A stretch of 64,000 nt of DNA, taken from contig NZ_CP026692.1 of the NCBI RefSeq assembly GCF_002949795.1, forward strand, positions 124,001-188,000, in the 5' to 3' direction. The notes beneath the pieces were generated by a model that saw nothing but the letters and a program-made list of their open reading frames with translations, made no database searches and had not been told where the DNA came from. This DNA is from Nostoc sp. 'Lobaria pulmonaria (5183) cyanobiont'. GTDB lineage: Bacteria; Cyanobacteriota; Cyanobacteriia; Cyanobacteriales; Nostocaceae. This document shows, piece after piece, positions 1-64,000 of the stretch (its first letter is position 1; each line of letters starts with the position of its first letter). The position numbers were made by a program, and so were the translations under genes.

Positions 1-1038
1 CAAACTCTTTACCGACACTATTTTATCAGCTTCATCTACTGTTATTTGCGCCAGCCCAAACTGTTCAATAACCGCTGCATTTGTCGTCAGATGCCTACTC
101 ACCTCAGCGACTCGATACTGACTTTCTTGTGAAGCTAAAGCAGCTGGCAATAATAACTGATCTGCTAAATGTTCATCCACTGCTGCGCCGGTGTAATGAA
201 ACTCAAGCAGTTGCTGACAAGCAATCTCTGCAACTGTTTCCGCCGACAACCGCAAACGCCCAAATCCACCAAAGCCAGTTAAGCTATTCTGATACTCAGC
301 AGTGAGGAAAATACCCGCCCCAGGTGCGACACCTCTTTCTCGCAAGGTCTGTACAGCAACTTTTAAATGGGCTGACCGTAACAAATTCTCGGCACGATTC
401 GCCATGCGTTGCGGAATATGAGAAGGCAATTCCGTCACCACTGCTAGCCCCCGCACCTGTTGTAAATCGCCCCGTTCCAACAAGTCGATCCCACCGAGTT
501 TACCACCGCCATGCACCTGTAACTTTACCTCTCCCCCACCTTGGGGATACCACCCCCAAGCGCCTAACTTGACTTGGGCCTCTATACCCATGCGTTGCAG
601 TATGGGCAGATAAACTTGCTCAATGTACGTCGCTGTCGGGCTAAAGTTCACATGAGTTCCACCCTTTAGTGTCACCAGGGAATTGCCAGATGCTAGCGCC
701 AAAGGTAAGAGAATTGTTTGAAGAACTAGAGCGATCGCACCCGCAGAACCACCTTGTTGTGCTTTACTAACATCAAAGGTATAAATTCCAGCTTGCACAG
801 CACTACCTGGGATGAATTCCAGCAGCATTGAACCCAAAGCATCACCTCGTAGTTGGGCATTACAAATTCTACCCGCCGCCCGAACTGCTGTTAAATGTTG
901 TGCTGCTAATCCTGGCTTTTTACGTCCAGCGCGAATGCCAGTAATTCGTATGGGTTCACCGGTGATGGCGGCTAGACTTAAGGAAGTACGAAGAACTTGT
1001 CCGCCTCCCTCTCCGTAGGAACCGTCAATTTCAATCAT
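1..1038 (-). CDS. rtcA: RNA 3'-terminal phosphate cyclase (3' end beyond window)
   Basis: RtcA uses ATP to convert an RNA 3'-phosphate to a 2',3'-cyclic phosphate, acting in RNA repair or end processing in the cytoplasm. The reading frame starts at the ATG complementary to 1036-1038 and stays open for 346 codons to the window edge, so the stop codon is outside. The N-terminus reads MIEIDGSYGEGGGQVLRTS, the family's opening motif. Further on are RAGRKKPGLAAQH, an HGGGKLGG-like glycine-rich stretch and a late GAAVDEHLADQLLLPAAL segment, all in the order expected of the family. The length so far matches a nearly complete protein of about 340-350 residues. Nothing suggests decay. Confidence 0.93.
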   Translation of the reverse strand, partial: MIEIDGSYGEGGGQVLRTSLSLAAITGEPIRITGIRAGRKKPGLAAQHLTAVRAAGRICNAQLRGDALGSMLLEFIPGSAVQAGIYTFDVSKAQQGGSAGAIALVLQTILLPLALASGNSLVTLKGGTHVNFSPTATYIEQVYLPILQRMGIEAQVKLGAWGWYPQGGGEVKLQVHGGGKLGGIDLLERGDLQQVRGLAVVTELPSHIPQRMANRAENLLRSAHLKVAVQTLRERGVAPGAGIFLTAEYQNSLTGFGGFGRLRLSAETVAEIACQQLLEFHYTGAAVDEHLADQLLLPAALASQESQYRVAEVSRHLTTNAAVIEQFGLAQITVDEADKIVSVKSL

Positions 1039-1182
1039 GGGCGATTTTGAGATGTTGGATTTTGGGTTATCCCCACGGCTGTTAAAATCAAACCACAAAT
1101 TATAAACGCCCAACAGCTAGCTTTTTAGAGGGAGGTTACACAAATATACAGAGAAATTTCTGATATGTATTTCTCTAGTTTG

Positions 1183-2550
1183 CTAATTTTGAATTTGGAA
1201 TTGAATAACCTTGCTTTTACCAGGGTTCATCAACCCATAAGGATCGACTATTTCTTTAAATTTTAACTGCTCGCGATCGATAACTTTTCTGCCGCCGTCT
1301 TCAATAATATACGTATGAGGATTGGCAATACTCACACCCTGTTCTTCGTGATAGCGGATAATTTCATTGAGGCGTTCTTCTGTGGTGTAGCGCACAAGTT
1401 GCAATGCACCAGGAACTACGACACCATTCACCCGAAAAAACTCTAAATGCATCATTACCTCATCGCCGAAGTAATTATACATCTGCTCTACTAGTTGCAA
1501 ACTGCGTAGGCGCAGCCCGCCAGAGGCATCACTAGGAAAGAGACTTTGTAAGTATGTAATACCAGTATCTACACTCCGGGCAAGTAAAGTGGTATGATTC
1601 CAGGAAAATTCTGCTAAATGTGTACCTTTGGCTGCTTCCTCATCTAGTTTTTTATATGTAATTTGTCCGCCGTATTGCTGCACCAAAGTCGGTAAAAATT
1701 CCAAACTTGGCTCGGAAATTATCAAAAAGACTGAGTGAGTCCCTTCAGGAATATACTCTTGTAAAGCGTGAAAGTACTGAGAAATTTGGGATGCAAAGAC
1801 AGAAATCAACTTCTTAATCATGCCATCAGCATTGCCAATTGCCTGACCAAACTTTGCTGCTGTCATAAAGTCGTCAAAGGTGACAATGACTTCTGCCCAA
1901 GGATAAGCTGGCCCTAAAGGAATTTCGACTTCAGTGATGATGCCATTAATTCCCCAAGCATGATTTACCTTTTGGACATCATCGCCGCGTAATGCGATCG
2001 CACGGGGTTCGTCTTCTACAGTTATCACTCGCAGTGCTAAGATATTACCGCGATCGGCTAATAACCCATATTGGATCGAGCCAATACCGCCACTTCCCCC
2101 AGCGATAAATCCCCCAATTGTCGCTGTGCGGTACGTAGAGGGTGCCATACGGATTTCCCAGCCGATTTCTCGTGTTTTTTTATCCAAAGCTGCCAACTTC
2201 ACCCCAGCTTCCACCCGCGCCACTCCCGGTTTTACCCAAAGAATCTCTTGCAGCCGCGTCATATCTAAAATTACGCCACCGTGCAACGGTACACATTGCC
2301 CATAATTCCCAGTTCCCGCGCCTCGCACAGTTATAGGTATACGATGTTTTGCACAGGCGGCTGCAACTTTTAAAACTTCTGCTTCATTAGCAGGACGCAC
2401 TACGATATCTCCAACTTTTCCCTCTAGTTTCGACACTAACACGGGGCTAAAAGTGTGATAATCCTGGGATAGTTTTGCGACTTGGGTAGAGTCGGTAATA
2501 GTTTCTATACCTTCTAGAGAATTAATCAGAGCATCTAATTTTGTCGTCAT
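1183..2550 (-). CDS. FAD-linked oxidase (GlcD/lactate dehydrogenase-like)
   Basis: A 455-residue flavoprotein with a PCMH-type FAD-binding domain near residues 45-215, including the TVRGAGTGNYGQ segment and the glycine-rich ATIGGFIAGGSGGIGSIQYG stretch typical of D-2-hydroxyacid oxidases and dehydrogenases such as GlcD. It probably oxidises a 2-hydroxy acid and passes electrons on; the substrate cannot be read from the sequence. The C-terminal half is less conserved but ends in a plausible FAD-oxidase C-terminal region (VDPYGLMNPGKSKV). Around residues 341-352 a short segment (SDASGGLRLRSLQ) is encoded by a REP-like repeat and looks like an in-frame insertion. The gene stands alone, downstream of a repeat-rich gap. 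Confidence 0.85.
   Translation of the reverse strand: MTTKLDALINSLEGIETITDSTQVAKLSQDYHTFSPVLVSKLEGKVGDIVVRPANEAEVLKVAAACAKHRIPITVRGAGTGNYGQCVPLHGGVILDMTRLQEILWVKPGVARVEAGVKLAALDKKTREIGWEIRMAPSTYRTATIGGFIAGGSGGIGSIQYGLLADRGNILALRVITVEDEPRAIALRGDDVQKVNHAWGINGIITEVEIPLGPAYPWAEVIVTFDDFMTAAKFGQAIGNADGMIKKLISVFASQISQYFHALQEYIPEGTHSVFLIISEPSLEFLPTLVQQYGGQITYKKLDEEAAKGTHLAEFSWNHTTLLARSVDTGITYLQSLFPSDASGGLRLRSLQLVEQMYNYFGDEVMMHLEFFRVNGVVVPGALQLVRYTTEERLNEIIRYHEEQGVSIANPHTYIIEDGGRKVIDREQLKFKEIVDPYGLMNPGKSKVIQFQIQN
1504..1534 (-). repeat. REP-like repeat inside FAD oxidase coding sequence
   Basis: On the minus strand this reads gatgcctctggcgggctgcg followed by cctacgc. The same GCGGGCTGCGCCTACGC-type core recurs outside genes, for example at 31201-31230 and in shorter form at 63168-63188. 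Here it lies in frame in the oxidase and adds about ten residues. Confidence 0.55.
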
Positions 2551-2570
2551 AACTTATATCCTTTTTTTTT

Positions 2571-2649
2571 AACGCAGAGAAACGCAAAGGAACGCAGATA
2601 ATTAACTCCTCTGCAAACCTTTGCGCTTCCCTCAGCGCCCCTCTGCGTT
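2571..2649. repeat. Imperfect inverted repeat (aacgcagag ... ctctgcgtt)
   Basis: The 9-bp ends aacgcagag and ctctgcgtt are perfect inverted copies, with further inward pairing between aacgcaaagg and cctttgcgctt. It fills much of the gap between the GIY-YIG gene and the FAD oxidase. Related words (ttgcgctctttgcgtcc; gcaaaggacgcaaagagcgc) occur at 20755-20772 and 60182-60205, so this is a dispersed repeat family. Confidence 0.6.
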
Positions 2650-2731
2650 TTAAAATCTTAACTCTCATGTTTCACAGCACTTTCATGCCACTTACTCAAA
2701 AAGTCAGATAGCGCACTCAAGCAGACAAAAA

Positions 2732-3394
2732 TCAATACTTAGTTTCCTGTGTCTGTGCGTCGATAATTACACTCCAGTCATCGTTTTTCACAGCAGCTTC
2801 AAGTTGACGCTGACGTTCGGCTTCACTTGCATCTATTGTTTCTGACTCTTTAGAAAGGGTTGTATCAGCCATTGCTTTCCGCAGTTTTAGCTTTTTCTCC
2901 TCGTAGGCTTGAAGTTGGGCTTCTGACATTACCGCCTTAGTCGCTTCACCTACCGTACTAGCCCACATTCCGCAATCAGTTGCATTACCAGGTGGCGTAC
3001 TTTCGAGTTCTGCTATCCACGCATCTCGCAAATCTTCCATTTCTTGACGTTTGGGAAACTTGAATGCTTGCACACGTACAAAAGCACACTTTTGCTCACC
3101 ATTTTGGCGAAGATGGCCGTTTAAGGAAAGCAACACATTCCGAGAATAGCCAATGTACTGCGTGTAACGTTCTGCATCTAATACTGCGTAAACTCCGGCA
3201 ATTTTAGCGTTCTGAGCAGCTACACTCCAAGCCTCAAAGTCAATAATTTCAGTACCATTGTTTGCCAGTTCAGGAGTTATACTCACCTCAATGGCGGCGT
3301 GTTCGTTGTCAGAACTATACAAAAAATCATGCAGTCCACGGTGGTTTATGGGGACATTTTGATGTTCAATTGGCGGATTGTGCTGAGTTTCCAT
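2732..3394 (-). CDS. GIY-YIG nuclease family protein
   Basis: A 220-residue protein with a GIY-YIG-like core at residues 67-125: GVYAVLDAERYTQYIGYSRN, followed by a hydrophobic LLSLNGHLRQ helix and a CAFVRVQAFKFPKRQEMEDLRDAWIAE segment. GVY and YIG stand for the two signature tripeptides. The C-terminal 80 residues are charged and probably helical (YEEKKLKLRKAMADTTLSKES). GIY-YIG proteins are usually endonucleases, but cyanobacterial stand-alone members of this size are uncharacterised, so I infer a nucleic-acid role without naming a substrate. The ATG at 3394 follows a gagatcaactgc stretch with a weak ribosome binding site. It is a single gene. Confidence 0.75.
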   Translation of the reverse strand: METQHNPPIEHQNVPINHRGLHDFLYSSDNEHAAIEVSITPELANNGTEIIDFEAWSVAAQNAKIAGVYAVLDAERYTQYIGYSRNVLLSLNGHLRQNGEQKCAFVRVQAFKFPKRQEMEDLRDAWIAELESTPPGNATDCGMWASTVGEATKAVMSEAQLQAYEEKKLKLRKAMADTTLSKESETIDASEAERQRQLEAAVKNDDWSVIIDAQTQETKY

Positions 3395-3565
3395 TGCAGT
3401 TGATCTCCAAGTTATTAATTAATGATGTTTACGACGAGCTTCTCTACGAGAGGCTACACCAATACTTACGCAAGTAAATATATGCCCTTAAAATATTGAA
3501 GCTTAAATCTACTCACATCTCCAAATCCTTGTTCTGACAAAGCAAAAACAACTATTAAACTTCTT

Positions 3566-4495
3566 ATGAATCAATTGATACCTAAAAATTGGATTTTCAT
3601 CAAACAGCGGCTCACTCCTTATTTATTTTTACTACCCGCCTTAGTTATTTTAGGCTTAACTGTCTTTTGGCCTGCACTGCAAGCGTTTTACCTCAGCTTT
3701 ACCAGCTATGAAGACATTGCCCAGCCGCCACAATGGATAGGTTTCGCCAACTTTCTTAAGCTTTGGAAGGATGCAGTTTTTTGGAAAACCTTGGAAAACA
3801 CTTTTTTATATCTTGTAGGTGTAGTACCAATTTTAGTAATTGCTCCCTTAATACTGGCAATTTTGGTAAATCAGAAACTGCGGGGAATGAATTGGTTTAG
3901 AGCAGCGTACTACACTCCAGTGGTAATTTCAATGGTGGTTGCGGGAATAGCTTGGAAATGGCTGTATGCAGAAAACGGATTACTGAATCAGTTATTTAAA
4001 GCTTTAGGTCTTTTTCCAGAAGGTATTCCTTGGCTAACTAGCCCAGCAAAAATTTTTGGCATTGTACCAATTTCTCTTGCCAGCGTCATGGCTGTCACCG
4101 TGTGGAAAGGATTAGGCTACTACATGGTGATTTATTTAGCGGGGTTGCAATCAATTCCCGCTGATGTGTATGAAGCCGCAGCCATTGATGGCTCTGATGG
4201 TATTAGCAAACATTGGGATATTACCATACCTTTAATGAAGCCATATCTAGCACTAGTAGCGGTAATTTCGGCTATTTCTGCGACCAAAGTGTTTGAAGAA
4301 GTCTATATTATGACTCAAGGAGGCCCACTCAGTAGCTCGAAAACGATTGTTTATTATTTATATGAGCAAGCCTTCAACAACTTGGAAATTAGCTATGCTT
4401 GCACAATTGGACTAGTGCTATTTTTGATAATTTTAGCATTGTCAGTTTTGCGATTAACTATTAATCAGCAAGGTGATGATAATATCACAATTTAA
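3566..4495 (+). CDS. Sugar-type ABC transporter permease (MalF/UgpA family)
   Basis: A 309-residue inner-membrane permease with about six hydrophobic segments. The first is LFLLPALVILGLTVFWPALQ (near residue 20) and is followed by the YLSFTSYEDI region typical of carbohydrate importers. The EAA loop is EAAAIDGSDGISKHWDITIPLMKPYL at about residues 205-231, the contact site for an ATPase. No partner permease, binding protein or ATPase lies next to it; the downstream gene is an unrelated relic. It must therefore work with subunits encoded elsewhere or be an orphan. Substrate is unknown, but the family handles sugars or glycerol-3-phosphate. Confidence 0.88.
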   Translation: MNQLIPKNWIFIKQRLTPYLFLLPALVILGLTVFWPALQAFYLSFTSYEDIAQPPQWIGFANFLKLWKDAVFWKTLENTFLYLVGVVPILVIAPLILAILVNQKLRGMNWFRAAYYTPVVISMVVAGIAWKWLYAENGLLNQLFKALGLFPEGIPWLTSPAKIFGIVPISLASVMAVTVWKGLGYYMVIYLAGLQSIPADVYEAAAIDGSDGISKHWDITIPLMKPYLALVAVISAISATKVFEEVYIMTQGGPLSSSKTIVYYLYEQAFNNLEISYACTIGLVLFLIILALSVLRLTINQQGDDNITI

Positions 4496-4582
4496 TATTG
4501 CCTGAATTTAAATATATTAAATATAGACAAATCATCTTCTCTCAGCCCCGATAATCTGAAAATATTCAAATATCGAGAGTGC

Positions 4583-5159
4583 ATGAAAACAGACACGATT
4601 TTTTACATCTTATTCCAAACTCTTCCAGGTGTGTTATTTTAACTTTTGGAACAATCGCAAGCTTTAGCATTACACTACCAATTTACCTCAGTACAAATCA
4701 AATAATTAGCACGTTGCATCGATGGCTTCATTAGCTCCACAGCAAATTCGTATAATTTATTTAGACGAGTTAGATGATGTACCATCACCTTCGATTGGGC
4801 TAGGCATAATTAAGTTAGTACTTGCAGCAGAAGATCAAGCCGTACAGCAAGCGAAAAACTTGATAAAACAAGTACAAAAAACGGATGAAGCTAACCGTAG
4901 CAATCTTTTAGAATTAGTAGAGAGAATGCTTATCTACAAATTTGTAAACAAAACTCAGCAGGAGTTAGAAGCGATGTTTGGATTAACCGATTGGAGACAA
5001 ACTAAATTTTACCAGGAAGTAAAGGAAGAAACAAAGCTCGATACGATACCACGTCTACTTAAGTTTGGTTTAAGTATAGAGCAAATTGCTGAAGCATTAG
5101 AATTGGATGTTAAACAGATACGACAAGCTATTGAGAAGCAAGGAGAAGAGAGAACATAA
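4583..5159 (+). pseudogene. Rpn-family nuclease/transposase-like (DUF2887) relic
   Basis: At 4583 a frame opens with MKTDTIFYILFQTLPGVLF and stops. In another frame LLEQSQALALHYQFTSVQIK follows and stops again. From 4722 a 145-residue frame carries the C-terminal part (IIYLDELDDVPSPSIGLGIIKLVLA, then a helical tail). Together these are the start and end of an Rpn/DUF2887-type PD-(D/E)XK protein with a frameshift near 4640 and loss of the middle, including most of the nuclease core. The last 145 codons could still be translated, but a functional enzyme is unlikely. Intact relatives lie at 61078-61968 and 62238-63077. Confidence 0.75.
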
Positions 5160-5191
5160 AGAGTAATTTGTAATTTAAGAGATTTATTTAT

Positions 5192-8100
5192 TTAAAACCG
5201 CGTTTGATATTCCACTACTGCACGACTGTCATCAGTTAAGTTAGTGGAAGCACGCACACGAAATTCATTGTTTATCCGGTAATTAATACCCCATTGGAAG
5301 GGGTCGTTTGTTGTCAAAATTTTAATACTGGAAACGGATATTTTAGAAGAAATGTCAACCCCAGCCTCCGCTGCTAATTCTAAAGATGAATTGCTTCTTC
5401 CAGCTTCGGGATTCTCAGAAATAACGGTAGGAAATATCCGCAGTTCACTTAAGCCAAAGGTACTTCCAATCTGGTTAAAAGCTGACTGAAAATTGTTAAA
5501 CACAGCCGAACCTGCGATGTTAATCAGACCTAAAGTACTGTCTGCACGTCCTTGGGTGTCTACAAATCCACCTCCTAAAAGAGCAACAATTTCAGTTTGA
5601 CTACGTGACGGACTACTTGTTAATTCTAAATTTTTATCCAATTTGCTGGCTAAACCGTTGATAGTGGCTTCGACTCGAACACTCTCTAACGCTGATAAAC
5701 CTGTGGAATTTACCCGCCCAAAGTCATTACTTTGAATTACATCCAGTACTTTGGCAAATAACCGAATATCTAAGTTGGGGTCGCGGGGTTGAGAAGGACT
5801 AAAAGTTGCAGTGTGTTTATAGCCACGAACAAGGTTAAATTGGGTAGTAAATAAATTCACCCCACCTTTTTCTAACTGGATAGTACCATCGGGTATTGGC
5901 TGATTAATTGAGCCGTTAACTATGAGATTACCAGTTGCGCGGAAACTGAGAATAGGTGGACGGGTAATTTGGACGTTTTTACCGAGTTCTAAATCTAGAT
6001 TATTAAATCTAGCAATCGCATTTCCCGTCCCATTTTCAATTTCAAATTTGCTCTGCTTATTGGCTTTGGTGGGTGATACACCAAAACTACCATTTGCAGA
6101 TGAAGCGGTGCTGGTAGATTCTGCGAGCAATACCTGACCATCAAATAAATTTACTTGACCGCCAATTACTGGGTTAAGGGCAGAACCAGTAATCTGTAAA
6201 TTGCCGCTAGCACCTCCCAGGTAAAGTCCCTTTAGAGTTAACTTCAGCCGATCGAGATTAACAGTCAGAGGATTTTTGATAGTTATGTTCTCATTGTTGA
6301 AAATGGGAATTTCACCAGCAGCTTCTACCGTCCCACGGCTAAATCTACCTTGAAGATTTTCTACTAAGATACTGTCAAAATTAAACAGTACTCTACCTGT
6401 GACGCGTCTCAACTTACCTGGCAAAGCCTGGGCTGAAAAAGTAGCATTATTAATAGTAGCAATTCCATTTACTTCGGGTTTTTGCAGTGTTCCCCGCACT
6501 TTGAGGTCTACTTCTCCTTCACCTTTCTCAAATACCACTTGATTAGTCAATGCGTTTAATAGTGCCAATCCCTCGTTTTCCAACTTCATATCTAAACTGA
6601 TTTGATCGCTGTCTGGTGCGACGGAAGCAAAAGGTAATTTATAAGGGATACTGCCAGTAATATCAACGGGTTTTGGCCCAGCAACTGCTACAGTACTACC
6701 AAAGTTTAAGCGTCCATTGGCATAGCTGAAACTTGCGATCGCTGACTCTATTTTGTTCTGATTTAGTATTCCTTCTGTGATTTGCAATTCCCCTCTAGCT
6801 TGGGGATTAGCAATACTACCTGCTAAAGCTGCTGTAGCGTTAAGATTACCTGTGATTCCAATTGGTAGTTTGACAACATTATTCAATAGTTGTACTGGAA
6901 AATTATTCACCCGTAACTGACCAGATTGTTCATCACCACCAACGTTACCCGTAAAGGCAATCAGCCTGTTTTGAGACTGGATTCGTAATGGTCGCAAACT
7001 CAAAACACCGTTCTCAAAGTTGCCTTCGGCAATCACTTGATCAGCAGTATAAAAACGATTTGGTTCTTCCTTTTTACCCCAGACAAACTTTTGTCCATTC
7101 AAATTAAAATCCACTGATAATCCATTAGCTGTAGCTGTATTTACAGCCACTTCCCCATTGAAAGTCCCCTTTAAGTCTGCCAAATCTGGTATGGGAGTAG
7201 AATTAAGTCGCTGTTCTTCCTGTTCTGCCAGCAAAGCTTGAATTTCAGAAAACCGTTGGATTTGGGTGAATAAGGGTTCGTTTGGCGTTCCTTGGGGGTT
7301 GGTAGTCAGATCCGCTGCTGTGCCGTAGATTTCTGCTGAACCACCGGGCAAATTTTGTAAATCAAATATCTTTGCTACAGCTAGAACATCTTGGATCTCA
7401 CCCTGGTTGACGTTGATTTTACCTTGTAGTTGAGGGCCTTTAGCACTTTGAGCAAAAGTACCGACAAGGGCGTAGCGACTTTTCCCCTTGACAAATTCGC
7501 TACTTGCGAGTGTGGCTTTACCGTCACCGTAGCGGAATTGAGCAGCTATTCGATCGCCTTTAATCCGGCCAATTTGGGGATTTGCGATCGCTAAATTCCC
7601 CGTTGTTGCCAATGTCTGCTGATTAAACAACAAATCCCCAGTTAACAATCCAGCTATCTTACCAGCACCCAGTCGAGTAATTGGTGGCGGAGTCAAATTC
7701 AATATTTGTAAGGGGAAATTAGCAACTTTCACTGCCCAATCATTCCCTTGAACATTACCTATGGCTGATGCTTGCTGCCATTTGACTAAGAAAGATTTCG
7801 GGTGATTATTGGCATCTAAATTGAAGGATAAGCGATCGCTATTTCCCGCCAAGTTCAAACTCAAACCGCGTCCCTGTGCGGTATCGATGTTTCCAGTTAA
7901 CAACGGCTCAAAAGCAATATCTTCAACAACTAAGTCTCGTAAATTAATTTGCCCTACTACATTTGGCAAGGGTAGTTTACCAGTGATTTGTCCATTAAAA
8001 TCTACTCTTCCCGCCACAGCAACCTGATTAGGAAGATTAATTGGTAACTGTTTTAAGTTGTAATTCTGCGCCTGGACGTTGAGATTTAGGGCAGTAATTT

Positions 8101-11100
8101 CCGGTATACCTACCTTTGTTGCATTGGCTAATATGTTACCAGTCACACTTAAACCGGGAGCCGTTGCTCGCTCAATGGTCAGTCTTTCACCACTCCAAGC
8201 GATTGCAGCACTCAGGGGTCGTTCAAGACCAGGAATACCTTGGGATAATTGCACCTGTCCAGCAGCACGCACATCAGCTAATTTAGACGATCCGAGCGTG
8301 CCAGCTAATTGTAACTGACCGCCAAACTGACCCCTTAATTGCTGATTTAATCGATTTAATTCCACACCAGCAGCATTAACTACAGCTTGATAGCGCCCAT
8401 TAGCTACTTGGATATTAGAGGCTGTAATATTTCCACCTGCAACATCCAGCCGTCCCTGACCACTGGCTTGGATAGTTCGTGGTTGAAAGGATTCAACAGA
8501 ACCCGCCACGTTTGCTTGACCAGTTAACGTCCCTCGTAACTGCGGTGGTACTGCTGCTAACTGCTGTAAAGGTACATTAGTTGCCTGAACTTGCGCCTGA
8601 TATACACCATTACCCACTTGGATATTAGAGGCTGTAATAGTTCCACCCGCAACATTTACCCGCGCCTGACCGTTGGCTTGAATAGTTTGCGGTTTAAAAG
8701 AATCAACAGAACCTGCCACATTTACTTGACCAGTTAACGTCCCTCGAAATTGCGGTGGTACTGCTGCCAACTGCCGCACAGGTACATTAGTTGCCTGAAC
8801 TTGTGCCTGGTATACACCATTATCCAGTTGGATATTAGAGGCTGTAATAGTCCCACCCGCAACATTTACCCGCGCCTGACCGTTGGCTTGAATAGTTTGT
8901 GGTTTAAAAGAATCAACAGAACCCGCTACGTCGAACTGACCAGTTAACGCCCCTTGAAACTGCTTTGGCACTGTTGCCAATTGCTGCACAGGCACATTCT
9001 TAGCCTGAACTCGCGCCTGATAGACACCATTCGCCACTTGAATATTAGAGGCTGTAACCGTACCGCCACCAATAGCAAGGCGGCCCTCACCACTGCCACG
9101 GAAGGTTTTCAGGCTGAAATTATCTCTGCTACCTGCGATTTGGAACGTTCCCGCTAAAGGATTATTTAAAGCTGGGGGAGACTGTTTTAATATTTGTCCC
9201 AACCGTACACCATTAGCTACAAGTTGAGCCGAGAAGCTTTGGTCTTGCAGTTGGATATTAGAAACTGCAACTGTGCCGCCACCAATTTGAACTCCTGCAC
9301 CATCACTGCGAATTGTGGCAATTTTAAATGGTGCTGTGCTGCCTGAGAGGAGGAGACGACCATTGAATTGTGCCCCAGCCAAAGAGACATTTTGCAGTTG
9401 ACTTTTGTCTACAAAGGGTTCTAATTTTACCCCAGAGGCAACAGCTACAGCTTGCCAACGCTCATTGGCATAACTACCAGTTGCCCTGACAGTACCACCA
9501 CTTACATTCAGAGCCACATTACGGAAAGAGACGGTGCGATTTGGAGCGATGCCTCCGGCAACCCCAGAGGGGAACGCAACTTCGCCTGTACCGGGGTAAG
9601 TTCCATTGGGAGCTTGAAACTGTACCACAGTTTGGACATTGGTGGGAGCGCCAGTTAGTTGAGCTGTACCTGAGACATTGCCGATTTGAAAGGTGGGTGT
9701 TATTTCATAAACTTTGGCGATCGCATCTCCTGGAACATTCTTGGCAGCGAAATTTAAATCCAGTTGCGGGCTTTTACCAAGTTGAATTGTACCAGCACCC
9801 GTAATCTCACCACCAATTTTAGCTTTACCTTGAATATCTTTTAGGGTAATTAAAGAGGAACTAGTAACAAGCTCAAACTTACTACTGATATTATTAAAAT
9901 CAACTTTGTCAATTCGGGCAGTTTGAATCGTGGCAACTGAGCCGGAAAGAATTGGCTCTTTTGTCGATCCAGTAATCTGCAAAGAAGCTTGTACTTGTCC
10001 AGCGATCGGCACAGGTAGTTTTACCTTGAGAGTCTCCTGGGCATTCGCCAAACTCACCGCATTTACACGCGCTGCCAACTTAAAGCCTGCTTTAGAGTCG
10101 ATGATTCCCGTAGCCACTAAAGGAATTTTGCCGTAGTTGCTAGTAACATTATTTAACTGCAACTCCGTTCCTTGGAAGTGGAGGTTTCCTTGGCTATTGC
10201 TCAATAATTGCGGGACTTTGGGTATTTGAAGCGTTACCCCTTGCACAGTAGCGTTGCCAAACAATAAACTCTGCTGTCCTGGTGTCAACCGAACTAACAA
10301 GTCGCCATTAGCTCGACCCGCCTGTAAGTTCACTGGTAACTTAATCAACCGAGTAATATTCTCAGCCAGAAAATCTTGTGCTTGCACTTGGAAGTTCCCT
10401 GCTAGCACCCTAGAACGTGTCTCTCCCTGAATGGAAATATTGCCACCACTGTCTGCTTGACCCCCGACTTCAAACCGTATCAACTGGTTGTTTGCTAAAA
10501 GTTGAGCAGAGCCGTTGAGTTGAGAAAATAGCACGGGTAAGTGCTGAGTCTTGTTAGCGGTAACGGGGCGTTTAGGCAGTGCTGAGTTAGAAATTGGGTA
10601 TTTTCCTTTGCCCCCCTGCCCCCCTGCCCCCTCATTTACCCCTACTCTCTTCTGCGGCATCAATGCCAGCTTGGCATTGCGAAACCGCAGATTTTCCAAA
10701 TCGGTTTTAATGGCACCCTCTTTACCTGACGACGCTATAGTAGTGGAAACCCAGCGTCCTTGGTCATTTTGTTCAATGTAAATATCTGGGTTGACTAAGG
10801 TGACATCTAGCTTTAAATGGTGGTTAAAGATTAATTGCAACAGATCAAAACCCACCTCTACAGATTCGACTGTGGCCCGATCTGGATCTGTGGGTGTGGG
10901 TGGGATAGTTGAAGCCCCAAACTGCACTCCCGTCAATGAAAATTGTGTAACTCTTCCCAGGTTTACCGGACGGTTGAGTGTAGTAGTGAGACTTTGTTGT
11001 GCCAAGGGTGTTAACTCTGTTTGAACAAAAGTCCACAACCGCCAAATACCGACAATCACTCCTAACAGTAAAAGTCCGCTCAAAGCAATGCTACCCCGAC

Positions 11101-11173
11101 TCAACACCAGCAACCACATACGCTTGCGGTTAGGGGAAAGGTAGTAAGGATCTCGATCGGGATATTTAGTCAT
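5192..11173 (-). CDS. tamB: TamB-family translocation/assembly protein (Tic236-like)
   Basis: A 1993-residue protein with one N-terminal membrane anchor at about residues 23-48 (LSRGSIALSGLLLLGVIVGIW) and a long beta-helical body built of AsmA/TamB-type repeats. It ends in the conserved TamB (DUF490) domain: QLEKGGVNLFTTQFNLVRGY near residue 1765 and the final ...RINNEFRVRASTNLTDDSRAVVEYQTRF. TamB proteins span the periplasm from the inner membrane and carry lipid and/or assist outer-membrane protein assembly with an Omp85 partner; the plastid homologue is Tic236. Two oddities: a block of 70-residue repeats (8370-9210), and a glycine-rich insert near residues 180-190 encoded by a G-tract heptamer array. 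Monocistronic. Confidence 0.93.
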   Translation of the reverse strand: MTKYPDRDPYYLSPNRKRMWLLVLSRGSIALSGLLLLGVIVGIWRLWTFVQTELTPLAQQSLTTTLNRPVNLGRVTQFSLTGVQFGASTIPPTPTDPDRATVESVEVGFDLLQLIFNHHLKLDVTLVNPDIYIEQNDQGRWVSTTIASSGKEGAIKTDLENLRFRNAKLALMPQKRVGVNEGAGGQGGKGKYPISNSALPKRPVTANKTQHLPVLFSQLNGSAQLLANNQLIRFEVGGQADSGGNISIQGETRSRVLAGNFQVQAQDFLAENITRLIKLPVNLQAGRANGDLLVRLTPGQQSLLFGNATVQGVTLQIPKVPQLLSNSQGNLHFQGTELQLNNVTSNYGKIPLVATGIIDSKAGFKLAARVNAVSLANAQETLKVKLPVPIAGQVQASLQITGSTKEPILSGSVATIQTARIDKVDFNNISSKFELVTSSSLITLKDIQGKAKIGGEITGAGTIQLGKSPQLDLNFAAKNVPGDAIAKVYEITPTFQIGNVSGTAQLTGAPTNVQTVVQFQAPNGTYPGTGEVAFPSGVAGGIAPNRTVSFRNVALNVSGGTVRATGSYANERWQAVAVASGVKLEPFVDKSQLQNVSLAGAQFNGRLLLSGSTAPFKIATIRSDGAGVQIGGGTVAVSNIQLQDQSFSAQLVANGVRLGQILKQSPPALNNPLAGTFQIAGSRDNFSLKTFRGSGEGRLAIGGGTVTASNIQVANGVYQARVQAKNVPVQQLATVPKQFQGALTGQFDVAGSVDSFKPQTIQANGQARVNVAGGTITASNIQLDNGVYQAQVQATNVPVRQLAAVPPQFRGTLTGQVNVAGSVDSFKPQTIQANGQARVNVAGGTITASNIQVGNGVYQAQVQATNVPLQQLAAVPPQLRGTLTGQANVAGSVESFQPRTIQASGQGRLDVAGGNITASNIQVANGRYQAVVNAAGVELNRLNQQLRGQFGGQLQLAGTLGSSKLADVRAAGQVQLSQGIPGLERPLSAAIAWSGERLTIERATAPGLSVTGNILANATKVGIPEITALNLNVQAQNYNLKQLPINLPNQVAVAGRVDFNGQITGKLPLPNVVGQINLRDLVVEDIAFEPLLTGNIDTAQGRGLSLNLAGNSDRLSFNLDANNHPKSFLVKWQQASAIGNVQGNDWAVKVANFPLQILNLTPPPITRLGAGKIAGLLTGDLLFNQQTLATTGNLAIANPQIGRIKGDRIAAQFRYGDGKATLASSEFVKGKSRYALVGTFAQSAKGPQLQGKINVNQGEIQDVLAVAKIFDLQNLPGGSAEIYGTAADLTTNPQGTPNEPLFTQIQRFSEIQALLAEQEEQRLNSTPIPDLADLKGTFNGEVAVNTATANGLSVDFNLNGQKFVWGKKEEPNRFYTADQVIAEGNFENGVLSLRPLRIQSQNRLIAFTGNVGGDEQSGQLRVNNFPVQLLNNVVKLPIGITGNLNATAALAGSIANPQARGELQITEGILNQNKIESAIASFSYANGRLNFGSTVAVAGPKPVDITGSIPYKLPFASVAPDSDQISLDMKLENEGLALLNALTNQVVFEKGEGEVDLKVRGTLQKPEVNGIATINNATFSAQALPGKLRRVTGRVLFNFDSILVENLQGRFSRGTVEAAGEIPIFNNENITIKNPLTVNLDRLKLTLKGLYLGGASGNLQITGSALNPVIGGQVNLFDGQVLLAESTSTASSANGSFGVSPTKANKQSKFEIENGTGNAIARFNNLDLELGKNVQITRPPILSFRATGNLIVNGSINQPIPDGTIQLEKGGVNLFTTQFNLVRGYKHTATFSPSQPRDPNLDIRLFAKVLDVIQSNDFGRVNSTGLSALESVRVEATINGLASKLDKNLELTSSPSRSQTEIVALLGGGFVDTQGRADSTLGLINIAGSAVFNNFQSAFNQIGSTFGLSELRIFPTVISENPEAGRSNSSLELAAEAGVDISSKISVSSIKILTTNDPFQWGINYRINNEFRVRASTNLTDDSRAVVEYQTRF
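8370..9210 (-). repeat. Four tandem 210-bp repeats within tamB
   Basis: The word attagaggctgtaa recurs near 8414, 8624, 8834 and 9044, exactly 210 bp apart. The encoded unit is 70 residues, containing GGTITASNIQ, NGVYQAQVQATNVP and VAGSVDSFKPQTIQANG. The two central units are nearly identical at DNA level, which points to recent unequal duplication, while the outer ones have drifted. Confidence 0.9.
10610..10632. repeat. G/C-tract heptamer array inside tamB
   Basis: On the plus strand gccccccT is iterated about three times (gcccccctgcccccctg, continuing with cccct). On the coding strand it gives GAGGQGGKGKY, a segment unlike the surrounding beta-helical protein. The heptamer length is not a multiple of three, so copy-number change by one unit would shift the tamB frame. 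Confidence 0.7.
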
Positions 11174-11434
11174 TTGCTTTCACTGTATTAATTGCCGGAT
11201 GTCGCTGGCACACACAAGCATTAACTGGCACATTGGTTCAGTATGCCATTTCCAGGATACGCCAACGAAACCCAAGACCCCATTGGTTGAGTTACGGTAT
11301 TTGCTCGATCCAATACTTATGCTTAATGATATTGGCGTTTTCAGGAAAATCTGAATTAGAGTGAAAATTGTTCCTATGACTTTCCTTAAGACACAATCTC
11401 GAACTTTAATATGAATAAACCTTAAAAAGGACAG

Positions 11435-11863
11435 ATGATTACACCAATGCGTGTTTTTGTGTTAATTTTTAATGCTCGAACGGAAAATGAGGGGATTCAC
11501 ACGATTCGGGAGGGCGAGCGCAATAAAATTCTGATGTTCGAGTCAGAAGACGATGCCACGCGCTTTGCCCTGATGTTAGAAGCTCAGGATTTCCCTCCAC
11601 CCACACCAGAGCCGATGGATGCTGAAGAAATCAAGGAATTTTGCGAAAGTGCTGGGTATGAATGGGAAATCATCCCAGAAAACAGCAATTTAGTTGTAAC
11701 TCCCCCAGAACTTAACGTCGAAAAAACTGACTGGCAAGAAGATGCCCAGAAGGAGGATACTGTTGAAGACACCTTCCCTCTCAATGAACAGCCACTAGAA
11801 GAACCAGAATTGTCTGATTCTGAACTAGAGAAGATTCGTCGCAAATTGGAAGGATTGTTGTAA
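11435..11863 (+). CDS. DUF3110 family cyanobacterial protein
   Basis: A 142-residue acidic protein matching the DUF3110 pattern: MRVFVLIFNARTENEGIHTI, then ESEDDATRFALMLEAQDFPPPTPEPMD and FCESAGYEWEIIPENSNLVVTPPE. Function is unknown, but the family is nearly restricted to cyanobacteria and chloroplasts. The C-terminal 50 residues are acidic and of low complexity. The start may be the ATG at 11435 (MITPMRV) or the internal ATG at 11447 (MRVFV), where family members usually begin; an aaaaaggac purine run precedes 11435. It sits divergently from tamB and upstream of murQ, separated from it by a heptamer array. Confidence 0.85.
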   Translation: MITPMRVFVLIFNARTENEGIHTIREGERNKILMFESEDDATRFALMLEAQDFPPPTPEPMDAEEIKEFCESAGYEWEIIPENSNLVVTPPELNVEKTDWQEDAQKEDTVEDTFPLNEQPLEEPELSDSELEKIRRKLEGLL

Positions 11864-11867
11864 GTAG

Positions 11868-12003
11868 TCATTAGTCATTAGTCATTGGTCATTAGTCATT
11901 GGTCATTGGTCATTAGTCACTGGTCGCTAACTGACAAATGACAACGGACAAATGACAAATGACAACGGACAAATGACAAATGACAACGGACAAATGACAA
12001 ATG
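11868..12003 (+). repeat. Heptamer STRR arrays ending in the murQ start codon
   Basis: First a tagtcat/tggtcat heptamer array, then a gacaaat/gacaacg array run without interruption up to murQ. The final unit supplies the ATG of murQ at 12001 (aaATGACAAATTTG). No clear Shine-Dalgarno sequence lies between the array and the start codon. Similar arrays occur at 39660-39757. Confidence 0.9.
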
Positions 12004-12927
12004 ACAAATTTGCAAGAACGCGGGCATCTTTTAACTGAGCTGGTAAATCCTAACAGTCTGAACTTAGACCAGCTCAGTTCTCTGGAATTGGTGGAGTTGT
12101 TTAATGACGAAGACCAAAAGGCTGTCGCAGCAGTTGCAGCAGCGAAAATTCAGTTAGCAGAGGCAATTGAGCGCACCGCAGAGCGTTTGCGCCACGGAGG
12201 ACGCCTATTTTATATCGGTGCAGGGACAAGTGGTCGGTTAGGGGTGTTAGATGCTGCTGAGTGTCCACCTACTTTTTGTACACCCCCAGAGTTGGTACAG
12301 GGGATTATTGCTGGTGGTGCTGGCGCATTAGTACGCAGTTCTGAGGATTTAGAAGACAGCGTTGAAGATGGTGAGGCTGCGATCGCAGGGCGACAGATTA
12401 CCCAATTAGATGTCGTAGTTGGCATTACCGCTGGTGGGACAACGCCTTATGTCCACGGTGCGCTTCATGCTGCTCGTCAGCGAGGAGCCACAACTATTTT
12501 TATCGCCTGTGTTCCTGCTGAACAAGTTAGCTTTGATGCTGATATTGATATTCGCCTATTGACAGGGCCAGAAATAATCGCCGGTTCAACTCGCCTGAAA
12601 GCTGCTACAGCCACTAAATTAGCTTTAAATATCCTTTCTAGCGGTGTGATGGTTAAGCTAGGCAAAGTTTATGGCAATCGCATGGTGGATGTAGCAGTAA
12701 CAAATCAAAAATTACGCGATCGCGCTTTGCGAATTTTGCAAGACCTCACAGGTTTAAGTCGGGAAACTGCTGGTTTTTTACTAGAACGTAGTGGTAAATG
12801 GGTTAAGCTGGCACTATTGATGCACTGGACTGGTTTGGAAAAAGACGAAGGCGATCGGCTGCTTTCAGAACACCAAAGTAATCTCAGGGCAGCTGTTGTC
12901 AGTTATCAAAACCATAACGAACCTTGA
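12001..12927 (+). CDS. murQ: N-acetylmuramic acid 6-phosphate etherase
   Basis: MurQ cleaves the lactyl ether of MurNAc-6-phosphate to give GlcNAc-6-phosphate and D-lactate in cell-wall recycling. The 308-residue protein starts MTNLQERGHLLTELVNPNS, and the SIS-fold core GAGTSGRLGVLDAAECPPTF lies at about residues 73-92. GNRMVDVAVTNQKLRDRA is the conserved C-terminal helix region and LSRETAGFLLERSGKWVKLALL ends the fold. The length fits the family (about 300). The only plausible ATG is created by the last unit of an upstream heptamer repeat array, so the leader is repeat DNA. A clear terminator follows. No AnmK or MurK gene is nearby. Confidence 0.95.
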   Translation: MTNLQERGHLLTELVNPNSLNLDQLSSLELVELFNDEDQKAVAAVAAAKIQLAEAIERTAERLRHGGRLFYIGAGTSGRLGVLDAAECPPTFCTPPELVQGIIAGGAGALVRSSEDLEDSVEDGEAAIAGRQITQLDVVVGITAGGTTPYVHGALHAARQRGATTIFIACVPAEQVSFDADIDIRLLTGPEIIAGSTRLKAATATKLALNILSSGVMVKLGKVYGNRMVDVAVTNQKLRDRALRILQDLTGLSRETAGFLLERSGKWVKLALLMHWTGLEKDEGDRLLSEHQSNLRAAVVSYQNHNEP

Positions 12928-12962
12928 AGAAATTTTCTAAATAAATACTTTATAATCTGGCT

Positions 12963-12991
12963 GCTACTTGTTTTAGTAGCACGCCTTTTTT
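12963..12991 (+). terminator. Rho-independent terminator after murQ
   Basis: gctact-tgtttt-agtagc is a perfect 6-bp stem, or longer with wobble, followed after acgcc by a run of six T (12986-12991), 36 bp past the murQ stop. Confidence 0.8.
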
Positions 12992-13144
12992 AATAAAAAT
13001 ATTCCCTAAAAAAGTTGACATTAATTAGAATAATTAAAAATAGTAAAATTAAATAAATATTTTAAATAAATTGAAGGGAAAAAAGTCTTACATTGGAATA
13101 TAGACAATGATGACACTATAGTCAACCTTCATCAACTTTCAAAG

Positions 13145-13378
13145 TTGACTAATTATAATGATTCATTATTTAATAATGCTACTCCATACAACACATCAAA
13201 TACTCACGACCCAAGCATAGCCAAAAATCCGGTACTTTTGGTACAGCGAAATCAGGGAAAGGCTGCTTTAGTAGATGATGCAATTAGTCTCCGGCAAACT
13301 CTCTCTGACTCTACAAAAATCTGGCTATCAGGTTATACAAGCTCAAAATGGTTAGGACTTACGCACTGTACAAATTAA
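13145..13378 (+). CDS. Small unrecognised ORF (77 aa), doubtful
   Basis: Opens with TTG at 13145 (MTNYNDSLFNNATPYNTSNTHD) and ends in sequence that looks like the start of a dispersed repeat (aggacttacgcactgtacaa). The central part (NPVLLVQRNQGKAALVDDAISLRQTLSDSTKIWLSG) has coding-like composition, but I recognise no family. It may be the 5' end of a gene cut off by the adjacent MITE at 13380. An AT-rich stretch of about 150 bp precedes it. Confidence 0.3.
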   Translation: MTNYNDSLFNNATPYNTSNTHDPSIAKNPVLLVQRNQGKAALVDDAISLRQTLSDSTKIWLSGYTSSKWLGLTHCTN

Positions 13379-13379
13379 T

Positions 13380-13515
13380 CATAGTATGTTTCACGAAAAT
13401 AGGTCGTTTCAGCCTTTATTAATTGTTCTTTGATGATCAGTAAACCCGCGCTGTAGGGGCACAGCAATGCTGTGCCCCTACGACAGATGTGGTTTTTAAA
13501 GCCTTACATACTATG
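13380..13515. mobile_element. MITE with catagtatgt termini and central palindrome
   Basis: Inverted ends catagtatgt (13380-13389) and acatactatg (13506-13515) flank 116 bp. In the middle (13453-13481) is a perfect 29-bp palindromic word beginning gtaggggcacagca, which also occurs at 25119-25147 and 26673-26701 with small changes. No coding capacity. Confidence 0.65.
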
Positions 13516-13562
13516 TATTTTGTGTCAGATAATTTAGATCGTTTACTCATAGTGAAAAACAA

Positions 13563-13592
13563 TTAAGAATTCGTAATTACGAATTACGAATT
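13563..13592. repeat. gaattacgaattac short repeat at Uma2 3' end
   Basis: Iterated attcgtaattac/gaattac words, with the TAA of the Uma2 gene formed by one of them. A similar iteration lies at 34617-34645. Confidence 0.65.
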
Positions 13593-14312
13593 ACCAGGTA
13601 AATTATTTGGATCTACACCTAGAGAACGTAAATACTGCGCTAACTGTTCAGTCCTTTGCCGTTCTTGTTCGGCCCGCGATCGCTCTTGTTGTGCCTGTTC
13701 TGCATCTGTCAAATAGCGCTTTCCTTGCTCGTCATACCAACATAAAAACTCCTGTTGTATGCCGCCAATTACAGCTTGGTGTCGCCCAATACCTAACCCT
13801 ATCTCTGGCATCAAATAGGGTTCACCTATTTCTAGTTGGTAGTTTCCATCAATCAACTTATACACTTCCAAGGGTTGATGTCGCTCGCGTTGCCAAAACT
13901 CAGGGTTATAAATTACGTAGTACAATACACCGAGTTTTTTATATATATTTAGCTTTTCGTCATATTCACCTCCTGGAGTATGGGATACCATTTCTAATGT
14001 GAATATTGGAACTATCTCATTTTCTTCCCAAACTGCATAACTTTTGCGTGATTTGCCACCCTTTTTGCGTTCTACTCCCAGACTTAAAAAAGCATCTGGC
14101 ACTACAGGTACTCTAGGATTTACTCCTGTGGTGTGATACACTCCCATATCTACTCCGAAGTACCAATCCATGCGATTTGCCCAAATAGAGTTGAGTAAGA
14201 AGAGTAAAATATTGGGCAAAAAGTTTTGATCTTCGTTATCCACTGGTGTATCGTCTGAACAGGGGAGTTCGTCGGTCGTTGGTAACGCATTTTTGAGATC
14301 GGGTGAGAGCAT
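13584..14312 (-). CDS. Uma2 family (DUF820) putative endonuclease
   Basis: A 242-residue member of the Uma2 family, a PD-(D/E)XK-fold group greatly expanded in cyanobacteria, of unknown role. Visible features are the MDWYFGVDMGVYHTTG segment, VPDAFLSLGVERKKGGKSRKSYAVWEE (the conserved P-D region), IVPIFTLEMVSHTPGGEYDEKLNIYKKLGVLYYVIYNPE (E-containing strand, then K...Y helix) and a C-terminal coiled coil rich in Q/E/R (EQAQQERSRAEQERQRTEQ). The stop codon lies inside a gtaattc/gtaatta repeat (13566-13592). It is one of three Uma2 proteins in the window. Confidence 0.85.
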   Translation of the reverse strand: MLSPDLKNALPTTDELPCSDDTPVDNEDQNFLPNILLFLLNSIWANRMDWYFGVDMGVYHTTGVNPRVPVVPDAFLSLGVERKKGGKSRKSYAVWEENEIVPIFTLEMVSHTPGGEYDEKLNIYKKLGVLYYVIYNPEFWQRERHQPLEVYKLIDGNYQLEIGEPYLMPEIGLGIGRHQAVIGGIQQEFLCWYDEQGKRYLTDAEQAQQERSRAEQERQRTEQLAQYLRSLGVDPNNLPGNS

Positions 14313-14366
14313 AACCTTTGTCTCGCTGGCGTTTGATGCTTTTATTATAAGTGAGTGACCAAAAGT

Positions 14367-15263
14367 TTAACGTTTGGGTGTAGCTTCCCCAAACTTAATT
14401 AAAAGTGCGATCGCAATACTAACAAGCAAAATTAACGTCATACTCAAGGCTGAACCAAATCCCCAATTTTGCGTTGCTCCAAGAAACTGGTTATAAACTA
14501 ACCGCGCCGCCGTCATACTAGAAGCACCACCAAGTAATTCTGGATCGACAAAATCCCCTAAGCCTGTGATGAATACAAGCATGGAAGCAGCCGCAATTCC
14601 CGGAATAATTTGCGGTACAGTTACTTGGTAAAAAGTTTCCACCGGATTTGCACCTAAATCAGCTGCTGCTTCTAGTAACCGCTTGTCTAGCTTTTCAAGA
14701 GAAGCATATAAAATCAAAACCATATAAGGTAATAAGCTGTAACTCATACCAATCAATACAGCTTGACTATTGTTGAGTAATTCCCAAGTAGGCAAGCCTA
14801 AATTGCTAAGTAAACTGTTCAATAAACCAGTAGGACGAAGAATTGTAATCCAAGCATAAGAACGGAGTAACGAAGAAGTCCACAAAGGTAGAACAAAGCC
14901 TAATAGCAGCAAATTTCGCCAACGCTGTGGTGCTATCTGAGCAATCCAATAGGCGACGGGGAAGCCCAAAATTAAACAAATTATTGTAGTACCAAACGCA
15001 AAAAATAGCGATCGCCCAATTACTTGCACGTAAAGTGAGTCAAATATTCGGATGTAGTTTTTGAATCCGTTGGGATTGACCAAATCTCCCGGTCGGATGT
15101 CTGCAACTAAACTTAACTCGAAAATTATCAAAGTTGGCAGCACCAACAAAAGTAATAACCAAATCCCAGATGGTGCAAGCAATACCAAGGGTTGGAGCCA
15201 ATTTCTGACGGAATGCTGCAATTTTTCTATTTTATAAATCTCATTTTTTTCCAAATTAATCAC
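14367..15263 (-). CDS. potB: Polyamine-type ABC transporter permease PotB-like
   Basis: A 298-residue permease with about six membrane segments, the first at residues 26-52 (LLAPSGIWLLLLLVLPTLIIFELSL). The EAA loop is EAAADLGANPVETFYQVTVPQIIPG (near residue 200). It resembles PotB/PotH, the first permease of spermidine/putrescine importers. The start is GTG at 15263; the preceding ttaggag heptamer repeat gives an AGGAG six bases upstream. It is co-directional with potD, 25 bp apart. The partner permease PotC, expected immediately downstream, is absent from the window, so the transporter as encoded here lacks one membrane subunit. Confidence 0.85.
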   Translation of the reverse strand: MINLEKNEIYKIEKLQHSVRNWLQPLVLLAPSGIWLLLLLVLPTLIIFELSLVADIRPGDLVNPNGFKNYIRIFDSLYVQVIGRSLFFAFGTTIICLILGFPVAYWIAQIAPQRWRNLLLLGFVLPLWTSSLLRSYAWITILRPTGLLNSLLSNLGLPTWELLNNSQAVLIGMSYSLLPYMVLILYASLEKLDKRLLEAAADLGANPVETFYQVTVPQIIPGIAAASMLVFITGLGDFVDPELLGGASSMTAARLVYNQFLGATQNWGFGSALSMTLILLVSIAIALLIKFGEATPKR

Positions 15264-15290
15264 TCCTAACTCCTAACTCTTAACTCTTTT
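15259..15290 (-). repeat. ttaggag heptamer array supplying potB SD and start
   Basis: Minus strand: agagttaagagttaggagt followed by taggagtg. The iterated ttaggag places AGGAG at the correct distance from the GTG start of potB and fills the whole potD-potB spacer. Confidence 0.75.
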
Positions 15291-16374
15291 AGCTGCTAGT
15301 TAATTGAGTCCAATAACGATCGTAAACCTCTTCAAATTCTCCTACAGGTGTAACACGCTCACAATTTTTTAACAGCGACTCTGGCGGAAACAAATTAGCG
15401 TTGTTTCGGATTGTTTTTGGCAACTGCTCAAATCCGGCGCTATTCGGTGTAGAAATATTCAGGCGTTGAGTAATTTGGGCTGCTATTTCTGGTTGCAAAA
15501 TCATATTAATCCAAGCATAGGCTCCAGCTTGGTTGGGGGCTGTTTTGGGAATCACAATAGTGTCTGTCCATAATGAAGAACCACTGCGAGGAATCACATA
15601 TTTGAGTTTAGGGTTTTCTTGAGAGATTTTCACTGCATCTGCTGAATAACACATTGCCAATAGCAAATCTCCTGCGAGAATTTGATTTTGCCAAGCGTCA
15701 GTGTCAAAACGGGCGATCGCAGGTTTTAGCACCTTCAATTTTTCATAAGCTTGTTTGATTTCTTGTTCATTTTTTGAGTTATAAGAATAACCAAGCATTC
15801 GTAAGGTTGCACCCATCACTTCTCGAACATCATTGAGCAAGGTCATACGCTGATTAAGTTGCTTTTTATTTTGCCAAATAAAATCCCAATCTTGGGGTAT
15901 ATCTTTAATTTTTTCACAATTGTAAAGTAAACCTGTTGTCCCCCAGTTAAAAGGGATACTGTAGCGGTTATTGGGATCATAACTAGGATTATGAAACCGG
16001 GGAAATAAATTCTCTAGACCGATTAAGCGATCGTGATTTATTTCTGTCAACAAGTCTTTGTCTACCATCTTTTGTACCATGTAATCAGATGGGTTGATGA
16101 TGCTATAAGTGCCACCGCCTCCAGCTTGCAATTTAGCCAGCATGACATCATTGGAATCATAGACATCTGCCAGCACTTTTATGCCAGTTTGGGCGCTAAA
16201 AGTTTTCAATAATTGGTTGTCAGTATATTGCGTCCAGGTAAAGATATAAAGTTGGTCACGCTGACTATTGGTATTAGAATTAGCACGTACTTCAGCCAGC
16301 CTCCAGCCACAACCACCTAAAGATAAGCTAGAAAGTGCTGCCACCCCTTTTAAAAATTGGCGTCTGTTAGTCAT
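15289..16374 (-). CDS. potD: Polyamine-type ABC transporter substrate-binding protein
   Basis: A 361-residue periplasmic binding protein. The N-terminus MTNRRQFLKGVAALSSLSLGGC combines a twin-arginine motif (RR at 4-5) with a lipobox-like LGGC (Cys22), so Tat export and lipid anchoring are both possible. YIFTWTQYTDNQLLKTFSAQTGIKVLADVYDSNDVMLAKL is the typical PotD/PotF opening, and SIPFNWGTTGLLYN and FDTDAWQNQILAGDLLLAMCYSADAV match the two-lobe fold. Substrate is likely spermidine or putrescine by family, not proven. It lies upstream of potB; an antisense kinase relic separates it from potA. Confidence 0.88.
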   Translation of the reverse strand: MTNRRQFLKGVAALSSLSLGGCGWRLAEVRANSNTNSQRDQLYIFTWTQYTDNQLLKTFSAQTGIKVLADVYDSNDVMLAKLQAGGGGTYSIINPSDYMVQKMVDKDLLTEINHDRLIGLENLFPRFHNPSYDPNNRYSIPFNWGTTGLLYNCEKIKDIPQDWDFIWQNKKQLNQRMTLLNDVREVMGATLRMLGYSYNSKNEQEIKQAYEKLKVLKPAIARFDTDAWQNQILAGDLLLAMCYSADAVKISQENPKLKYVIPRSGSSLWTDTIVIPKTAPNQAGAYAWINMILQPEIAAQITQRLNISTPNSAGFEQLPKTIRNNANLFPPESLLKNCERVTPVGEFEEVYDRYWTQLTSS

Positions 16375-16469
16375 TAAGTTAATAGTTAATCATCTTTTGT
16401 ATTTTTGCCGATTGATTCTAAATATGCCTTTAATTGGAGTGCCCATAGGTAGTTTAAAGATTAACTTAA

Positions 16470-17369
16470 GTGTATCTACCTGTGCAACTGTTAATAAGTT
16501 ACTACTGTCAGCAAATCGTTTCCCTGATGGGTAGCACCCTAAATGTGGACAGCCAGTTGGGAAAAGGTAGCACTTTCTGGTTTGAGGTCAAACTTCCCGA
16601 AGCTCAAGAATGGGCAGCAACTTGGCGAACAACTAACCAAAGCAAGATTATCGGATTTGAAGGTAGTAAGCGCCAAGTGCTGGTAGTCGATGACCGTTGG
16701 GACAATCGCTCAGTTTTGGTGAGTTTACTGGAACCTTTGGGTTTTACAGTGATTGATGTCAGCAATGGTCGAGAAGGATTGGCAAAGGCGCAGGAGATTC
16801 ATCCTGACTCCATTGCATTTAACAATCCTGTTACAAACCCATTTGATAATGGTATTATCCTGATTGTCGATGATGTGCCAAATAACTTGAAGGTGCTTTC
16901 AGACACCTTAGCCCAAGCTGGTTTTGAAGTTGCGATCGCTACCAGTGGTGAGGGTGCTTTACAGCAATTGGAACATGCTTCAGTGTCTTTGATTTTATTA
17001 GATGTAATGATGCCAGGTATGAATGGCTTTGAAACCTGTCAGTGCATCAAAGCCAATCCGAAAACTCGAAATATTCCGATTATCTTTATCACCGCCCTGT
17101 CTGAATCGGTAAATAAAGTCACAGGTTTTGAACTTGGAGCCATTGACTACATTACCAAACCGTTTCAACAAAGTGAAGTTTTAGCACGGGTGCGGACTCA
17201 TTTAAAGTTTAACCAATTGAGCCAGTCTCTTGAAGCTAGAAATACAGAACTGCAACAGTTCACTGAGCAACTAGAGCAACGAGTCACTGAACGAACCCAG
17301 GAACTATTTGCATCGATTGAAACCGACGGTACTGGTTTGCCACCGCTTTGTATGATCATTAACTATTGA
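16470..17369 (+). pseudogene. Hybrid sensor kinase relic (ATPase end + REC domains)
   Basis: The frame begins with non-homologous residues. It then reads QQIVSLMGSTLNVDSQLGKGSTFWFEVKLP, the very end of a histidine-kinase ATPase domain. Next is a first receiver domain (RQVLVVDDRWDNRSVLVSLLEPLGF) that breaks off after AQEIHPDS, without its phosphorylation site. A second, complete receiver follows (ILIVDDVPNNLKVL, LILLDVMMPGMNGFE, FITALSES, YITKPF). A coiled coil follows, then an abrupt end at 17369. It is therefore a truncated and internally deleted kinase. It runs antisense to the transporter genes on both sides, and its stop overlaps the end of potA by 7 bp. The second receiver might still be expressed. 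Confidence 0.8.
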
Positions 17370-18490
17370 CTAATAGCTAAACAATCAGTTTCTGCCCACC
17401 AGGCGTAAATAGGTGTGTCACGGTCTGGTAAAGTACCAAAAATATTAGGTTGCAACACATTAATGCTAATGCCATTTGTTAATTCCATAACATAATTAAC
17501 GTGTGTGCCCAAATACATAACGTTGACAAGCCGTCCTTCAAAGCAGTTAGCTGGCAAATTAGGTGGATATAGCGAAAGCTGTATTTTTTCTGGACGTACA
17601 CTCACTACTACAGCTTGTGATAATTCAGTTGGTGTATCTTCAGCACGGCTAATAACAATTGATAGTCCCATTTTTGTTGAAATTTTAATATTAGAGGAGT
17701 CTACCGCGACGATTTCACCACTGAATAAATTAGTATCACCAATAAAATCAGCAACAAAGGATGTACAGGGACGTTCGTAAATTTGGCTGGGAGTGCCAAC
17801 TTGTTCAATTTTGCCTTGATTCATTACAGCAATGCGATCGCTCAAAGACAATGCTTCTTCTTGGTCGTGTGTCACCATCACAAAGGTTAACCCCAAGTCT
17901 TTGTGTAAATTTGATAACTCAACCTGCATTTCCTTACGTAGTTTTAAATCTAACGCCCCTAAAGGTTCATCCAGTAGTACGACAGTGGGACGGTTGACTA
18001 AAGCCCTTGCTAAAGCTACTCGCTGCTGTTGACCACCAGAAAGTTGACTGGGAAAGCGCGATCGCAAACTTTCCATTTTCACGAGTTTTAAAGCTTCTTG
18101 GACTCTAGCTTCAATTTTCGATTTGGGTATTTTTTTTAACCGCAGTCCGAAGGCGATGTTATTCCAAACATTCAGGTGGTTAAATAGAGCGTAACTTTGA
18201 AATACAGTATTGACGGGTCGGCGGTAAGGGGGCACATTAGTCATGGACTGACCCTGAATAAACACCTTACCAGCGTCAGCAATTTCAAACCCAGCAATTA
18301 AGCGTAGTGTTGTTGTTTTACCACAACCGGAGGGGCCTAAAATACTAAAAAATTCTCCTTGTCTGACATCCAAATCAATGCCATTTACTGCTGGTTCTTG
18401 GTTAAAAAGCTTGAAGACGTTACGCAGTTCAACATCAAGTGGCTGAAAACTTGTTATCCCCCTCTGATTTTGCATGACAATTTGAGCCAT
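17363..18490 (-). CDS. potA: Polyamine-type ABC transporter ATP-binding protein
   Basis: A 375-residue ATPase with Walker [10 protein letters not shown] (about residues 53-61), Q-loop [16 protein letters not shown], signature [15 protein letters not shown], Walker [13 protein letters not shown] and switch histidine [12 protein letters not shown]. After residue 240 comes a TOBE-type regulatory domain ([16 protein letters not shown]). This layout is PotA/CysA/UgpC-like; the neighbouring PotD and PotB support a polyamine transporter. It probably energises PotB on the cytoplasmic face. The gene is split from potD by an antisense kinase relic, so potA and potDB are probably separate transcripts or read through the relic. 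Confidence 0.88.
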
Positions 18491-18783
18491 AATCCTCAGT
18501 AGAATGCCGCGATCTTACGTTATTTTGTCAATTGCTCTAGTCTTTTGGGCAGACTATATTTGACACTTTGGTTTATTGTATCCGCCAAAAACAATTGTTC
18601 AAGAATATACTCGTCCGATTCTTTCATACTCAGGAAAAAAATAGAATTATGGTAAATTTATATACCTAAAAATTCATTATAAACTCTGTGATTAAGTTAA
18701 CATGCCTTAAAATTGCATATTAGCAATTGCTAAAAGGCCGGCTGGAATTGCGTTTAGTCATTTTGAATTTTGAATTGATAGTT

Positions 18784-20631
18784 ATGTCTTTATTCCCATC
18801 AATTGGCAGCAAAAAAGATACACGTACAGTTGGACGTGGTTTCCAATCAATATTTTTAATCGTATTTACCCTATTAATGACCAGTGGGATTGAGGCTCGT
18901 TTGGCCTACTTGCAAATAGTTGAAGGGCCAAAACTCCGGGAACGAGCCGAAGCAAACCGAATTCGGATGATTCCCAAACAACCAGAACGGGGCAATATTT
19001 TTGACCGGAATGGCAAACTTTTAGCCAGTACTCGCTATCCTAGCTCTGTATATTTGTGGCCGATGGCACATACTAAGCCTTCCTGGTCTGTAGTCGGCCC
19101 GCGTCTAGCGCAAATTCTCAACATTCCCCAAGATGAGATGGAAAAGAAATTAGAACAAGCAGGTGCTAATTCCTCTTCACTCATCCGGGTTGCTCGCGAT
19201 TTAAACGAAGCAGAAATCACGGCATTAAAGGAGTATAAAAATGAACTTCCAGAAGTGGAAATCAATACAGATTCTGTACGTTATTACCCTCACGGCAAGG
19301 AATTAGCGCACGTACTAGGTTATACGCGGGAGTTGACCGCCGACCAGTTAAAAGGGAAGAAGGAGGAAGGCTACCGACTGGGAGATGTAATCGGTCAGAT
19401 GGGCGTGGAAAAGGCTTATGAGAAAGCTCTACGAGGTGAATGGGGCGGTCAGCAAGTGGAAGTCGATGGTGCGGGTAGACCAATCCGGGTTATCGGGGAG
19501 AAACAGGCAAAAGCTGGTAATGATTTGCACCTGACCATAGATTTAGATGTGCAAAAGGCAGCCGAAAAAGCTTTGGGAAATCACCGAGGTGCGATCGCAG
19601 CACTCGATCCGAATACTGGTGCTGTTTTCGCGTTGGTATCTTATCCCACCTTTGACCCGAATATCTTCTCTAAACAAAAACTCTCCCAGAAAGATTGGGA
19701 AAGCTTGCAAGGTAAAGATCATCCCTTGGTTAATCGTGCCCTGAGTGCCTTTCCACCCGCCAGTACTTTCAAAATTGTCACTACAACAGCTGGACTCGAA
19801 TCAGGTGAATTTTCTCCTGACTCAATACTACAAACCTTTGGTTCTCTTACCGTGGGTGGGGTGACATTTGGTGAGTGGAACCACGCCGGATTCGGCCCAT
19901 TAGGATTTCCGAGAGCGATCGCTATGAGTAGTGATACTTTCTTCTATCAAGTTGGCAGAAAAGTTGGTGGCCCAACTTTAATCAAATGGAGTCGCAAATA
20001 CGGGTTTGGTCAAAGAACTGGTATTGAATTTCGTGATGAAGAATCAATCGGCTTGGTTCCAGATGAAACATGGAAGCAGAAAGCTTTGAAAATGCCTTGG
20101 ACTGTTGGCGACACCATTAATATGTCAATTGGTCAAGGCGCTTTGCAAGTGACACCTCTGCAATCGGCGATTATGTTTTCTGTCCCTGCTAATGGTGGGT
20201 ATCGAGTTCAGCCGCATTTGCTTAAAGATAACGAAGAAGCAAAAAGTTGGCGAGAATCCTTAAATATGAAGCCGACAACTATCAAAGTTCTCCGCGACGG
20301 ACTGCGGAAGGTGGTGAGTGAAGGCACTGGTAAGCGCTTGGACGTGCCGACAATTGCCCCTGCGTCCGGGAAGAGTGGCACAGCTGAAGCCGGTGTTGGT
20401 CGCCCAAATCATACATGGTTTGGTGCTTATGCGCCCAGTAATAAGCCAGAAATTGTGGTTGTGGCCTTTGGGGAAAATACTGGCGAACATGGCGGTACTA
20501 TTTGCGGCCCGATGGTTTTACAAGTACTAGAAGCTTATTTTCTGCATAAGTATCCAGGTAAGTATCAAAAACCTCAGCCTGACCCATCAGAAGCTAAAAC
20601 TCAAAGTTCAGGACATGGTACTGGAGACTAG
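18784..20631 (+). CDS. mrdA: Penicillin-binding protein 2 (class B transpeptidase)
   Basis: A 615-residue class B PBP that cross-links peptidoglycan during cell elongation. I chose ATG 18784 (MSLFPSIGSKKDTRTVGRGF) because the frame upstream is not protein-like. A single membrane anchor lies at residues 22-40. The PBP dimerisation domain follows (ERGNIFDRNGKLLASTRYP; VRYYPHGKELAHVLGYTR). The transpeptidase domain has the active serine motif STFK at about residues 327-330, SSD at about 382-384 and KSG at about 530-532. The C-terminal 30 residues are low-complexity and polar. The length fits PBP2. RodA is not next to it. Confidence 0.93.
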   Translation: MSLFPSIGSKKDTRTVGRGFQSIFLIVFTLLMTSGIEARLAYLQIVEGPKLRERAEANRIRMIPKQPERGNIFDRNGKLLASTRYPSSVYLWPMAHTKPSWSVVGPRLAQILNIPQDEMEKKLEQAGANSSSLIRVARDLNEAEITALKEYKNELPEVEINTDSVRYYPHGKELAHVLGYTRELTADQLKGKKEEGYRLGDVIGQMGVEKAYEKALRGEWGGQQVEVDGAGRPIRVIGEKQAKAGNDLHLTIDLDVQKAAEKALGNHRGAIAALDPNTGAVFALVSYPTFDPNIFSKQKLSQKDWESLQGKDHPLVNRALSAFPPASTFKIVTTTAGLESGEFSPDSILQTFGSLTVGGVTFGEWNHAGFGPLGFPRAIAMSSDTFFYQVGRKVGGPTLIKWSRKYGFGQRTGIEFRDEESIGLVPDETWKQKALKMPWTVGDTINMSIGQGALQVTPLQSAIMFSVPANGGYRVQPHLLKDNEEAKSWRESLNMKPTTIKVLRDGLRKVVSEGTGKRLDVPTIAPASGKSGTAEAGVGRPNHTWFGAYAPSNKPEIVVVAFGENTGEHGGTICGPMVLQVLEAYFLHKYPGKYQKPQPDPSEAKTQSSGHGTGD

Positions 20632-20972
20632 TACCGCAGGGCGAAAGTCACGCATTCAAAAGTCAAACAGATATACAGTGTAAGAGTTTCTAGTTTATCC
20701 CATTAATTTTGATAGGTGAATCAGTTTTAAATTTCTCTTCTTTACCTCTTATACTTTGCGCTCTTTGCGTCCTTCTCCCAAGGGGAGACGCTAACGCGAA
20801 TGCGGTTCGTTCTCTTAATTCTCAGAAGGCATTAGGCATTGGGCATTGAGCAGAGACTTAGTACAGCATTTCATTAATTCATAGCAAATTAAATTTGGCA
20901 ATATCCTACAATGCCAATGCGTCGGCTTGCATTGTTAATGCAATGGCTTGCATTGTTAATGTGTAGGCTACA
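20632..20972. other. Repeat-bearing gap between PBP2 and hydrolase relic
   Basis: Holds fragments of dispersed repeats: ctttgcgctctttgcgtcc (20754-20772), a REP-like ggggagacgctaacgcgaa (20782-20800), ggcattgggcattg (20834-20847) and a twice-repeated ggcttgcattgttaatg (20931-20961). No gene was seen. Confidence 0.6.
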
Positions 20973-21578
20973 GGCTACTATCTATTGGGTTTGATCCTAG
21001 AAAAGGTAACTGGACAATCTTATGGAGATTTGTTACAAGAGCGCATTTTTGCTCCTTTGGGAATGAATGCAACCGTGATGAATAATCCCAGTGACATAGT
21101 GCCACACTGGTCTGCTGGCTATCGGTTCACAAACAGCAAACTTGTTAACAAACCTTACTACAGTCCTTCTGTTATCTATTCTGCTGGAGGTCAACTTTCC
21201 AGTGTAGAAGATATGGTGAAATGGGAACAGGCGCTTTGTGGTGCAACTCTGTTAAAACAATCAACCCTTGATTTAATGTGGACTCCTCATTTTCCAAATC
21301 AGGGCGATGATTGGGAAAAGTTAAGATATGTTGCAGGATTAGGTTGGTGGGTATTGAATTATGGCGATCGCCGAGTAGTTGGTCATAATGGTTCGAGACT
21401 AGGATTCGCAAGTAATATTACCCGCTTTATTGATGACAAAATTACCGTGATTTTACTTTGCAATCTAGATAAAATTTCTCGACCAGATGCGATCGCTAAG
21501 AAAATTGCTGAATACTATTGTCCAGTTATTACAGAACTAGTTCTTCAGCCTCTTTTAGCACACAGAGAGCAAAACTAA
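20973..21578 (+). pseudogene. 5'-truncated class C beta-lactamase-like serine hydrolase
   Basis: Homology begins at GYYLLGLILEKVTGQSYGDLLQERIFAPLGMNAT, the segment that directly follows the catalytic Tyr-x-Asn of serine hydrolases and PBP4-type esterases. It continues through YSAGGQLSSVEDMVKWEQAL to the end, including the HNGSRLGFASN (HxG-type) third motif. The N-terminal third with the catalytic SxxK and YxN is missing and replaced by repeats. An in-frame TAG lies at 20964. A TTG at 20985 could start a 197-residue product, but it would lack the nucleophile. I regard it as a truncated gene. Confidence 0.8.
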
Positions 21579-21580
21579 TT

Positions 21581-21600
21581 ACTCCTGAGGGAGTTATTTT
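21581..21600 (+). terminator. Short hairpin with T-rich tail
   Basis: actcc-tgag-ggagt followed by tatttt, directly after the hydrolase relic's stop. The stem is only 5 bp, so this is a weak call. Confidence 0.35.
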
Positions 21601-21612
21601 GACTGCTGTCTT

Positions 21613-22461
21613 TTATGGCGATATCTTAGCGGGTTTCAAGTTTCTGGCTTTGTAGAACATTTCTAAACTATTGCGATCGCCTACAAAACGCCAGTGCCAA
21701 GGTTCATAACTTACACCTTGAGCATTATCTTTGGGAAAAGACATTTCAAAGCTAAAACGTGCTGCATTTGCTTGCAGCCACCGATAAGCCTTGGTATTGT
21801 CAAAGTTAGTTTGAAGATTAGTTGCTGGTACTGCTCCGTCTCCAACATCCACAGCATAACCTGTGTGATGTTCGCTATGACCAGGAGGAGCGCTGAGGGC
21901 AGCTCGTTCTGCTGGCGTTTGATTTCGCTGGGCGCCGACAGCAAAAAACAACTGCTCTTGGTCTTTGATGGAGCGAAAGCCAGAAATCGGCACTAAAATT
22001 ACACCTGAACCCCGCGCTGCTGCTACCATCTCCTCAAACTTTTGGGCAGCAGCTTTTCGCATTCTAATGCCCCTATTTGCAAAGATGGTTACTAGTTCTG
22101 ACTCAGGGGCTTCTGGGTATGGAAAATGCCCTAACACAGTATCGCTAGAATTATTAGATGTTGTTGGAGTTGTAGGAGTAGAAGTAGCTGGTAAAAGTTG
22201 AGAATCGGCGGTTTTTTTGGGTGCTGTGACGAAAAACAAAAAACTGCTAATTAAAGCCAGCAAGACAAATCCTGCAATTCCCCCAATAAAGATAATTCGG
22301 GGTTGCAACCAAATTTTAGGTGCTGCAACAGGGGTATCGCGTACAGCCACTGGAATATCATCGCCAAGGTCATTCGATGAGTTTTGCGGTTTTCCAGAAA
22401 ACCCTGCCTTATTCAAGGGTAAACTCCTGTTTTTGTGGAATAGCCATAACAGATTTTGCAC
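21613..22461 (-). CDS. VanY-type D-alanyl-D-alanine carboxypeptidase
   Basis: A 282-residue membrane-anchored zinc peptidase that trims D-Ala from peptidoglycan stem peptides. A hydrophobic anchor lies at about residues 54-72 (IIFIGGIAGFVLLALISSFLFF), followed by a proline/threonine-rich linker. The VanY domain has GSGVILVPISGFRSIKDQ, the metal-binding SEHHTGYAVDVGD and the EPWHWRF motif with the last histidine ligand. The start is uncertain: GTG at 22461 overlaps the start of the divergent AEC transporter by 6 bp, and a start further inside is possible. Together with PBP2 and the hydrolase relic it forms a loose cell-wall neighbourhood. Confidence 0.88.
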   Translation of the reverse strand: MQNLLWLFHKNRSLPLNKAGFSGKPQNSSNDLGDDIPVAVRDTPVAAPKIWLQPRIIFIGGIAGFVLLALISSFLFFVTAPKKTADSQLLPATSTPTTPTTSNNSSDTVLGHFPYPEAPESELVTIFANRGIRMRKAAAQKFEEMVAAARGSGVILVPISGFRSIKDQEQLFFAVGAQRNQTPAERAALSAPPGHSEHHTGYAVDVGDGAVPATNLQTNFDNTKAYRWLQANAARFSFEMSFPKDNAQGVSYEPWHWRFVGDRNSLEMFYKARNLKPAKISP

Positions 22462-23436
22462 TGGACAAAAGTAGACGTAACAGGTAGCATTTTACATCTG
22501 TGGTTCTTAGGCGCAACCTTGACAAACCTTTTAGAACTATACGTCAAGCTGGGAGGATTAGTCCTGGTAGGTTTTATACTGGGACGCAAACTACCTGTAA
22601 CAGTTCCTACACGTTTGGGACGGTTTCTTTTTTGGGTGGGAGTACCTATAAGCATAGTATCGTTTTTGCGTCAATCTAGCTTGTCGGGGCAAATTTGGAT
22701 TGCACCTGCGATCGCTTACCTAGCCATTTTACTAGGAGCATTTTTAGCTTGCTTAGGGATTAAAGCACAAGTCCATTTTAGAAATACCGTCCCCCAAGCA
22801 CCAACTCAGGCTAGCTTGATATTAGCAGCAATGTTGGGTAATACAGGTTATCTTGGCTTTCCGATTACCTTAGCAATGGTAGGCAAGGAATACTTTGCTT
22901 GGGCGTTATTTTACGATTTGCTAGGTTCATTCCCAGGAGCTTATGGCTTGGGTGTGTTACTAGCAGCGCGTTTTGGCGGTGGTATCCATAATCATTGGCA
23001 GATTGCTAGGCCCATCTTAATTAATCCTGCCCTGTGGGGTTTCGGATTTGGCTTGCTGTTTCGGCAGGTGACAATTCCCACAGTTGCGGAATTCTGGTTA
23101 GAAAAATTTGCTTGGAGTAGTGTAGCTTTATCTCTAGTATTAATTGGAATGCGACTGGCGCTGCTCAAATCTTGGCGTAGCCTACCACAAGCAGGGATGA
23201 GCTTGGGAATCAAAATGCTGCTAGTTCCCTTGATATTGGGCAGCATTTTACCACTGTTTGGATTAACTGGGCCCATAGCAAAGATAATCGTGCTACAAAT
23301 GGCTATGCCTCCAGCTTTCGCCACACTGGTAATTGCTGAGACATTCAATCTTGATCGCGATCTGGCAGTTACTGCCTTAGCTGCTGGGGCTATAGTATTA
23401 CTGGTTACTCTCCCAGTTTGGCTGTGGCTATTTTGA
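22456..23436 (+). CDS. AEC family transporter (auxin efflux carrier-like)
   Basis: A 326-residue membrane protein with about ten hydrophobic segments, matching the AEC/PIN-like permeases: LGGLVLVGFILGRKLP near the start, ILAAMLGNTGYLGFPI in the middle (the conserved N-x-G-x-x-G-x-P signature) and VLQMAMPPAFATLVIAETFNLD near the end. Bacterial members export or import small organic anions such as malate; the substrate here is unknown. The TTG at 22456 is a poor start; the TTG at 22519 (TNLLELYVKLGG) would also give a complete protein. It is divergent from the VanY gene, so both promoters overlap the opposite coding region or starts are further apart. Confidence 0.85.
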   Translation: MHWTKVDVTGSILHLWFLGATLTNLLELYVKLGGLVLVGFILGRKLPVTVPTRLGRFLFWVGVPISIVSFLRQSSLSGQIWIAPAIAYLAILLGAFLACLGIKAQVHFRNTVPQAPTQASLILAAMLGNTGYLGFPITLAMVGKEYFAWALFYDLLGSFPGAYGLGVLLAARFGGGIHNHWQIARPILINPALWGFGFGLLFRQVTIPTVAEFWLEKFAWSSVALSLVLIGMRLALLKSWRSLPQAGMSLGIKMLLVPLILGSILPLFGLTGPIAKIIVLQMAMPPAFATLVIAETFNLDRDLAVTALAAGAIVLLVTLPVWLWLF

Positions 23437-23532
23437 TTTTGGATTTTTGCACTGTGACGCGATCTGTCAATATGATTAACTTTCTGTGATCACCAGCTTT
23501 TGATTTTCTTGACAGTGCTGAAGAAATATCTC

Positions 23533-23735
23533 TCACTTTTCTAAAGTTCTTACACTCAGCACTTGCGGTGGTGTCGAATCTGGTGGATAAATCACATCTA
23601 CTTGTACTATCCGCTTAGTCGAAGGTGGAAGTACAACCTGCACCAATGGTTCTAACACCTGACCAGTTCTGTGACATAGATGTATGTAGCGCGTCTTTTG
23701 TTGACCTTGTTCATCGCTAAACTTGCCGCATAAAC
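23533..23735 (-). pseudogene. C-terminal fragment of a DUF3370-like protein
   Basis: Minus strand, from about 23729 to the TGA at 23533: GKFSDEQGQQKTRYIHLCHR, then TGQVLEPLVQVVLPPSTKRIVQVDVIYPPDSTPPQVLSVRTLEK. This looks like the C-terminal end of cyanobacterial DUF3370 proteins, of unknown function. Upstream sequence falls out of frame and no N-terminal part is present, so it is a remnant of about 65 codons. Family assignment is from memory of the terminal motif and is moderate. Confidence 0.5.
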
Positions 23736-23992
23736 TCGATCGCTACTACGCAACCGTACAAGAATGTCACATGGAATGTTGGCAGGTGAGTAATGGTAGT
23801 TCTTTTCTCACTTTCTGTCAAAAGGGGGACTGTATTCAATCAGACACCCCTTTTCATGATTATCATTATTGTATTATTTTATTGCCAACCATACTACACA
23901 ATAATTGTTTAAAGGTCACGGATGCTTTGAGGCTGACTTGAGAATATTTTTAACCTGTAATTCCTTTTGATTTGCGTTCTCTCATATCGCTT

Positions 23993-24009
23993 TTAGTCTA
24001 AACTCCAGT
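23993..24009 (+). repeat. 17-bp direct repeat, left copy
   Basis: ttagtctaaactccagt, identical to 25386-25402. The two copies bracket the helical-bundle gene and the IS630 relic. Confidence 0.7.
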
Positions 24010-24154
24010 CTCTAGAAAAAGGCTGAAACATACTTACTAAACTTGATATAAATCTTTCTGAGGAGGGACGGACTTACTCAAACTTCACGAGAATATGGAA
24101 AAAGTGAGTTTGCTTGTGATAACCGATAAAACCTATAGTCTGGAGTTAATAAAA

Positions 24155-24709
24155 ATGGCCGATGTGACAAATATAGCGACTAAGCTTGCTGATCTAAAGC
24201 TTTTTCAGAATGTTCTGTTGGAAAGTGAGCAGAAGTTAATAGCACAGACTGACGACAATACGATTTGCGAGCGGCTCGAAGGAATGATAAACAGCGACCG
24301 CGAAAATCTCGGTATCATCGAAGCAGTTATTTCTAGATACGGCAACGCAGCAGAACCTCGCGACATTACTCAACAACATGCCCAGAAGGTAAACCAAATG
24401 ATGAGCGGCTCCGAGCTAACTCTGTATGACAAGTACTTACAGCTTGAGTTGCTAAAGCATCAACAGACAATGACCGGGCTGGTTCTACACAAGGTTGCCC
24501 AGTCCTTGAATGATGACCTTCAAGATTTGATGGAACCGCTCAACCGAGTTAATTTTGAAAATCGCGCTCACCAAGAGATTCTTAAAGGCGTTCTTTACTT
24601 CGTCGGAACACGAGAGATAGCCGGTAAGGAACCTGACATGGGTCTGTGGGCTAGCATTGAACAGGGAATAGCAGCCCTTAAGGGTGTTATAAGTAGCGCG
24701 GTAAGCTAG
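24155..24709 (+). CDS. Helical-bundle protein of unknown function
   Basis: A 184-residue, almost entirely alpha-helical, acidic protein (MADVTNIATKLADLKLFQNV at the start). It has the look of a hemerythrin- or ferritin-like four-helix bundle, with scattered E and H (LQLELLKHQQTMTGLVLHKVAQ; NFENRAHQEILKGVLYFVG), but I cannot show a metal site. ATG 24155 was chosen over 24095 because ctggag lies 10 bases upstream and the extra 20 residues are not helical. It is intact, has its own leader, and is followed by relic transposon DNA. A 17-bp direct repeat flanks the region, so it may have arrived with the mobile element. Confidence 0.65.
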   Translation: MADVTNIATKLADLKLFQNVLLESEQKLIAQTDDNTICERLEGMINSDRENLGIIEAVISRYGNAAEPRDITQQHAQKVNQMMSGSELTLYDKYLQLELLKHQQTMTGLVLHKVAQSLNDDLQDLMEPLNRVNFENRAHQEILKGVLYFVGTREIAGKEPDMGLWASIEQGIAALKGVISSAVS

Positions 24710-24805
24710 TAGAAATGAGTGGCAGAGGGCGCGTCATTCATGAGAATGTAATAGATTCATATAACTTATGCTACATTGAAGCATATTTTTAAGAGTGAAT
24801 CATCT

Positions 24806-25378
24806 CTAACTTATTTCCTGCCACTCAAGCCATTTTTGTTTTGCTTTCTTACTGGTATGCAAGGAGCAATTGTCGTGAACAATGACACTGATGCGACCAG
24901 TTTGAACTAAAGTGTTTTGTGCCTTAGCTGTAACCCAATCCATAACCTCGATGTAGCGTGTTGTTTTGAAACCACCTTGAACTAAGGCGTACTCGAAACT
25001 GACTTGAGGTTGCCATAAACCCAAAATACTAATGCAACCACCACGGCTACCAACTTGTGCCATTTGTTTTTGGCTACCGATACGACTATAGCGCTTCTCG
25101 TTTGCGTGAGATACACCCGTAGGGGCACGGCACTGCCGTGCCCCTACACCCCACGATATAATGTTGTACTGCATCTGAATGGGAACCGCTATATAACTGT
25201 AGCTAACGGCACTCCAAGGACAACACCCAGACTCATCAAGATACTTAAGCTCGACATAACCCTCTACTACCGCTTGCTTTAAGGTATCTAGGTCTGCAAG
25301 CTTCAAGTCGTTGTTTTTCTGGGTCTTGTTTTCTCTTATGAGTATGGCGGGTGCGTTTCCATTTCCACTTTTTTTTAT
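24806..25378 (-). pseudogene. IS630-family transposase relic interrupted by a MITE
   Basis: Reads KKWKWKRTRHTHKRKQDPEKQ (25315-25378), then after a 1-bp frameshift KLADLDTLKQAVVEGYVELKYLDESGCCPWSAVSYSY. A 35-residue foreign insert follows, then SRIGSQKQMAQVGSRGGCISILGLW to VIVHDNCSLHTSKKAKQKWLEW. These carry the first two DDE aspartates (YLDES; VHDN). The final Glu region is missing, as are the N-terminal DNA-binding domain and the ends of the element. The insert is exactly a 105-bp MITE that keeps the frame open. Confidence 0.85.
25089..25193. mobile_element. 105-bp MITE at a TA site in the IS630 relic
   Basis: Plus strand ends tatagcgcttctcg and gggaaccgctata are imperfect inverted repeats (tatagcg/cgctata perfect), and ta/ta duplication restores a continuous transposase frame when removed. 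The centre (25119-25147) is the GC-rich palindrome gtaggggcac...gtgcccctac. TA target choice fits mobilisation by an IS630/Tc1-type transposase. Confidence 0.8.
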
Positions 25379-25695
25379 GACAGATTTAGTCTAAACTCCA
25401 GTAATTTAGCTAGCATAAATTTGATCGTCAAGAAAGCTGTGTTGTCAAATATAACTTTTTATTACTACAAGTTCCTTGAAGCGGATTTTTGAGAATGCGA
25501 TCGCTGTTTGTAGTATTTGCTATTTAACACTCACATTTCACCTCTATCACTCCCCCGCTGCTATCAATGTTTATAACTTCTTAATGCTTACTTGATACCT
25601 AAACAACCAAATTTTTCCACGCCTTATTGCTGGCTCAATTTCTGAATCTCACCATACGCACGGTAGAAACCACCGTGTGCCGATGAGCGTACTTA
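25379..25695. other. Gap between IS630 relic and tsaB
   Basis: AT-rich and without a gene that I can see. Near 25655-25680 a hairpin-like gcacggt-agaaaccaccgtgtgc occurs just past the tsaB stop; it lacks a T-run on the minus strand, so I do not call it a terminator. Confidence 0.5.
25386..25402 (+). repeat. 17-bp direct repeat, right copy
   Basis: Same word as 23993-24009, 1.4 kb away, just outside the N-terminal end of the IS630 relic. Confidence 0.7.
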
Positions 25696-26355
25696 TTATG
25701 CACCCTGTACTGGATGCTGTCCATAATATGGTAAAGCCTCTGACCAATTAGGAAATTTGCCCTCTTGCCAATCGAGGTTAGCTAATTCCAAAATACTTGT
25801 CACCGTCGCTGCTAACCCAGATTGAGCTTGAATCAACTGATAATCAGTGTTCCAATTCGCTAAAGTTTTCTGCCATGCTTCTGGTGTTAATACTCTATCT
25901 GACAAACACACTTTTAGTTTAGAATTATCTGGCTCAAACTGATAAATAGCAGCGAAAATTTGACCTCGTTGTGCTGGCATTTCCACAGCAATAGTTTTTG
26001 GATTTTGACTTTTACCTGCTTCTGACCAAGCTACCGCAGCCAAAGTTGAAATCGCAAATACAGGAATATCTAACTGTTGCCCTAAAGTACGAGCAGTAAC
26101 AACGCCAATCCGAGTTCCCGTAAAGCCACCAGGTCCTTTTGCAACTGCGATAAAGGATAAATCTGCCCAAATTTGCGGTTTGATAAATTCAATTAAATAT
26201 TGATGCACTAAGCTAGATAGATCGCGCCCTAAATTCCAAATTTGAGAGCGAGTATCGCCTGCAAAATTACTAATTTCCAAACCTAATTCTGGTGTGGTGG
26301 TATGTAGTGCTAAAGCGTATTTATTTATGGCAAGGTCGTCTTGTTCCGTTAGCAA
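25696..26355 (-). CDS. tsaB: tRNA threonylcarbamoyladenosine synthesis protein TsaB
   Basis: TsaB is the non-catalytic scaffold partner of TsaD for the t6A37 modification of ANN-decoding tRNAs. The 219-residue protein has the ASKHA-type N-terminal strand ALALHTTTPELGLEI, the helix LSSLVHQYLIEFIKPQ, the diagnostic FIAVAKGPGGFTGTRIGVVTARTLGQQLDIPVF and the loop VEMPAQRGQIFAAIY. The start is TTG at 26355 (MLTEQDDLAINKYALAL), with possible later starts in the same frame. Length is normal for the family. It is convergent with nothing and sits alone between repeat-rich gaps. Confidence 0.9.
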   Translation of the reverse strand: MLTEQDDLAINKYALALHTTTPELGLEISNFAGDTRSQIWNLGRDLSSLVHQYLIEFIKPQIWADLSFIAVAKGPGGFTGTRIGVVTARTLGQQLDIPVFAISTLAAVAWSEAGKSQNPKTIAVEMPAQRGQIFAAIYQFEPDNSKLKVCLSDRVLTPEAWQKTLANWNTDYQLIQAQSGLAATVTSILELANLDWQEGKFPNWSEALPYYGQHPVQGA

Positions 26356-26754
26356 AGTTATTTAAAATATCTATTTTCATAAAGTTAACGTGAATTATTC
26401 AAGCATATAACATAGCAGTTCTTAATTAGAATAGACTACATATCTTTTCTTCTGCTTTGGACAGAATTCTCAGGGCAAAGGTTCTGCTGTTTCAACAAAA
26501 TCAGAACGTGATGGCGCAAGCGCCCGCTGTAGGCGATCGCAAATGTTCGCTTGCTGTTGACTTTCTAATAGCGATCGCTTTCCTGACATCTCCTCCCTGT
26601 ACCATGAATTTGCGATCGTTGAAGGACAAAATCTTACTACAGCAGTTTTCATATATTTGATGTACATCTGTCGTAAGGGCACAGCAATGCTGTGCCCCTA
26701 CCGCGTGGTCTATTTACCTGAAAATAGCTTGTAAGATACACCAATCATTTTCTA
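26356..26754. other. Intergenic region with palindromic repeat
   Basis: Contains two gcgatcgc sites and a third copy of the gtaagggcacagca...gtgcccctac palindrome at 26673-26701 with a one-base change in one arm. No recognisable gene; the open frames here are made of repeat sequence. Confidence 0.6.
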
Positions 26755-27003
26755 TCAAGTCGGCACTAATTCACCAGGACGCAATTTCGACCACTTACCT
26801 GTTTCCCGCTTAAAGCTCAGACAACCAACAACATCCCATTCCATTTCAATCACATCATCTTGAGTCCGAATGTTGACATTGATAGAAGGTTCATTCGGAT
26901 CAAAATTTGGTGTTTCGGTCAAGTGAGGCTGTTGGTGCTGCCCTTCTACGGCATGATAGGTAAAACAGCTGTCTACATAGTGGCAGTTCACACAAATACA
27001 CAT
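26755..27003 (-). CDS. ycf34: Ycf34 family protein
   Basis: An 82-residue protein beginning MCICVNCHYVDSCFTYHAVEGQHQQPHL, the cysteine pattern (C2, C4, C7, C13) of Ycf34. Ycf34 is conserved in cyanobacteria and red-lineage plastids and binds an iron-sulfur cluster in Synechocystis, where it is linked to photosynthetic electron transport. The C-terminal half (DVIEMEWDVVGCLSFKRETGKWSKLRPGELVP) is also conserved. The ATG at 27003 is preceded by a tggttct stretch with only a weak ribosome binding site. It is divergent from the downstream nucleotidyltransferase gene, about 86 bp away. Confidence 0.88.
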   Translation of the reverse strand: MCICVNCHYVDSCFTYHAVEGQHQQPHLTETPNFDPNEPSINVNIRTQDDVIEMEWDVVGCLSFKRETGKWSKLRPGELVPT

Positions 27004-27089
27004 AATAGAACCAACTCCAGGGGCCTTTATTGTTAATCTAACTTAAGCCCAACTGTTATTCATGAGTTGCTGGGTTGATTTTTATTACA

Positions 27090-28394
27090 ATGCACGAATC
27101 AGTTCCTTCTACCCTAGCTCCCGAAAATTGGCCTTTCAGCTTGGAATTCTTGCCACAACCAGCTTACATGGTAGGTGGCGCTGTCCGAGATGCGATCCTT
27201 GGCAGAACTCGCGAATATCTGGATCTAGATTTTGTTATACCATCTAAGGCGGTAAAGGTAGCAAGAGCGATCGCTCATCATTATAAAGCTGGTTTTGTGT
27301 TACTTGATGCACAACGACAAATTGCGCGTGTGGTTTTTCCCCATGCTACGGCTGACTTTGCCCAACAGGAAGGAGATAGTTTAGAAGTTGATTTGCACAG
27401 ACGAGACTTTACAGTAAATGCGATCGCCTATAATCCCCATACGCAAGAAATTATCGATCCTCTGCAAGGTTATATAGACTTACAACAGGGCATTTTGCGA
27501 ATGGTATCATCCGCGAACCTAGAAGATGACCCTTTGCGGTTAATGCGAGGTTATCGCCAAGCCGCCCAACTAGGTTTTACTATTGAGCCAGCTACCCAAG
27601 CCGCAATTCGTTCTTTGGCATCACATCTTGGCAAAGTTGCAGCCGAAAGAGTTAGGGTAGAAATTGGCTATCTACTGGCAAATTTTCAGGGTACTCCTTG
27701 GATAACAATGGCTTGGGAAGATGGTTTACTTGCCCCTTTCTTCAAAAATGCTACCCGTGAAAGCTTACTCAAACTAGCAGCAGTTGACACAGCCGCCGCC
27801 TTACTCACAGAAAAGTGGCAACAACTAGGGGTACAACTCCAAGAATATGTCCGCGATAGTATTAAAACTACTTGGCTAGGTGTTGCCAAACTTGCTTGTC
27901 TTGTCAACCCAGATCCAGAATTAGCAGAAATAGAGCTACAGGAACTAACTTATAGTCGTGCCGAAATCCGAGGTGTAACTACTGCTCTGAAACTGTTACC
28001 GCAGTTTCAAGTAGTTGATATGTCGTTGCGAGAACAATACTTTTTGTTTCATGACGCAGATATTGTGTTCCCCGCTACGGCAGTGCTAGCTGTAGCAATT
28101 AATAATCTGGTAGAGGCAATATCTGGTGACAAGCCACTACACACACTAGTGGAAAATAAAGCAATGAGCTACCAAGTCTTAGCACCTTTGATTAACCGCT
28201 ACCTCAACCCTGATGATGCGATCGCTCATCCCACTCCACTAGTAAGCGGGAAGGAGTTGATTACAACATTAAATATTCCAGCTTCGCCAATTATTGGCCA
28301 ACTGCTGACTGAAATTGGCATAGCACAAGCTGAGGGGAAAGTTTCTACACCAACAGAGGCGATCGCTTATGCACGTCAGTTAATTGATGGTTAA
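27090..28394 (+). CDS. CCA-adding/poly(A) polymerase family tRNA nucleotidyltransferase
   Basis: A 434-residue class II nucleotidyltransferase that adds all or part of the CCA tail to tRNA. Residues 25-50 carry PAYMVGGAVRDAILG and the metal-binding DLDFVIPS (Asp45 and Asp47). RRDFTVNAIAYNP and DPLRLMRGYRQAAQLGFTIEPAT are the other family motifs, followed by VAAERVRVEIGYLL. I chose ATG 27090 (MHESVPSTLAPENW) over the TTG at 27075. Cyanobacteria can split the activity into CC-adding and A-adding enzymes; which of these this is cannot be decided by eye. It is a single gene. Confidence 0.9.
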   Translation: MHESVPSTLAPENWPFSLEFLPQPAYMVGGAVRDAILGRTREYLDLDFVIPSKAVKVARAIAHHYKAGFVLLDAQRQIARVVFPHATADFAQQEGDSLEVDLHRRDFTVNAIAYNPHTQEIIDPLQGYIDLQQGILRMVSSANLEDDPLRLMRGYRQAAQLGFTIEPATQAAIRSLASHLGKVAAERVRVEIGYLLANFQGTPWITMAWEDGLLAPFFKNATRESLLKLAAVDTAAALLTEKWQQLGVQLQEYVRDSIKTTWLGVAKLACLVNPDPELAEIELQELTYSRAEIRGVTTALKLLPQFQVVDMSLREQYFLFHDADIVFPATAVLAVAINNLVEAISGDKPLHTLVENKAMSYQVLAPLINRYLNPDDAIAHPTPLVSGKELITTLNIPASPIIGQLLTEIGIAQAEGKVSTPTEAIAYARQLIDG

Positions 28395-28780
28395 ATATAC
28401 TTAATTAATTTATGGTAATGTAACAAAGTCCATGCCTACGCAATTTGGGCACTCCTGCTTAAGGCTGGTGAATCTGCAATTTCAAATCCTTTAAGTATCC
28501 CCTACTTACCATAAAATACGGATTTTTATAGTCAATCCTGGCAATTGCATACATCACTTATGCTAATATTTGCTTGATGTTATGACTGCTTTGCTATGTT
28601 ATTTCCTAAAATTTAGCGCCGATGGATAACCGAATGAACTATACACTAACCTATTCATTTTTATGCCTGAGTTGGTCGTTCGTACATTGAATTAAACACA
28701 TACTATAAATAAAGACTTTCAGGTTTTCCTGATCGATAGAGTTTTTATGCCCAGCTTTTCTTAGACAGGACTAAGTGCTT
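28395..28780. other. Gap before response regulator, no features seen
   Basis: AT-rich leader DNA. A possible ribosome binding site, agga at 28767-28770, serves the next gene. I see no RNA gene, hairpin or gene fragment. Confidence 0.5.
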
Positions 28781-29161
28781 ATGAATAGACAGCCTTTAAT
28801 TTTGGTTGTAGAACAGAGTTTACATGATTTAGAGCTACTTAATTCTCATCTAGGAATATTAAATTTTTTATGTATTTGCACCAAACAAGGGGTGAGGGCT
28901 GTGATGTTGGCACAAACTCATCAACCAGATTTAATCCTGCTAGATATGAAGCTATCTAATTTGAGTGCGAACCAAGTCATTGACGATCTCAAACATGACT
29001 CAAAAACTGCTACCATTCCCATCATTGCAGTCACACCTCTAACAACTATACAAGATGATCGCTCCACAATGCTCACAGCAGATGATTGCATTACTAAACC
29101 TTATGATTTTAATCAATTAGAAGTAGTAATTAGTCGCTACATCACTCCGCTAAATTCCTAA
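28781..29161 (+). CDS. Single-domain response regulator
   Basis: A 126-residue stand-alone receiver domain starting at ATG 28781 (MNRQPLILVVEQSLHDLELL). The expected acidic pair after the first strand is replaced by E-Q (VVEQS rather than VVDD), which weakens Mg2+ binding. The phospho-acceptor Asp is in LILLDMKLSNLSA (about residue 52), the conserved Thr/Ser in IIAVTPLTT and the Lys in ITKPYD. It resembles DivK-like or CheY-like regulators with no output domain. The 3' end overlaps the convergent DUF2294 gene by 20 bp. No kinase is nearby. Confidence 0.85.
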   Translation: MNRQPLILVVEQSLHDLELLNSHLGILNFLCICTKQGVRAVMLAQTHQPDLILLDMKLSNLSANQVIDDLKHDSKTATIPIIAVTPLTTIQDDRSTMLTADDCITKPYDFNQLEVVISRYITPLNS

Positions 29162-29546
29162 CATTTATCTTGGGAATAGATTCGGGATTACGAACTTCAG
29201 ATAATTCCTTGAGAATTACAACAATCCCAGAACGACCTGTTGTTAGATTTGTGTTTGTCATCAGGTAGAGGACAGGTTGACCAATAATTTCCTGAATCAA
29301 ATTTTTTAAATCTGGTTTAATTATTTTCTCTAAATATAATCGTACTTGTTCAGCTAAAGTATCATAACCTCCTTTCAGTAAAGTTTGTTCAGCTTGGGTA
29401 ACAGAGTTTTCTATAGAAATTACGATTTCAGTATCAAAAAAATGACAAATGATTTGGCTAGGAGACTTTCCTAGTTTATCATTATATAAATTTGTAATCC
29501 GCTGTGATATTTCTGTTTCTAATTGTCCTATAGTCTGTTGTATCAT
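29142..29546 (-). CDS. DUF2294 domain protein
   Basis: A 134-residue protein with the DUF2294 pattern: LETEISQRITNLYNDKLGKSPSQIICHFFDTEIVISIENSVTQAEQTLL, then LEKIIKPDLKNLIQEIIGQPVLYLMTNTNLTTGRSGIVVILK. The family is of unknown function and occurs as one or two domains in cyanobacteria and Gram-positive bacteria; this is a single-domain form. It is convergent with the receiver gene and shares its last 20 bp, so expression of the two may interfere. Confidence 0.8.
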   Translation of the reverse strand: MIQQTIGQLETEISQRITNLYNDKLGKSPSQIICHFFDTEIVISIENSVTQAEQTLLKGGYDTLAEQVRLYLEKIIKPDLKNLIQEIIGQPVLYLMTNTNLTTGRSGIVVILKELSEVRNPESIPKINVRNLAE

Positions 29547-30058
29547 TAGTGCTACTATGTAATACTTGTCGTTATAATCGGGGAATTGGAATATTCAACA
29601 TTATAGTAGATGATTATGGAATAGCTGAGAGAATTAATTACTATTTTATATAAAGTTCCTGTATCAATGTGATGTATTTAGTATGTATTTATTTAAGAAT
29701 ATTTGCAAATTTGATGAAGTAAAATTTGTTAACTCACAATTTGTACAGTGTTAGGTTAATAACTGGATTTTATCGTCATTTGCTCATGGCTAATCAGCTT
29801 ATTCTGTGCTACATCAGCTTAGACGTAGCCCACCGTACCTGTATCTCACAATCCAATACTTAATTAGTCATGTTTATCCAAATAGTCATCAATGACAAAT
29901 GCATATAGTACCACATCAAAATGTAATGTAAATTACAAAATTTTCTATACCTTCCGGTGCAGCTAGTAAGCAGATAAATTTAGGTTCTAATAAAGACTAT
30001 GTTAGCCACTAAGACAATTTGTGAAAAACCAATACAACATATTCGACATTAATTCTTA
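29547..30058. other. AT-rich gap, no gene recognised
   Basis: Between the DUF2294 gene and a cyclohydrolase relic. A REP-like catcagcttagacgtagccc occurs near 29812. No coding frame with protein-like composition was found. Confidence 0.5.
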
Positions 30059-30290
30059 GAAGCCCATATCCTCCACTCTGGTGACACATTCTTTACGAGC
30101 AAAGCAACTGTGATTCTACAATGTCAAAGCGCTTAGTAATTCCTGGTAAATACCGAACTGGCTCAACTGCGGCTTTGGTAATAACCAAATTACCGCCTGG
30201 CTTCATAATCTTGCCATCTACCTGCAAACAACCTTTATCTGTTGCATCTTGCAGTTCTGGCATATTGATGTCGCCAAAGGGATCTGTTAG
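30059..30290 (-). pseudogene. Fragment of a GTP cyclohydrolase II-like gene
   Basis: Minus strand from 30290: LTDPFGDINMPELQDATDKG, then CLQVDGKIMKPGGNLVITKAAVEPVRYLPGITKRFDIVESQLL. After a small frameshift it reads RKECVTRVEDMGF (to 30059). The conserved, ungapped text shows a real gene end or middle. I associate it with the GTP cyclohydrolase II/URC1-like family of cyanobacteria, but this name is uncertain. Both flanks are non-coding, so only about 75 codons survive. Confidence 0.5.
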
Positions 30291-30489
30291 CTACCTCTAA
30301 TCAGTTTTTATTTTTATGGCTTTAAATATCTAGTGTGGTATTAGTCGTATTGTTGAACCCAATAAATTACACAAGAATTTCATAATTAGCGATTAATCAT
30401 GGCTAATTTAAAGATGACTTTAAAAATGATTTAATCGATATATTTTGTGAGAAAGTTAATACAAAGGTATATTCACTGATCTCAAATTC

Positions 30490-30972
30490 ATGGATTCTTT
30501 ATTTATCAATTCCTTACTTGAAGAGTTGAAAAACCCGGATCCCACAGTGCGCGACAACGCAACCAGAAAAATCTGGCGGATCTGGTTTCAGCAAAAGGGA
30601 ATCTATGGGCTGGAAATAATCGACCGCAGTCAAAAGTTACTGGATGCAGGTGAAATTGCTGAAGCTGAAACAGCGCTGACGGCATTAATTAAAGACCAGC
30701 CAGATTTTGCCGAAGCTTGGAATCGTCGAGCTTTCCTCTATTACAGTATTGGCGATTATCAAAAATCTCTGGCAGATTGTCAGATGGTTGTGCAGATAAA
30801 TCCAATACATTTTGGAGCGCTTCATGGTATGGGCTTATGTTATGCAGCAATAGGAGAGTATGGTCAAGCTATCCGAGCTTTTCAACGTGCTTTAGAAATT
30901 CAGCCCTATTCGCTAGTGAATCAAAAGTTGATTCTAGAATGTACATTTAGATTTAGCTACAACGGCAGATAG
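30490..30972 (+). CDS. Tetratricopeptide repeat protein
   Basis: A 160-residue protein with an N-terminal helical cap (LLEELKNPDPTVRDNATRKIWRIWF) and two to three TPR units: LLDAGEIAEAETALTALIKDQPDFAEAWNRRAFLYYSIGDYQKSLADCQMVVQINPIHFGALHGMGLCYAAIGEYGQAIRAFQRALEIQPYS. The W-x-x-R/LG-x-x-Y-x-x-A-x-x-F/P consensus is clear. TPRs mediate protein contacts; no partner is evident. The N-terminal VRDNATRKIW part resembles a short HEAT-like repeat. No signal peptide, so it is probably cytoplasmic. Confidence 0.85.
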   Translation: MDSLFINSLLEELKNPDPTVRDNATRKIWRIWFQQKGIYGLEIIDRSQKLLDAGEIAEAETALTALIKDQPDFAEAWNRRAFLYYSIGDYQKSLADCQMVVQINPIHFGALHGMGLCYAAIGEYGQAIRAFQRALEIQPYSLVNQKLILECTFRFSYNGR

Positions 30973-31200
30973 GAGAGAGTATCATACTGTTTTATGAATC
31001 CGTTATCATCCTCATCAACAACAATTCATCGCCTTAGTTACCATAGTTTTATTCAATAAGCTTCTATCTGAATTAAGAGCAGCGTCATTGCTGCTTGTAC
31101 TAACAGCAACCAACCGTCAACTAGCAATTCTCGGTTGAATTAAAGCTAACTTTAGTACAAACTAGATAGCACAAGCAGAATGCAGTGGATTTTACTAAGC

Positions 31201-31232
31201 GATGTCTACGACGGGCTGCGCCTACGCCACTG
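31201..31232 (+). repeat. REP-like repeat gcgatgtctacgacgggctg
   Basis: A short GC-rich repeat (with cgcctacgcca following) with the same gggctgcgcctacgc core as 1504-1534. It abuts the 5' edge of the decayed binding-protein gene. Confidence 0.55.
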
Positions 31233-31244
31233 GTATTTACAAAG

Positions 31245-31545
31245 ACTACAGGTTTAGATGTAACTATCAAGGCGGAGTGGTCTCTAGCTTCTCAGTGGTA
31301 CTCAATTGTTGATGGGGGTACGGTAGATTTATTTATGATTTATGGCATCGATGCCGTGAATACCATAGCTACAGTTACAGCAATTTTCAAGAAAGAACCT
31401 TGTGTCTGATTGCACATCCCAACTCAGCAATTAAAATTCTTACCGATCTTAAAGGCAAACCAATTTATGTCTCTGTTTCTGCTAAGATTATCTATTAACC
31501 TTTACTCAAAGCAAAGTATGGTTTTAGGAAGATCAAAAAGTAATT
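31245..31545 (+). pseudogene. NMT1/THI5-like ABC substrate-binding protein relic
   Basis: Frame 1 reads TGLDVTIKAEWSLASQWYSIVDGGTVDLFMIYGIDAVNTIATVTAIFKKEP. A frameshift near 31400 leads to CLIAHPNSAIKILTDLKGKPIYVSVSAKIIY and a stop, and then fragments matching a LLKAKYGF segment. This is the N-terminal lobe of an NMT1-type periplasmic binding protein (nitrate, taurine or thiamine-precursor transport), with mutations and no C-terminal lobe. There are no intact partner genes. Confidence 0.7.
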
Positions 31546-31626
31546 TGTGAATAAAGGGATAGGGTATTAACCTTTTAGTTGTTAATAACTGAACTTGAAC
31601 CCCGTAGAAATAGCGTTTTTTTGAAG

Positions 31627-32013
31627 CTATATAACCCGGAGGCGGAGCGTTTTTGGCTTTGCTCTGTAATCCTCTAATTTGACCATTTTCACATTGAAGA
31701 TGCGAATATTATCGCAGATTGGTACAGGGAATGAGTCTAAAAGATATTCCGTACAATCACTACTTTCTTTTAATATCATCCCTATTTGATGGAATAAATC
31801 ATTCATCAGCATCGAGATTCCATGTAATCGTCGGTTAAAACGTGATTTTTCTAACATTGTAGAAATCAGATTGTGGTCTTTCATCTAGTTACAAGTTGCG
31901 CTCTGATTACCACTAAAAAATATTGCTGCAACCAGTGCCGTTGTGATAATTTCCGCATCACTCATCTCTGTGCGACATCTTCATGATGCCCAATCGCTTT
32001 TAACAAGTCATTA
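31627..32013 (-). pseudogene. IS982-family transposase relic
   Basis: Minus strand: NDLLKAIGHHEDV, a frameshift, then EMSDAEIITTALVAAIFFSGN, another break, then KSRFNRRLHGISMLMNDLFHQIGMILKESS and EYLLDSFPVPICDNIRIFNVK. KSRFNRRLH and DSFPVPVCDN are hallmark segments of IS982 transposases, the Asp being the first DDE residue. The second half of the gene and both element ends are not recognisable. Confidence 0.8.
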
Positions 32014-32312
32014 GTGATACGCATAGATAGCAATTATTTCGTTTAACATCTTCCCCTCCGTTTTTGTTCCTGGAGGGGATTTTATTATACATACTGACTC
32101 CATACACTACCCTGAAGCGCTAGCGATCGCATAACTAGCAGCTTGGGTTAATAGCCATAACTTTCTAGGCTTCGGTGCAAAATATGCTAAAGCGATCAGC
32201 AAGTAATCTTTCTCCAGCATTTGCTTCACTAACAACCACTTTTAACAAAAGCCCCAGACTATCAACCAAAGTTTGCCGCTTTTAGGTTTACTTTATAAAT
32301 AGCCTCTAAAAC
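32014..32312. other. Gap upstream of IS982 relic, no gene
   Basis: Contains cttcccctccgtttttgttcctggaggggat (32050-32080), a cctccg/ggagg hairpin with T-rich loop, plus gcgatcgc. Nothing else was recognised. Confidence 0.45.
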
Positions 32313-32342
32313 ACAAAAACCCCCGACTAAATTAGCCGAGGT
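32313..32342 (-). terminator. Terminator of psb34
   Basis: On the minus strand cctcggctaa-t-ttagtcgggg pairs over 10 bp with wobbles, followed by gtttttg. It lies about 55 bp past the psb34 stop. Confidence 0.75.
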
Positions 32343-32397
32343 AAAGTCGAGAAGTGAGATTAACGATGAGATACAGCGATACCGAAATCAAAAAATC

Positions 32398-32568
32398 TTA
32401 GCTAACGCTAAAACCAACCAAAACTAAAGCGGTGACGATTAAAGTTGTAAAAAGACCCTGTAAAACGTATTTACGTTGTTCCCAAATTGCTGGGTACTCA
32501 GCGTAGTACATCTTGGGTTCTGCTGCGTAGTTGTTGAAAATGCCGTCTTCGTTAGTGGTAGTGTACAT
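32398..32568 (-). CDS. psb34: Photosystem II assembly protein Psb34
   Basis: A 56-residue protein starting at ATG 32568: MYTTTNEDGIFNNYAAEPKM, then YYAEYPAIWEQRKYVLQGLF and a single C-terminal membrane helix TLIVTALVLVGFSVS. It matches the Ssl1498/Psb34 family, a single-helix protein that binds photosystem II assembly intermediates and is related to the light-harvesting-like proteins. A longer frame extends upstream to 32715, but that part (MPRTASPESAIADKS) is not conserved, and an agaagaga ribosome binding site precedes 32568. A terminator follows. The abundant product would suit its monocistronic, well-terminated layout. Confidence 0.88.
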   Translation of the reverse strand: MYTTTNEDGIFNNYAAEPKMYYAEYPAIWEQRKYVLQGLFTTLIVTALVLVGFSVS

Positions 32569-32754
32569 AGTTTTTTCTCTTCTTTGTTTACTTATATAAC
32601 GAAATATAACAATCATGTTACAAATCGTCAATATGACTTGACAAAGAAAGACTGATAGTAGATTTAAAAGTGACTTATCAGCGATCGCAGATTCTGGCGA
32701 AGCGGTTCTAGGCAATGAAAGCAGCTTGTATATAGCCCTCTTTTACCACTCTAG

Positions 32755-32859
32755 ACAGAGGAAAAGTTCACGGTAATTGCTTATTTTGAACGAAAAAATC
32801 AAGAAGCGTTATGGCTGACTCGCTATCTCGATCTACCAGGACGCCCACAGAGTAATTAA
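32755..32859 (+). pseudogene. Possible C-terminal gene fragment (about 34 codons)
   Basis: After a TAG at 32752, a frame reads TEEKFTVIAYFERKNQEALW, then LTRYLDLPGRPQSN and a stop. It has protein-like composition but no start codon and no family that I recognise. It may be a remnant or chance. Confidence 0.25.
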
Positions 32860-32900
32860 CACACCCTACTAATATTAGAGAATTTATTTTTTAAGATCCC

Positions 32901-34538
32901 CTAAATATCTAATCCAACTACCATTAAATCAGGCGGATATTCAACATTAAACTGATAATATATCTCTCGTCGCTCTTGGGCTGGAAGAGTTAACAGCCAT
33001 TCTAAAATTCCCATTTCAGCGAGTTGAATTTGTGGGTTGCTGCGATTGAGACGTACTTTAATTTGCTCGTTGCGGCTAACTGGCAATTGTTCAGTTAATT
33101 TTAGATTTACTTCTTTATCAAGTAAGTTAGTAACAATCAACCGATAACTATAAGTAATCCGGCGCTGGTTGCTAATTAATCTTTTATCTACCAGGCGCTC
33201 AACTAAGTCGCGCTCAATTTTTAAACCTTCGTCAATTCCTAAGTTCAGTTTAAACTCTTGCCCTGGTGCAATATTTTCTAACCGAGTAGTGCCGACAAAA
33301 ACGTTATCGCCGAAAATATTTGCTTTACCTGCTAACAAAGTCGCACCGTTGGGACTATTTTTCACATTAGCTTCTAAATAAGCAAAACTTACCAAGCGCG
33401 GCATTGCCCCATAATCGAAGCTACAAGGATAATCATCGTTGAAAATCGTAGTTTTATGGGGTGCGCCATCACTGGGAATATTACCACCGCCATTCAATTT
33501 AAAGGTAACTACACTCCCTTCTTTGGATACTTCTGCTGCAACGGTTTCTGCTGGGATAAGACTATCCTCTGTAACTTCGTCTTCTCCTTGCCAATCCGTT
33601 CTGGCAGCAGAAGCAGGCTGATCTAGTATGCTAGGCAGCAGTGGTGGCTGGGCAGCAAATCGAGCTCGTCGTTGTCGCGCTATTCGTGGACGTGGGGTAT
33701 CAATATACCAAGGTTCAAGTTTGGGTGGGAGTGTACCTAATCCTGGTTTAGCGGTAGAAAGGGTGAGATTTGCACCAATCCAATCTTCGCCAGTGCTTTG
33801 AGTGATTTCTGCAAGGTAACTCAGATGCACAATATCGCTGGTAGTGCTAAAGCGTAAGTCATAAAGGGGAGTCCAACTAGCGCGATTCACTAAGTATGAT
33901 ACCTCTAATTCAAATTCACCTTCACCCGCTACTTCAACGGCTACAACTAAGCTAAAACTTTCTTTGGGATGGGGTGTTTGAATTATTTGCAATGAAATGT
34001 GGAGTGCTTGCAGTTGTTTATCTAATTCCTGCTGTTGAGTTTTGCACTCTCCAGATGCGATCGCATACTCACTATACTGGCTTCCAAGAAAGTTGAGGAA
34101 ATCCAAAGTTTCGCTGAGGCTAAGATTTTTCCGAGACAAACTCTGTGCAAAGGGTTCTTCTGTTTTTTCACGTAAGCCGGCGATAAAACTAGATTGCAAT
34201 GCTAAAGCATCCACCTGAGCTTGTAGGTGGCGTTTTTCTGCTTCTAATTGCTGAATTTGCCTTGTCAAATGTGCTACTCGCTCCGCTAGCGGTTCAGTAG
34301 TATAGATGCGATCGCTACTAACTCCCACCAAGCGCACCCCTACCGTACCTGTACCGCTAACCCGAACAGACTCAGTTTCTAGAGTCATTGGCACTGGGGT
34401 AATTACTAATTCCTGTTCAATTCCTGTTAAATCAACTACACCCCGCCGTGTAACTAATGCTCTGTCAGAATACACGGTAACAGCTACAATCTCGCTTTGT
34501 ACTGTTTTGCGCCAAGACGGTATTTCCGGGTTAACCAC
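32901..34538 (-). CDS. Mucoidy inhibitor MuiA-like protein (DUF4139)
   Basis: A 545-residue protein with the DUF4140 N-terminal domain (VAVTVYSDRALVTRRGVVDLTGIEQELVITPVP), a coiled coil at about residues 85-125 (LTRQIQQLEAEKRHLQAQVDAL) and the DUF4139 beta-rich domain (EVSYLVNRASWTPLYDLRFS ... LSTAKPGLGTLPPKLEPW). The family is named for a plasmid-borne MuiA that suppresses mucoidy; its biochemical role is unknown. No signal peptide. The C-terminus TLPAQERREIYYQFNVEYPPDLMVVGLDI is typical. It precedes the carboxysome regulator but is separated by a repeat. Confidence 0.85.
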   Translation of the reverse strand: MVNPEIPSWRKTVQSEIVAVTVYSDRALVTRRGVVDLTGIEQELVITPVPMTLETESVRVSGTGTVGVRLVGVSSDRIYTTEPLAERVAHLTRQIQQLEAEKRHLQAQVDALALQSSFIAGLREKTEEPFAQSLSRKNLSLSETLDFLNFLGSQYSEYAIASGECKTQQQELDKQLQALHISLQIIQTPHPKESFSLVVAVEVAGEGEFELEVSYLVNRASWTPLYDLRFSTTSDIVHLSYLAEITQSTGEDWIGANLTLSTAKPGLGTLPPKLEPWYIDTPRPRIARQRRARFAAQPPLLPSILDQPASAARTDWQGEDEVTEDSLIPAETVAAEVSKEGSVVTFKLNGGGNIPSDGAPHKTTIFNDDYPCSFDYGAMPRLVSFAYLEANVKNSPNGATLLAGKANIFGDNVFVGTTRLENIAPGQEFKLNLGIDEGLKIERDLVERLVDKRLISNQRRITYSYRLIVTNLLDKEVNLKLTEQLPVSRNEQIKVRLNRSNPQIQLAEMGILEWLLTLPAQERREIYYQFNVEYPPDLMVVGLDI

Positions 34539-34616
34539 TGCTAGTTTTCCCCCATTTTTAATGATTCTGCTGGTTAATTGTCAATGTTTATCGGTCTAAC
34601 AGTCAACCCCTTTAGG

Positions 34617-34645
34617 GAATTCGTAATTCGTAATTAGGAATTATT
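34617..34645. repeat. gaattcgtaattcgtaatta short repeat
   Basis: Iterated attcgtaatt words between muiA-like and cmpR genes, related to the repeat at 13563-13592. Confidence 0.6.
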
Positions 34646-34660
34646 TTAACCGTGAGTTGG

Positions 34661-35587
34661 TTAAAACGTACTATAAGCAGTATCAGCTTTTTGCTCGACA
34701 AAATTCTTTGCCGCAGCTAGTAGATACTCATAATAGGCACGAGCGACGATAGATAGCTGCTTGCCAGATGGGTAAACCATGTACCAATACCGCTGAATCG
34801 GGAAGTGTTGCACATCTAAAATGCTGAACTCTGAAGCGTCTGATAGTAAGGTATGACGGGATAAAACAGAAATTCCTAAACCACCTGCGATCGCTTGTTT
34901 AATTGCTTCATTACTTCCCAATTCTAGCTTGACTTTTACCGTCACCGCTTCTTCTTCAAATAGCTTTTGGACGGCGCGACGAGTTCCTGAACCTGGTTCC
35001 CGCATAATAAAAGGTTGGTTAGACAGGCGTTGTATAGGAATATTTTTTTCTTTGGATAAAGGATGATTAGTTGGTGCAAAGACTATCAAAGGATTTTCTA
35101 AAAATGGTTCACAAGTCACATCTATATTGTCTGGAATTTGACTCATAATATATAAGTCATCCAGATTCTGACTCATCCGTTCCAAAATTTGTTCGTGATT
35201 TGTAACTTGCAGCGAGATATCAATCCCTGGATAAAGTTCGCAAAATGGTCCTAACAAACGTGGGATAAAATATTTTGCTGTTGTAATCACTGCCAAACGT
35301 AATTGTCCTTGTTTTAGCCCTTTTAAATCTGCTACCTTCATTTCATACTGGGCTATATTGTGAAAAATCTGCCGACAAGTAGCAAATAATTCCCGTCCTG
35401 CCTCCGTCAGATACAATCGCTTCCCCACTTGCTCAAATAATGGCAAACCTACCGATTTTGTGAGTTGCTTGATCTGCATAGAAACAGTAGGTTGGGTGAG
35501 AAACAATTCCTCAGCAGCACGAGTAAAGCTACTGTGCCGTGCCGCCGCCTCGAACACCTTTAACTGGTGCAGCGTCGCTTGGTTCAA
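34661..35587 (-). CDS. cmpR: LysR-type regulator of inorganic carbon genes (CmpR/CbbR-like)
   Basis: A 308-residue LysR regulator. The winged helix is at residues 3-62 (LHQLKVFEAAARHSSFTRAAEELFLTQPTVSMQIKQL), followed by the effector domain (LRLAVITTAKYFIPRLLGPFCELYPGIDISLQV; REPGSGTRRAVQKLF; LELGSNEAIKQAIAGGLGISVLS). Sequence type and its position just downstream of the ccm operon match CmpR of Anabaena and Nostoc, which activates low-CO2 genes in response to ribulose-1,5-bisphosphate or 2-phosphoglycolate in relatives. NdhR/CcmR and RbcR are close paralogs, so the name rests partly on context. A 246-bp gap separates it from ccmO, so it probably has its own promoter. Confidence 0.8.
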   Translation of the reverse strand: MNQATLHQLKVFEAAARHSSFTRAAEELFLTQPTVSMQIKQLTKSVGLPLFEQVGKRLYLTEAGRELFATCRQIFHNIAQYEMKVADLKGLKQGQLRLAVITTAKYFIPRLLGPFCELYPGIDISLQVTNHEQILERMSQNLDDLYIMSQIPDNIDVTCEPFLENPLIVFAPTNHPLSKEKNIPIQRLSNQPFIMREPGSGTRRAVQKLFEEEAVTVKVKLELGSNEAIKQAIAGGLGISVLSRHTLLSDASEFSILDVQHFPIQRYWYMVYPSGKQLSIVARAYYEYLLAAAKNFVEQKADTAYSTF

Positions 35588-35833
35588 GGGTGATTCTCCT
35601 ATATATAGCGATTAATAGATATAAAACTAGTATTGCTGAATACTGGCAAATGATATAGTGATGCTCACAGAAAGTTACGAGGTTTATCATAGATAAAACT
35701 CTATACTTTCTATTGGAATAAAGGTATTTTATTTATGGATTGAAAAAGCTATTATTCAGAATAGCTTAAGCGTAAGATGCCTTCCATCTAAACGATGAAT
35801 GTTGAATAATGATTTCTCAAAATTCATCTATCA

Positions 35834-36622
35834 TCATTCATCATTCCATAATTCTTCTTGAACTTTTGTAGGTAGCTTGGTTAAGTCTGGTAATCTTAGT
35901 ACCTCAAGTTCCGCAACTTGTTCTTTAATATTCACTGGCAAGTTTAACGGTTCGCGTTCTTCTATCCAGCAGCTTGCTAGTGGCAAGGTTAACTCCATTT
36001 CGTCCAGCGGTCGGGGAATTACCATCACTGCATTCAATTCCCCAATGCGTTCTGCTTCAAACATTCCCGCTTCCACTGCTACCGCCACATTTGCTACGGA
36101 ACCCCGAATAATCGCTGTACACAAACCCCCACCAATTTTCTCGTATGCTGCTAAATGAACATCAGCAGCTTTGAGCATGGCATCACACGCTCCTACCATC
36201 GCGGGAAATCCTCGCGTTTCTACCAAACCAATTGCTTGGTTACTCAGACGGCTGGAATTGCCCTCTTCCATTAATTTAGTGAAACGGGTTGTGATCGGAA
36301 GCACTATATCTAGGTTGGGATAAGGTCGGGGAATTACCAAACTAGAAATCAATTGACCAAACTGTTCAGCCGTTTGCACACCTGATTCTACCGCCAGACG
36401 CACATCAGCAATTCCACCCCGGATGATCGCAGTACAATGACCGCCACCAATTTTTTCATACCCAACGAGGTGAACTCCCGCCGATTTCAGCATCATATCC
36501 GCTGTACCAACGATCGCCGGAAAGCTGCGGGTAGAAACTAAACCCAAAGCAGTATCCTGAAAGGTTTCTTGATTACTCACTCCCTGAATGGTGCGAATAG
36601 ACCGTTGATTATATGTTTCCAT
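35834..36622 (-). CDS. ccmO: Carboxysome shell protein CcmO (tandem BMC)
   Basis: A 262-residue shell protein with two BMC domains, at about residues 25-115 ([45 protein letters not shown]) and 125-215 (AIGLVETRGFPAMVGACDAMLKAADVHLAAYEKIGGGLCTAIIRG). Tandem-BMC trimers form edges or faces of the beta-carboxysome shell. ATG 36622 (METYNQRSIRTIQG) was preferred to 36670 because ggag lies 8 bases upstream of it. The C-terminal 45 residues are a non-BMC tail. It is the last gene of the ccmK2-K1-L-M-N-O operon and starts 58 bp after the end of ccmN. Confidence 0.93.
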   Translation of the reverse strand: METYNQRSIRTIQGVSNQETFQDTALGLVSTRSFPAIVGTADMMLKSAGVHLVGYEKIGGGHCTAIIRGGIADVRLAVESGVQTAEQFGQLISSLVIPRPYPNLDIVLPITTRFTKLMEEGNSSRLSNQAIGLVETRGFPAMVGACDAMLKAADVHLAAYEKIGGGLCTAIIRGSVANVAVAVEAGMFEAERIGELNAVMVIPRPLDEMELTLPLASCWIEEREPLNLPVNIKEQVAELEVLRLPDLTKLPTKVQEELWNDE

Positions 36623-36679
36623 GATCAATTCTCCAAAATACGGAAAAAGCCGACAACTTACAATTAACACTTACTCGGA

Positions 36680-37456
36680 CTAATCGTCAGAGTTTGGGTC
36701 GCTCAAGGATTGTCTATGAGGAAACAGTGTAGTCAACAGTCTGTTTATGCTTCCTTGTCCATAAATTTGAGTCCCAAAACCGTTAGGGGATTCTGCGGCT
36801 AGCTGACTGGGGTCTGAGTTCTGTTCTGTAGACGGTTGGGCGGCTTCTGCCAAAGTGGAGTCAGCATAATTCGTTGGTTCCTCCACAGGAGAAGGCTGAC
36901 TTTCTGGAGTCGCGGGAGATTTAAAATAAGAAATCGACTTGTTTTGTTTGAAATCTACAAAAGCCGAAGCTGAGAAATTAGTTGAGGAAATTTCCTTTTC
37001 CTTAACTCCACCGGAGCGATTTTCCTCTTCCTTCGGTGATGGTGCATTTGTAGTAGAAGTTGGGTTATTTGTAGATGGTTCTGGCTGCTTTGCCCTGGCA
37101 ATCTGCCGACTGGTGTCTCCTAAAATTGAACCAGGCGGTACTACTTGTCCAGGTTCAACCGAATAGTTAAAAACTGTAGTCGCAGAACCAATACAAGCAT
37201 TTGCGCCAATTTTGCCCTTGCCAATCATCAAAAAACCTGCTCCCAGGTTTGCACCTGCTTCTACCTCTAGGGTGCCTTCATGGACTTGGAGAATTGCTCC
37301 CATGCCAATACAGACCCCTGGCCCAATGACGATCTTGCTGTTTACAGCCGCTTGGAGGATCACCCCAGGTGCAAGTACCGCGCTTGGATGAATAGTCACC
37401 TCACCACTAATGTAAGAATCAAAGTTATTGCTGAGGCGCAGTAGCGGCACAGACAT
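36680..37456 (-). CDS. ccmN: Carboxysome assembly protein CcmN
   Basis: A 258-residue adaptor that joins the CcmM-Rubisco core to the shell. The N-terminal half is a left-handed beta helix of hexapeptide repeats (SGEVTIHPSAVLAPGVILQAAVNSKIVIGPGVCIGMGAI), ending about residue 120. A low-complexity Pro/Ser/Thr linker of about 100 residues follows. The C-terminal encapsulation peptide IYGQGSINRLLTTLFPHRQS (near residues 231-250) is the amphipathic helix known to bind CcmK. The ATG at 37456 has gagg about 10 bases upstream. It lies between ccmM and ccmO. Confidence 0.93.
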   Translation of the reverse strand: MSVPLLRLSNNFDSYISGEVTIHPSAVLAPGVILQAAVNSKIVIGPGVCIGMGAILQVHEGTLEVEAGANLGAGFLMIGKGKIGANACIGSATTVFNYSVEPGQVVPPGSILGDTSRQIARAKQPEPSTNNPTSTTNAPSPKEEENRSGGVKEKEISSTNFSASAFVDFKQNKSISYFKSPATPESQPSPVEEPTNYADSTLAEAAQPSTEQNSDPSQLAAESPNGFGTQIYGQGSINRLLTTLFPHRQSLSDPNSDD

Positions 37457-37482
37457 GGAAATTTTAACCTCGGAAGCCGGAT

Positions 37483-37639
37483 GTAGTTCTGAGTGCTGTT
37501 AGCTTTCTTCGGGGCCTTTAGCCTGTGCTGAGTTCTGAGTGCTGAGTAATTAGTATGTTTCAAAATCTGAGTTTACAGTTGGTGTGACTGGTGTCTTTCA
37601 AGTGTTAACTCAGCACTCAGCACTTTTAACTCAGCACTG
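37483..37639. repeat. gtgctgagttctga repeat array between ccmN and ccmM
   Basis: Direct and inverted copies of gttctgagtgctgag and actcagcactcagcac fill the 183-bp spacer. Related units recur at 43322-43351. Opposed copies could fold into a hairpin in the operon mRNA. Confidence 0.8.
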
Positions 37640-39643
37640 CTATGGTCGTTGGATGATCGTTTCTAATAGGCGACGCTTGGCTTTGGGGTCAACACCAATT
37701 AAGCGCACATATTCCCCTTGGTATTCACCGAGTTGTCTTTCTACGGCTGCGATCGCTTCTCTTTCTGAGGAGGCTTGAATTTGACCGGTACTAGTCCAGG
37801 AACCTGTACGGAATCGCCGTTGATCTACGTGTTCAATGCTAATTTTTGAGCCGCTAGCCAATAATTGCCGGAGTTGGTCTACGACTTCACTACTCAAGCG
37901 GGTACTGGTAGCTGTTGCTATAGCAGTAGTAGAGTATGCACTGCTAGTAAATGATTTCTGAGTGCCAGAGGAGGCTACTTGATCGTTTGGACGCTGGATA
38001 ATGGTCTCTAATACCCGCCGTTTGGCTTTAGGATCGATGCCAATTAAGCGTACATATTCCCCTTCGTATTCGCCGAGGTGTGCTTCTATGGCTGCGATCG
38101 CTTCTCTTTCTGAGGAGGCTTGAATTTGACCAGTACTAGTCCAGGAACCTGTACGGAAGCGGCGCTCATCCACGTGTTCGAGGCTAATTTTAGACCCGCC
38201 AGCCAATAAGTGCCGAAGTTGGTCTACCACTTCAGAACTCAAGCGGTTACTGCTAGCTGTTCCGACAGAGGGTGCTGCACTACTAGTAAATGATTTGTGA
38301 CCACCAGAGGAAGCTACTTGACCATTTGGACGTTGGATAATGGTCTCTAATACCCGCCGTTTGGCTTTGGTGTCAATGCCGATTAAACGTACATACTCGC
38401 CTTGATGACTTGCTATACATTCTTCCAAAGCGGAGATGACTTGATTTGTGGAAGTTGCTTCAATTGGCTTGCAACTAGTCCAGGAACCAGTGCGGAAACG
38501 ACGCTCATCTACGTGTTCCATGCCAATTTTGTAACCACCTGCCAAGAGTTGGCGAATTTGCTCTAGAGTTTCGCCATTGACTTGGCCACTGCTAGAACTG
38601 TTACCATTACCATTACTGCTGCTGTAGCTGCTGTAACTACTATTGCCACGACTAGCCGGCGCTTTAAAACTGGTAGCTGGTTTTGCATCATCATCGGGAC
38701 GTTGGATGATGGCTTCTAGCACACGTCGTCTACCTTTGTCAATGCCAAACAGTCGGACATACTCGCCGCTATGCTCTTGTAGACAGCTTTCTAATGCTGC
38801 GATCGCTTCATTGAGCGATCTCGGTTCGATTGGTTGACAACTAGTCCAAGAACCTGTGCGGAAACGTCTTTGGTCTACATGTTCCGTACCAATTTTATAC
38901 CCTTGCCCCAATAGATACCGCAACTGATCTATTGTTTCTCCACCCAAGCTATTGCTCGACACTTCACTACTCCTTTCCAACTCTAAAACAGTAATACCAT
39001 TACCTGTATAAGATTTAGCGTTCTCATCCCGAATGGGTGCTATACATTTACTATCCGCAGCACAGAGATAACCAGCTCGTAATGCCTGATTAATCCCAAC
39101 CACATGATGAGCAAATTCTTTATCCTGATCTTGCACATCTGGCAAACGGTCCGCTTGCTGCTGGCTGGTAATTATTGCTCCCGAAGGTACATACTTCCCA
39201 GATGGAATCTCTACGTCTTGAATCAAAGCGTGCATCATCACGATGCAACCTGCACCCACCCTGGCATTAAACACCGTAGAGCGAAAGCCAATGAAGGAAT
39301 TATCACCTACATAAGCTGGCCCGTGAATTAGAGCCATGTGGGTAATGCAAGTGTTTTTACCAATCCATACTGAGTATTTATTTTGGTCATCGCCAATTAC
39401 TCGGCCTTGCTCCAACCCATGAATGACAACACCATCTTGAATATTGGTGTTTTCACCCAGATAAAAAGGTGTGCCTTCATCCGCTCTAATCGTAGTCCCC
39501 GGAGCAACGATTACATTTGCACCTATTCGTACATCCCCAATTACATTGGAGAATGAATGTACAAAGGCAGTTTCATGGACTTTGGGTTCAGCTAAATTCC
39601 TTGACCACGGGGTTGGGGGTGCCGCCGTGCTGCGGACTGCCAT
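37640..39643 (-). CDS. ccmM: Carboxysome scaffold CcmM with gamma-carbonic anhydrase domain
   Basis: A 667-residue scaffold that condenses Rubisco. Residues 1-205 form a gamma-carbonic anhydrase. The zinc ligands His75, His102 and His107 are present, and Cys194 and Cys200 sit at the positions of the disulfide required for activity in the Thermosynechococcus enzyme, so an active enzyme is likely. Four RbcS-like (SSUL) repeats follow, each with a [10 protein letters not shown] core, joined by Ser/Gly-rich linkers. Repeats 1 and 2 have a Cys pair 18 residues apart (SCQPIE...ESC; SCKPIE...EEC); repeats 3 and 4 have none. An internal start may yield a short M35-type form. aggagg precedes the ATG. 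Confidence 0.96.
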
Positions 39644-39659
39644 CGCGAGATTCCTCCTG

Positions 39660-39757
39660 TATTGTCATTTGTCAGTTGTCATTTGTCAGTTGTCATTTGT
39701 CATTTGCCCTGAACTAATGACTAATGACTAATGACTAATGACTAATGACCAATGACT
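39660..39757. repeat. Heptamer STRR arrays between ccmM and ccmL
   Basis: tgtcatttgtcagttgtcat units are followed by gactaat units (five copies). The last unit overlaps the TAG stop of ccmL on the minus strand. Similar to 11868-12003. Confidence 0.9.
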
Positions 39758-40058
39758 ATCGATATTGATCTTTTTTGCTGTAAATGAGGCGATCTTCAAC
39801 GTAAATAGTATCTATGATCGCCACCACTGCTGCATCCAATGGACGCTGTTCATTGCCAACAACTTGACGAGCGGCACTACCACGAGTGATGAGTACCCAC
39901 TCATCTACTCCTGCTCCCACAATATCTGCTGCTACTTCATACTCTGGTAGGATATTGCCGTTTTCATCTACTAATTGTAACAACAGTAATTTCACACCTC
40001 TAAGAGTTGGATCTTTTTGGGTGCTAACTACTGTGCCGCGAACTTTGGCAATTTGCAT
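39756..40058 (-). CDS. ccmL: Carboxysome vertex protein CcmL
   Basis: A 100-residue EutN/CcmL-family pentamer subunit that caps the shell vertices. It starts MQIAKVRGTVVSTQKDPTLRGVKLLLLQLVDENG and contains the conserved YEVAADIVGAGVDEWVLITRGSAARQ and PLDAAVVAIIDTI. The start codon is 7 bp after the ccmK1 stop. The stop TAG overlaps a heptamer repeat. Length is normal for the family. Confidence 0.95.
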   Translation of the reverse strand: MQIAKVRGTVVSTQKDPTLRGVKLLLLQLVDENGNILPEYEVAADIVGAGVDEWVLITRGSAARQVVGNEQRPLDAAVVAIIDTIYVEDRLIYSKKDQYR

Positions 40059-40064
40059 TACAAA

Positions 40065-40409
40065 TTACGGTCTTCTACCGAAAGGACGAATTGCGTTCAC
40101 ATTCTCCCGGAACTGCTCTACGTCTTCGGTATAACGAATTGGGAGGACGTATTCCAAGTTTTCGTGAGGACGAGCAATGATATGAGTAGACAACACTTGT
40201 CCGCCATTGACTCGCTTTACAGATTCAACTCCTGCGGCCACAGAAGCTTGCACTTCTGAAACGTCACCCCGGACAATTACTGTCACCCGACCACTACCGA
40301 TTTTTTCATAACCTACTAAAGTGACGCGGGCAGCTTTCACCATCGCATCAGCGGCTTCCACCACTGCTGGAAAGCCTAGCGTTTCAACCATTCCCACTGC
40401 AATTGACAT
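40065..40409 (-). CDS. ccmK1: Carboxysome shell protein CcmK1
   Basis: A 114-residue BMC-domain protein that forms hexamers tiling the shell facets: [48 protein letters not shown]. The pore loop is KIGSG. The C-terminal extension after the BMC fold ([21 protein letters not shown]) is about 12 residues longer than in CcmK2, which fits CcmK1 by comparison with known pairs. It lies between ccmK2 (91-bp spacer) and ccmL. Confidence 0.93.
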
Positions 40410-40500
40410 TAGTTTTAATCCCTATTTCAAAGTTTTTAGTCTTGGACAAAAGTGATGCTCGATCGGGTAAAGAGCGTTAATTTCTTTGTTTAAACAGCTT

Positions 40501-40809
40501 TTAAGTACGGAATTGTTCGACCGCTTCTGTGTAACGTATCGGCAAGACGTATTCCAGGTTTTCGTGAGGACGAGCAATGATGTGAGTGGATAACACTTCA
40601 CCACCAAAGACTCTTTTCGCCGCTTCAACTCCAGCTGCTACAGAAGCTTGCACTTCCGATACATCTCCCCGAACTATCACGGTGACGCGAGCGCTACCAA
40701 TTTTTTCATACCCTACTAAGGTGACACGGGCGGCTTTCACCATCGCATCAGCAGCTTCCACCACTGCTGGAAAGCCCTTTGTTTCAATCATTCCAACTGC
40801 AATTGGCAT
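40501..40809 (-). CDS. ccmK2: Carboxysome shell protein CcmK2
   Basis: A 102-residue BMC hexamer protein, probably the major facet protein: [67 protein letters not shown]. The pore loop is KIGSA. It is about 85% identical to CcmK1 by eye and the first gene of the operon. ttgtaggagttctgcg upstream gives a strong AGGAG ribosome binding site. Its promoter lies in the 655-bp divergent region shared with ndhF4. Confidence 0.95.
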
Positions 40810-41464
40810 CGCAGAACTCCTACAAAATTAATGCAATCTGTACTGTCGTTTGAATTTTTTGACGGGGAGAGCCTGATCTTATAGCTAAGAAAACACTTCC
40901 AAATTAAGCATAGGAAAGCTTGGCGTTCCTGGCAATATAAATTACTATAATAGTTTATGATAAGAAAGTTTTAAAAAACTTAACATAAATTTATCTTGGC
41001 TTCTGAGCAATTAAAGTTTACTGATTCCTTGAGCAGCCACTTATGCTTTATAATTTCTTTATCACATTTACAAAACGACATTCATAACCAAGGCTAATCC
41101 TATCTGACGAGGGGTAAGCAGCGGCTGTATGTTTTGCTGTATCTATCTTTTCTCAAATATTGCTAAGTGTACAAGGACTAGGTGAAACATATATAAGTTT
41201 TTTAAATATATCGTATAAAGTACTTTGGTCAAAGTAGAAATACAAATGTAAAAAGGTCGGTGATGTTAAAGCAAGTAAATGCTTTTGCTTATGTAAAGTT
41301 ATATTTTACTTATAATTAATAGGGTAACTTTAAGTAAAAGTACTTCTGTAAGTTTAGTTAAAATAATAGTAAAAAAACATCGATATTTTGATAAATTAAT
41401 TTTATTAAAAAAAATTGTTTTGAATTTTTTTAAAATCAAGGCTGAGTCATCAAGGGAAATTTAA
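40810..41464. promoter_or_regulatory. Divergent ccmK2/ndhF4 control region
   Basis: A 655-bp AT-rich, gene-free stretch between two carbon-concentrating operons. Poly-A/T tracts occur at 41390-41440. At 41306-41319 is tta-N8-taa (ttacttataattaa), and similar spaced TTA/TAA words cluster around 41285-41345 next to gtaactttaagtaaaagtac. LysR regulators of the CmpR/NdhR type bind TTA-N7/8-TAA words, so this is a candidate operator region; the motif is too loose to be certain. Heptamer repeats are notably absent here. Confidence 0.55.
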
Positions 41465-43321
41465 ATGGATCAATTTCTATTTTCAACAAGTTGGTTTGTG
41501 CCTTTGTATAGCTTATTAGGCGCAATTTTGACCTTGCCGTGGGGAATAGGAATAATTCAGCGAACAGGGCCAAGACCTGCGGCATACTTCAACTTGTTGA
41601 CGACCGTTTTAGCTTTTGTCCATAGCCTGTTTGTATTTAAAAATATCTGGGATAGAGAACCAGAAAACTTACTAATCAATTGGTTCAAAGCGGCAGATTT
41701 AGACTTATCTTTTGCCTTGGAACTATCGCCAGTCAGCATGGGGGCAACAGTTTTAATTACAGGGTTAAGCTTACTGGCACAAGTTTACGCTCTGGGTTAC
41801 ATGGAAAAGGACTGGTCGTTAGCGCGTTTTTTTGCGCTGCTGGGATTTTTTGAAGCGGCGCTGAGTGGTCTAGCAATCAGTGATTCTTTGTTTCTCAGTT
41901 ATGCCCTTTTGGAAGTCCTGACGCTTTCGACTTACTTGCTGGTGGGGTTCTGGTATGCTCAACCACTAGTAGTAACGGCGGCGCGAGATGCGTTTTGGAC
42001 TAAACGGGTGGGAGATTTGTTGCTGTTGATGGCTGTAGTGACACTTTCCACCTTAGCCGGGAGTTTGAACTTTTCGGATTTATATGAGTGGGCACAAACA
42101 GCTAATTTAAGCCCAATGACATCGACGTTACTAGGGTTGGCGTTAATTGCTGGACCTGCTGGTAAATGTGCCCAATTTCCACTGCACCTGTGGTTAGATG
42201 AGGCAATGGAAGGGCCCAACCCCGCGTCGGTAATGCGCAACTCTCTGGTAGTAGCTGGTGGTGCTTATTTACTGTATAGATTTCAACCATTATTAGCCCT
42301 ATCGCCAGTTGCCTTGAATGCCTTGGTAGTCATGGGTACAGTGACAGCAATTGGGGCGACATTAGTATCCATAGCTCAGATTGACATTAAGCGATCGCTG
42401 TCTCATTCCACCAGTGCATATATGGGGTTAGTGTTTTTAGCAGTGGGGTTACAGCAAGGGGGTGTAGCCTTGATGTTGCTGTTAGCTCATGCGATCGCCA
42501 AAGCATTATTATTTATGAGTTCTGGTTCAGTCATCTTGACTACCCAAAGCCAAGACTTAACAGAAATGGGCGGTTTGTGGTCACGGATGCCGGCCACCAC
42601 CACTGCCTTTGTGGTCGGTTCAGCCGGGATGGTGACACTGCTACCACTAGGAAGTTTCTGGGCAATGCTAGCATGGGCTGATGGTTTCGTGAGTATTAGC
42701 CCTTGGGTAATTGGGGTTTTAATATTAGTCAATGGTTTGACAGCATTGAATTTGACAAGAGTATTTAGATTAGTCTTCTGGGGTAAACCGCAACAAAAAA
42801 CCCGTCGCACCCCAGAAGTTGGTTGGCAGATGGCCTTCCCAATGGTATTTCTGACAGTGCTAACTCTACTTCTACCTCTAATGTTACAGCAATGGTACTT
42901 ACTACCCGATTGGGAAAGTATTAATTGGTATGTGGCCTTAGCGTTGTTTGGGTCTACAGTAGTGGGCGTAGGTTTAGGGTGTACAGTTTATCTACACAAA
43001 GCTTGGTCTAGATCCAGAATCTTGGCATGGAGATTTCTGCAAGACCTGTTAGGTTATGATTTTTATATTGACCGAGTTTATCTTGTAACCGTGGTAAGTG
43101 TAGTAGCACTGCTATCTAAAATTTCTGCTTGGAGCGATCGCTACTTGGTTGACGGTTTAGTAAACTTGGTTGGGTTTGCAACCATTCTTGGCGGACAAAC
43201 TTTAAAGTACAGCATTTCTGGACAATCTCAGGGCTATATGTTGACCATCCTAGCAGTTGTCAGCGTCCTGGGTTTTTTCATCAGTTGGTCATTGGGTTTA
43301 CTAGATAAATTGCCTTTTTAA
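41465..43321 (+). CDS. ndhF4: NDH-1 subunit NdhF4 (CO2 uptake type)
   Basis: A 618-residue NdhF/NuoL-type subunit with about 15 membrane segments. The antiporter-like core has LLEVLTLSTYLLVGFWYAQP, the proton-path segment AGPAGKCAQFPLHLWLDEAMEGPNPASVMRNSLVVAGGAYLLYRF and the lysine region SIAQIDIKRSLSHSTSAYMGLVFL. Its place directly before ndhD4 and cupB identifies the constitutive CO2-uptake complex NDH-1MS' rather than the respiratory NdhF1. It would sit in the thylakoid membrane. The C-terminus is short and lacks the long lateral helix of NuoL. An aagggaaatttaa leader precedes the ATG. Confidence 0.92.
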   Translation: MDQFLFSTSWFVPLYSLLGAILTLPWGIGIIQRTGPRPAAYFNLLTTVLAFVHSLFVFKNIWDREPENLLINWFKAADLDLSFALELSPVSMGATVLITGLSLLAQVYALGYMEKDWSLARFFALLGFFEAALSGLAISDSLFLSYALLEVLTLSTYLLVGFWYAQPLVVTAARDAFWTKRVGDLLLLMAVVTLSTLAGSLNFSDLYEWAQTANLSPMTSTLLGLALIAGPAGKCAQFPLHLWLDEAMEGPNPASVMRNSLVVAGGAYLLYRFQPLLALSPVALNALVVMGTVTAIGATLVSIAQIDIKRSLSHSTSAYMGLVFLAVGLQQGGVALMLLLAHAIAKALLFMSSGSVILTTQSQDLTEMGGLWSRMPATTTAFVVGSAGMVTLLPLGSFWAMLAWADGFVSISPWVIGVLILVNGLTALNLTRVFRLVFWGKPQQKTRRTPEVGWQMAFPMVFLTVLTLLLPLMLQQWYLLPDWESINWYVALALFGSTVVGVGLGCTVYLHKAWSRSRILAWRFLQDLLGYDFYIDRVYLVTVVSVVALLSKISAWSDRYLVDGLVNLVGFATILGGQTLKYSISGQSQGYMLTILAVVSVLGFFISWSLGLLDKLPF

Positions 43322-43351
43322 GAGTGCTGAGTGCTGAGTGCTGAGTTAAGG
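43322..43351 (+). repeat. gagtgct heptamer array after ndhF4
   Basis: Three gtgctga units immediately after the ndhF4 stop, in the 84-bp spacer to ndhD4. Confidence 0.8.
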
Positions 43352-43405
43352 AGTTAAAAATTTATTATTTTCTCCTTACTCCCCTGTTCCCCTTACCTAA
43401 AGTCT

Positions 43406-44911
43406 ATGCTTAGTGTTTTAATTTTAGTGCCGCTAATCGGCGCAGCTTTAATTGGTTTCTCACCCTCTGGCATCAGTGGGAAATTCGCCCGTAGGGTGGC
43501 TTTGGTCTTTGCCAGTATTGCTTTCTTGTGGACAATCCTATTAGTAACTCAGTTCCATCCCAAAGAAATTACTCAACAGTTTGCTGAGTCTCTTCCTTGG
43601 GTAGATGCTTTAGGGTTGAACTATAACCTTGGGATAGATGGTTTATCTTTGCCATTGCTGGTTCTAAATGGATTGTTAACTTGTATTGCCATTTACAGCA
43701 GCGATGAATCCCTACAGCGTCCGAAATTTTATTACTCTTTGATACTATTATTAAGCGCTGGGGTGACAGGAGCTTTTCTAGCACAGGATTTACTGTTATT
43801 TTTCCTGTTTTACGAATTGGAACTAATTCCGCTGTATTTGCTGATAGCCATTTGGGGTGGCGCGAAGCGGGGTTATGCAGCGACTAAATTTCTCATTTAT
43901 ACAGCCGTTTCAGGAATCCTGATTTTAGCAAGTTTCCTCGGCATGGTTTGGCTGAGTGGTTCCTCTAACTTTGCACTAGCAACCTTGAACACGACAACTT
44001 TACCTCTAGCAACACAGCTATTACTGCTAGCGGGAATTTTGGTAGGTTTTGGGATTAAAATTCCCTTAGTTCCCTTTCATACTTGGTTGCCAGATGCTCA
44101 CGTTGAAGCTTCCACACCGATTTCCGTGCTATTGGCTGGGGTGCTATTGAAGTTAGGAACTTACGGCTTACTGCGCTTTGGGATGAACTTGTTACCAGAA
44201 GCTTGGAGTTATCTAGCTCCTTGGTTGGCAACTTGGGCAGTAGTAAGTGTGCTGTATGGTTCATCATGCGCGATCGCCCAAAGCGATATGAAAAAAATGG
44301 TAGCATACAGCTCCATTGGACACATGGGTTACGTGCTTTTAGCGGCGGCGGCGGCCACACCTTTAAGTGTGTTAGGTGCTGTGATGCAAATGATTAGCCA
44401 CGGCTTGATTTCCGCAATGCTGTTTTTGTTGGTAGGGGTTGTGTATAAAAAAGCCGGAAGCCGTGATTTAGCAATCATCCAAGGATTACTGAACCCAGAA
44501 CGAGGTATGCCAGTAATCGGTAGCTTGATGATTGTCGGAGTCATGGCCAGCGCTGGTATACCGGGAATGCTAGGGTTTATTTCCGAATTCGTAGTTTATC
44601 GGGGAAGTTTTCCAGTTTTTCCAGTGCAAACTCTGTTATGTATGCTTGGTACTGGTTTAACAGCAGTTTATTTCCTAATACTCGTCAACCGCGCCTTTTT
44701 TGGACGCCTATCTGCATCAGTTACCAACTTACCGCGTGTGTATTGGAGCGATCGCATCCCACCTGCAATTTTAGCTGTGCTGATTGTGATTTTCGGCATT
44801 CAACCTAGTTGGTTAGTGCGCTGGACTGAACCAACAATTACAGCAATGGTAAATACCCAAAATGTAGTATTAGCAGTGTCCTTGGATAAAGCAGTGGGGA
44901 ATGGGGACTAG
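43406..44911 (+). CDS. ndhD4: NDH-1 subunit NdhD4 (CO2 uptake type)
   Basis: A 501-residue NuoM-type subunit with about 14 membrane segments: LGLNYNLGIDGLSLPLLVLNGLLTCIAIY, FFLFYELELIPLYLLIAIWGG (conserved Glu), KIPLVPFHTWLPDAHVEASTPISVLLAGVLLKLGTYGLLRF and the lysine region CAIAQSDMKKMVAYSSIGHMGYVLL. It pairs with NdhF4 and CupB. The last residues (KAVGNGD) and the TAG stop are encoded by the ggggaatggggact repeat, so the tail is repeat-derived. Confidence 0.93.
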   Translation: MLSVLILVPLIGAALIGFSPSGISGKFARRVALVFASIAFLWTILLVTQFHPKEITQQFAESLPWVDALGLNYNLGIDGLSLPLLVLNGLLTCIAIYSSDESLQRPKFYYSLILLLSAGVTGAFLAQDLLLFFLFYELELIPLYLLIAIWGGAKRGYAATKFLIYTAVSGILILASFLGMVWLSGSSNFALATLNTTTLPLATQLLLLAGILVGFGIKIPLVPFHTWLPDAHVEASTPISVLLAGVLLKLGTYGLLRFGMNLLPEAWSYLAPWLATWAVVSVLYGSSCAIAQSDMKKMVAYSSIGHMGYVLLAAAAATPLSVLGAVMQMISHGLISAMLFLLVGVVYKKAGSRDLAIIQGLLNPERGMPVIGSLMIVGVMASAGIPGMLGFISEFVVYRGSFPVFPVQTLLCMLGTGLTAVYFLILVNRAFFGRLSASVTNLPRVYWSDRIPPAILAVLIVIFGIQPSWLVRWTEPTITAMVNTQNVVLAVSLDKAVGNGD

Positions 44912-44976
44912 GGAATGGGGACTGGGGAAAAGTTTTCCTAATGCCCAATACCCAATGCCCAATGCCCCAATCCCTA
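44893..44976 (+). repeat. Repeat array spanning ndhD4 stop and cupB leader
   Basis: ggggaatggggacta units, then atgcccaatacccaatgccc units. The first supplies the ndhD4 stop codon; the second lies in the cupB leader, ahead of its ribosome binding site. Confidence 0.85.
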
Positions 44977-44990
44977 AAATTTTTGGAGAT

Positions 44991-46127
44991 ATGGCAATGG
45001 TAACTATTAAAAAAAAAGCTACTCGCAATCCCTTAGCTGAGTATATTGAACGTCTACAAAAAGGAGATGCATTACTCCCCGATAGTCCAGAGAATGTGCT
45101 GGAAGTTGTTGGTATTCTTAAAAGCTATGGGGTAGTTTTAGATGCCTATTCAAAAAATCTTAACTATATTGCCGAGCATCAGTTTTTAGTATTTTTCCCA
45201 TTTTTTAAATACTTTAATGGGGACGTTTCTTTTCAGAAATTACTTCGTCACTGGTGGCATGACCGAATTAATTTTGAATATGCCGAATATTGCATGAAAG
45301 GCATGATGTGGCACGGTGGCGGCGGACTAGATACGTATTTAGATACACAAGAATTTCAAGAAAGAGCGCAAGCTGTTATCGCCGTAAAATTTAAAAATAA
45401 TCCCTTCATTTTGGGTATTAACCAACTGTTTCCAGATTTCTTAACAGAACAGTTGCGTGTCTCTGCTTACTACACCGGTTTAGGTCAATTCTGGCGAGTC
45501 ATGGCTGATATGTTCCTCAGCTTATCAGACCGCTATGACCGAGGCGAAATCAAATCGATTCCCCAAGTTGTAGACCACATTAAAGCAGGGTTAGTGGCAA
45601 ATGCATCAAACCCAATTACCTACGCTGTCAAAATTCGAGGTAAGGTCTATGAAATAATTCCTAAAAGCGTTGGTTTGACGTTCTTAGCAGATACAGCAAT
45701 ACCTTATGTAGAAGCAGTATTCTTCCGAGGAACTCCTTTCCACGGTACTGTTTCATACAACGCCCAAGGATATCAAATTCCCCCAGATCAAACTCGATTT
45801 CAATATGGTGCATTGTATGCCGATCCTTTACCCATCGGTGGTGCGGGTATTCCTCCTACCTTGTTGATGCAAGATATGCGTCATTATCTTCCAGAATATT
45901 TGCACGAAATTTATCGTCGCAGTCTGCGGGGTGAAGATGATTTGCGAGTCCAAATTTGCATGAGTTTCCAAAAATCGATGTTTTGCGTGACGACAGCAAC
46001 GATTTTGGGACTGATGCCTTATCCTTTAGATACTAAAGATCCAAATGAGGAAAAAGGTAATCAAATTTATTTAGAGAAGTGGATGAGTCGGTTACAAACT
46101 TCGCGGTTGCTGGATGTGAATAAATAG
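44991..46127 (+). CDS. cupB: CO2 hydration protein CupB/ChpX
   Basis: A 378-residue Cup/Chp family protein that, with NdhF4/NdhD4, forms the NDH-1MS' complex converting CO2 to bicarbonate at the thylakoid. Conserved blocks are FFKYFNGDVSFQKLLRHWWHDRINFEYAEYCMKGMMWHGGGGLDTYLDT (several His, Cys), INQLFPDFLTEQLRVSAYYTGLGQFWRVMADMF and FRGTPFHGTVSYNAQGYQIPPDQTRFQYGALYADPLPIGGAGIPPTLLMQDM. The start is ATG 44991 or 44997; ttggag ends three bases before 44991, making 44997 possible too. The in-frame extension upstream to 44901 is repeat DNA. It is the last gene of the operon. Confidence 0.93.
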   Translation: MAMVTIKKKATRNPLAEYIERLQKGDALLPDSPENVLEVVGILKSYGVVLDAYSKNLNYIAEHQFLVFFPFFKYFNGDVSFQKLLRHWWHDRINFEYAEYCMKGMMWHGGGGLDTYLDTQEFQERAQAVIAVKFKNNPFILGINQLFPDFLTEQLRVSAYYTGLGQFWRVMADMFLSLSDRYDRGEIKSIPQVVDHIKAGLVANASNPITYAVKIRGKVYEIIPKSVGLTFLADTAIPYVEAVFFRGTPFHGTVSYNAQGYQIPPDQTRFQYGALYADPLPIGGAGIPPTLLMQDMRHYLPEYLHEIYRRSLRGEDDLRVQICMSFQKSMFCVTTATILGLMPYPLDTKDPNEEKGNQIYLEKWMSRLQTSRLLDVNK

Positions 46128-46134
46128 GTAAAGA

Positions 46135-46836
46135 TTAGACTTCTGGTTCAACGCCTAAAGAGCGCAATTGAGCAGTCAAGCGATCGGCTCTTTCTTCACC
46201 AGTCAACAACAAATTACCTTGCAAATCCCACCAGCGTAGCCAAGGTAATTCCATATTGTAATATTGTCCCTGCCAAATTCCTAACTCAACTCCTAAAGGA
46301 TGTATAGGATAATGTCCCCGTTCATTTGCTATTAATAACTGATATTGTCCACCAATTAATTCATAAACTTCCACACTGGCTTTATTCATTTCATAAATGC
46401 TGTAGAAGGGAGGACGAATCACCTGCTCATAAATCCAAAATTTTCCCTTCCAAGGAGTTTTGTCTCGCTCCTGACTACCATCGCCAGAAACAAATTCTAA
46501 TGCAATTAATGGGGCAATAAACTCTCGCCAGAGTACATAAGACCTGCGCGTTTGTCCATCCAGAGTAGGTGGTACATTCCCTACATAAAACCAGTCTGGT
46601 GCTTCTGCGCCTTTTTCTGGGGGGTCAGTAATGCGCCAGTAGATACCGCTATCTTGACCAATACAGTATTGCCCATCAGGATGACGTTTTTGCAATATCG
46701 GTTTAATCGAGTCGGTTAGGAGAATGCTTTGGGGATGTTCCTGAAAGTTTTTCACGAATGTACCATCAGACTCAGGAAGCTGTGTATGGTCTGGGAACGG
46801 GGTGAGGGCGGTGGATGGATCGGTTGCAGAGGTCAT
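46135..46836 (-). CDS. Uma2 family (DUF820) putative endonuclease
   Basis: A 233-residue Uma2-type protein convergent with cupB, 7 bp between stops. Family landmarks are KRHPDGQYCIGQDSGIYWRITDPPEKGAEAPDWFYVGNVPPTLDGQTRRSYVLWREFIAPLIALEFVSGDGSQERDKTPWKGKFWIYEQVIRPPFYSIYEM. P-D of the PD-(D/E)XK core is APDWFYV, and the E strand is ALEFVSGDGSEER-like. Function unknown. It is the second of three Uma2 genes here and belongs to a different subgroup from the one at 13584 (longer E-loop, no coiled-coil tail). Confidence 0.85.
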   Translation of the reverse strand: MTSATDPSTALTPFPDHTQLPESDGTFVKNFQEHPQSILLTDSIKPILQKRHPDGQYCIGQDSGIYWRITDPPEKGAEAPDWFYVGNVPPTLDGQTRRSYVLWREFIAPLIALEFVSGDGSQERDKTPWKGKFWIYEQVIRPPFYSIYEMNKASVEVYELIGGQYQLLIANERGHYPIHPLGVELGIWQGQYYNMELPWLRWWDLQGNLLLTGEERADRLTAQLRSLGVEPEV

Positions 46837-46941
46837 AAGACTACCTTTGCAGGAGTAAGGGTTGTTTTTTAGTTTAGCAGTGGAAGGGGAGATGGGGCGA
46901 TCGCTTACTACTCGCCAACTAATGCCAGAATCATAGGTGGT

Positions 46942-47193
46942 TCAGCCACGTTCTAATTCCCGTTGTAAGTCATCAAAATCAACAATGAAGGCATCGATTT
47001 GTTCACGGGATAAAGCCAGGAGAAAATCTGTTCTATCTAAATCGGCGATATTAGCTGCTTTCTCTTGAGAAATTTCACTGCGTCCATACCAGTGTATGGC
47101 CGCAGCCAAACGCAATTCACGGACAAACTCATTAGATGATAGGCGCAGGGCAGAAAATATTTCTTCGGGTAGCTCTAAGGTGACAATAGTCAT
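46942..47193 (-). CDS. UPF0175 family small protein (antitoxin-like)
   Basis: An 83-residue UPF0175 protein: MTIVTLELPEEIFSALRLSSNEFVRELRLAAAIHWYGRSEISQEKAANIADLDRTDFLLALSREQ. The predicted helix-turn-helix (ISQEKAANIADLDRTDFLLAL) suggests DNA binding. Such genes usually precede a PIN-domain (DUF3368) toxin gene, but the downstream 105 bp and the next gene (Uma2) do not encode one, so this antitoxin-like gene appears orphaned. Confidence 0.8.
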   Translation of the reverse strand: MTIVTLELPEEIFSALRLSSNEFVRELRLAAAIHWYGRSEISQEKAANIADLDRTDFLLALSREQIDAFIVDFDDLQRELERG

Positions 47194-47247
47194 AAATCTT
47201 ATGCAGTGTGAAAGCCTATTCTAGATTTTCACTATATGAAAAACAAT

Positions 47248-47280
47248 TCGCAATGGGCTACGCCCCGCTACGCTAACGCA
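47248..47280. repeat. REP-like sequence before RAYT gene
   Basis: caatgggctacgccccgcta followed by cgctaacgc: a gggc/gccc hairpin plus a conserved tail, 12 bp before the RAYT start. Related words occur at 20782-20800 and 63167-63187. Confidence 0.65.
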
Positions 47281-47291
47281 ATTAAATACTT

Positions 47292-48062
47292 ATGCCCCGC
47301 CCTCGACGCGAACTTAAATCAGGCTTTTGTTATCACATTACTACCCGTTGCAATAACCGGGAATTTCGGCTGACGCGGTTAGAATGTCGTGAAGTTTTCC
47401 TTTATGCCATTAAGAAGGCACAGGATAAGTATAAATTTAAACTCTATGCTTTGTGCATTATGTCGAATCATGTGCATTACTTGATAGAGCCACAACAGCC
47501 AGAAGATTTGCCCAAAATTATGCACTGGCTCAACTGGTATACTGCCATGTGCTTTAATCGAATGTTGAACCGCACTGGGCATTTTTGGGAGAAGCGATAC
47601 CACAGTACAGGTTTTAGCAACACAGATCGACAACGGGCGTTGAATACTCTGCGATATATTCACGCTAACCCAAAAGCGGCGGGAATACAGCAGGGTTTTT
47701 TCTATGACTTTAGTAATTATGGCACTCACGACCGTTTGAGTAATGATGGCATAACTCAATGGCATCCAGCATTTTTACAATTGGGGCGAACTTTAGAAGA
47801 GTGCGCGGCCAGGTATCGCAGATTTTGTCAGAAATATAAGCCAAAAGCGCAACCAGAAAAGCGAAATTTTTGGGGAAGTCACTTTTTGCCTTCGATGATT
47901 AAGAGTGGGAAGGCTAAAAAGTCGTCGCCTGGGCAGATGAGTTTACCTTGGGATAACCAGAGGGTGACGGAATCTACTGAGGTGCATGAGGTAGCGGAAA
48001 AATTTATTCAGGCAAATCGCTATCAGCCGACGGTGCCAGGTATCGGATTTATGAAATGTTGA
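47292..48062 (+). CDS. REP-associated tyrosine transposase (TnpA_REP)
   Basis: A 256-residue Y1 transposase-like protein: MPRPRRELKSGFCYHITTRC at the start; the HUH metal site is MSNHVHYLIEP (His60, His62); the helix WLNWYTAMCFNRMLNRTGHFWEKRYHS bears the likely catalytic tyrosine (about residue 88); then TLRYIHANPKAAG. RAYTs are domesticated relatives of IS200/IS605 transposases that bind REP palindromes. A REP-like sequence lies directly upstream. After residue 170 there is a C-terminal extension rich in K/R. The last 35 bp are duplicated downstream. Confidence 0.9.
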   Translation: MPRPRRELKSGFCYHITTRCNNREFRLTRLECREVFLYAIKKAQDKYKFKLYALCIMSNHVHYLIEPQQPEDLPKIMHWLNWYTAMCFNRMLNRTGHFWEKRYHSTGFSNTDRQRALNTLRYIHANPKAAGIQQGFFYDFSNYGTHDRLSNDGITQWHPAFLQLGRTLEECAARYRRFCQKYKPKAQPEKRNFWGSHFLPSMIKSGKAKKSSPGQMSLPWDNQRVTESTEVHEVAEKFIQANRYQPTVPGIGFMKC

Positions 48063-48104
48063 TTATTGCGGTGAGGTATCGGATTTATGAAATGTTGATT
48101 ATTG
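48041..48104 (+). repeat. Tandem duplication at the RAYT 3' end
   Basis: ggtatcggatttatgaaatg followed by ttgattattgcg occurs twice in a row (starting near 48041 and 48073). The first copy encodes the C-terminal GIGFMKC of RAYT and its stop. Confidence 0.8.
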
Positions 48105-48150
48105 CGTGGGAAAAGAGGCTGTGATAAATGTTTACAAATTTCTGAAAGCT

Positions 48151-50970
48151 TTATATGTTACATTTTACAAGTCGCGACGCGAGAAAAAAGAAGGTGTTCT
48201 TACTGTTCGTGGTATTGGTATTGAAATTAGAAGGTAAGTGTCCCTCACAGGCAGAGGCACTATATTTTACTTTACTCAAATCTATCCAATTGTCACCCAC
48301 TCTCCACTCCACGCGATCGCCGAAGCGACTAAAAGCTTTGTATATTTCGTCTAAATCAAAATCATCCCTAATACCACCAAAACGTGCATATATCCTTATG
48401 AAGGGGGCGAAAATCTTCAACAAAGGTGAACTTGTTCGACTTCCTTCTAAGATTCCACCCTCTTCGAGATATATTTTTTTCTGAACACTAAACCCAAATT
48501 TTCCATTGCTGTAATTAACCCACAGTTGGTCAATAGTTCTCAAGTCTTCACAGGGAAATTCCTGAATGTCTTCTATTTGCAGATAGCCTTGTTTTTCCCT
48601 TCCTGCGACTTCCAGCATCACCTTAAATGTTTCCTCATCAGCCTCTTTCCACATACCTGCTGCTAGATAGTAAGCGAGTTGATGATACTTTTCGGGTATG
48701 CGAAACCGGACTAGGTGAAATTTCTCTGTTGAGGTTTCGCGCCTATAACAGATTCCTGCCTCACCAAATCGTTCTCTAGTTCTCTGACTCAACCAGGCAC
48801 AAAACGCATTTCCTTGGGCAAAGCCGATTTCACCTGGTTTGATTTCAATAGTTAAGTCGCTGTTGGTTGTCTCTAAGAAAAACAGGCGATATTCTGCCTC
48901 AGTAATCTCAGTATCATCTACCACTTGCCCTGGCCAGATTTTGTCACCTGTCTCTGTGGTGGCGATCGCCATCTGGTCTTCTTTTTCTGAACTCCCTACA
49001 AAACAATCTTCGTTCAGGTGATTTAGCCGTTTTTCCAGTTGCACTGATGCTGCTAACTTAAAAACTTCCAGGTCATCTGACTTCAAACCCTCTTCTACCT
49101 TTTTCAGTAGTTCCTGTTCTTTCTTTGGACTAACTCTGAGCTTGTTCTGCAAACACTCGTAAGCAAGGGTTAAGGTGGCGACAGTTGGGTTGTTTAATGC
49201 CGCATCAATCAGGTTATCGACTTTGACTTGACCTGCATAGAATAAAATAGTTTGTCTCCTCCAATCCAGGTATTGGTTATTTTTTCCATCCAGGTATTGG
49301 TTATTTTTAGTAAAAACTTCTAATAAATAAGGCTCATGCTCTGCCTTTGTGAGTTCAACCGCCGTTAAATACTCCTGAAAGGTGCGATGGGTAAATTCAT
49401 AGAGTTTTTCTTGTTTGCGATCGCTCAACAGTTCTCGCACACCACTATCATCTCTTTCGATAAAATCTTCTGGTTTAACCTGTTGTCCCCCCTCAACCAT
49501 CTGAGCTAGTTCTGCCTGAAGAAACTCTTTTGCTAGAAAAATATTACTGTCCTGATTACTCTCATCTAGCGTAAACTGAAGTACTTGGCGTTTGGTCATC
49601 TCCAATGCGAGTGCCTGCAAAGCTTCTTGCTTTTGCTCTGGCTTGAGTGGATATCGGGTAGTTCCAGAAGCAGATTGCCGTCCTTGGAGAAGCACATCAC
49701 AAACTTGCTTGTAAAGTCCTGTTCGGGTTGGAGAAAGACTCGTTTTCTGCTTGTAAGTATTAATAATCAATGCCAGTAAAAGCGGGTTAGTTGCCATCAA
49801 GCGGAGTGAAGAAACTGCATCAATTTGCCGCACTAACTCGTTTTTTTTGGATTCGGCAATTTTCTTCAACTGTTTTTGTGATTGTTTTCTAGAATTTTTA
49901 CGTTTTTCTAGATTAAAATACCACTTGAAAAGAAAGCTATTGCGCTGTTGAGTGGTGAATGACCGCACAAAATAAGCTGGGGTATCTGGCAGAGGAGCTT
50001 GATTGTAAGCTTGTGGACGCGATGTGAGAATGAACGGTAATTTATGCTGATAATTTCGGAGTTGCTGATAAACCCAAGTACTTACCTGCCGTCGATGCTC
50101 ATCGTCCGCAACTTCATCGAGTCCATCTAACATTACCAAACACTTGGCGTCTTTAAGCTGTTTTATAAACCAATCATGAGTTTTTGTTGATTCATCTCCC
50201 ATCGCTTTAGCGATTACTTGAGCTAGAGAGGAGTTAGCATCTGCAACAATAGCGGGAGCCACATCTCTCAACCTCAACAAAATAGGAATAAGTTGAGGCA
50301 AACCTCGACACAATTTTGATTGTTTTCGCAGAGCAAGCAGAAGCGTGATGTGCCGTAAAAGTGTGGTTTTTCCTGAACCAGGCGCTCCTAAAATTACCAG
50401 TCGTCGCAACCTCGAATTTTTTTTCGTAATCTTTCTCAGCAAACTACTAATTTCACTTTCCTGCTGAGTAGTAATAGTTATAGAGGTTGCTGTTTGCCCG
50501 GATTCCGAATTTTGCTCCGGCTCAGTTTGATCACCGGAGGTCAAATCTTGAGGATTAGAAACTGGCGTTTCTGAATTAAAGCCCAAGGGGACAAATACAT
50601 TTTCCAGATCCAGTCCTTCGCCACTAAATCCGCGCCCCTGGTATTCTTCACATTCAGCTATTTGTCGGGCAAGATACTCTGCCCCAAACCGATCTGTAAT
50701 TTGCGTCCACCATTTGGGAATTTGAGTAGTAAGTATCCAGTCCAAAAATTTATCGAAATAGGGAAGAAGTTTATTCCCAATTCTGATGATGATAAAGACA
50801 AGAACGGTGATTCCTAAAAAGATAGCAAACTCTTTCCATCGGGCATTTTTGGCATGATCAGCAGCAATAGCAATAAAAATACCCGGTACACCCCACCCGA
50901 CTAATTTGTTATCTAAAATCTTTTGTACCGATTCCCACCAAGCGGGTTGATTATCTTGGCTTTGAGTCAT
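48151..50970 (-). CDS. Membrane-anchored NACHT NTPase with C-terminal GUN4 domain
   Basis: A 939-residue multidomain protein. Residues 22-66 contain two hydrophobic segments (VGWGVPGIFIAIAA; FAIFLGITVLVFIIIRI). The NACHT domain spans about 188-340, with Walker A GAPGSGKTT (195-203), Walker B LVMLDGLDEV (278-287) and the sensor TSRP (316-319); helical NACHT-associated sequence continues to about 650. At 680-755 is a formylglycine-enzyme-like piece (ITEAEYRLFFLE; AQGNAFCAWLSQRTRERF). From about 762 to 912 is a GUN4 domain (YLAAGMWKEADEETFKVMLEVAGREKQGYLQIEDIQEFPCEDLRTIDQLWVNYSNGKFGFSVQKKIY; FGDRVEWRV; CEGHLPS). ATG 50970 was preferred to 51048, which lies inside a MITE. Function: STAND-type signalling, possibly tetrapyrrole-responsive or defensive (inference). 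Confidence 0.88.
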   Translation of the reverse strand: MTQSQDNQPAWWESVQKILDNKLVGWGVPGIFIAIAADHAKNARWKEFAIFLGITVLVFIIIRIGNKLLPYFDKFLDWILTTQIPKWWTQITDRFGAEYLARQIAECEEYQGRGFSGEGLDLENVFVPLGFNSETPVSNPQDLTSGDQTEPEQNSESGQTATSITITTQQESEISSLLRKITKKNSRLRRLVILGAPGSGKTTLLRHITLLLALRKQSKLCRGLPQLIPILLRLRDVAPAIVADANSSLAQVIAKAMGDESTKTHDWFIKQLKDAKCLVMLDGLDEVADDEHRRQVSTWVYQQLRNYQHKLPFILTSRPQAYNQAPLPDTPAYFVRSFTTQQRNSFLFKWYFNLEKRKNSRKQSQKQLKKIAESKKNELVRQIDAVSSLRLMATNPLLLALIINTYKQKTSLSPTRTGLYKQVCDVLLQGRQSASGTTRYPLKPEQKQEALQALALEMTKRQVLQFTLDESNQDSNIFLAKEFLQAELAQMVEGGQQVKPEDFIERDDSGVRELLSDRKQEKLYEFTHRTFQEYLTAVELTKAEHEPYLLEVFTKNNQYLDGKNNQYLDWRRQTILFYAGQVKVDNLIDAALNNPTVATLTLAYECLQNKLRVSPKKEQELLKKVEEGLKSDDLEVFKLAASVQLEKRLNHLNEDCFVGSSEKEDQMAIATTETGDKIWPGQVVDDTEITEAEYRLFFLETTNSDLTIEIKPGEIGFAQGNAFCAWLSQRTRERFGEAGICYRRETSTEKFHLVRFRIPEKYHQLAYYLAAGMWKEADEETFKVMLEVAGREKQGYLQIEDIQEFPCEDLRTIDQLWVNYSNGKFGFSVQKKIYLEEGGILEGSRTSSPLLKIFAPFIRIYARFGGIRDDFDLDEIYKAFSRFGDRVEWRVGDNWIDLSKVKYSASACEGHLPSNFNTNTTNSKNTFFFLASRLVKCNI

Positions 50971-51009
50971 AGTAATTAATAAAACTTGACTTAATAAACT
51001 GCGTCCACG

Positions 51010-51154
51010 TTGAAAACCGTAGTTCTGTATGAATAAAAAAACCCTCATCCCCCAGCCCCTTCTCCCAATATTGGGAGAAGGGGAGCCGGAAAGAAGTCCC
51101 TCTCCCTACTTGGGAGAGGGATTTAGGGTGAGGGCAAAAACTACGGTTCTCAAC
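51010..51154. mobile_element. MITE with aaccgtagtt termini
   Basis: Ends gttgaaaaccgtagtt (51010-51025) and aactacggttctcaac (51139-51154) are inverted copies with one gap. Inside are two hairpin units, ctcccaatattgggag and ctccctacttgggag, with a ccctcatcccccagcccctt edge and its complement ggtgagggc. It lies at the 5' end of the NACHT-GUN4 gene and may carry its leader. Confidence 0.75.
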
Positions 51155-51474
51155 ATAGATGAGGTTTAACTTAATATTATGTTAATTAAGACCGCAGGTA
51201 TTCCTAAACTGATAAACTTTGAATTTAAGATTTTTCAAAAGCCCTCAAGGTTCAACAGCGTGTTCTGGTCTTGTCGATCGCTTGTTCTAAAACCTGATTT
51301 TAGCAGTATAAGCGATCGGTACCTACGAAAATACACTTAATGAATAATTTAAGTAAATTTTAATGAGATACTAGGCTTCTGGTTCAACACCAAGCGATTC
51401 AGTTTCTCTGAAACTCAAGCGATCGCTATCTTTTTCGTTAAGTTTCAATATCTTGCGATCAAATATTATCTATT
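51155..51474. other. Gap between MITE and IS200/605-like relic
   Basis: AT-rich. A cttctggttcaacaccaag piece near 51370 resembles the C-terminal coding end of Uma2 genes (compare 46139-46157, with the stop cta at 51371), followed by agcgattcag and caagcgatcgct. This is perhaps a 3' remnant of another Uma2 gene; too short to call. Confidence 0.35.
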
Positions 51475-51727
51475 CTCGAAGAATTAGTCAACTTAAGCCC
51501 CGGCGAATAGAATTCGCGGCTACACAGGCAAAGTCCGCCTCCGCAGACTAAGGTCAAATTAAGGGTTTGAAACCCACGGAGGTAGGTTTTGTTTGTGTAG
51601 ACGCGGTTTCTAACCACCTGTTTCTTATATTTTGTCTTTCCTGTCAATGCGTAAGTCCTAATAATATTTATCGATTGGTTCGCCACCTAACCAAGAATCT
51701 CCCGAATTGAATTCGGGAGAGTGTCAA
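51475..51727. mobile_element. IS200/IS605-like palindromic relic without transposase
   Basis: The right end is a perfect 11-bp palindrome tctcccgaatt-g-aattcgggaga (51698-51720) followed by gtgtcaa, the layout of IS605-group right ends. Upstream, 51494-51620 carries a dispersed repeat (ccggcgaatagaattcgcgg; cccacggaggtaggttttg). No TnpA or TnpB frame is present, so it would be a PATE-type non-autonomous element. Confidence 0.5.
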
Positions 51728-51751
51728 AAAAATCCAAATGTATTGTCTTTA

Positions 51752-52114
51752 TCAAGCAACAACCTCTTGCTTAGGCTTCCGCGCTGGACGCTTGCGTTCG
51801 CTGCGACGAACGCCCCCTGCCATTTTGTACTCATCGCTATTCTTGCCATACTTTGCAGCTACGCTGACTAACACATGTTCTGTTAGTTCCATCAGCGACT
51901 TTTCGGCTAATTCTAAAGCTCCCTGAGTTAGATCGACGGTGGAGAGGCTGGAGTTATAAACTTCCAACTTGTCCTGTGTTTTTTTGATGGCGGTGGCAAA
52001 GGTGTCAATAGTGACTCCATTACCTAAATCTAAGGTGGGATTAATCGATTTCAAACCCGCAATCCGACGCTGTGCTCTATCAAGTACTTTAGATCCACGT
52101 TTTGGACGTGACAT
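51752..52114 (-). CDS. Conserved hypothetical helical protein
   Basis: A 120-residue basic protein, MSRPKRGSKVLDRAQRRIAG at the start, a helical centre (VTIDTFATAIKKTQDKLEVYNSSLSTVDLTQGALELAEKSLMELTEHVLVSVAAKYG) and a Lys/Arg-rich tail (GGVRRSERKRPARKPKQEVVA). I do not recognise the family; similar short proteins occur beside repeats in filamentous cyanobacteria as far as I recall. A ggaaag ribosome binding site precedes the ATG, supporting expression. The basic tail could bind nucleic acid. Confidence 0.65.
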   Translation of the reverse strand: MSRPKRGSKVLDRAQRRIAGLKSINPTLDLGNGVTIDTFATAIKKTQDKLEVYNSSLSTVDLTQGALELAEKSLMELTEHVLVSVAAKYGKNSDEYKMAGGVRRSERKRPARKPKQEVVA

Positions 52115-52268
52115 ATATAACTTTCCTTTTCTTAATCATGCACTAGGATAAAAACTGACTTCTATCCTTGTCTTTACACCATTAGGATAAATAAAATTGG
52201 GGTGATTGACACCCGCAATATTCAGTATTGTTTAAAAGATTTAGTACAAAGAATATTGTGTTTATTCA

Positions 52269-52616
52269 GTGAATTTATTGAGATTTATCCGAATTCAAGA
52301 AACGACTGCCCGAATTCAAGAAACGATCGCCCGAATTCAAGAAACGACTGCCCGAATTCAAGAAACGATCGCCCGAATTCAAGAAACGACTGCCCGAATT
52401 CAAGAAACGACTGCCCGAATTCAAGAAACGACTGCCCGAATTCAAGAAACGATCGCCCGAATTCAAGAAACGACTGCCCGAATTCAAGAAACGACTGCCC
52501 GAATTCAATATCGCGCTTCTTGTTTGATTGCAATATCGAACTCCTATTTAATTTTTGCGAGGCTCGGTACGCCTTTATCTCGCTTCGCTCATGAAGATTC
52601 CCTGCGATCGCCCTGA
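52269..52616 (+). CDS. Possible heptad-repeat (RIQETTA) protein, doubtful
   Basis: TTG or similar start at 52269 (MNLLRFIRIQETTARIQETI), ten RIQETTA/RIQETIA heptads and a 35-residue non-repeat tail. The heptad has hydrophobic Ile and amphipathic spacing suited to a coiled coil. There is no ribosome binding site, and another plus frame (52202-52594; NSRNDCP repeats) is equally open, so I do not consider translation established. Confidence 0.3.
   Translation: MNLLRFIRIQETTARIQETIARIQETTARIQETIARIQETTARIQETTARIQETTARIQETIARIQETTARIQETTARIQYRASCLIAISNSYLIFARLGTPLSRFAHEDSLRSP
52289..52508 (+). repeat. 21-bp minisatellite, 10 copies plus a partial unit
   Basis: Unit ccgaattcaagaaacgacTg c with a cg-atcgc variant at three of ten copies. 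Each unit has one gaattc. Because the unit length is a multiple of three and carries no stop in several frames, the array is open on both strands; one plus frame gives a seven-residue RIQETTA heptad (52269-52616, 115 codons). Confidence 0.95.
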
Positions 52617-52838
52617 TTCCTCATGCTTAATCTATGTAAAAATGTTTAGTTAAATTATTTTAAGAGTATAAAAACATATTGTAGAAAATATAAAAAAGGC
52701 GATCGCTGCTCACCAAAGCGATGGGTATTTTTTTAGTAGGAAGTTCCTTATTCTCTTAGGCATTATCATTTCATAGTACAAGTATACTAATTAGCTGCTA
52801 AAATGCTTTAAAAGTCAGCTAGCCTTGCTTGAGGTAGT

Positions 52839-53333
52839 ATGAAAAAAATCCCAGACACGGACAAAAAGCCCATTTTGCTGTTCCAGCCTACATTTGTAAC
52901 TACTGCTATAGTGCCACTGCAACCCCAAGAAAAAAAAATCATCAGTGAAGGAGAGCGTTTTATAACACAAGTCGAACGCATCAATCAGATGGCGGAAGAG
53001 TTAGAAGCAGCGATATTAGAGTTGAAAGCGATCGCTAACACAATAAATACTCAAAAACGTTACCCACTCTTGATAAAGGAGCTATGCAAAAATATTTGTC
53101 AGTATTTCGCAGTTAGCATCCCTTGGGTGAAACGAAAGTCTGACGAATCATTTATTTTGACAACGCGAAAAGTTGATTTATTCCGAGCCGAAAGGGAAGC
53201 TGCACTGCTAGCAGAGCAACTTCGTCAGCAAACCAAAAAAAGATTAGCATCGCAGCGACACAGAAAAAACAAGAATGGGGCTGAAGCTGACACAAAACGC
53301 TTCTTCAAAAAGGTATTAGTCAACAAATCTTAA
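52839..53333 (+). CDS. Hypothetical coiled-coil protein
   Basis: A 164-residue basic protein starting MKKIPDTDKKPILLFQPTFV after a cttgaggtag ribosome binding site. A coiled coil spans about residues 35-68 (SEGERFITQVERINQMAEELEAAILELKAIANTIN), and a second charged helix covers 110-145 (RKVDLFRAEREAALLAEQLRQQTKKRLASQRHRKN). No membrane segment or known domain. I do not recognise it. It may form a unit with the next gene, which follows 126 bp later on the same strand. Confidence 0.65.
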   Translation: MKKIPDTDKKPILLFQPTFVTTAIVPLQPQEKKIISEGERFITQVERINQMAEELEAAILELKAIANTINTQKRYPLLIKELCKNICQYFAVSIPWVKRKSDESFILTTRKVDLFRAEREAALLAEQLRQQTKKRLASQRHRKNKNGAEADTKRFFKKVLVNKS

Positions 53334-53459
53334 AATTATCAACATTCAACGGCAGATCGCCTCTGAGGTTGTAACAGTTATGCTGATTGAAGTGGCAGAA
53401 GGAACTTGTTCCTCAAAATTGCTAGATACTACACTGCCATTATTTCTTTGCAACCATAG

Positions 53460-53885
53460 TTGGTAACAAAGAAAAGCCGCCCTAATATTTGCACTTCCGT
53501 AAAACCAGAGTGTAACATCAGGGACAATCAATCAGCGCCTAGAAGAGGTAAAAAGAAGGTGTTAAAGACACTTTTAGTGATTGCCATTGGTTTTTTACCG
53601 TCCCTGTTTTCCCTGTGGATGATGCGTAGAACCCAGCGATCGCGCTTGCAGATGAGGCAAGCAGCCATGAATTTTCCAGTAGTACAGAGACGGCAAAACG
53701 TCAGACCTGTGGAAGGCGATCGCTATTATTTAGAAGGTGTAGGTTATCTGATTGGCGATATCAGCTGCAAATTTAATGCCCGATCTGGCTACATCCGCTG
53801 TGCTATCAATCCCGACGGCCCATGTAATGGTTGTCGTCATTACGAACCTAGAGAGTTGAGAGGTGGTAGTGAAAAGAAGACTTAA
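53460..53885 (+). CDS. DUF6464-like small membrane protein
   Basis: A 141-residue protein with one hydrophobic helix at about residues 34-54 (VLKTLLVIAIGFLPSLFSLWMM) and a C-terminal domain RYYLEGVGYLIGDISCKFNARSGYIRCAINPDGPCNGCRHYEPRE. Its four cysteines in a C-x11-C-x7-C-x2-C array look metal-binding and match the DUF6464 pattern of cyanobacteria. The start is uncertain: TTG at 53460, or the GTG near 53559 (VLKTLL) preceded by agaag. Function unknown. Confidence 0.65.
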   Translation: MVTKKSRPNICTSVKPECNIRDNQSAPRRGKKKVLKTLLVIAIGFLPSLFSLWMMRRTQRSRLQMRQAAMNFPVVQRRQNVRPVEGDRYYLEGVGYLIGDISCKFNARSGYIRCAINPDGPCNGCRHYEPRELRGGSEKKT

Positions 53886-54564
53886 GAGACATAGCCTCCC
53901 CCACAAAAGCTCAGAATAAGATTAGCTCGACTTTATCCATTTGCTAAAACTGCGATCGCATAAATTGCCCTCTCCATCTGTTTAAGATCAAGTCCTTGTC
54001 GCCATTGGTTTTACCAGATGAGGCATACTAGTAGGTCGAAGCAAGCTACACGAAGCATTTCTTAGAGAAGCGCCTTGTCTTTGGGCATAGCTTCCTCAAA
54101 AACTCGTTTTTCCTAAACTATTTTTAGTATATTTTTCACTATATGTTGCTTATCTAGTAATTTTTTCTAATATTATACCTATTACCGATGTACACGGATA
54201 AAAAATTAGAGGTGTATACTACTTGAGTGATAACTTGTGGGAATGTAGGAGAAATAGTAAAATATTCAGGGTGTTACTGATTCTACTGATTTATTGACGT
54301 AGTACAAACCTGCTGTCGTCAACGACTTAAGTAGATTGGCACAATAAAACTAAACTAATGAAGAAAGAGAAACTAGGCTAAAACCCTTTACTATTGTGTC
54401 TCCTGCCTTATCCCAACGACAAATATTTACGCCGACCTACTTATTGCAATTGACTTCTTTGAACAAGCTATTCAATCATTGTTAGAGATTCTCAACAAGT
54501 TATATTTTGAATTCCTTGACTTTCAACTTGAGTTCTTATCTAAAAAATACAGAGGTTAACGCCA
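53886..54564. other. 680-bp gap before glycosyltransferase
   Basis: Contains a repeat fragment ctagtaggtcgaagcaagct (54029-54048) with acacgaagcatttcttagag. The rest is AT-rich leader DNA, with agaggtt (54550-54556) as the ribosome binding site of the next gene. No gene or RNA recognised. Confidence 0.5.
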
Positions 54565-55638
54565 ATGAACCAACTAAATGTATTAATGCTGGGGCCTAGT
54601 TTAGAACAAAATGGAGGAATAGCAACACTTGAAAATCTGATAATTAAGCATAGTCTTCCTTATATCAAAATCCAGCACATAAACAGCCATGATGAAGGCT
54701 CAATTGCTTATAGATTAAGTGTTTTTGGCAAATCTTTAGCTATATTGGTATGGAAATTATTAAGTCAAAAAATAGATGTTGTACACATTCATATTTCTGG
54801 TGGTGGTAGCATTCTGCGAAAAGCAATTTTTTGTGTTGTTGCCTTTCTCTTTAACAAACCCGTCTTGATGCATACTAATGGTTCCGGATTTCATCTAACT
54901 TACGCTAAACTTCCTCAACTAGCACAGCAACTTGTAAGTAAAATATTTCAGCGCTGCCAAGGGTTTATAGTTGTTTCAGAAAGTTGGCAAGATTACTATA
55001 TCTTGAATCTAGGTTTAAATCCTAAGCAAGTTATTGTCTTGCCTAACCCCTCGGAATTACCTACACAGATTCCTGACCGCAAAAATCGGTCTCAAATCAG
55101 TTTGGTCTTTTGTGGGCGAGTCGGTGAACGCAAAGGGGCATTTGATTTGATTCAGGCATTTGCTAACCTGTCGGATCATCAAAGAAAATGTAGTCGGCTA
55201 ATTATGGCAGGAGATGGTGAAATCGAAAAAGCGCAGCAGTTGGCTGCTAGTCTCAACCTTGCAGACGAGATAACTTTTTTGGGTTGGATTAATTCCGAAA
55301 AACGGGATGAAGTGTTGTCACAAGCAGATGTGTTTATTTTGCCTTCTTACAACGAGGGTCTGCCTCTGGCGATTGTGGAAGCTATGAGTTGGAGTTTGCC
55401 CGTGATTTCAACCCCTGTAGGAGGCATTCCTGAATTAGTGATTTCAAATAAAAATGGTTTGCTAGTTCCCCCAGGAAACATTCAACAATTATCAGAAGCT
55501 ATGGAATTGTTGATTGAAAATGAAACTTTACGGCTCTCTCTGGGGAGTGTTGCTAGGCAAAATGTTGAACCATTGGATATTAAAAATTGTTCCATTCGTT
55601 TAGCTGATATTTATGATTCATTATCAAAATTTAATTAA
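54565..55638 (+). CDS. Glycosyltransferase family 4 protein
   Basis: A 357-residue GT-B glycosyltransferase. The N-terminal domain opens MNQLNVLMLGPSLEQNGGIATL, and the acceptor side has IDVVHIHISGGGSILRK and MHTNGSGFH. The C-terminal nucleotide-sugar domain has LVFCGRVGERKGAFDLIQAF, RLIMAGDGEIEKAQQLA, ITFLGWIN and the E-x7-E motif SYNEGLPLAIVEAMSWSLPVISTPVGGIPELV. It probably transfers a hexose to a polysaccharide or lipid precursor. No polysaccharide cluster surrounds it, so the pathway is unknown. The ATG at 54565 follows agaggttaacgcca. Confidence 0.9.
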   Translation: MNQLNVLMLGPSLEQNGGIATLENLIIKHSLPYIKIQHINSHDEGSIAYRLSVFGKSLAILVWKLLSQKIDVVHIHISGGGSILRKAIFCVVAFLFNKPVLMHTNGSGFHLTYAKLPQLAQQLVSKIFQRCQGFIVVSESWQDYYILNLGLNPKQVIVLPNPSELPTQIPDRKNRSQISLVFCGRVGERKGAFDLIQAFANLSDHQRKCSRLIMAGDGEIEKAQQLAASLNLADEITFLGWINSEKRDEVLSQADVFILPSYNEGLPLAIVEAMSWSLPVISTPVGGIPELVISNKNGLLVPPGNIQQLSEAMELLIENETLRLSLGSVARQNVEPLDIKNCSIRLADIYDSLSKFN

Positions 55639-56398
55639 GTTGAGGTACTAATGAGAATCAATATTTGGGGAGTTCAAATCGATCAATATAATTTTGATTA
55701 AGTTGGAGAAAAAAGTGAAGGCTTGCTTGGGGGGTTTTGCTGTTACCAACAATACTTTTCAAGCATCCTCCAAGTGATTCTCGACTTACTTTATCTATCA
55801 AACAACTAATTGTCTAAGAGATGATTGATTTCTAAAGTAAACCTTAACTTGTAGTAGCGTGGCAAGCCGAAAATGTTGTATTAAATTTTGTAGGTTGGGT
55901 CGAAGTAGGAGACCCAACACCACGATTAATGTTGGGTTTTGTTCTTCAAACGCCACTTGCTTTAAGCCGGGAAACCCTAGTCGAGCAGTGGCTCCCCAAC
56001 CTACATTTAATGCACTATTTCAGCCTTGACACGCTAGTAGGGTGCGTTACGGCTAGTACGTCACGGCAAAAATAAACCTACTATCTGAAATTGGTAAAAA
56101 GCTTGTAGTATAAGTATTCTTTCTTTTGATTTTTGCCTTATTGTACTAGTTTTTACTCTCTTAAAGCTCAAATCTTTACATAGCCCTAACACACCCTCCC
56201 CTTCTACCTGTGAATAGTAAAATCATTATTAATTCTAATAACTTGTATTGACAACCACTTGGAATATTTGTCTTTGCATGGTCAAATAAAAATGATTTAA
56301 TAAAATTCTTGCAAAAGTATAGTATAAATCTGCCTAATTTAGTTTGCAGACATTATTAACTTTTGCTGAATATCTAATAACTAGATGATTATTCAACG
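55639..56398. other. Gap with MITE before amino-acid transporter operon
   Basis: Near 55728-55740 a ggggggttttg stretch follows a gcttgctt; a MITE occupies 55852-56040. The remaining 350 bp before natB is AT-rich leader with no clear NtcA-type GTA-N8-TAC word. Confidence 0.5.
55852..56040. mobile_element. MITE with long tagcgtg... inverted ends
   Basis: The left end tagcgtggcaagccgaaaat is an inverted match to the right end (atttcagccttgacacgcta). An inner pair tgtaggttggg (55889-55899) and ccccaacctaca (55994-56005) matches too, and gtag/tagtag flanks suggest a short target duplication. Total about 187 bp, no coding capacity. Confidence 0.75.
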
Positions 56399-57661
56399 AT
56401 GAACAACGCGATCGCTCGGACAACAGTATTATTATCAACTTGCGCTTTGCTATTAACAGGCTGTGGGGGTGGCACTAAGACTGTAACAAATTCTCCAACT
56501 AATAGTCCAAATAGTATCCCAAATAACACTGCAACCAATACCCCAGCCACAACGGGTACATTATCAGGTGCTATTCCCATCGGTATTGGTGTTGCCCAAA
56601 CTAGCAATGTGGCATTACTCGGTCAAGAGCAAGTTGCTGGAGCTAAACTTGCCCAGAAGTATTTCAATAGTAAAGGTGGTGTTAATGGCACACCAATTAA
56701 ATTAGTTTTTCAAGATACTAGTGGTGATGAAGCAGGAGCAATTAACGCTTTTCAAACTCTAATTAATAAAGATAAAGTTATTGGAATTGTTGGCCCAACT
56801 TTGTCACAGCAAGCCTTTAGTGCCGATCCCATTGGCGAACGGGCAAAAGTACCAATTATTGGCCCATCAAATACTGCTAAAAATATTCCTGAAATTGGTG
56901 ATTACGTTGCTCGTGTTTCTGCACCTGTTTCCATCGTTGCGCCTAATTCTGTCAAAGCTGCACTTAAGCAAAATCCCCAACTGAAAAAAGTCGCAGTTTT
57001 CTATGCTCAGAATGATGCATTTAGCAAGTCAGAAACGGAAATTTTTCAGCAAACAGTTAAGGATCAAGGGCTGGAATTGGTAACAGTGCAAAAATTCCAA
57101 ACCAGTGACACAGATTTTCAAAGCCAAGCTACTAATGCAATTAATCTCAAACCAGATTTGGTGATTATTTCTGGCTTGGCTGCTGATGGTGGTAATTTAG
57201 TTAGGCAATTGCGGGAACTGGGTTATAAAGGTTTAATTGTCGGTGGAAATGGTCTAAATACATCAAATTTATTGCCAGTTTGTAAAGCACTTTGTGATGG
57301 GGTATTGATTGCTCAAGCCTACAGTCCAGAACATCCAGGTGAAATTAACGCGACGTTTCGTAAAGCCTATATTGAAGAATATAAAAAAGAACCACCCCAA
57401 TTTAGCGCCCAAGCTTTTGCAGCGGTGCAGGTTTATGTCGAAGCACTGCAATCTTTAGATAAAAAAAGCAAAATCAACAAACTACAGCTACCAGAATTAC
57501 GAACGCAGTTAAACAAACAAATACTTGAAGGAGCATACAATACACCGTTAGGTGAAATTGGTTTTACTCCCACAGGTGAAGTTGTGCAAAAAGATTTCTA
57601 TGTTGCCCAAATCAAAATGGAAAAAGATGGAAGTCAAGGTAAATTCATATTTCTAAAATAG
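56399..57661 (+). CDS. natB: Branched-chain/neutral amino-acid binding lipoprotein
   Basis: A 420-residue LivK-type periplasmic binding protein. The signal peptide ends in the lipobox LLTGC (Cys22), and a Thr/Asn/Pro-rich linker follows to residue 55. The mature fold opens IPIGIGVAQTSNVALLGQEQVAGAKLAQKYFNSKGGVNGTPIKLVF and has IGIVGPTLSQQAFSADPI and VIISGLAADGGNLVRQLRELGYKGLIVGGNG. The permeases and ATPases that follow complete a high-affinity amino-acid importer like NatABCDE of Anabaena, hence the symbol (by similarity). It starts the operon, 8 bp before livH. Confidence 0.9.
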   Translation: MNNAIARTTVLLSTCALLLTGCGGGTKTVTNSPTNSPNSIPNNTATNTPATTGTLSGAIPIGIGVAQTSNVALLGQEQVAGAKLAQKYFNSKGGVNGTPIKLVFQDTSGDEAGAINAFQTLINKDKVIGIVGPTLSQQAFSADPIGERAKVPIIGPSNTAKNIPEIGDYVARVSAPVSIVAPNSVKAALKQNPQLKKVAVFYAQNDAFSKSETEIFQQTVKDQGLELVTVQKFQTSDTDFQSQATNAINLKPDLVIISGLAADGGNLVRQLRELGYKGLIVGGNGLNTSNLLPVCKALCDGVLIAQAYSPEHPGEINATFRKAYIEEYKKEPPQFSAQAFAAVQVYVEALQSLDKKSKINKLQLPELRTQLNKQILEGAYNTPLGEIGFTPTGEVVQKDFYVAQIKMEKDGSQGKFIFLK

Positions 57662-57668
57662 TTGCTAG

Positions 57669-58619
57669 ATGAATATCAATCTCTTTTTGCAGCAATTATT
57701 AAATGGCTTATCTATTGGCAGCGTCTATGCAATTTTTGCCTTAGGATATACCTTGGTTTATTCTATTTTGGGCATCATTAATTTAGCTCATGGCGCGATT
57801 TTTACCTTGGGTGCATATTTCACTTATGCACTTATGGGTGGGAATTTTGGATTTAATGGCTTGCTGGCTAATGCAGCCTTACCGATAAAATTACCATTTG
57901 CTATAGCCTTAATTTTAGGAAGCACCTTGGCGGGATTGGTAGGGGTAGTGATGGAACGTGTTGCTTTTCAACCTTTGCGCCGTCAAGGCTCCGATCCCTT
58001 GCTAACTGTTGTTTCCAGCTTGGGAGTAGCAGTGGTAATTGTGAATTTAATCCAGTATTTAATAGGCGCGGAAAGTTACACGTACCCCGCAAATACTTAC
58101 GGTAATTTGCCAGCTGCGATTAACTTTGGTAGTCCAGAAAACCCAATTCCGATTCGCAGTGTTCAGGTGGTAATTTTTACTGTATCAGTGGTGATTGTGG
58201 CAATTCTTACCTATTTTATCAATCGAACTAAATATGGTAAGGCAATGCAAGCGATCGCAGAAGATCCAACTACAGCTAGTTTGTTAGGAATTAATAGCGA
58301 TCGCTTTATCATCCTAACATTCTTCATCAGCAGTTTTTTAGCAGGATTAGCAGGAACTTTAGTCGCTTCTAGTGTTAGTATTGCAGGGCCATATTTCGGC
58401 ATTGCTTTTGGTTTGCGGGGTTTAGCAGTAATTGTCTTAGGTGGTTTAGGTAGTATTCCTGGTGCAGTGGTGGGAGGCTTAGTAATTGGATTAGTGGAGG
58501 CGTTTGTTCCTTCTGAATTCTCTGGATATAAAGACGCAGTAGCGTTTGCAATTTTGTTTATCATGTTATTAGTTAGACCCCAAGGTTTGCTAGGGCGGCG
58601 GTTTATTCAGAAAGTTTAA
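57669..58619 (+). CDS. livH: Branched-chain amino-acid ABC permease LivH-like
   Basis: A 316-residue permease with eight or so membrane segments. It opens NLFLQQLLNGLSIGSVYAIFALGYTLVYSILGIINLAHGAIFTLGAYF, the family's N-terminal signature, and has the EAA-like KAMQAIAEDPTTASLLGINSDRFIILTFFISSFLAGLAG loop and GLRGLAVIVLGGLGSIPGAVVGGLVIGLVEAF at the end. It would pair with LivM and be energised by LivG/LivF. It directly follows natB. Confidence 0.93.
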   Translation: MNINLFLQQLLNGLSIGSVYAIFALGYTLVYSILGIINLAHGAIFTLGAYFTYALMGGNFGFNGLLANAALPIKLPFAIALILGSTLAGLVGVVMERVAFQPLRRQGSDPLLTVVSSLGVAVVIVNLIQYLIGAESYTYPANTYGNLPAAINFGSPENPIPIRSVQVVIFTVSVVIVAILTYFINRTKYGKAMQAIAEDPTTASLLGINSDRFIILTFFISSFLAGLAGTLVASSVSIAGPYFGIAFGLRGLAVIVLGGLGSIPGAVVGGLVIGLVEAFVPSEFSGYKDAVAFAILFIMLLVRPQGLLGRRFIQKV

Positions 58620-58633
58620 AGAGGCGTAGCACT

Positions 58634-59215
58634 ATGAAAACATACACCAGACAAAAACTAACTTTCGAGCAATTTTTAGAACAGTGTCCAGAAGAAGGTT
58701 TATATGAACTTGTAGATGGAGAAATTGTAGAGGTGCGTGCAACCAGAAATCATGATGATGTCGCTGACTTTACGGCTGACTCTTTCAAAGATGAAATTAA
58801 ACGTTTAAATCTTAATTACGTAGTAAAAAACACAGCAGTCTTTAAAACTATAACTGCTAATGGCATAGAGCAAGGGCGCAAGCATGATGTAAGTGTCATA
58901 GATAAAGATAAATGGCGCTCAAATCGTTCTGCTTATGCTGCACTTGAAGAACCCATCCAATTAGCTGTAGAGGTGACATCAACTAATTGGGAAGATGAAT
59001 ATCAACGTTTAGGTATTACAGAATATTGGATTGTAGATTATTTGGCAATTGGGCTAAGAGAGTATTTGGGAAATCCAAAAGTTCCGGCTGTATTTGTTTT
59101 TTTATTAGATGCTGAGGGAAAATACCAACGGACACTGTTTAAAGGTTCAGAACGGATTGGATCACAAACTTTTCCTGAACTGGCTCTGACAGCAGACCAA
59201 ATATTAACAGCTTAA
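58634..59215 (+). CDS. Uma2 family (DUF820) putative endonuclease
   Basis: A 193-residue Uma2 protein between livH and livM in the same orientation, 14 bp after livH. It has FLEQCPEEGLYELVDGEIVEVRATRNHDDVADF, the P-D-like RKHDVSVIDKDKWRS, the E-strand PIQLAVEVTSTNWEDEYQRLGITEYWIVDYLA and a C-terminal IGSQTFPELALTADQIL. Function is unknown. Its position inside a transporter operon is probably an insertion, because livH and livM are normally adjacent. Confidence 0.85.
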   Translation: MKTYTRQKLTFEQFLEQCPEEGLYELVDGEIVEVRATRNHDDVADFTADSFKDEIKRLNLNYVVKNTAVFKTITANGIEQGRKHDVSVIDKDKWRSNRSAYAALEEPIQLAVEVTSTNWEDEYQRLGITEYWIVDYLAIGLREYLGNPKVPAVFVFLLDAEGKYQRTLFKGSERIGSQTFPELALTADQILTA

Positions 59216-59264
59216 TAGGTGAGAATAGCGATAGTTTGATTAAGCTTAATCACAATATTTCAAA

Positions 59265-60209
59265 ATGACTGATTTTTTCGCTACTTACGCTTCTTTAATT
59301 GTCTCTATGGTATTGGGGGCACTACTAGGATTATCACTTTACTTACCGCTAATGACAGGACAGTTGTCTTTAGCTAGTCCCGGATTTTATGCTTTAGGTG
59401 GATATATTGCAGCAATTTTATCCACAAAAGTTTTAACATCTAGCAGTAGTTTATTTCCCATTCCATTGTTGTTATTGGAGATGTTAATTGCTGGTATAGT
59501 TTGTGGTTTATTGGGTGTAATAGTCGGGATTCCCGCTTTACGGTTGCGAGGAATTTATTTAGCGATCGCAACTATCGCTTTTGTGGAAGTTCTGCGCGTC
59601 ATCTCCCTGAATCTAGATATTACAGGCGGTGCTGTTGGAATTTTTGGCATTCCTCAACCTTTCCAAACACAACTTGAATATTTATGGATTGCTCTGCCCT
59701 TATTATTAATTAGTATGGTGCTGCTTTATCGTTTAGAACGCATCCGCGTCGGAAGGGCTTTCATTGCTATCCGCGAAGATGAATTAGCTGCGGGTGCAAT
59801 GGGAATTAATCCCACTTATTACAAAGTTTTGGCGTTTACACTAGGGGCTATACTTGCAGGGGTTGTAGGTGCAATTAGCGCTCACTTCCTCAATACCTGG
59901 AATGCTCGTCAAGGTACTTTTGATGCCAGTATTATATATTTAACTTTTGTTTTAATTGGTGGTTCGAGAACTTTTTTAGGGCCAGTAGTTGGAGGTATGG
60001 TATTTACAGCCTTACCAGAAATTCTGCGAAGCCTCGCTGATACTGGTGGTTTACCTAATTGGTTAGCACAATTTTTGCGCGATGGGAGATTAATTATTTT
60101 TGGCTTACTCATAGTAATAGGTACAATCTTTTTTCCCCAAGGGCTAATTACTCCAGATATTTTTCAAAGGAAAAAACGAACCGCAAAGGACGCAAAGAGC
60201 GCGAAGTAA
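59265..60209 (+). CDS. livM: Branched-chain amino-acid ABC permease LivM-like
   Basis: A 314-residue permease with about eight membrane segments: YASLIVSMVLGALLGLSLYLPLMTGQLSLASPGFYALGGYIAAIL, PALRLRGIYLAIATIAFVEVLRVI, and the coupling loop GRAFIAIREDELAAGAMGINPTYYKVLAFTLGAILAGVVGAISAHF. The C-terminal ten residues (RTAKDAKSAK) and the stop come from a gcaaaggacgcaaagagcgc repeat and are not part of the family's usual end. It is separated from livH by an Uma2 gene and followed by livG. Confidence 0.92.
   Translation: MTDFFATYASLIVSMVLGALLGLSLYLPLMTGQLSLASPGFYALGGYIAAILSTKVLTSSSSLFPIPLLLLEMLIAGIVCGLLGVIVGIPALRLRGIYLAIATIAFVEVLRVISLNLDITGGAVGIFGIPQPFQTQLEYLWIALPLLLISMVLLYRLERIRVGRAFIAIREDELAAGAMGINPTYYKVLAFTLGAILAGVVGAISAHFLNTWNARQGTFDASIIYLTFVLIGGSRTFLGPVVGGMVFTALPEILRSLADTGGLPNWLAQFLRDGRLIIFGLLIVIGTIFFPQGLITPDIFQRKKRTAKDAKSAK
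60178..60206 (+). repeat. gcaaaggacgcaaagagcgc repeat at livM 3' end
   Basis: Dispersed repeat related to 2571-2649 and 20754-20772. It encodes the extra C-terminal tail of LivM and its TAA. Confidence 0.7.
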
Positions 60210-60264
60210 GAAAAGTTTTAGAGAGTTATTGCATAAGTTTTACTATTCATAATAATATGCAAAA

Positions 60265-61056
60265 ATGTCACATAGTATTCCAGCAGCTAACAGCAATATT
60301 GTCTTAGAAGCAAGAGCATTAACTCGTCGCTTTGGTGGTTTAGTGGCGGTAAATAATGTATCTTTTAGTGTAAATAAACATGAGATTTTTGGACTGATTG
60401 GCCCTAATGGTGCTGGCAAAACAACACTGTTTAATTTGATTACTGCGTTCATTCCACCTTCTAGCGGTCAATTAATTTATCAAGGTGCAAAAATTTCCCA
60501 ACTGCGTCCTCATCAAATTGCTGCTTTAGGTATTGCCCGTACCTTCCAAAATATTCGTTTGTTTGGAGAATTATCGGCGTTAGAAAATGTGATAATTGCC
60601 CGACATTTACACACTAAAAGTAATATGATTAAAGGAGTTTTGGGATTACCACCAGCGCCTACTGAAGAATTTAAAACTAAACAAAAAGCTTTAGATTTAT
60701 TGGATTTGGTGGGATTAAGCGATCGCGCTGACGAAAAAGCCAAAAATTTTGCTTACGGCGATCAGCGTCGTCTGGAAATTGCCCGTGCTTTAGCATTAGA
60801 ACCGCAAATTTTACTTCTCGACGAACCAGCGGCGGGAATGAACCCCAACGAAAAGCAGCAATTGAGTGAATTTATTCGTAGTCTGCGCGATCGCTTCAAT
60901 TTAACGATCATCCTCATTGAACACCATGTACCATTGGTTATGGGTTTGTGCGATCGCATTGCTGTATTAGATTTTGGACAATTAATTGCTTTGGGTGAAC
61001 CATCTGTAGTCAGAAATAATCCGGCTGTGATTGAGGCTTATTTGGGAAATGAATGA
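60265..61056 (+). CDS. livG: Branched-chain amino-acid ABC ATPase LivG-like
   Basis: A 263-residue ATPase: Walker [10 protein letters not shown] (about residues 44-52), Q-loop [16 protein letters not shown], signature [16 protein letters not shown] (LSGGQ replaced by AYGDQ, normal for LivG), Walker [13 protein letters not shown] and switch His in [14 protein letters not shown]. It matches LivG/NatA. It is the fourth transporter gene of the operon; livF, its partner, is displaced 2.2 kb downstream by Rpn-type genes and a receptor fragment. Confidence 0.93.
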
Positions 61057-61077
61057 TATCTGATCATCTGTCTTAAA

Positions 61078-61968
61078 TTACAAAATCTGTTGCAATTCCT
61101 CAATATTATTTGCAGTTACAACATTCCGTAAAATTGTCTTCAAACGCTCTAAATCATTAATTTGGTTGATTTGTGGCATTAACTGTAACCCCTTATCACT
61201 GAATTTCAACTCTAAATTAATTTCAATACTAGAAAGTATTCCGCGTGCTTCACCGCGTGCTTCTCCTTCGCGTAAAATTTCCTGATACCAAGGCGACTCA
61301 CGTAATACAGTCATATCCCACCTCATGATTTCTTGAATTAGGGCACTCTCTAAAACAAACGTAGCAAAAAAAGCTAAGACTGTTTCCAGTTGGTTTAGTT
61401 GTTGATCAGCACGGAGAATTTGCAATGCTTCTCTAATAGTAGATTCATTTTCACCACCTTTGAGAATGGGTACAAACGGCAGTAAAGAAGGTAAAGGTTG
61501 TTCAAAAGCAATGTTGACATCGACTTCCCACAGGTTAATTACCCGATAATCTTGTATTGCCCGTAATCCAGCAATATTTGATCTAAAGCTTGTGGGTATT
61601 TCGTTGTTACCGGTTTTAAGAATGTTGATGAGAACGGGGTATGTTGGTAAGTTATATTTTTCTTCCGCAAGTGCAGCGTATGCACGCATCCGACGTGGCA
61701 TTTTGGATTGATAACGTAATTGCAACTCGTTGAGAAGCAGAAATTCTCCGTGTTGGGGACTTGTGACACGGATTAATACATCACTTTCTCGGCTAATCCA
61801 CTGAAATTCACTGGTGAGAATTTCCCCAGCAACGAGATTTGGAATCTGCGTTACCCATCTTACCCAGTTGTCGGGTGCAAGACTGGGCGAAGGTGCTAGA
61901 GTTGATGTCGCTGCAACTTGCCCCCTTCTTAGCTGAACAAGGTGGGGTGATTTAGAAAATACATTCAC
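61078..61968 (-). CDS. Rpn-family PD-(D/E)XK nuclease-like protein
   Basis: A 296-residue protein with a PD-(D/E)XK-like core: FQWISRESDVLIRVTSPQHGEFLLLNELQLRYQSKMPRRMRAYAALAEEKYNLPTYPVLINI, where D in SDVLI and E-x-Q in NELQL form the active-site line. The middle has IMRWDMTVLRESPWYQEILREGEARGEARG and the C-terminus a helical DUF4351-like segment (SIEINLELKFSDKGLQLMPQI ... LERLKTILRNVV). Family members can promote recombination in E. coli (RpnA). It lies opposite to the transporter operon. The N-terminal 25 residues may not be native, as a TonB-receptor fragment abuts the start. Confidence 0.8.
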   Translation of the reverse strand: MNVFSKSPHLVQLRRGQVAATSTLAPSPSLAPDNWVRWVTQIPNLVAGEILTSEFQWISRESDVLIRVTSPQHGEFLLLNELQLRYQSKMPRRMRAYAALAEEKYNLPTYPVLINILKTGNNEIPTSFRSNIAGLRAIQDYRVINLWEVDVNIAFEQPLPSLLPFVPILKGGENESTIREALQILRADQQLNQLETVLAFFATFVLESALIQEIMRWDMTVLRESPWYQEILREGEARGEARGILSSIEINLELKFSDKGLQLMPQINQINDLERLKTILRNVVTANNIEELQQIL

Positions 61969-61975
61969 GTTGCCC

Positions 61976-62146
61976 AGCTATGTGCGAACCGATGCAGCGG
62001 TTTATTACCGCCGCGACAACTGGCGAGTTGGGCTGAATATCAAGAACTTATTTGATGTTTACTACTTTGAAAGTGCCGATAGTATAGACAGTGTGTATCC
62101 TGCCGCACCGTTTACAGTTTTGGGAACAGTTTCGGTGCAATTTTAA
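61976..62146 (+). pseudogene. C-terminal fragment of a TonB-dependent receptor
   Basis: Reads SYVRTDAAVYYRRDNWRVGLNIKNLFDVYYFESADSIDSVYPAAPFTVLGTVSVQF and stop: the last two or three beta strands of a siderophore-type TonB receptor, ending in the terminal aromatic residue (Phe) required by BamA. Everything upstream is missing, since it is cut by the Rpn gene at 61968. It may be the trace of an insertion or deletion that joined distant genes. Confidence 0.85.
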
Positions 62147-62237
62147 GAAAGCAAGAGGGCAATCAGTCTTTGGATTGAGCGTTAGCGCAGCTTACCGGAG
62201 GTATCGCATATCCAATTCTCTTGAAGATTTGAATAAT

Positions 62238-63077
62238 TTAGGCAGATATAATTGTGAGAAATTCGTCTAAAGAACTCACAGCGATCGCACTATCCATTAA
62301 AGTTTCTAATTGTTCTACATTTTTACCCTCAAGCCTTACTTCTGCCTCATGGGAAATTTCGCCAAAGCGTTGTTCCAATACTCGGATTAACTGCCGTCGC
62401 GCGCCCTCTTGAATACCTCTTTGCTCAATCTCGTGATACCAAGGCGATTCTCGCAATACTGCCATATCCCACCTCATGATTTCTTCCACTAAAGGCGTGT
62501 CTAAAACAAAGCTAGCAAAAAACGCCAGCAATGATTCTAATTGGTTCAACTGTGCATCTGCTCGTAGCGCCTGTAATGCGCGTTGCACAACTGATACCTC
62601 TCCCCCTCCTCGCAGGATTGGCACAAAGGGTAACAACGATGGTAGTGGTTGCTCAAACACTATTTCAGCATCGATTTCCCACAAATTAATCACGCGATAA
62701 TCTTGGATGGCACGTAATCCCAAAAATTCCTGCTCGTAACTATTGACAATATTTAAGGTGGATGAGGGCGGTAAAATGTTGATCAATACTGGGTAAGTTG
62801 GCAATCGATAGCGTTCTTGTGCCAAGGCAGCATAGGCTCTCATCCGTAAAGGTATCTGTGTTGTGTAACGCAGTTGTAGTTCATTTAGTATTAGAAAATC
62901 CCCGTGAGTGGCACTGTATGCCTTCACCAACACATCTGTTTCGCGGCTAATCCAATGAAACTCAGAGCCGAGAATTTCTTTCGCCACGACTTCAGGACGT
63001 TGTGTTACCCACTGTACCCATGCATCGGGAGCTAAATTAATTAGTCCTTTGCTACCAATATCTGCTGCTTTTCCCAC
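62238..63077 (-). CDS. Rpn-family PD-(D/E)XK nuclease-like protein (paralog)
   Basis: A 279-residue paralog of the gene at 61078, about 60% identical by eye: FHWISRETDVLVKAYSATHGDFLILNELQLRYTTQIPLRMRAYAALAQERYRLPTYPVLINI with the same D...E-x-Q core. The C-terminal part RRQLIRVLEQRFGEISHEAEVRLEGKNVEQLETLMDSAIAVSSLDEFL is a clear DUF4351-type tail. The two paralogs lie in the same direction, 270 bp apart, around the TonB fragment, consistent with tandem duplication or repeated insertion into the amino-acid transporter cluster. Confidence 0.8.
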   Translation of the reverse strand: MGKAADIGSKGLINLAPDAWVQWVTQRPEVVAKEILGSEFHWISRETDVLVKAYSATHGDFLILNELQLRYTTQIPLRMRAYAALAQERYRLPTYPVLINILPPSSTLNIVNSYEQEFLGLRAIQDYRVINLWEIDAEIVFEQPLPSLLPFVPILRGGGEVSVVQRALQALRADAQLNQLESLLAFFASFVLDTPLVEEIMRWDMAVLRESPWYHEIEQRGIQEGARRQLIRVLEQRFGEISHEAEVRLEGKNVEQLETLMDSAIAVSSLDEFLTIISA

Positions 63078-63164
63078 AGGACACTTGATATCTTTATCAG
63101 TAATTAATAGTACACCATAAAGATTACAGTATTCTGGCGTTGGTTTTTAAGTTGAAGCAATGTC

Positions 63165-63190
63165 TACAATGGGCTATGCCTACGCACTGT
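63165..63190. repeat. REP-like gggctatgcctacgc repeat
   Basis: gtctacaatgggctatgcct followed by acgcac, upstream of livF, related to the REP words at 47248 and 31201. Confidence 0.5.
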
Positions 63191-63254
63191 TTTAAGAAAT
63201 GTATGATTAATGTATGTTAGGTTTTAAATCAACATTTCTAGATGTAAACCGCCG

Positions 63255-63986
63255 ATGAAATCCGATAGTAGACCAGGTTATACAATTTTAGAATTTCAAG
63301 AACTTGATGTTAATTATGGCGGCATCCAAGCTTTGAAAAAGATTAATTTAATTATTCAAAAAGGCGAGGTAGTTACTCTAATTGGTGCTAATGGTGCTGG
63401 TAAAACTACTACACTCCGCGCCATATCTAAAGTAGTTAATCCTACGAGTGGCGTAATTATCTATAATGGACATAATATTAACCGCCGCCAAACTCACGAA
63501 GTTGTACAACTTGGGATCGCCCATTGTCCTGAAGGACGCAGAGTATTAGCGCGGCAAACAGTATTTGATAATTTACTTTTGGGTGCTTATATTCGTTCTA
63601 ACCAAGCGGAGATAAAAGCAGATATTCAGCGCCAATTTGAACTATTTCCCCGCTTGTCACAAAGACGCAATCAACTAGCAGGAACTCTGAGCGGTGGTGA
63701 ACAACAAATGTTAGCGATCGCTCGCGCTGTCATGAGTAAACCACAACTGTTACTTTTAGACGAGCCTAGCTTAGGTTTAGCACCTGCGATCGTCCGAGAA
63801 ATCTTTTCTATTATTGAAAATCTCCGTGCTACAGGTGTGACTATTTTGTTAGTTGAACAAAACGCGAATTTGGCGCTGCAAATTGCCGATCGCGGTTATG
63901 TTTTGGAAGCTGGTTCTATTACCTTAACAGGTGCAGCATCAGAATTGATTAGTGATGAGCGAGTTAAAAAAGCTTATTTAGGGTGA
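63255..63986 (+). CDS. livF: Branched-chain amino-acid ABC ATPase LivF-like
   Basis: A 243-residue ATPase: Walker A GANGAGKTT (about residues 43-51), Q-loop and IAHCPEGRRVLARQTVFDNLLLGAY (LivF hallmark), signature LSGGEQQMLAIARAV, Walker B LLLLDEPSLGLAP and switch ILLVEQNANLALQ. Together with LivG it completes the transporter ATPase pair. It is displaced from livG by 2.2 kb and has its own leader, with a REP-like repeat upstream, so it may be transcribed separately. The ATG at 63255 follows gtaaaccgccg, with a weak ribosome binding site. Confidence 0.93.
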   Translation: MKSDSRPGYTILEFQELDVNYGGIQALKKINLIIQKGEVVTLIGANGAGKTTTLRAISKVVNPTSGVIIYNGHNINRRQTHEVVQLGIAHCPEGRRVLARQTVFDNLLLGAYIRSNQAEIKADIQRQFELFPRLSQRRNQLAGTLSGGEQQMLAIARAVMSKPQLLLLDEPSLGLAPAIVREIFSIIENLRATGVTILLVEQNANLALQIADRGYVLEAGSITLTGAASELISDERVKKAYLG

Positions 63987-64000
63987 TTAATTAAATCAAA

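Follow-up and report, generated by a model that had tools for sequence, protein, structure and literature searches.

A NACHT-GUN4 gene of a Nostoc cyanobiont ends in a frame-free, apparently replaceable coding segment linked to a RAYT transposase

What stands out in the NACHT-GUN4 gene described here is its 3′ end, where a coding segment, replaceable and not tied to one frame, is closed by stops in all reading frames and linked to a RAYT (REP-associated Y1/HUH transposase). The gene lies at 48151..50970 on the minus strand of the window (the whole 64,000-nucleotide stretch of DNA analysed) and encodes 939 amino acids from the ATG at 50970, or alternatively 965 from the ATG at 51048. The best explanation overall, and one towards which we lean, is that it encodes a hypervariable receptor with a RAYT-linked diversification cassette free of reverse transcriptase (RT). 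In bacteria, the main known source of targeted protein hypervariation is the diversity-generating retroelement (DGR). A cassette that swaps a whole coding end, in any frame and beside a transposase, would, if true, be a different route to receptor diversity and might represent a novel means of varying a sensor.

An earlier sequence-only reading of the gene had proposed a membrane-anchored fusion of NACHT and GUN4 that senses tetrapyrroles; its observation is partly confirmed and its interpretation partly supported. The chimera is real. Pfam matches and a structure model give a NACHT protein that is anchored in the membrane and carries a GUN4 fold at its C-terminus, and structure comparison supports the folds of both parts; the absence of a GUN4 fold, which had been named as the outcome that would speak against the proposal, was not what the structure prediction returned. 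The NACHT domain (49921..50406, minus strand) carries the Walker A and Walker B motifs read from the letters, as in NACHT STAND proteins related to bacterial NLRs. The GUN4 domain (Pfam match, 48223..48693, minus strand) had been taken as full-length; its fold is present but the C-terminal LxNxLR part is missing. Likewise, two membrane segments had been read at the N-terminus, where hydropathy gives a single clear hydrophobic helix (residues 46-67 of 939; 50770..50835, minus strand; helix 45-91 in the structure model) and no second clear one. No effector family of the N-terminus is among the Pfam matches listed (25 of 29), and the reported formylglycine-enzyme-like (FGE) piece is without Pfam support. 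Relatives carry FGE-sulfatase domains. The general layout, in which NACHT is the switch, the candidate sensor lies at the C-terminus and a membrane part at the N-terminus, is supported.

Directly 3′ of the codons for a conserved GHLP motif (48232-48243) lies the hypervariable segment (VR; 41 nt, 48191..48231, minus strand). Compared with nine orthologues its identity is 0.34-0.57, against 0.32-0.47 for shuffled sequence, that is, little or no better than shuffled and near that level throughout. The contrast with the surrounding DNA is clearest at locus L065: the upstream DNA is 94-97% identical to the window (82% over the last 150 nt), the VR has an identity of 0.51 (shuffled 0.45), and the match resumes downstream at 0.96 over the next 51 nt and 1.00 over the following 65 nt. 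This downstream block belongs to a conserved tail element, which directly follows the VR in 109 of the 153 unique non-canonical GUN4 genes that were fetched and in none of the 13 canonical ones. Dropping tailed genes with no parsed GHLP or with a VR length out of range left 97 loci for VR work. Among these the VR ranges from 14 to 129 nt (median 56 nt, about 18 codons) and its length modulo 3 is spread evenly (33/32/32).

The manner in which the VR changes emerges from 147 pairs of these 97 loci whose upstream DNA is at least 78% identical. Identity of the VR is bimodal: at least 0.92 in seven pairs, at most 0.60 in 140, and nothing in between. In the 140 low-identity pairs mean VR identity (0.41) equals that of shuffled sequence (0.41) while the tails average 0.87, and VR lengths are unequal in 138 of them. 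Gradual drift would give intermediate identities; since there are none, the change looks like replacement of the whole segment in one step, as judged by comparing relatives. Some close pairs retain the same VR (e.g. L142/L148 and L069/L011), so replacement must be occasional. Copies of the flanks inside VRs, counted at 8 nt (left flank 4 against 0.6 expected, right flank 2 against 0.9 expected), gave a hint of slippage, with counts too few to build on.

Despite its variability, the VR behaves as expected of a translated segment, because in-frame stops are nearly absent from it: 4 in 1892 codons, against 103 in 1859 and 93 in 1827 in the other two frames. At the off-frame rate of about 5%, a VR of median length would contain a stop in roughly 64% of cases (our arithmetic), and only 6 of 109 open frames end ahead of the tail element.

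The tail element itself (48076..48192, minus strand) matches its profile at E 3.2e-29, the window copy being among the profile seeds. It contains a small inverted repeat (48172..48184, minus strand; consensus TCTCG-CRT-CGAGA, here the imperfect TCTCGCGTCGCGA) and three stop codons arranged as TAA-N4-TAA-N4-TAA (48151..48167, minus strand; 48165-48167, 48158-48160 and 48151-48153), the last of which ends the NACHT-GUN4 gene. With a spacing of 7 nt there is one stop for each reading frame. The three slots are kept in 101, 106 and 85 of the 109 tails, against 1.3% for stops at other offsets. Genes enter the element in the three frames equally (37/36/36) and, besides the six frames that end before it, finish at slots 0, 1 and 2 in 35, 34 and 27 cases and beyond them in 7. 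The last residues of these proteins are thus read from the same kind of tail DNA in different ways (e.g. FSRVETCKL, SLASRLVNCNI, LLSRRDL). On average the tail DNA is 0.71 identical between pairs, the same level as the GUN4 core taken whole (0.709), which is conserved as protein and drops to 0.48 at its third codon positions; since the tail is read in three frames, the element must be conserved as DNA. The inverted repeat is 87.6% paired, and its covariation is weak: both partners differ in two of the five base pairs, each time in a single sequence, and shifting the structure by -1 (0.125) or -3 (0.058) yields higher covariation scores than its actual position (0.025). Downstream of the tail, the motif TACCTGGC occurs in 46 of 109 genes (2.35 expected). 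It was considered as the decayed end of a RAYT and rejected, because a small-genome clade has it outside the RAYT as well; it belongs to the element as a DNA motif and does not prove that a RAYT once stood there. A search of viral contigs gave no exact match to a 21-nt pattern of the tail.

A rival account would treat the VR as a neutral, degenerate tail, in which random DNA collects at a fragile site located at the repeat, with the RAYT hitchhiking. The G/T-rich composition of the VR (G.377, T.313, C.115), a reading frame that is not maintained, and the weak covariation of the repeat would all fit, as would the fragmentary state of several RAYTs and the change of VRs with no RAYT nearby. It does not explain why in-frame stops are avoided within the VR and why the three stop slots behind it have been kept, which together point to selection for a translated, properly ended segment, nor why RAYT clades track the type of neighbouring gene (below). 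On balance we regard it as unlikely, if deserving of some credit.

The RAYT of the window (256 aa; 47292..48062, plus strand; Pfam Y1_Tnp, E 2.3e-19) is convergent with the NACHT-GUN4 gene, the two ends being about 95 nt apart. Compared by eye with a published motif table, its sequence holds an HUH motif (NHVH) and the catalytic tyrosine (in RYIHANP). Against the family model NF047646 it scores 71.4 bits, below the cut-off of 80, and against PDB sequences there is no match at E 0.01. It had been listed earlier as one item of an accessory region; it is present as stated, but is better described as a conserved convergent neighbour of the GUN4 gene. An open frame for a RAYT is found no more than 700 nt from 23 of the 109 tailed genes (some with short flanks), of 2 of the 44 non-canonical genes without a tail and of none of the 13 canonical ones; no canonical gene has either tail or RAYT. 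In 13 genomes, all four Y1_Tnp matches with open frames of at least 250 aa adjoin GUN4 genes, and the shorter matches listed all lie more than 10 kb from any listed GUN4 match.

Searching 386 genomes of the phylum for the RAYT gave a match at E 1e-12 in 58. We examined 50 loci, of which L201-L230 were the best of the search and L231-L250 were chosen by hand from its list: 21 adjoin GUN4 genes, 24 adjoin other genes with variable C-termini and five are unclassified (L218, L223, L232, L233, L236). A strict rule classed 38 of the 50, namely 18 GUN4, 12 RVHD with a variable tail, 4 cyanobactin-type (MTKKN... PFAGDDAE) and 4 Nif11-type. Reading the loci added three GUN4 (L206, L207, L215), no RVHD, one cyanobactin-type (L235) and three Nif11-type cases (L226, L244, L245). 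The labels cyanobactin, prochlorosin and Nif11 are putative, being assigned by motifs of the precursors. The RVHD and Nif11 cases come from genomes of 1.6-3.2 Mb in family f25, which we take to be picocyanobacteria. In genomes outside this family with a RAYT at 1e-60, 22 of 25 have a tailed GUN4 among those fetched, a count uncorrected for relatedness. Moreover, in a tree of 48 RAYT sequences (rooted at the midpoint, with four members unclassified and part of the labels assigned manually) GUN4 neighbours occupy one part, cyanobactin-type neighbours another and Nif11/RVHD neighbours a third.

A comparable arrangement in marine picocyanobacteria, with TnpAREP (RAYT) beside lanthipeptide genes, is named in the title of a preprint (Laurenceau et al. 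2022, cited as reference 39 in PMC10783134). The likeness is that RAYTs 47-49% identical to the window RAYT sit convergent with Nif11-type precursors; it is one of arrangement, short of an established common family. The target there is a peptide precursor, unlike the receptor considered here, and in an unsystematic look we noticed no all-frame stop element next to the precursor genes that neighbour our RAYTs.

Linkage to the RAYT is far from universal. Tailed GUN4 genes were fetched from 64 genomes, of which 22 are without a RAYT of this family at E 1e-12 and 20 have weak or fragmentary matches only. Differing VRs are also seen in many pairs that lack a RAYT nearby (e.g. L164/L167, with upstream identity 0.97 and VR identity 0.39, where L167 comes from one of these genomes), and a RAYT in cis is therefore not required now. 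Either the RAYT was later lost or another process replaces VRs. As a bare count on the other side, in favour of the RAYT, none of the seven pairs that share a VR has one nearby.

Because a hypervariable C-terminal segment on a NACHT sensor is just what DGR targets can look like, with DGR-diversified C-lectin sensors described on NACHT proteins (Dore et al. 2024, PMC10907252), a DGR is the obvious known mechanism to consider, and the FGE-sulfatase domains of relatives also speak for it. The genome itself does not. Scanning the RT-domain stretches of its five RVT_1 matches placed four closest to group II and one closest to Drt4, with none of DGR type. A template repeat was likewise absent from the genome: apart from itself the VR has no match below E 0.49, and the sole other significant match (27 nt, E 9e-4) lies upstream of GHLP. 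The free length of the VR is also unlike template copying, in which length would be fixed. We reject a DGR for this genome and give the idea hardly any credence as an account of the VR. The likeness to the sensors of Dore et al. (PMC10907252) is nevertheless broad, as far as the accessible text goes: both have a NACHT switch and a C-terminal hypervariable segment, occur in multicellular bacteria and invite a proposal of antigen sensing. They differ in fold (GUN4 here, C-type lectin there) and in machinery, since here no such reverse transcriptase or template was found, VR length and frame are free, stops are provided in all frames and the neighbour is a RAYT. In short, another fold, whose end is hypervariable in another way, fills the place of the DGR C-lectin sensors on NACHT proteins.

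New VRs could also arise by recombination, if GUN4 paralogues exchanged their 3′ ends. L011 and L069 lend this some colour: they have an identical VR and GUN4 end, and as whole proteins are 44% and 78% identical to the window protein. Such shuffling should leave donors, and we found none in the genome itself or in the fetched loci (1.16 Mb), in which 18-mers of the 97 VRs recur only in re-fetched copies or in the VRs of close relatives, bar L197. We consider this source very unlikely. The VR of L197 holds a copy of the tail itself.

The VR occupies the place where canonical GUN4 holds its pigment, and this bears on the tetrapyrrole sensing proposed earlier. In canonical GUN4 the C-terminal order is GHLP followed by LxNxLR; the binding residues of Synechocystis GUN4 are N211, L213 and R214 of this LxNxLR motif (Rockwell and Lagarias 2023, PMC10156173), and in Arabidopsis F191 and R211 matter for the porphyrin affinity of GUN4. 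The comparison with Synechocystis that had been suggested as a check was run. The window protein has V at the phenylalanine position and SNFNTN in place of LxNxLR, and all three of N211, L213 and R214 are absent. By our reading of GUN4 alignments, on which these residue equivalences depend, two of 97 tailed GUN4 retain N211 and eight retain R214, with I, V or L at the F196 position in 61, whereas each of the three residues is present in all 12 canonical genes that could be parsed (of 13). Sensing of protoporphyrin, Mg-protoporphyrin or bilin is thus unsupported at the level of the published binding residues, which are absent here and in nearly all tailed GUN4. In the binding residues and the LxNxLR motif the window protein also differs from the canonical GUN4 of Mg-chelatase (PDB 4xkb, 7e2t). 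The loss of N211 is shared with GUN4 paralogues of Rockwell and Lagarias (2023, PMC10156173), for which a hypervariable end or a fusion context is not described in the accessible text.

A tetrapyrrole-sensing STAND NTPase, in which GUN4 would bind a porphyrin or a bilin and so make NACHT respond to photosynthetic status, still has some points in its favour. The GUN4 fold is retained, fused GUN4 has been proposed as an allosteric tetrapyrrole sensor (Kaur et al. 2020, PMC7159879), and the N219G form of Chlamydomonas GUN4 loses bilin binding and keeps porphyrin binding (PMC10156173), so residue loss does not strictly bar the latter. Against this stand the residue counts, and the swapping of the pocket segment for unrelated sequence between close orthologues, which is unexpected for a conserved ligand. 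We judge such sensing quite improbable. Kaur et al. (2020, PMC7159879) describe GUN4 fused to kinase, caspase, trypsin and TIR partners in cyanobacterial conflict systems, and the proteins studied here resemble theirs in placing GUN4 on signalling or effector partners; they differ in their lost binding residues and in the hypervariable GUN4 end, tail element and RAYT, which the accessible part of that paper does not mention. Our literature search turned up no account of GUN4 ends that are hypervariable, of a stop element serving all frames or of a RAYT next to GUN4 (preprints were outside its coverage and few subscription papers within it).

The reading that we prefer, a hypervariable receptor with a RAYT-linked cassette, can be set out as follows. 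The protein would be a membrane-anchored, NLR-like STAND protein, with NACHT as an ATP-driven switch and the N-terminal helix as its anchor, and GUN4 would be kept as a scaffold presenting the hypervariable C-terminal segment. Binding of a putative ligand, most likely from phage or a competitor, may lead to oligomerization and then to a membrane or signalling output. The cassette would run from the conserved codons for GHLP through a VR free in both length and frame to a DNA element with an inverted repeat and all-frame stops and, often, a convergent RAYT. The VR would be altered by replacement of the whole segment, as the comparison of relatives suggests. The agent may be the RAYT, which as an HUH single-strand nuclease would work on the repeat element, either in cis or in trans and with no template RNA; linkage points to this role. 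Conservation of the stops suggests that they let any new segment finish as a complete protein. Both the ligand and the defence function are putative.

More broadly, and more tentatively, cyanobacteria may possess an RT-free and template-free system in which a domesticated RAYT rewrites a bounded terminal coding segment with random length and frame and all-frame stop closure. Its targets would be GUN4 receptors (kinase, NACHT, TIR and caspase types) and, via sister RAYT clades, cyanobactin precursors, Nif11/prochlorosin-type precursors and a picocyanobacterial barrel-like protein; the window protein would be one receptor of this repertoire. We hold this wider claim to be a real possibility, short of an even chance. 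If true, the repertoire would be comparable in logic to somatically varied immune receptors, its cassette sitting on NLR-like switches, kinases and TIR proteins. The large group of GUN4 proteins that are currently proposed to sense tetrapyrroles would be read anew, and RAYT transposases would gain a testable role.

The neighbourhood adds little to the defence context that had been suggested. Among four neighbours scanned with PADLOC, a UPF0175 gene matches the candidate system PDC-S70 (E 1.3e-9) and there is one further weak match, to a control-protein model. The NACHT-GUN4 protein itself matches PD-T4-6 (E 8.5e-41) at model positions 310-448 of 450, which correspond to the GUN4 part; this system was rejected since the match is confined to that part, and no protein kinase family is among the Pfam matches listed for the protein. 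The NCBIfam model EruA was rejected as well (39 bits, cut-off 1000).

Related genes are widespread. The NACHT-GUN4 protein finds matches at E 1e-10 in 141 of the 386 genomes, as a rule with two regions scored per genome, and in many of them only other GUN4 genes are hit; a search of plasmids gave no match to the gene. Nearly full-length relatives are 75% (L009) and 46-47% (L010, L011) identical; they and more distant NACHT-GUN4 proteins are spread over several families, and the named orthologues come from Nostoc, Calothrix, Nodularia, Anabaena and an unclassified Nostocales strain. The genome of the window has seven GUN4 matches, one of them the canonical gene. GUN4 loci were drawn from best-match lists, not at random. 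Within this sample, a Pfam census of 84 of the 109 tailed proteins (87 selected, with the window copy and two short ones then removed) gave 44 with protein kinase, 18 with NACHT, 8 with TIR_2, 3 with caspase and 2 with trypsin domains, so that it is common signalling or effector chassis that are joined to variable-ended GUN4.

Two relatives of the NACHT-GUN4 gene (L011 and L069) have an identical hypervariable segment, the stretch that follows the GHLP codons of GUN4, and their GUN4 ends are nearly identical, although the whole proteins share 44% (L011) and 78% (L069) identity with the window protein. The 3' end may have been exchanged between lineages.

Tail elements and the genes that carry them also occur elsewhere. 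At L107 (1380-10336), four tailed GUN4 genes form a tandem array with one RAYT at its end. In the source genome, an orphan copy of the tail element lies between two genes at C1:6186908 (loci L095 and L101). Ahead of this copy are a GHLP-like remnant and a stretch rich in G and T; it may be what is left of a GUN4 gene that has been lost.

RAYTs also adjoin genes other than GUN4. At L216, L217, L219, L221 and L235, same-family RAYTs are convergent with small precursor genes, which we take to be cyanobactin-type from their motifs; the products have a conserved leader and a variable core and end in PFAGDDAE or PFADDDAE. In small-genome cyanobacteria (L224, L225, L239-L243, L246, L247, L249 and L250), genes next to the RAYT encode proteins in which RVHD, or a similar motif, is followed by a terminal tail that is short, variable and frequently Cys-containing.

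In the window, a directly repeated copy of roughly 30 nt after the RAYT gene end (48039-48106) lengthens the spacer between the RAYT and GUN4 genes to 95 nt, compared to 59 nt at L009 and 73 nt at L065 (loci of related genes). Beyond the RAYT lie two further genes (46135-47193), one of the Uma2 family and one that is UPF0175 antitoxin-like, the latter matching PADLOC model PDC-S70 (E 1.3e-9). Upstream of the NACHT-GUN4 gene is a minisatellite of 10.5 copies of a 21-nt unit (52289-52508).

Regarding defence labels, the C-terminal third of PADLOC model PDLC04062 (PD-T4-6) matches GUN4, and GUN4 proteins may therefore be mislabelled PD-T4-6. One protein (L014, 568-4296) combines NACHT, partial GUN4 and FGE-sulfatase domains, a possible bridge between GUN4-type and C-lectin-type sensors. 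Elsewhere in the source genome (L100, C1:6618743), a reverse transcriptase domain has antiviral Drt4 as its closest model, scoring 149.3 bits against a cut-off of 450 set for the whole protein.
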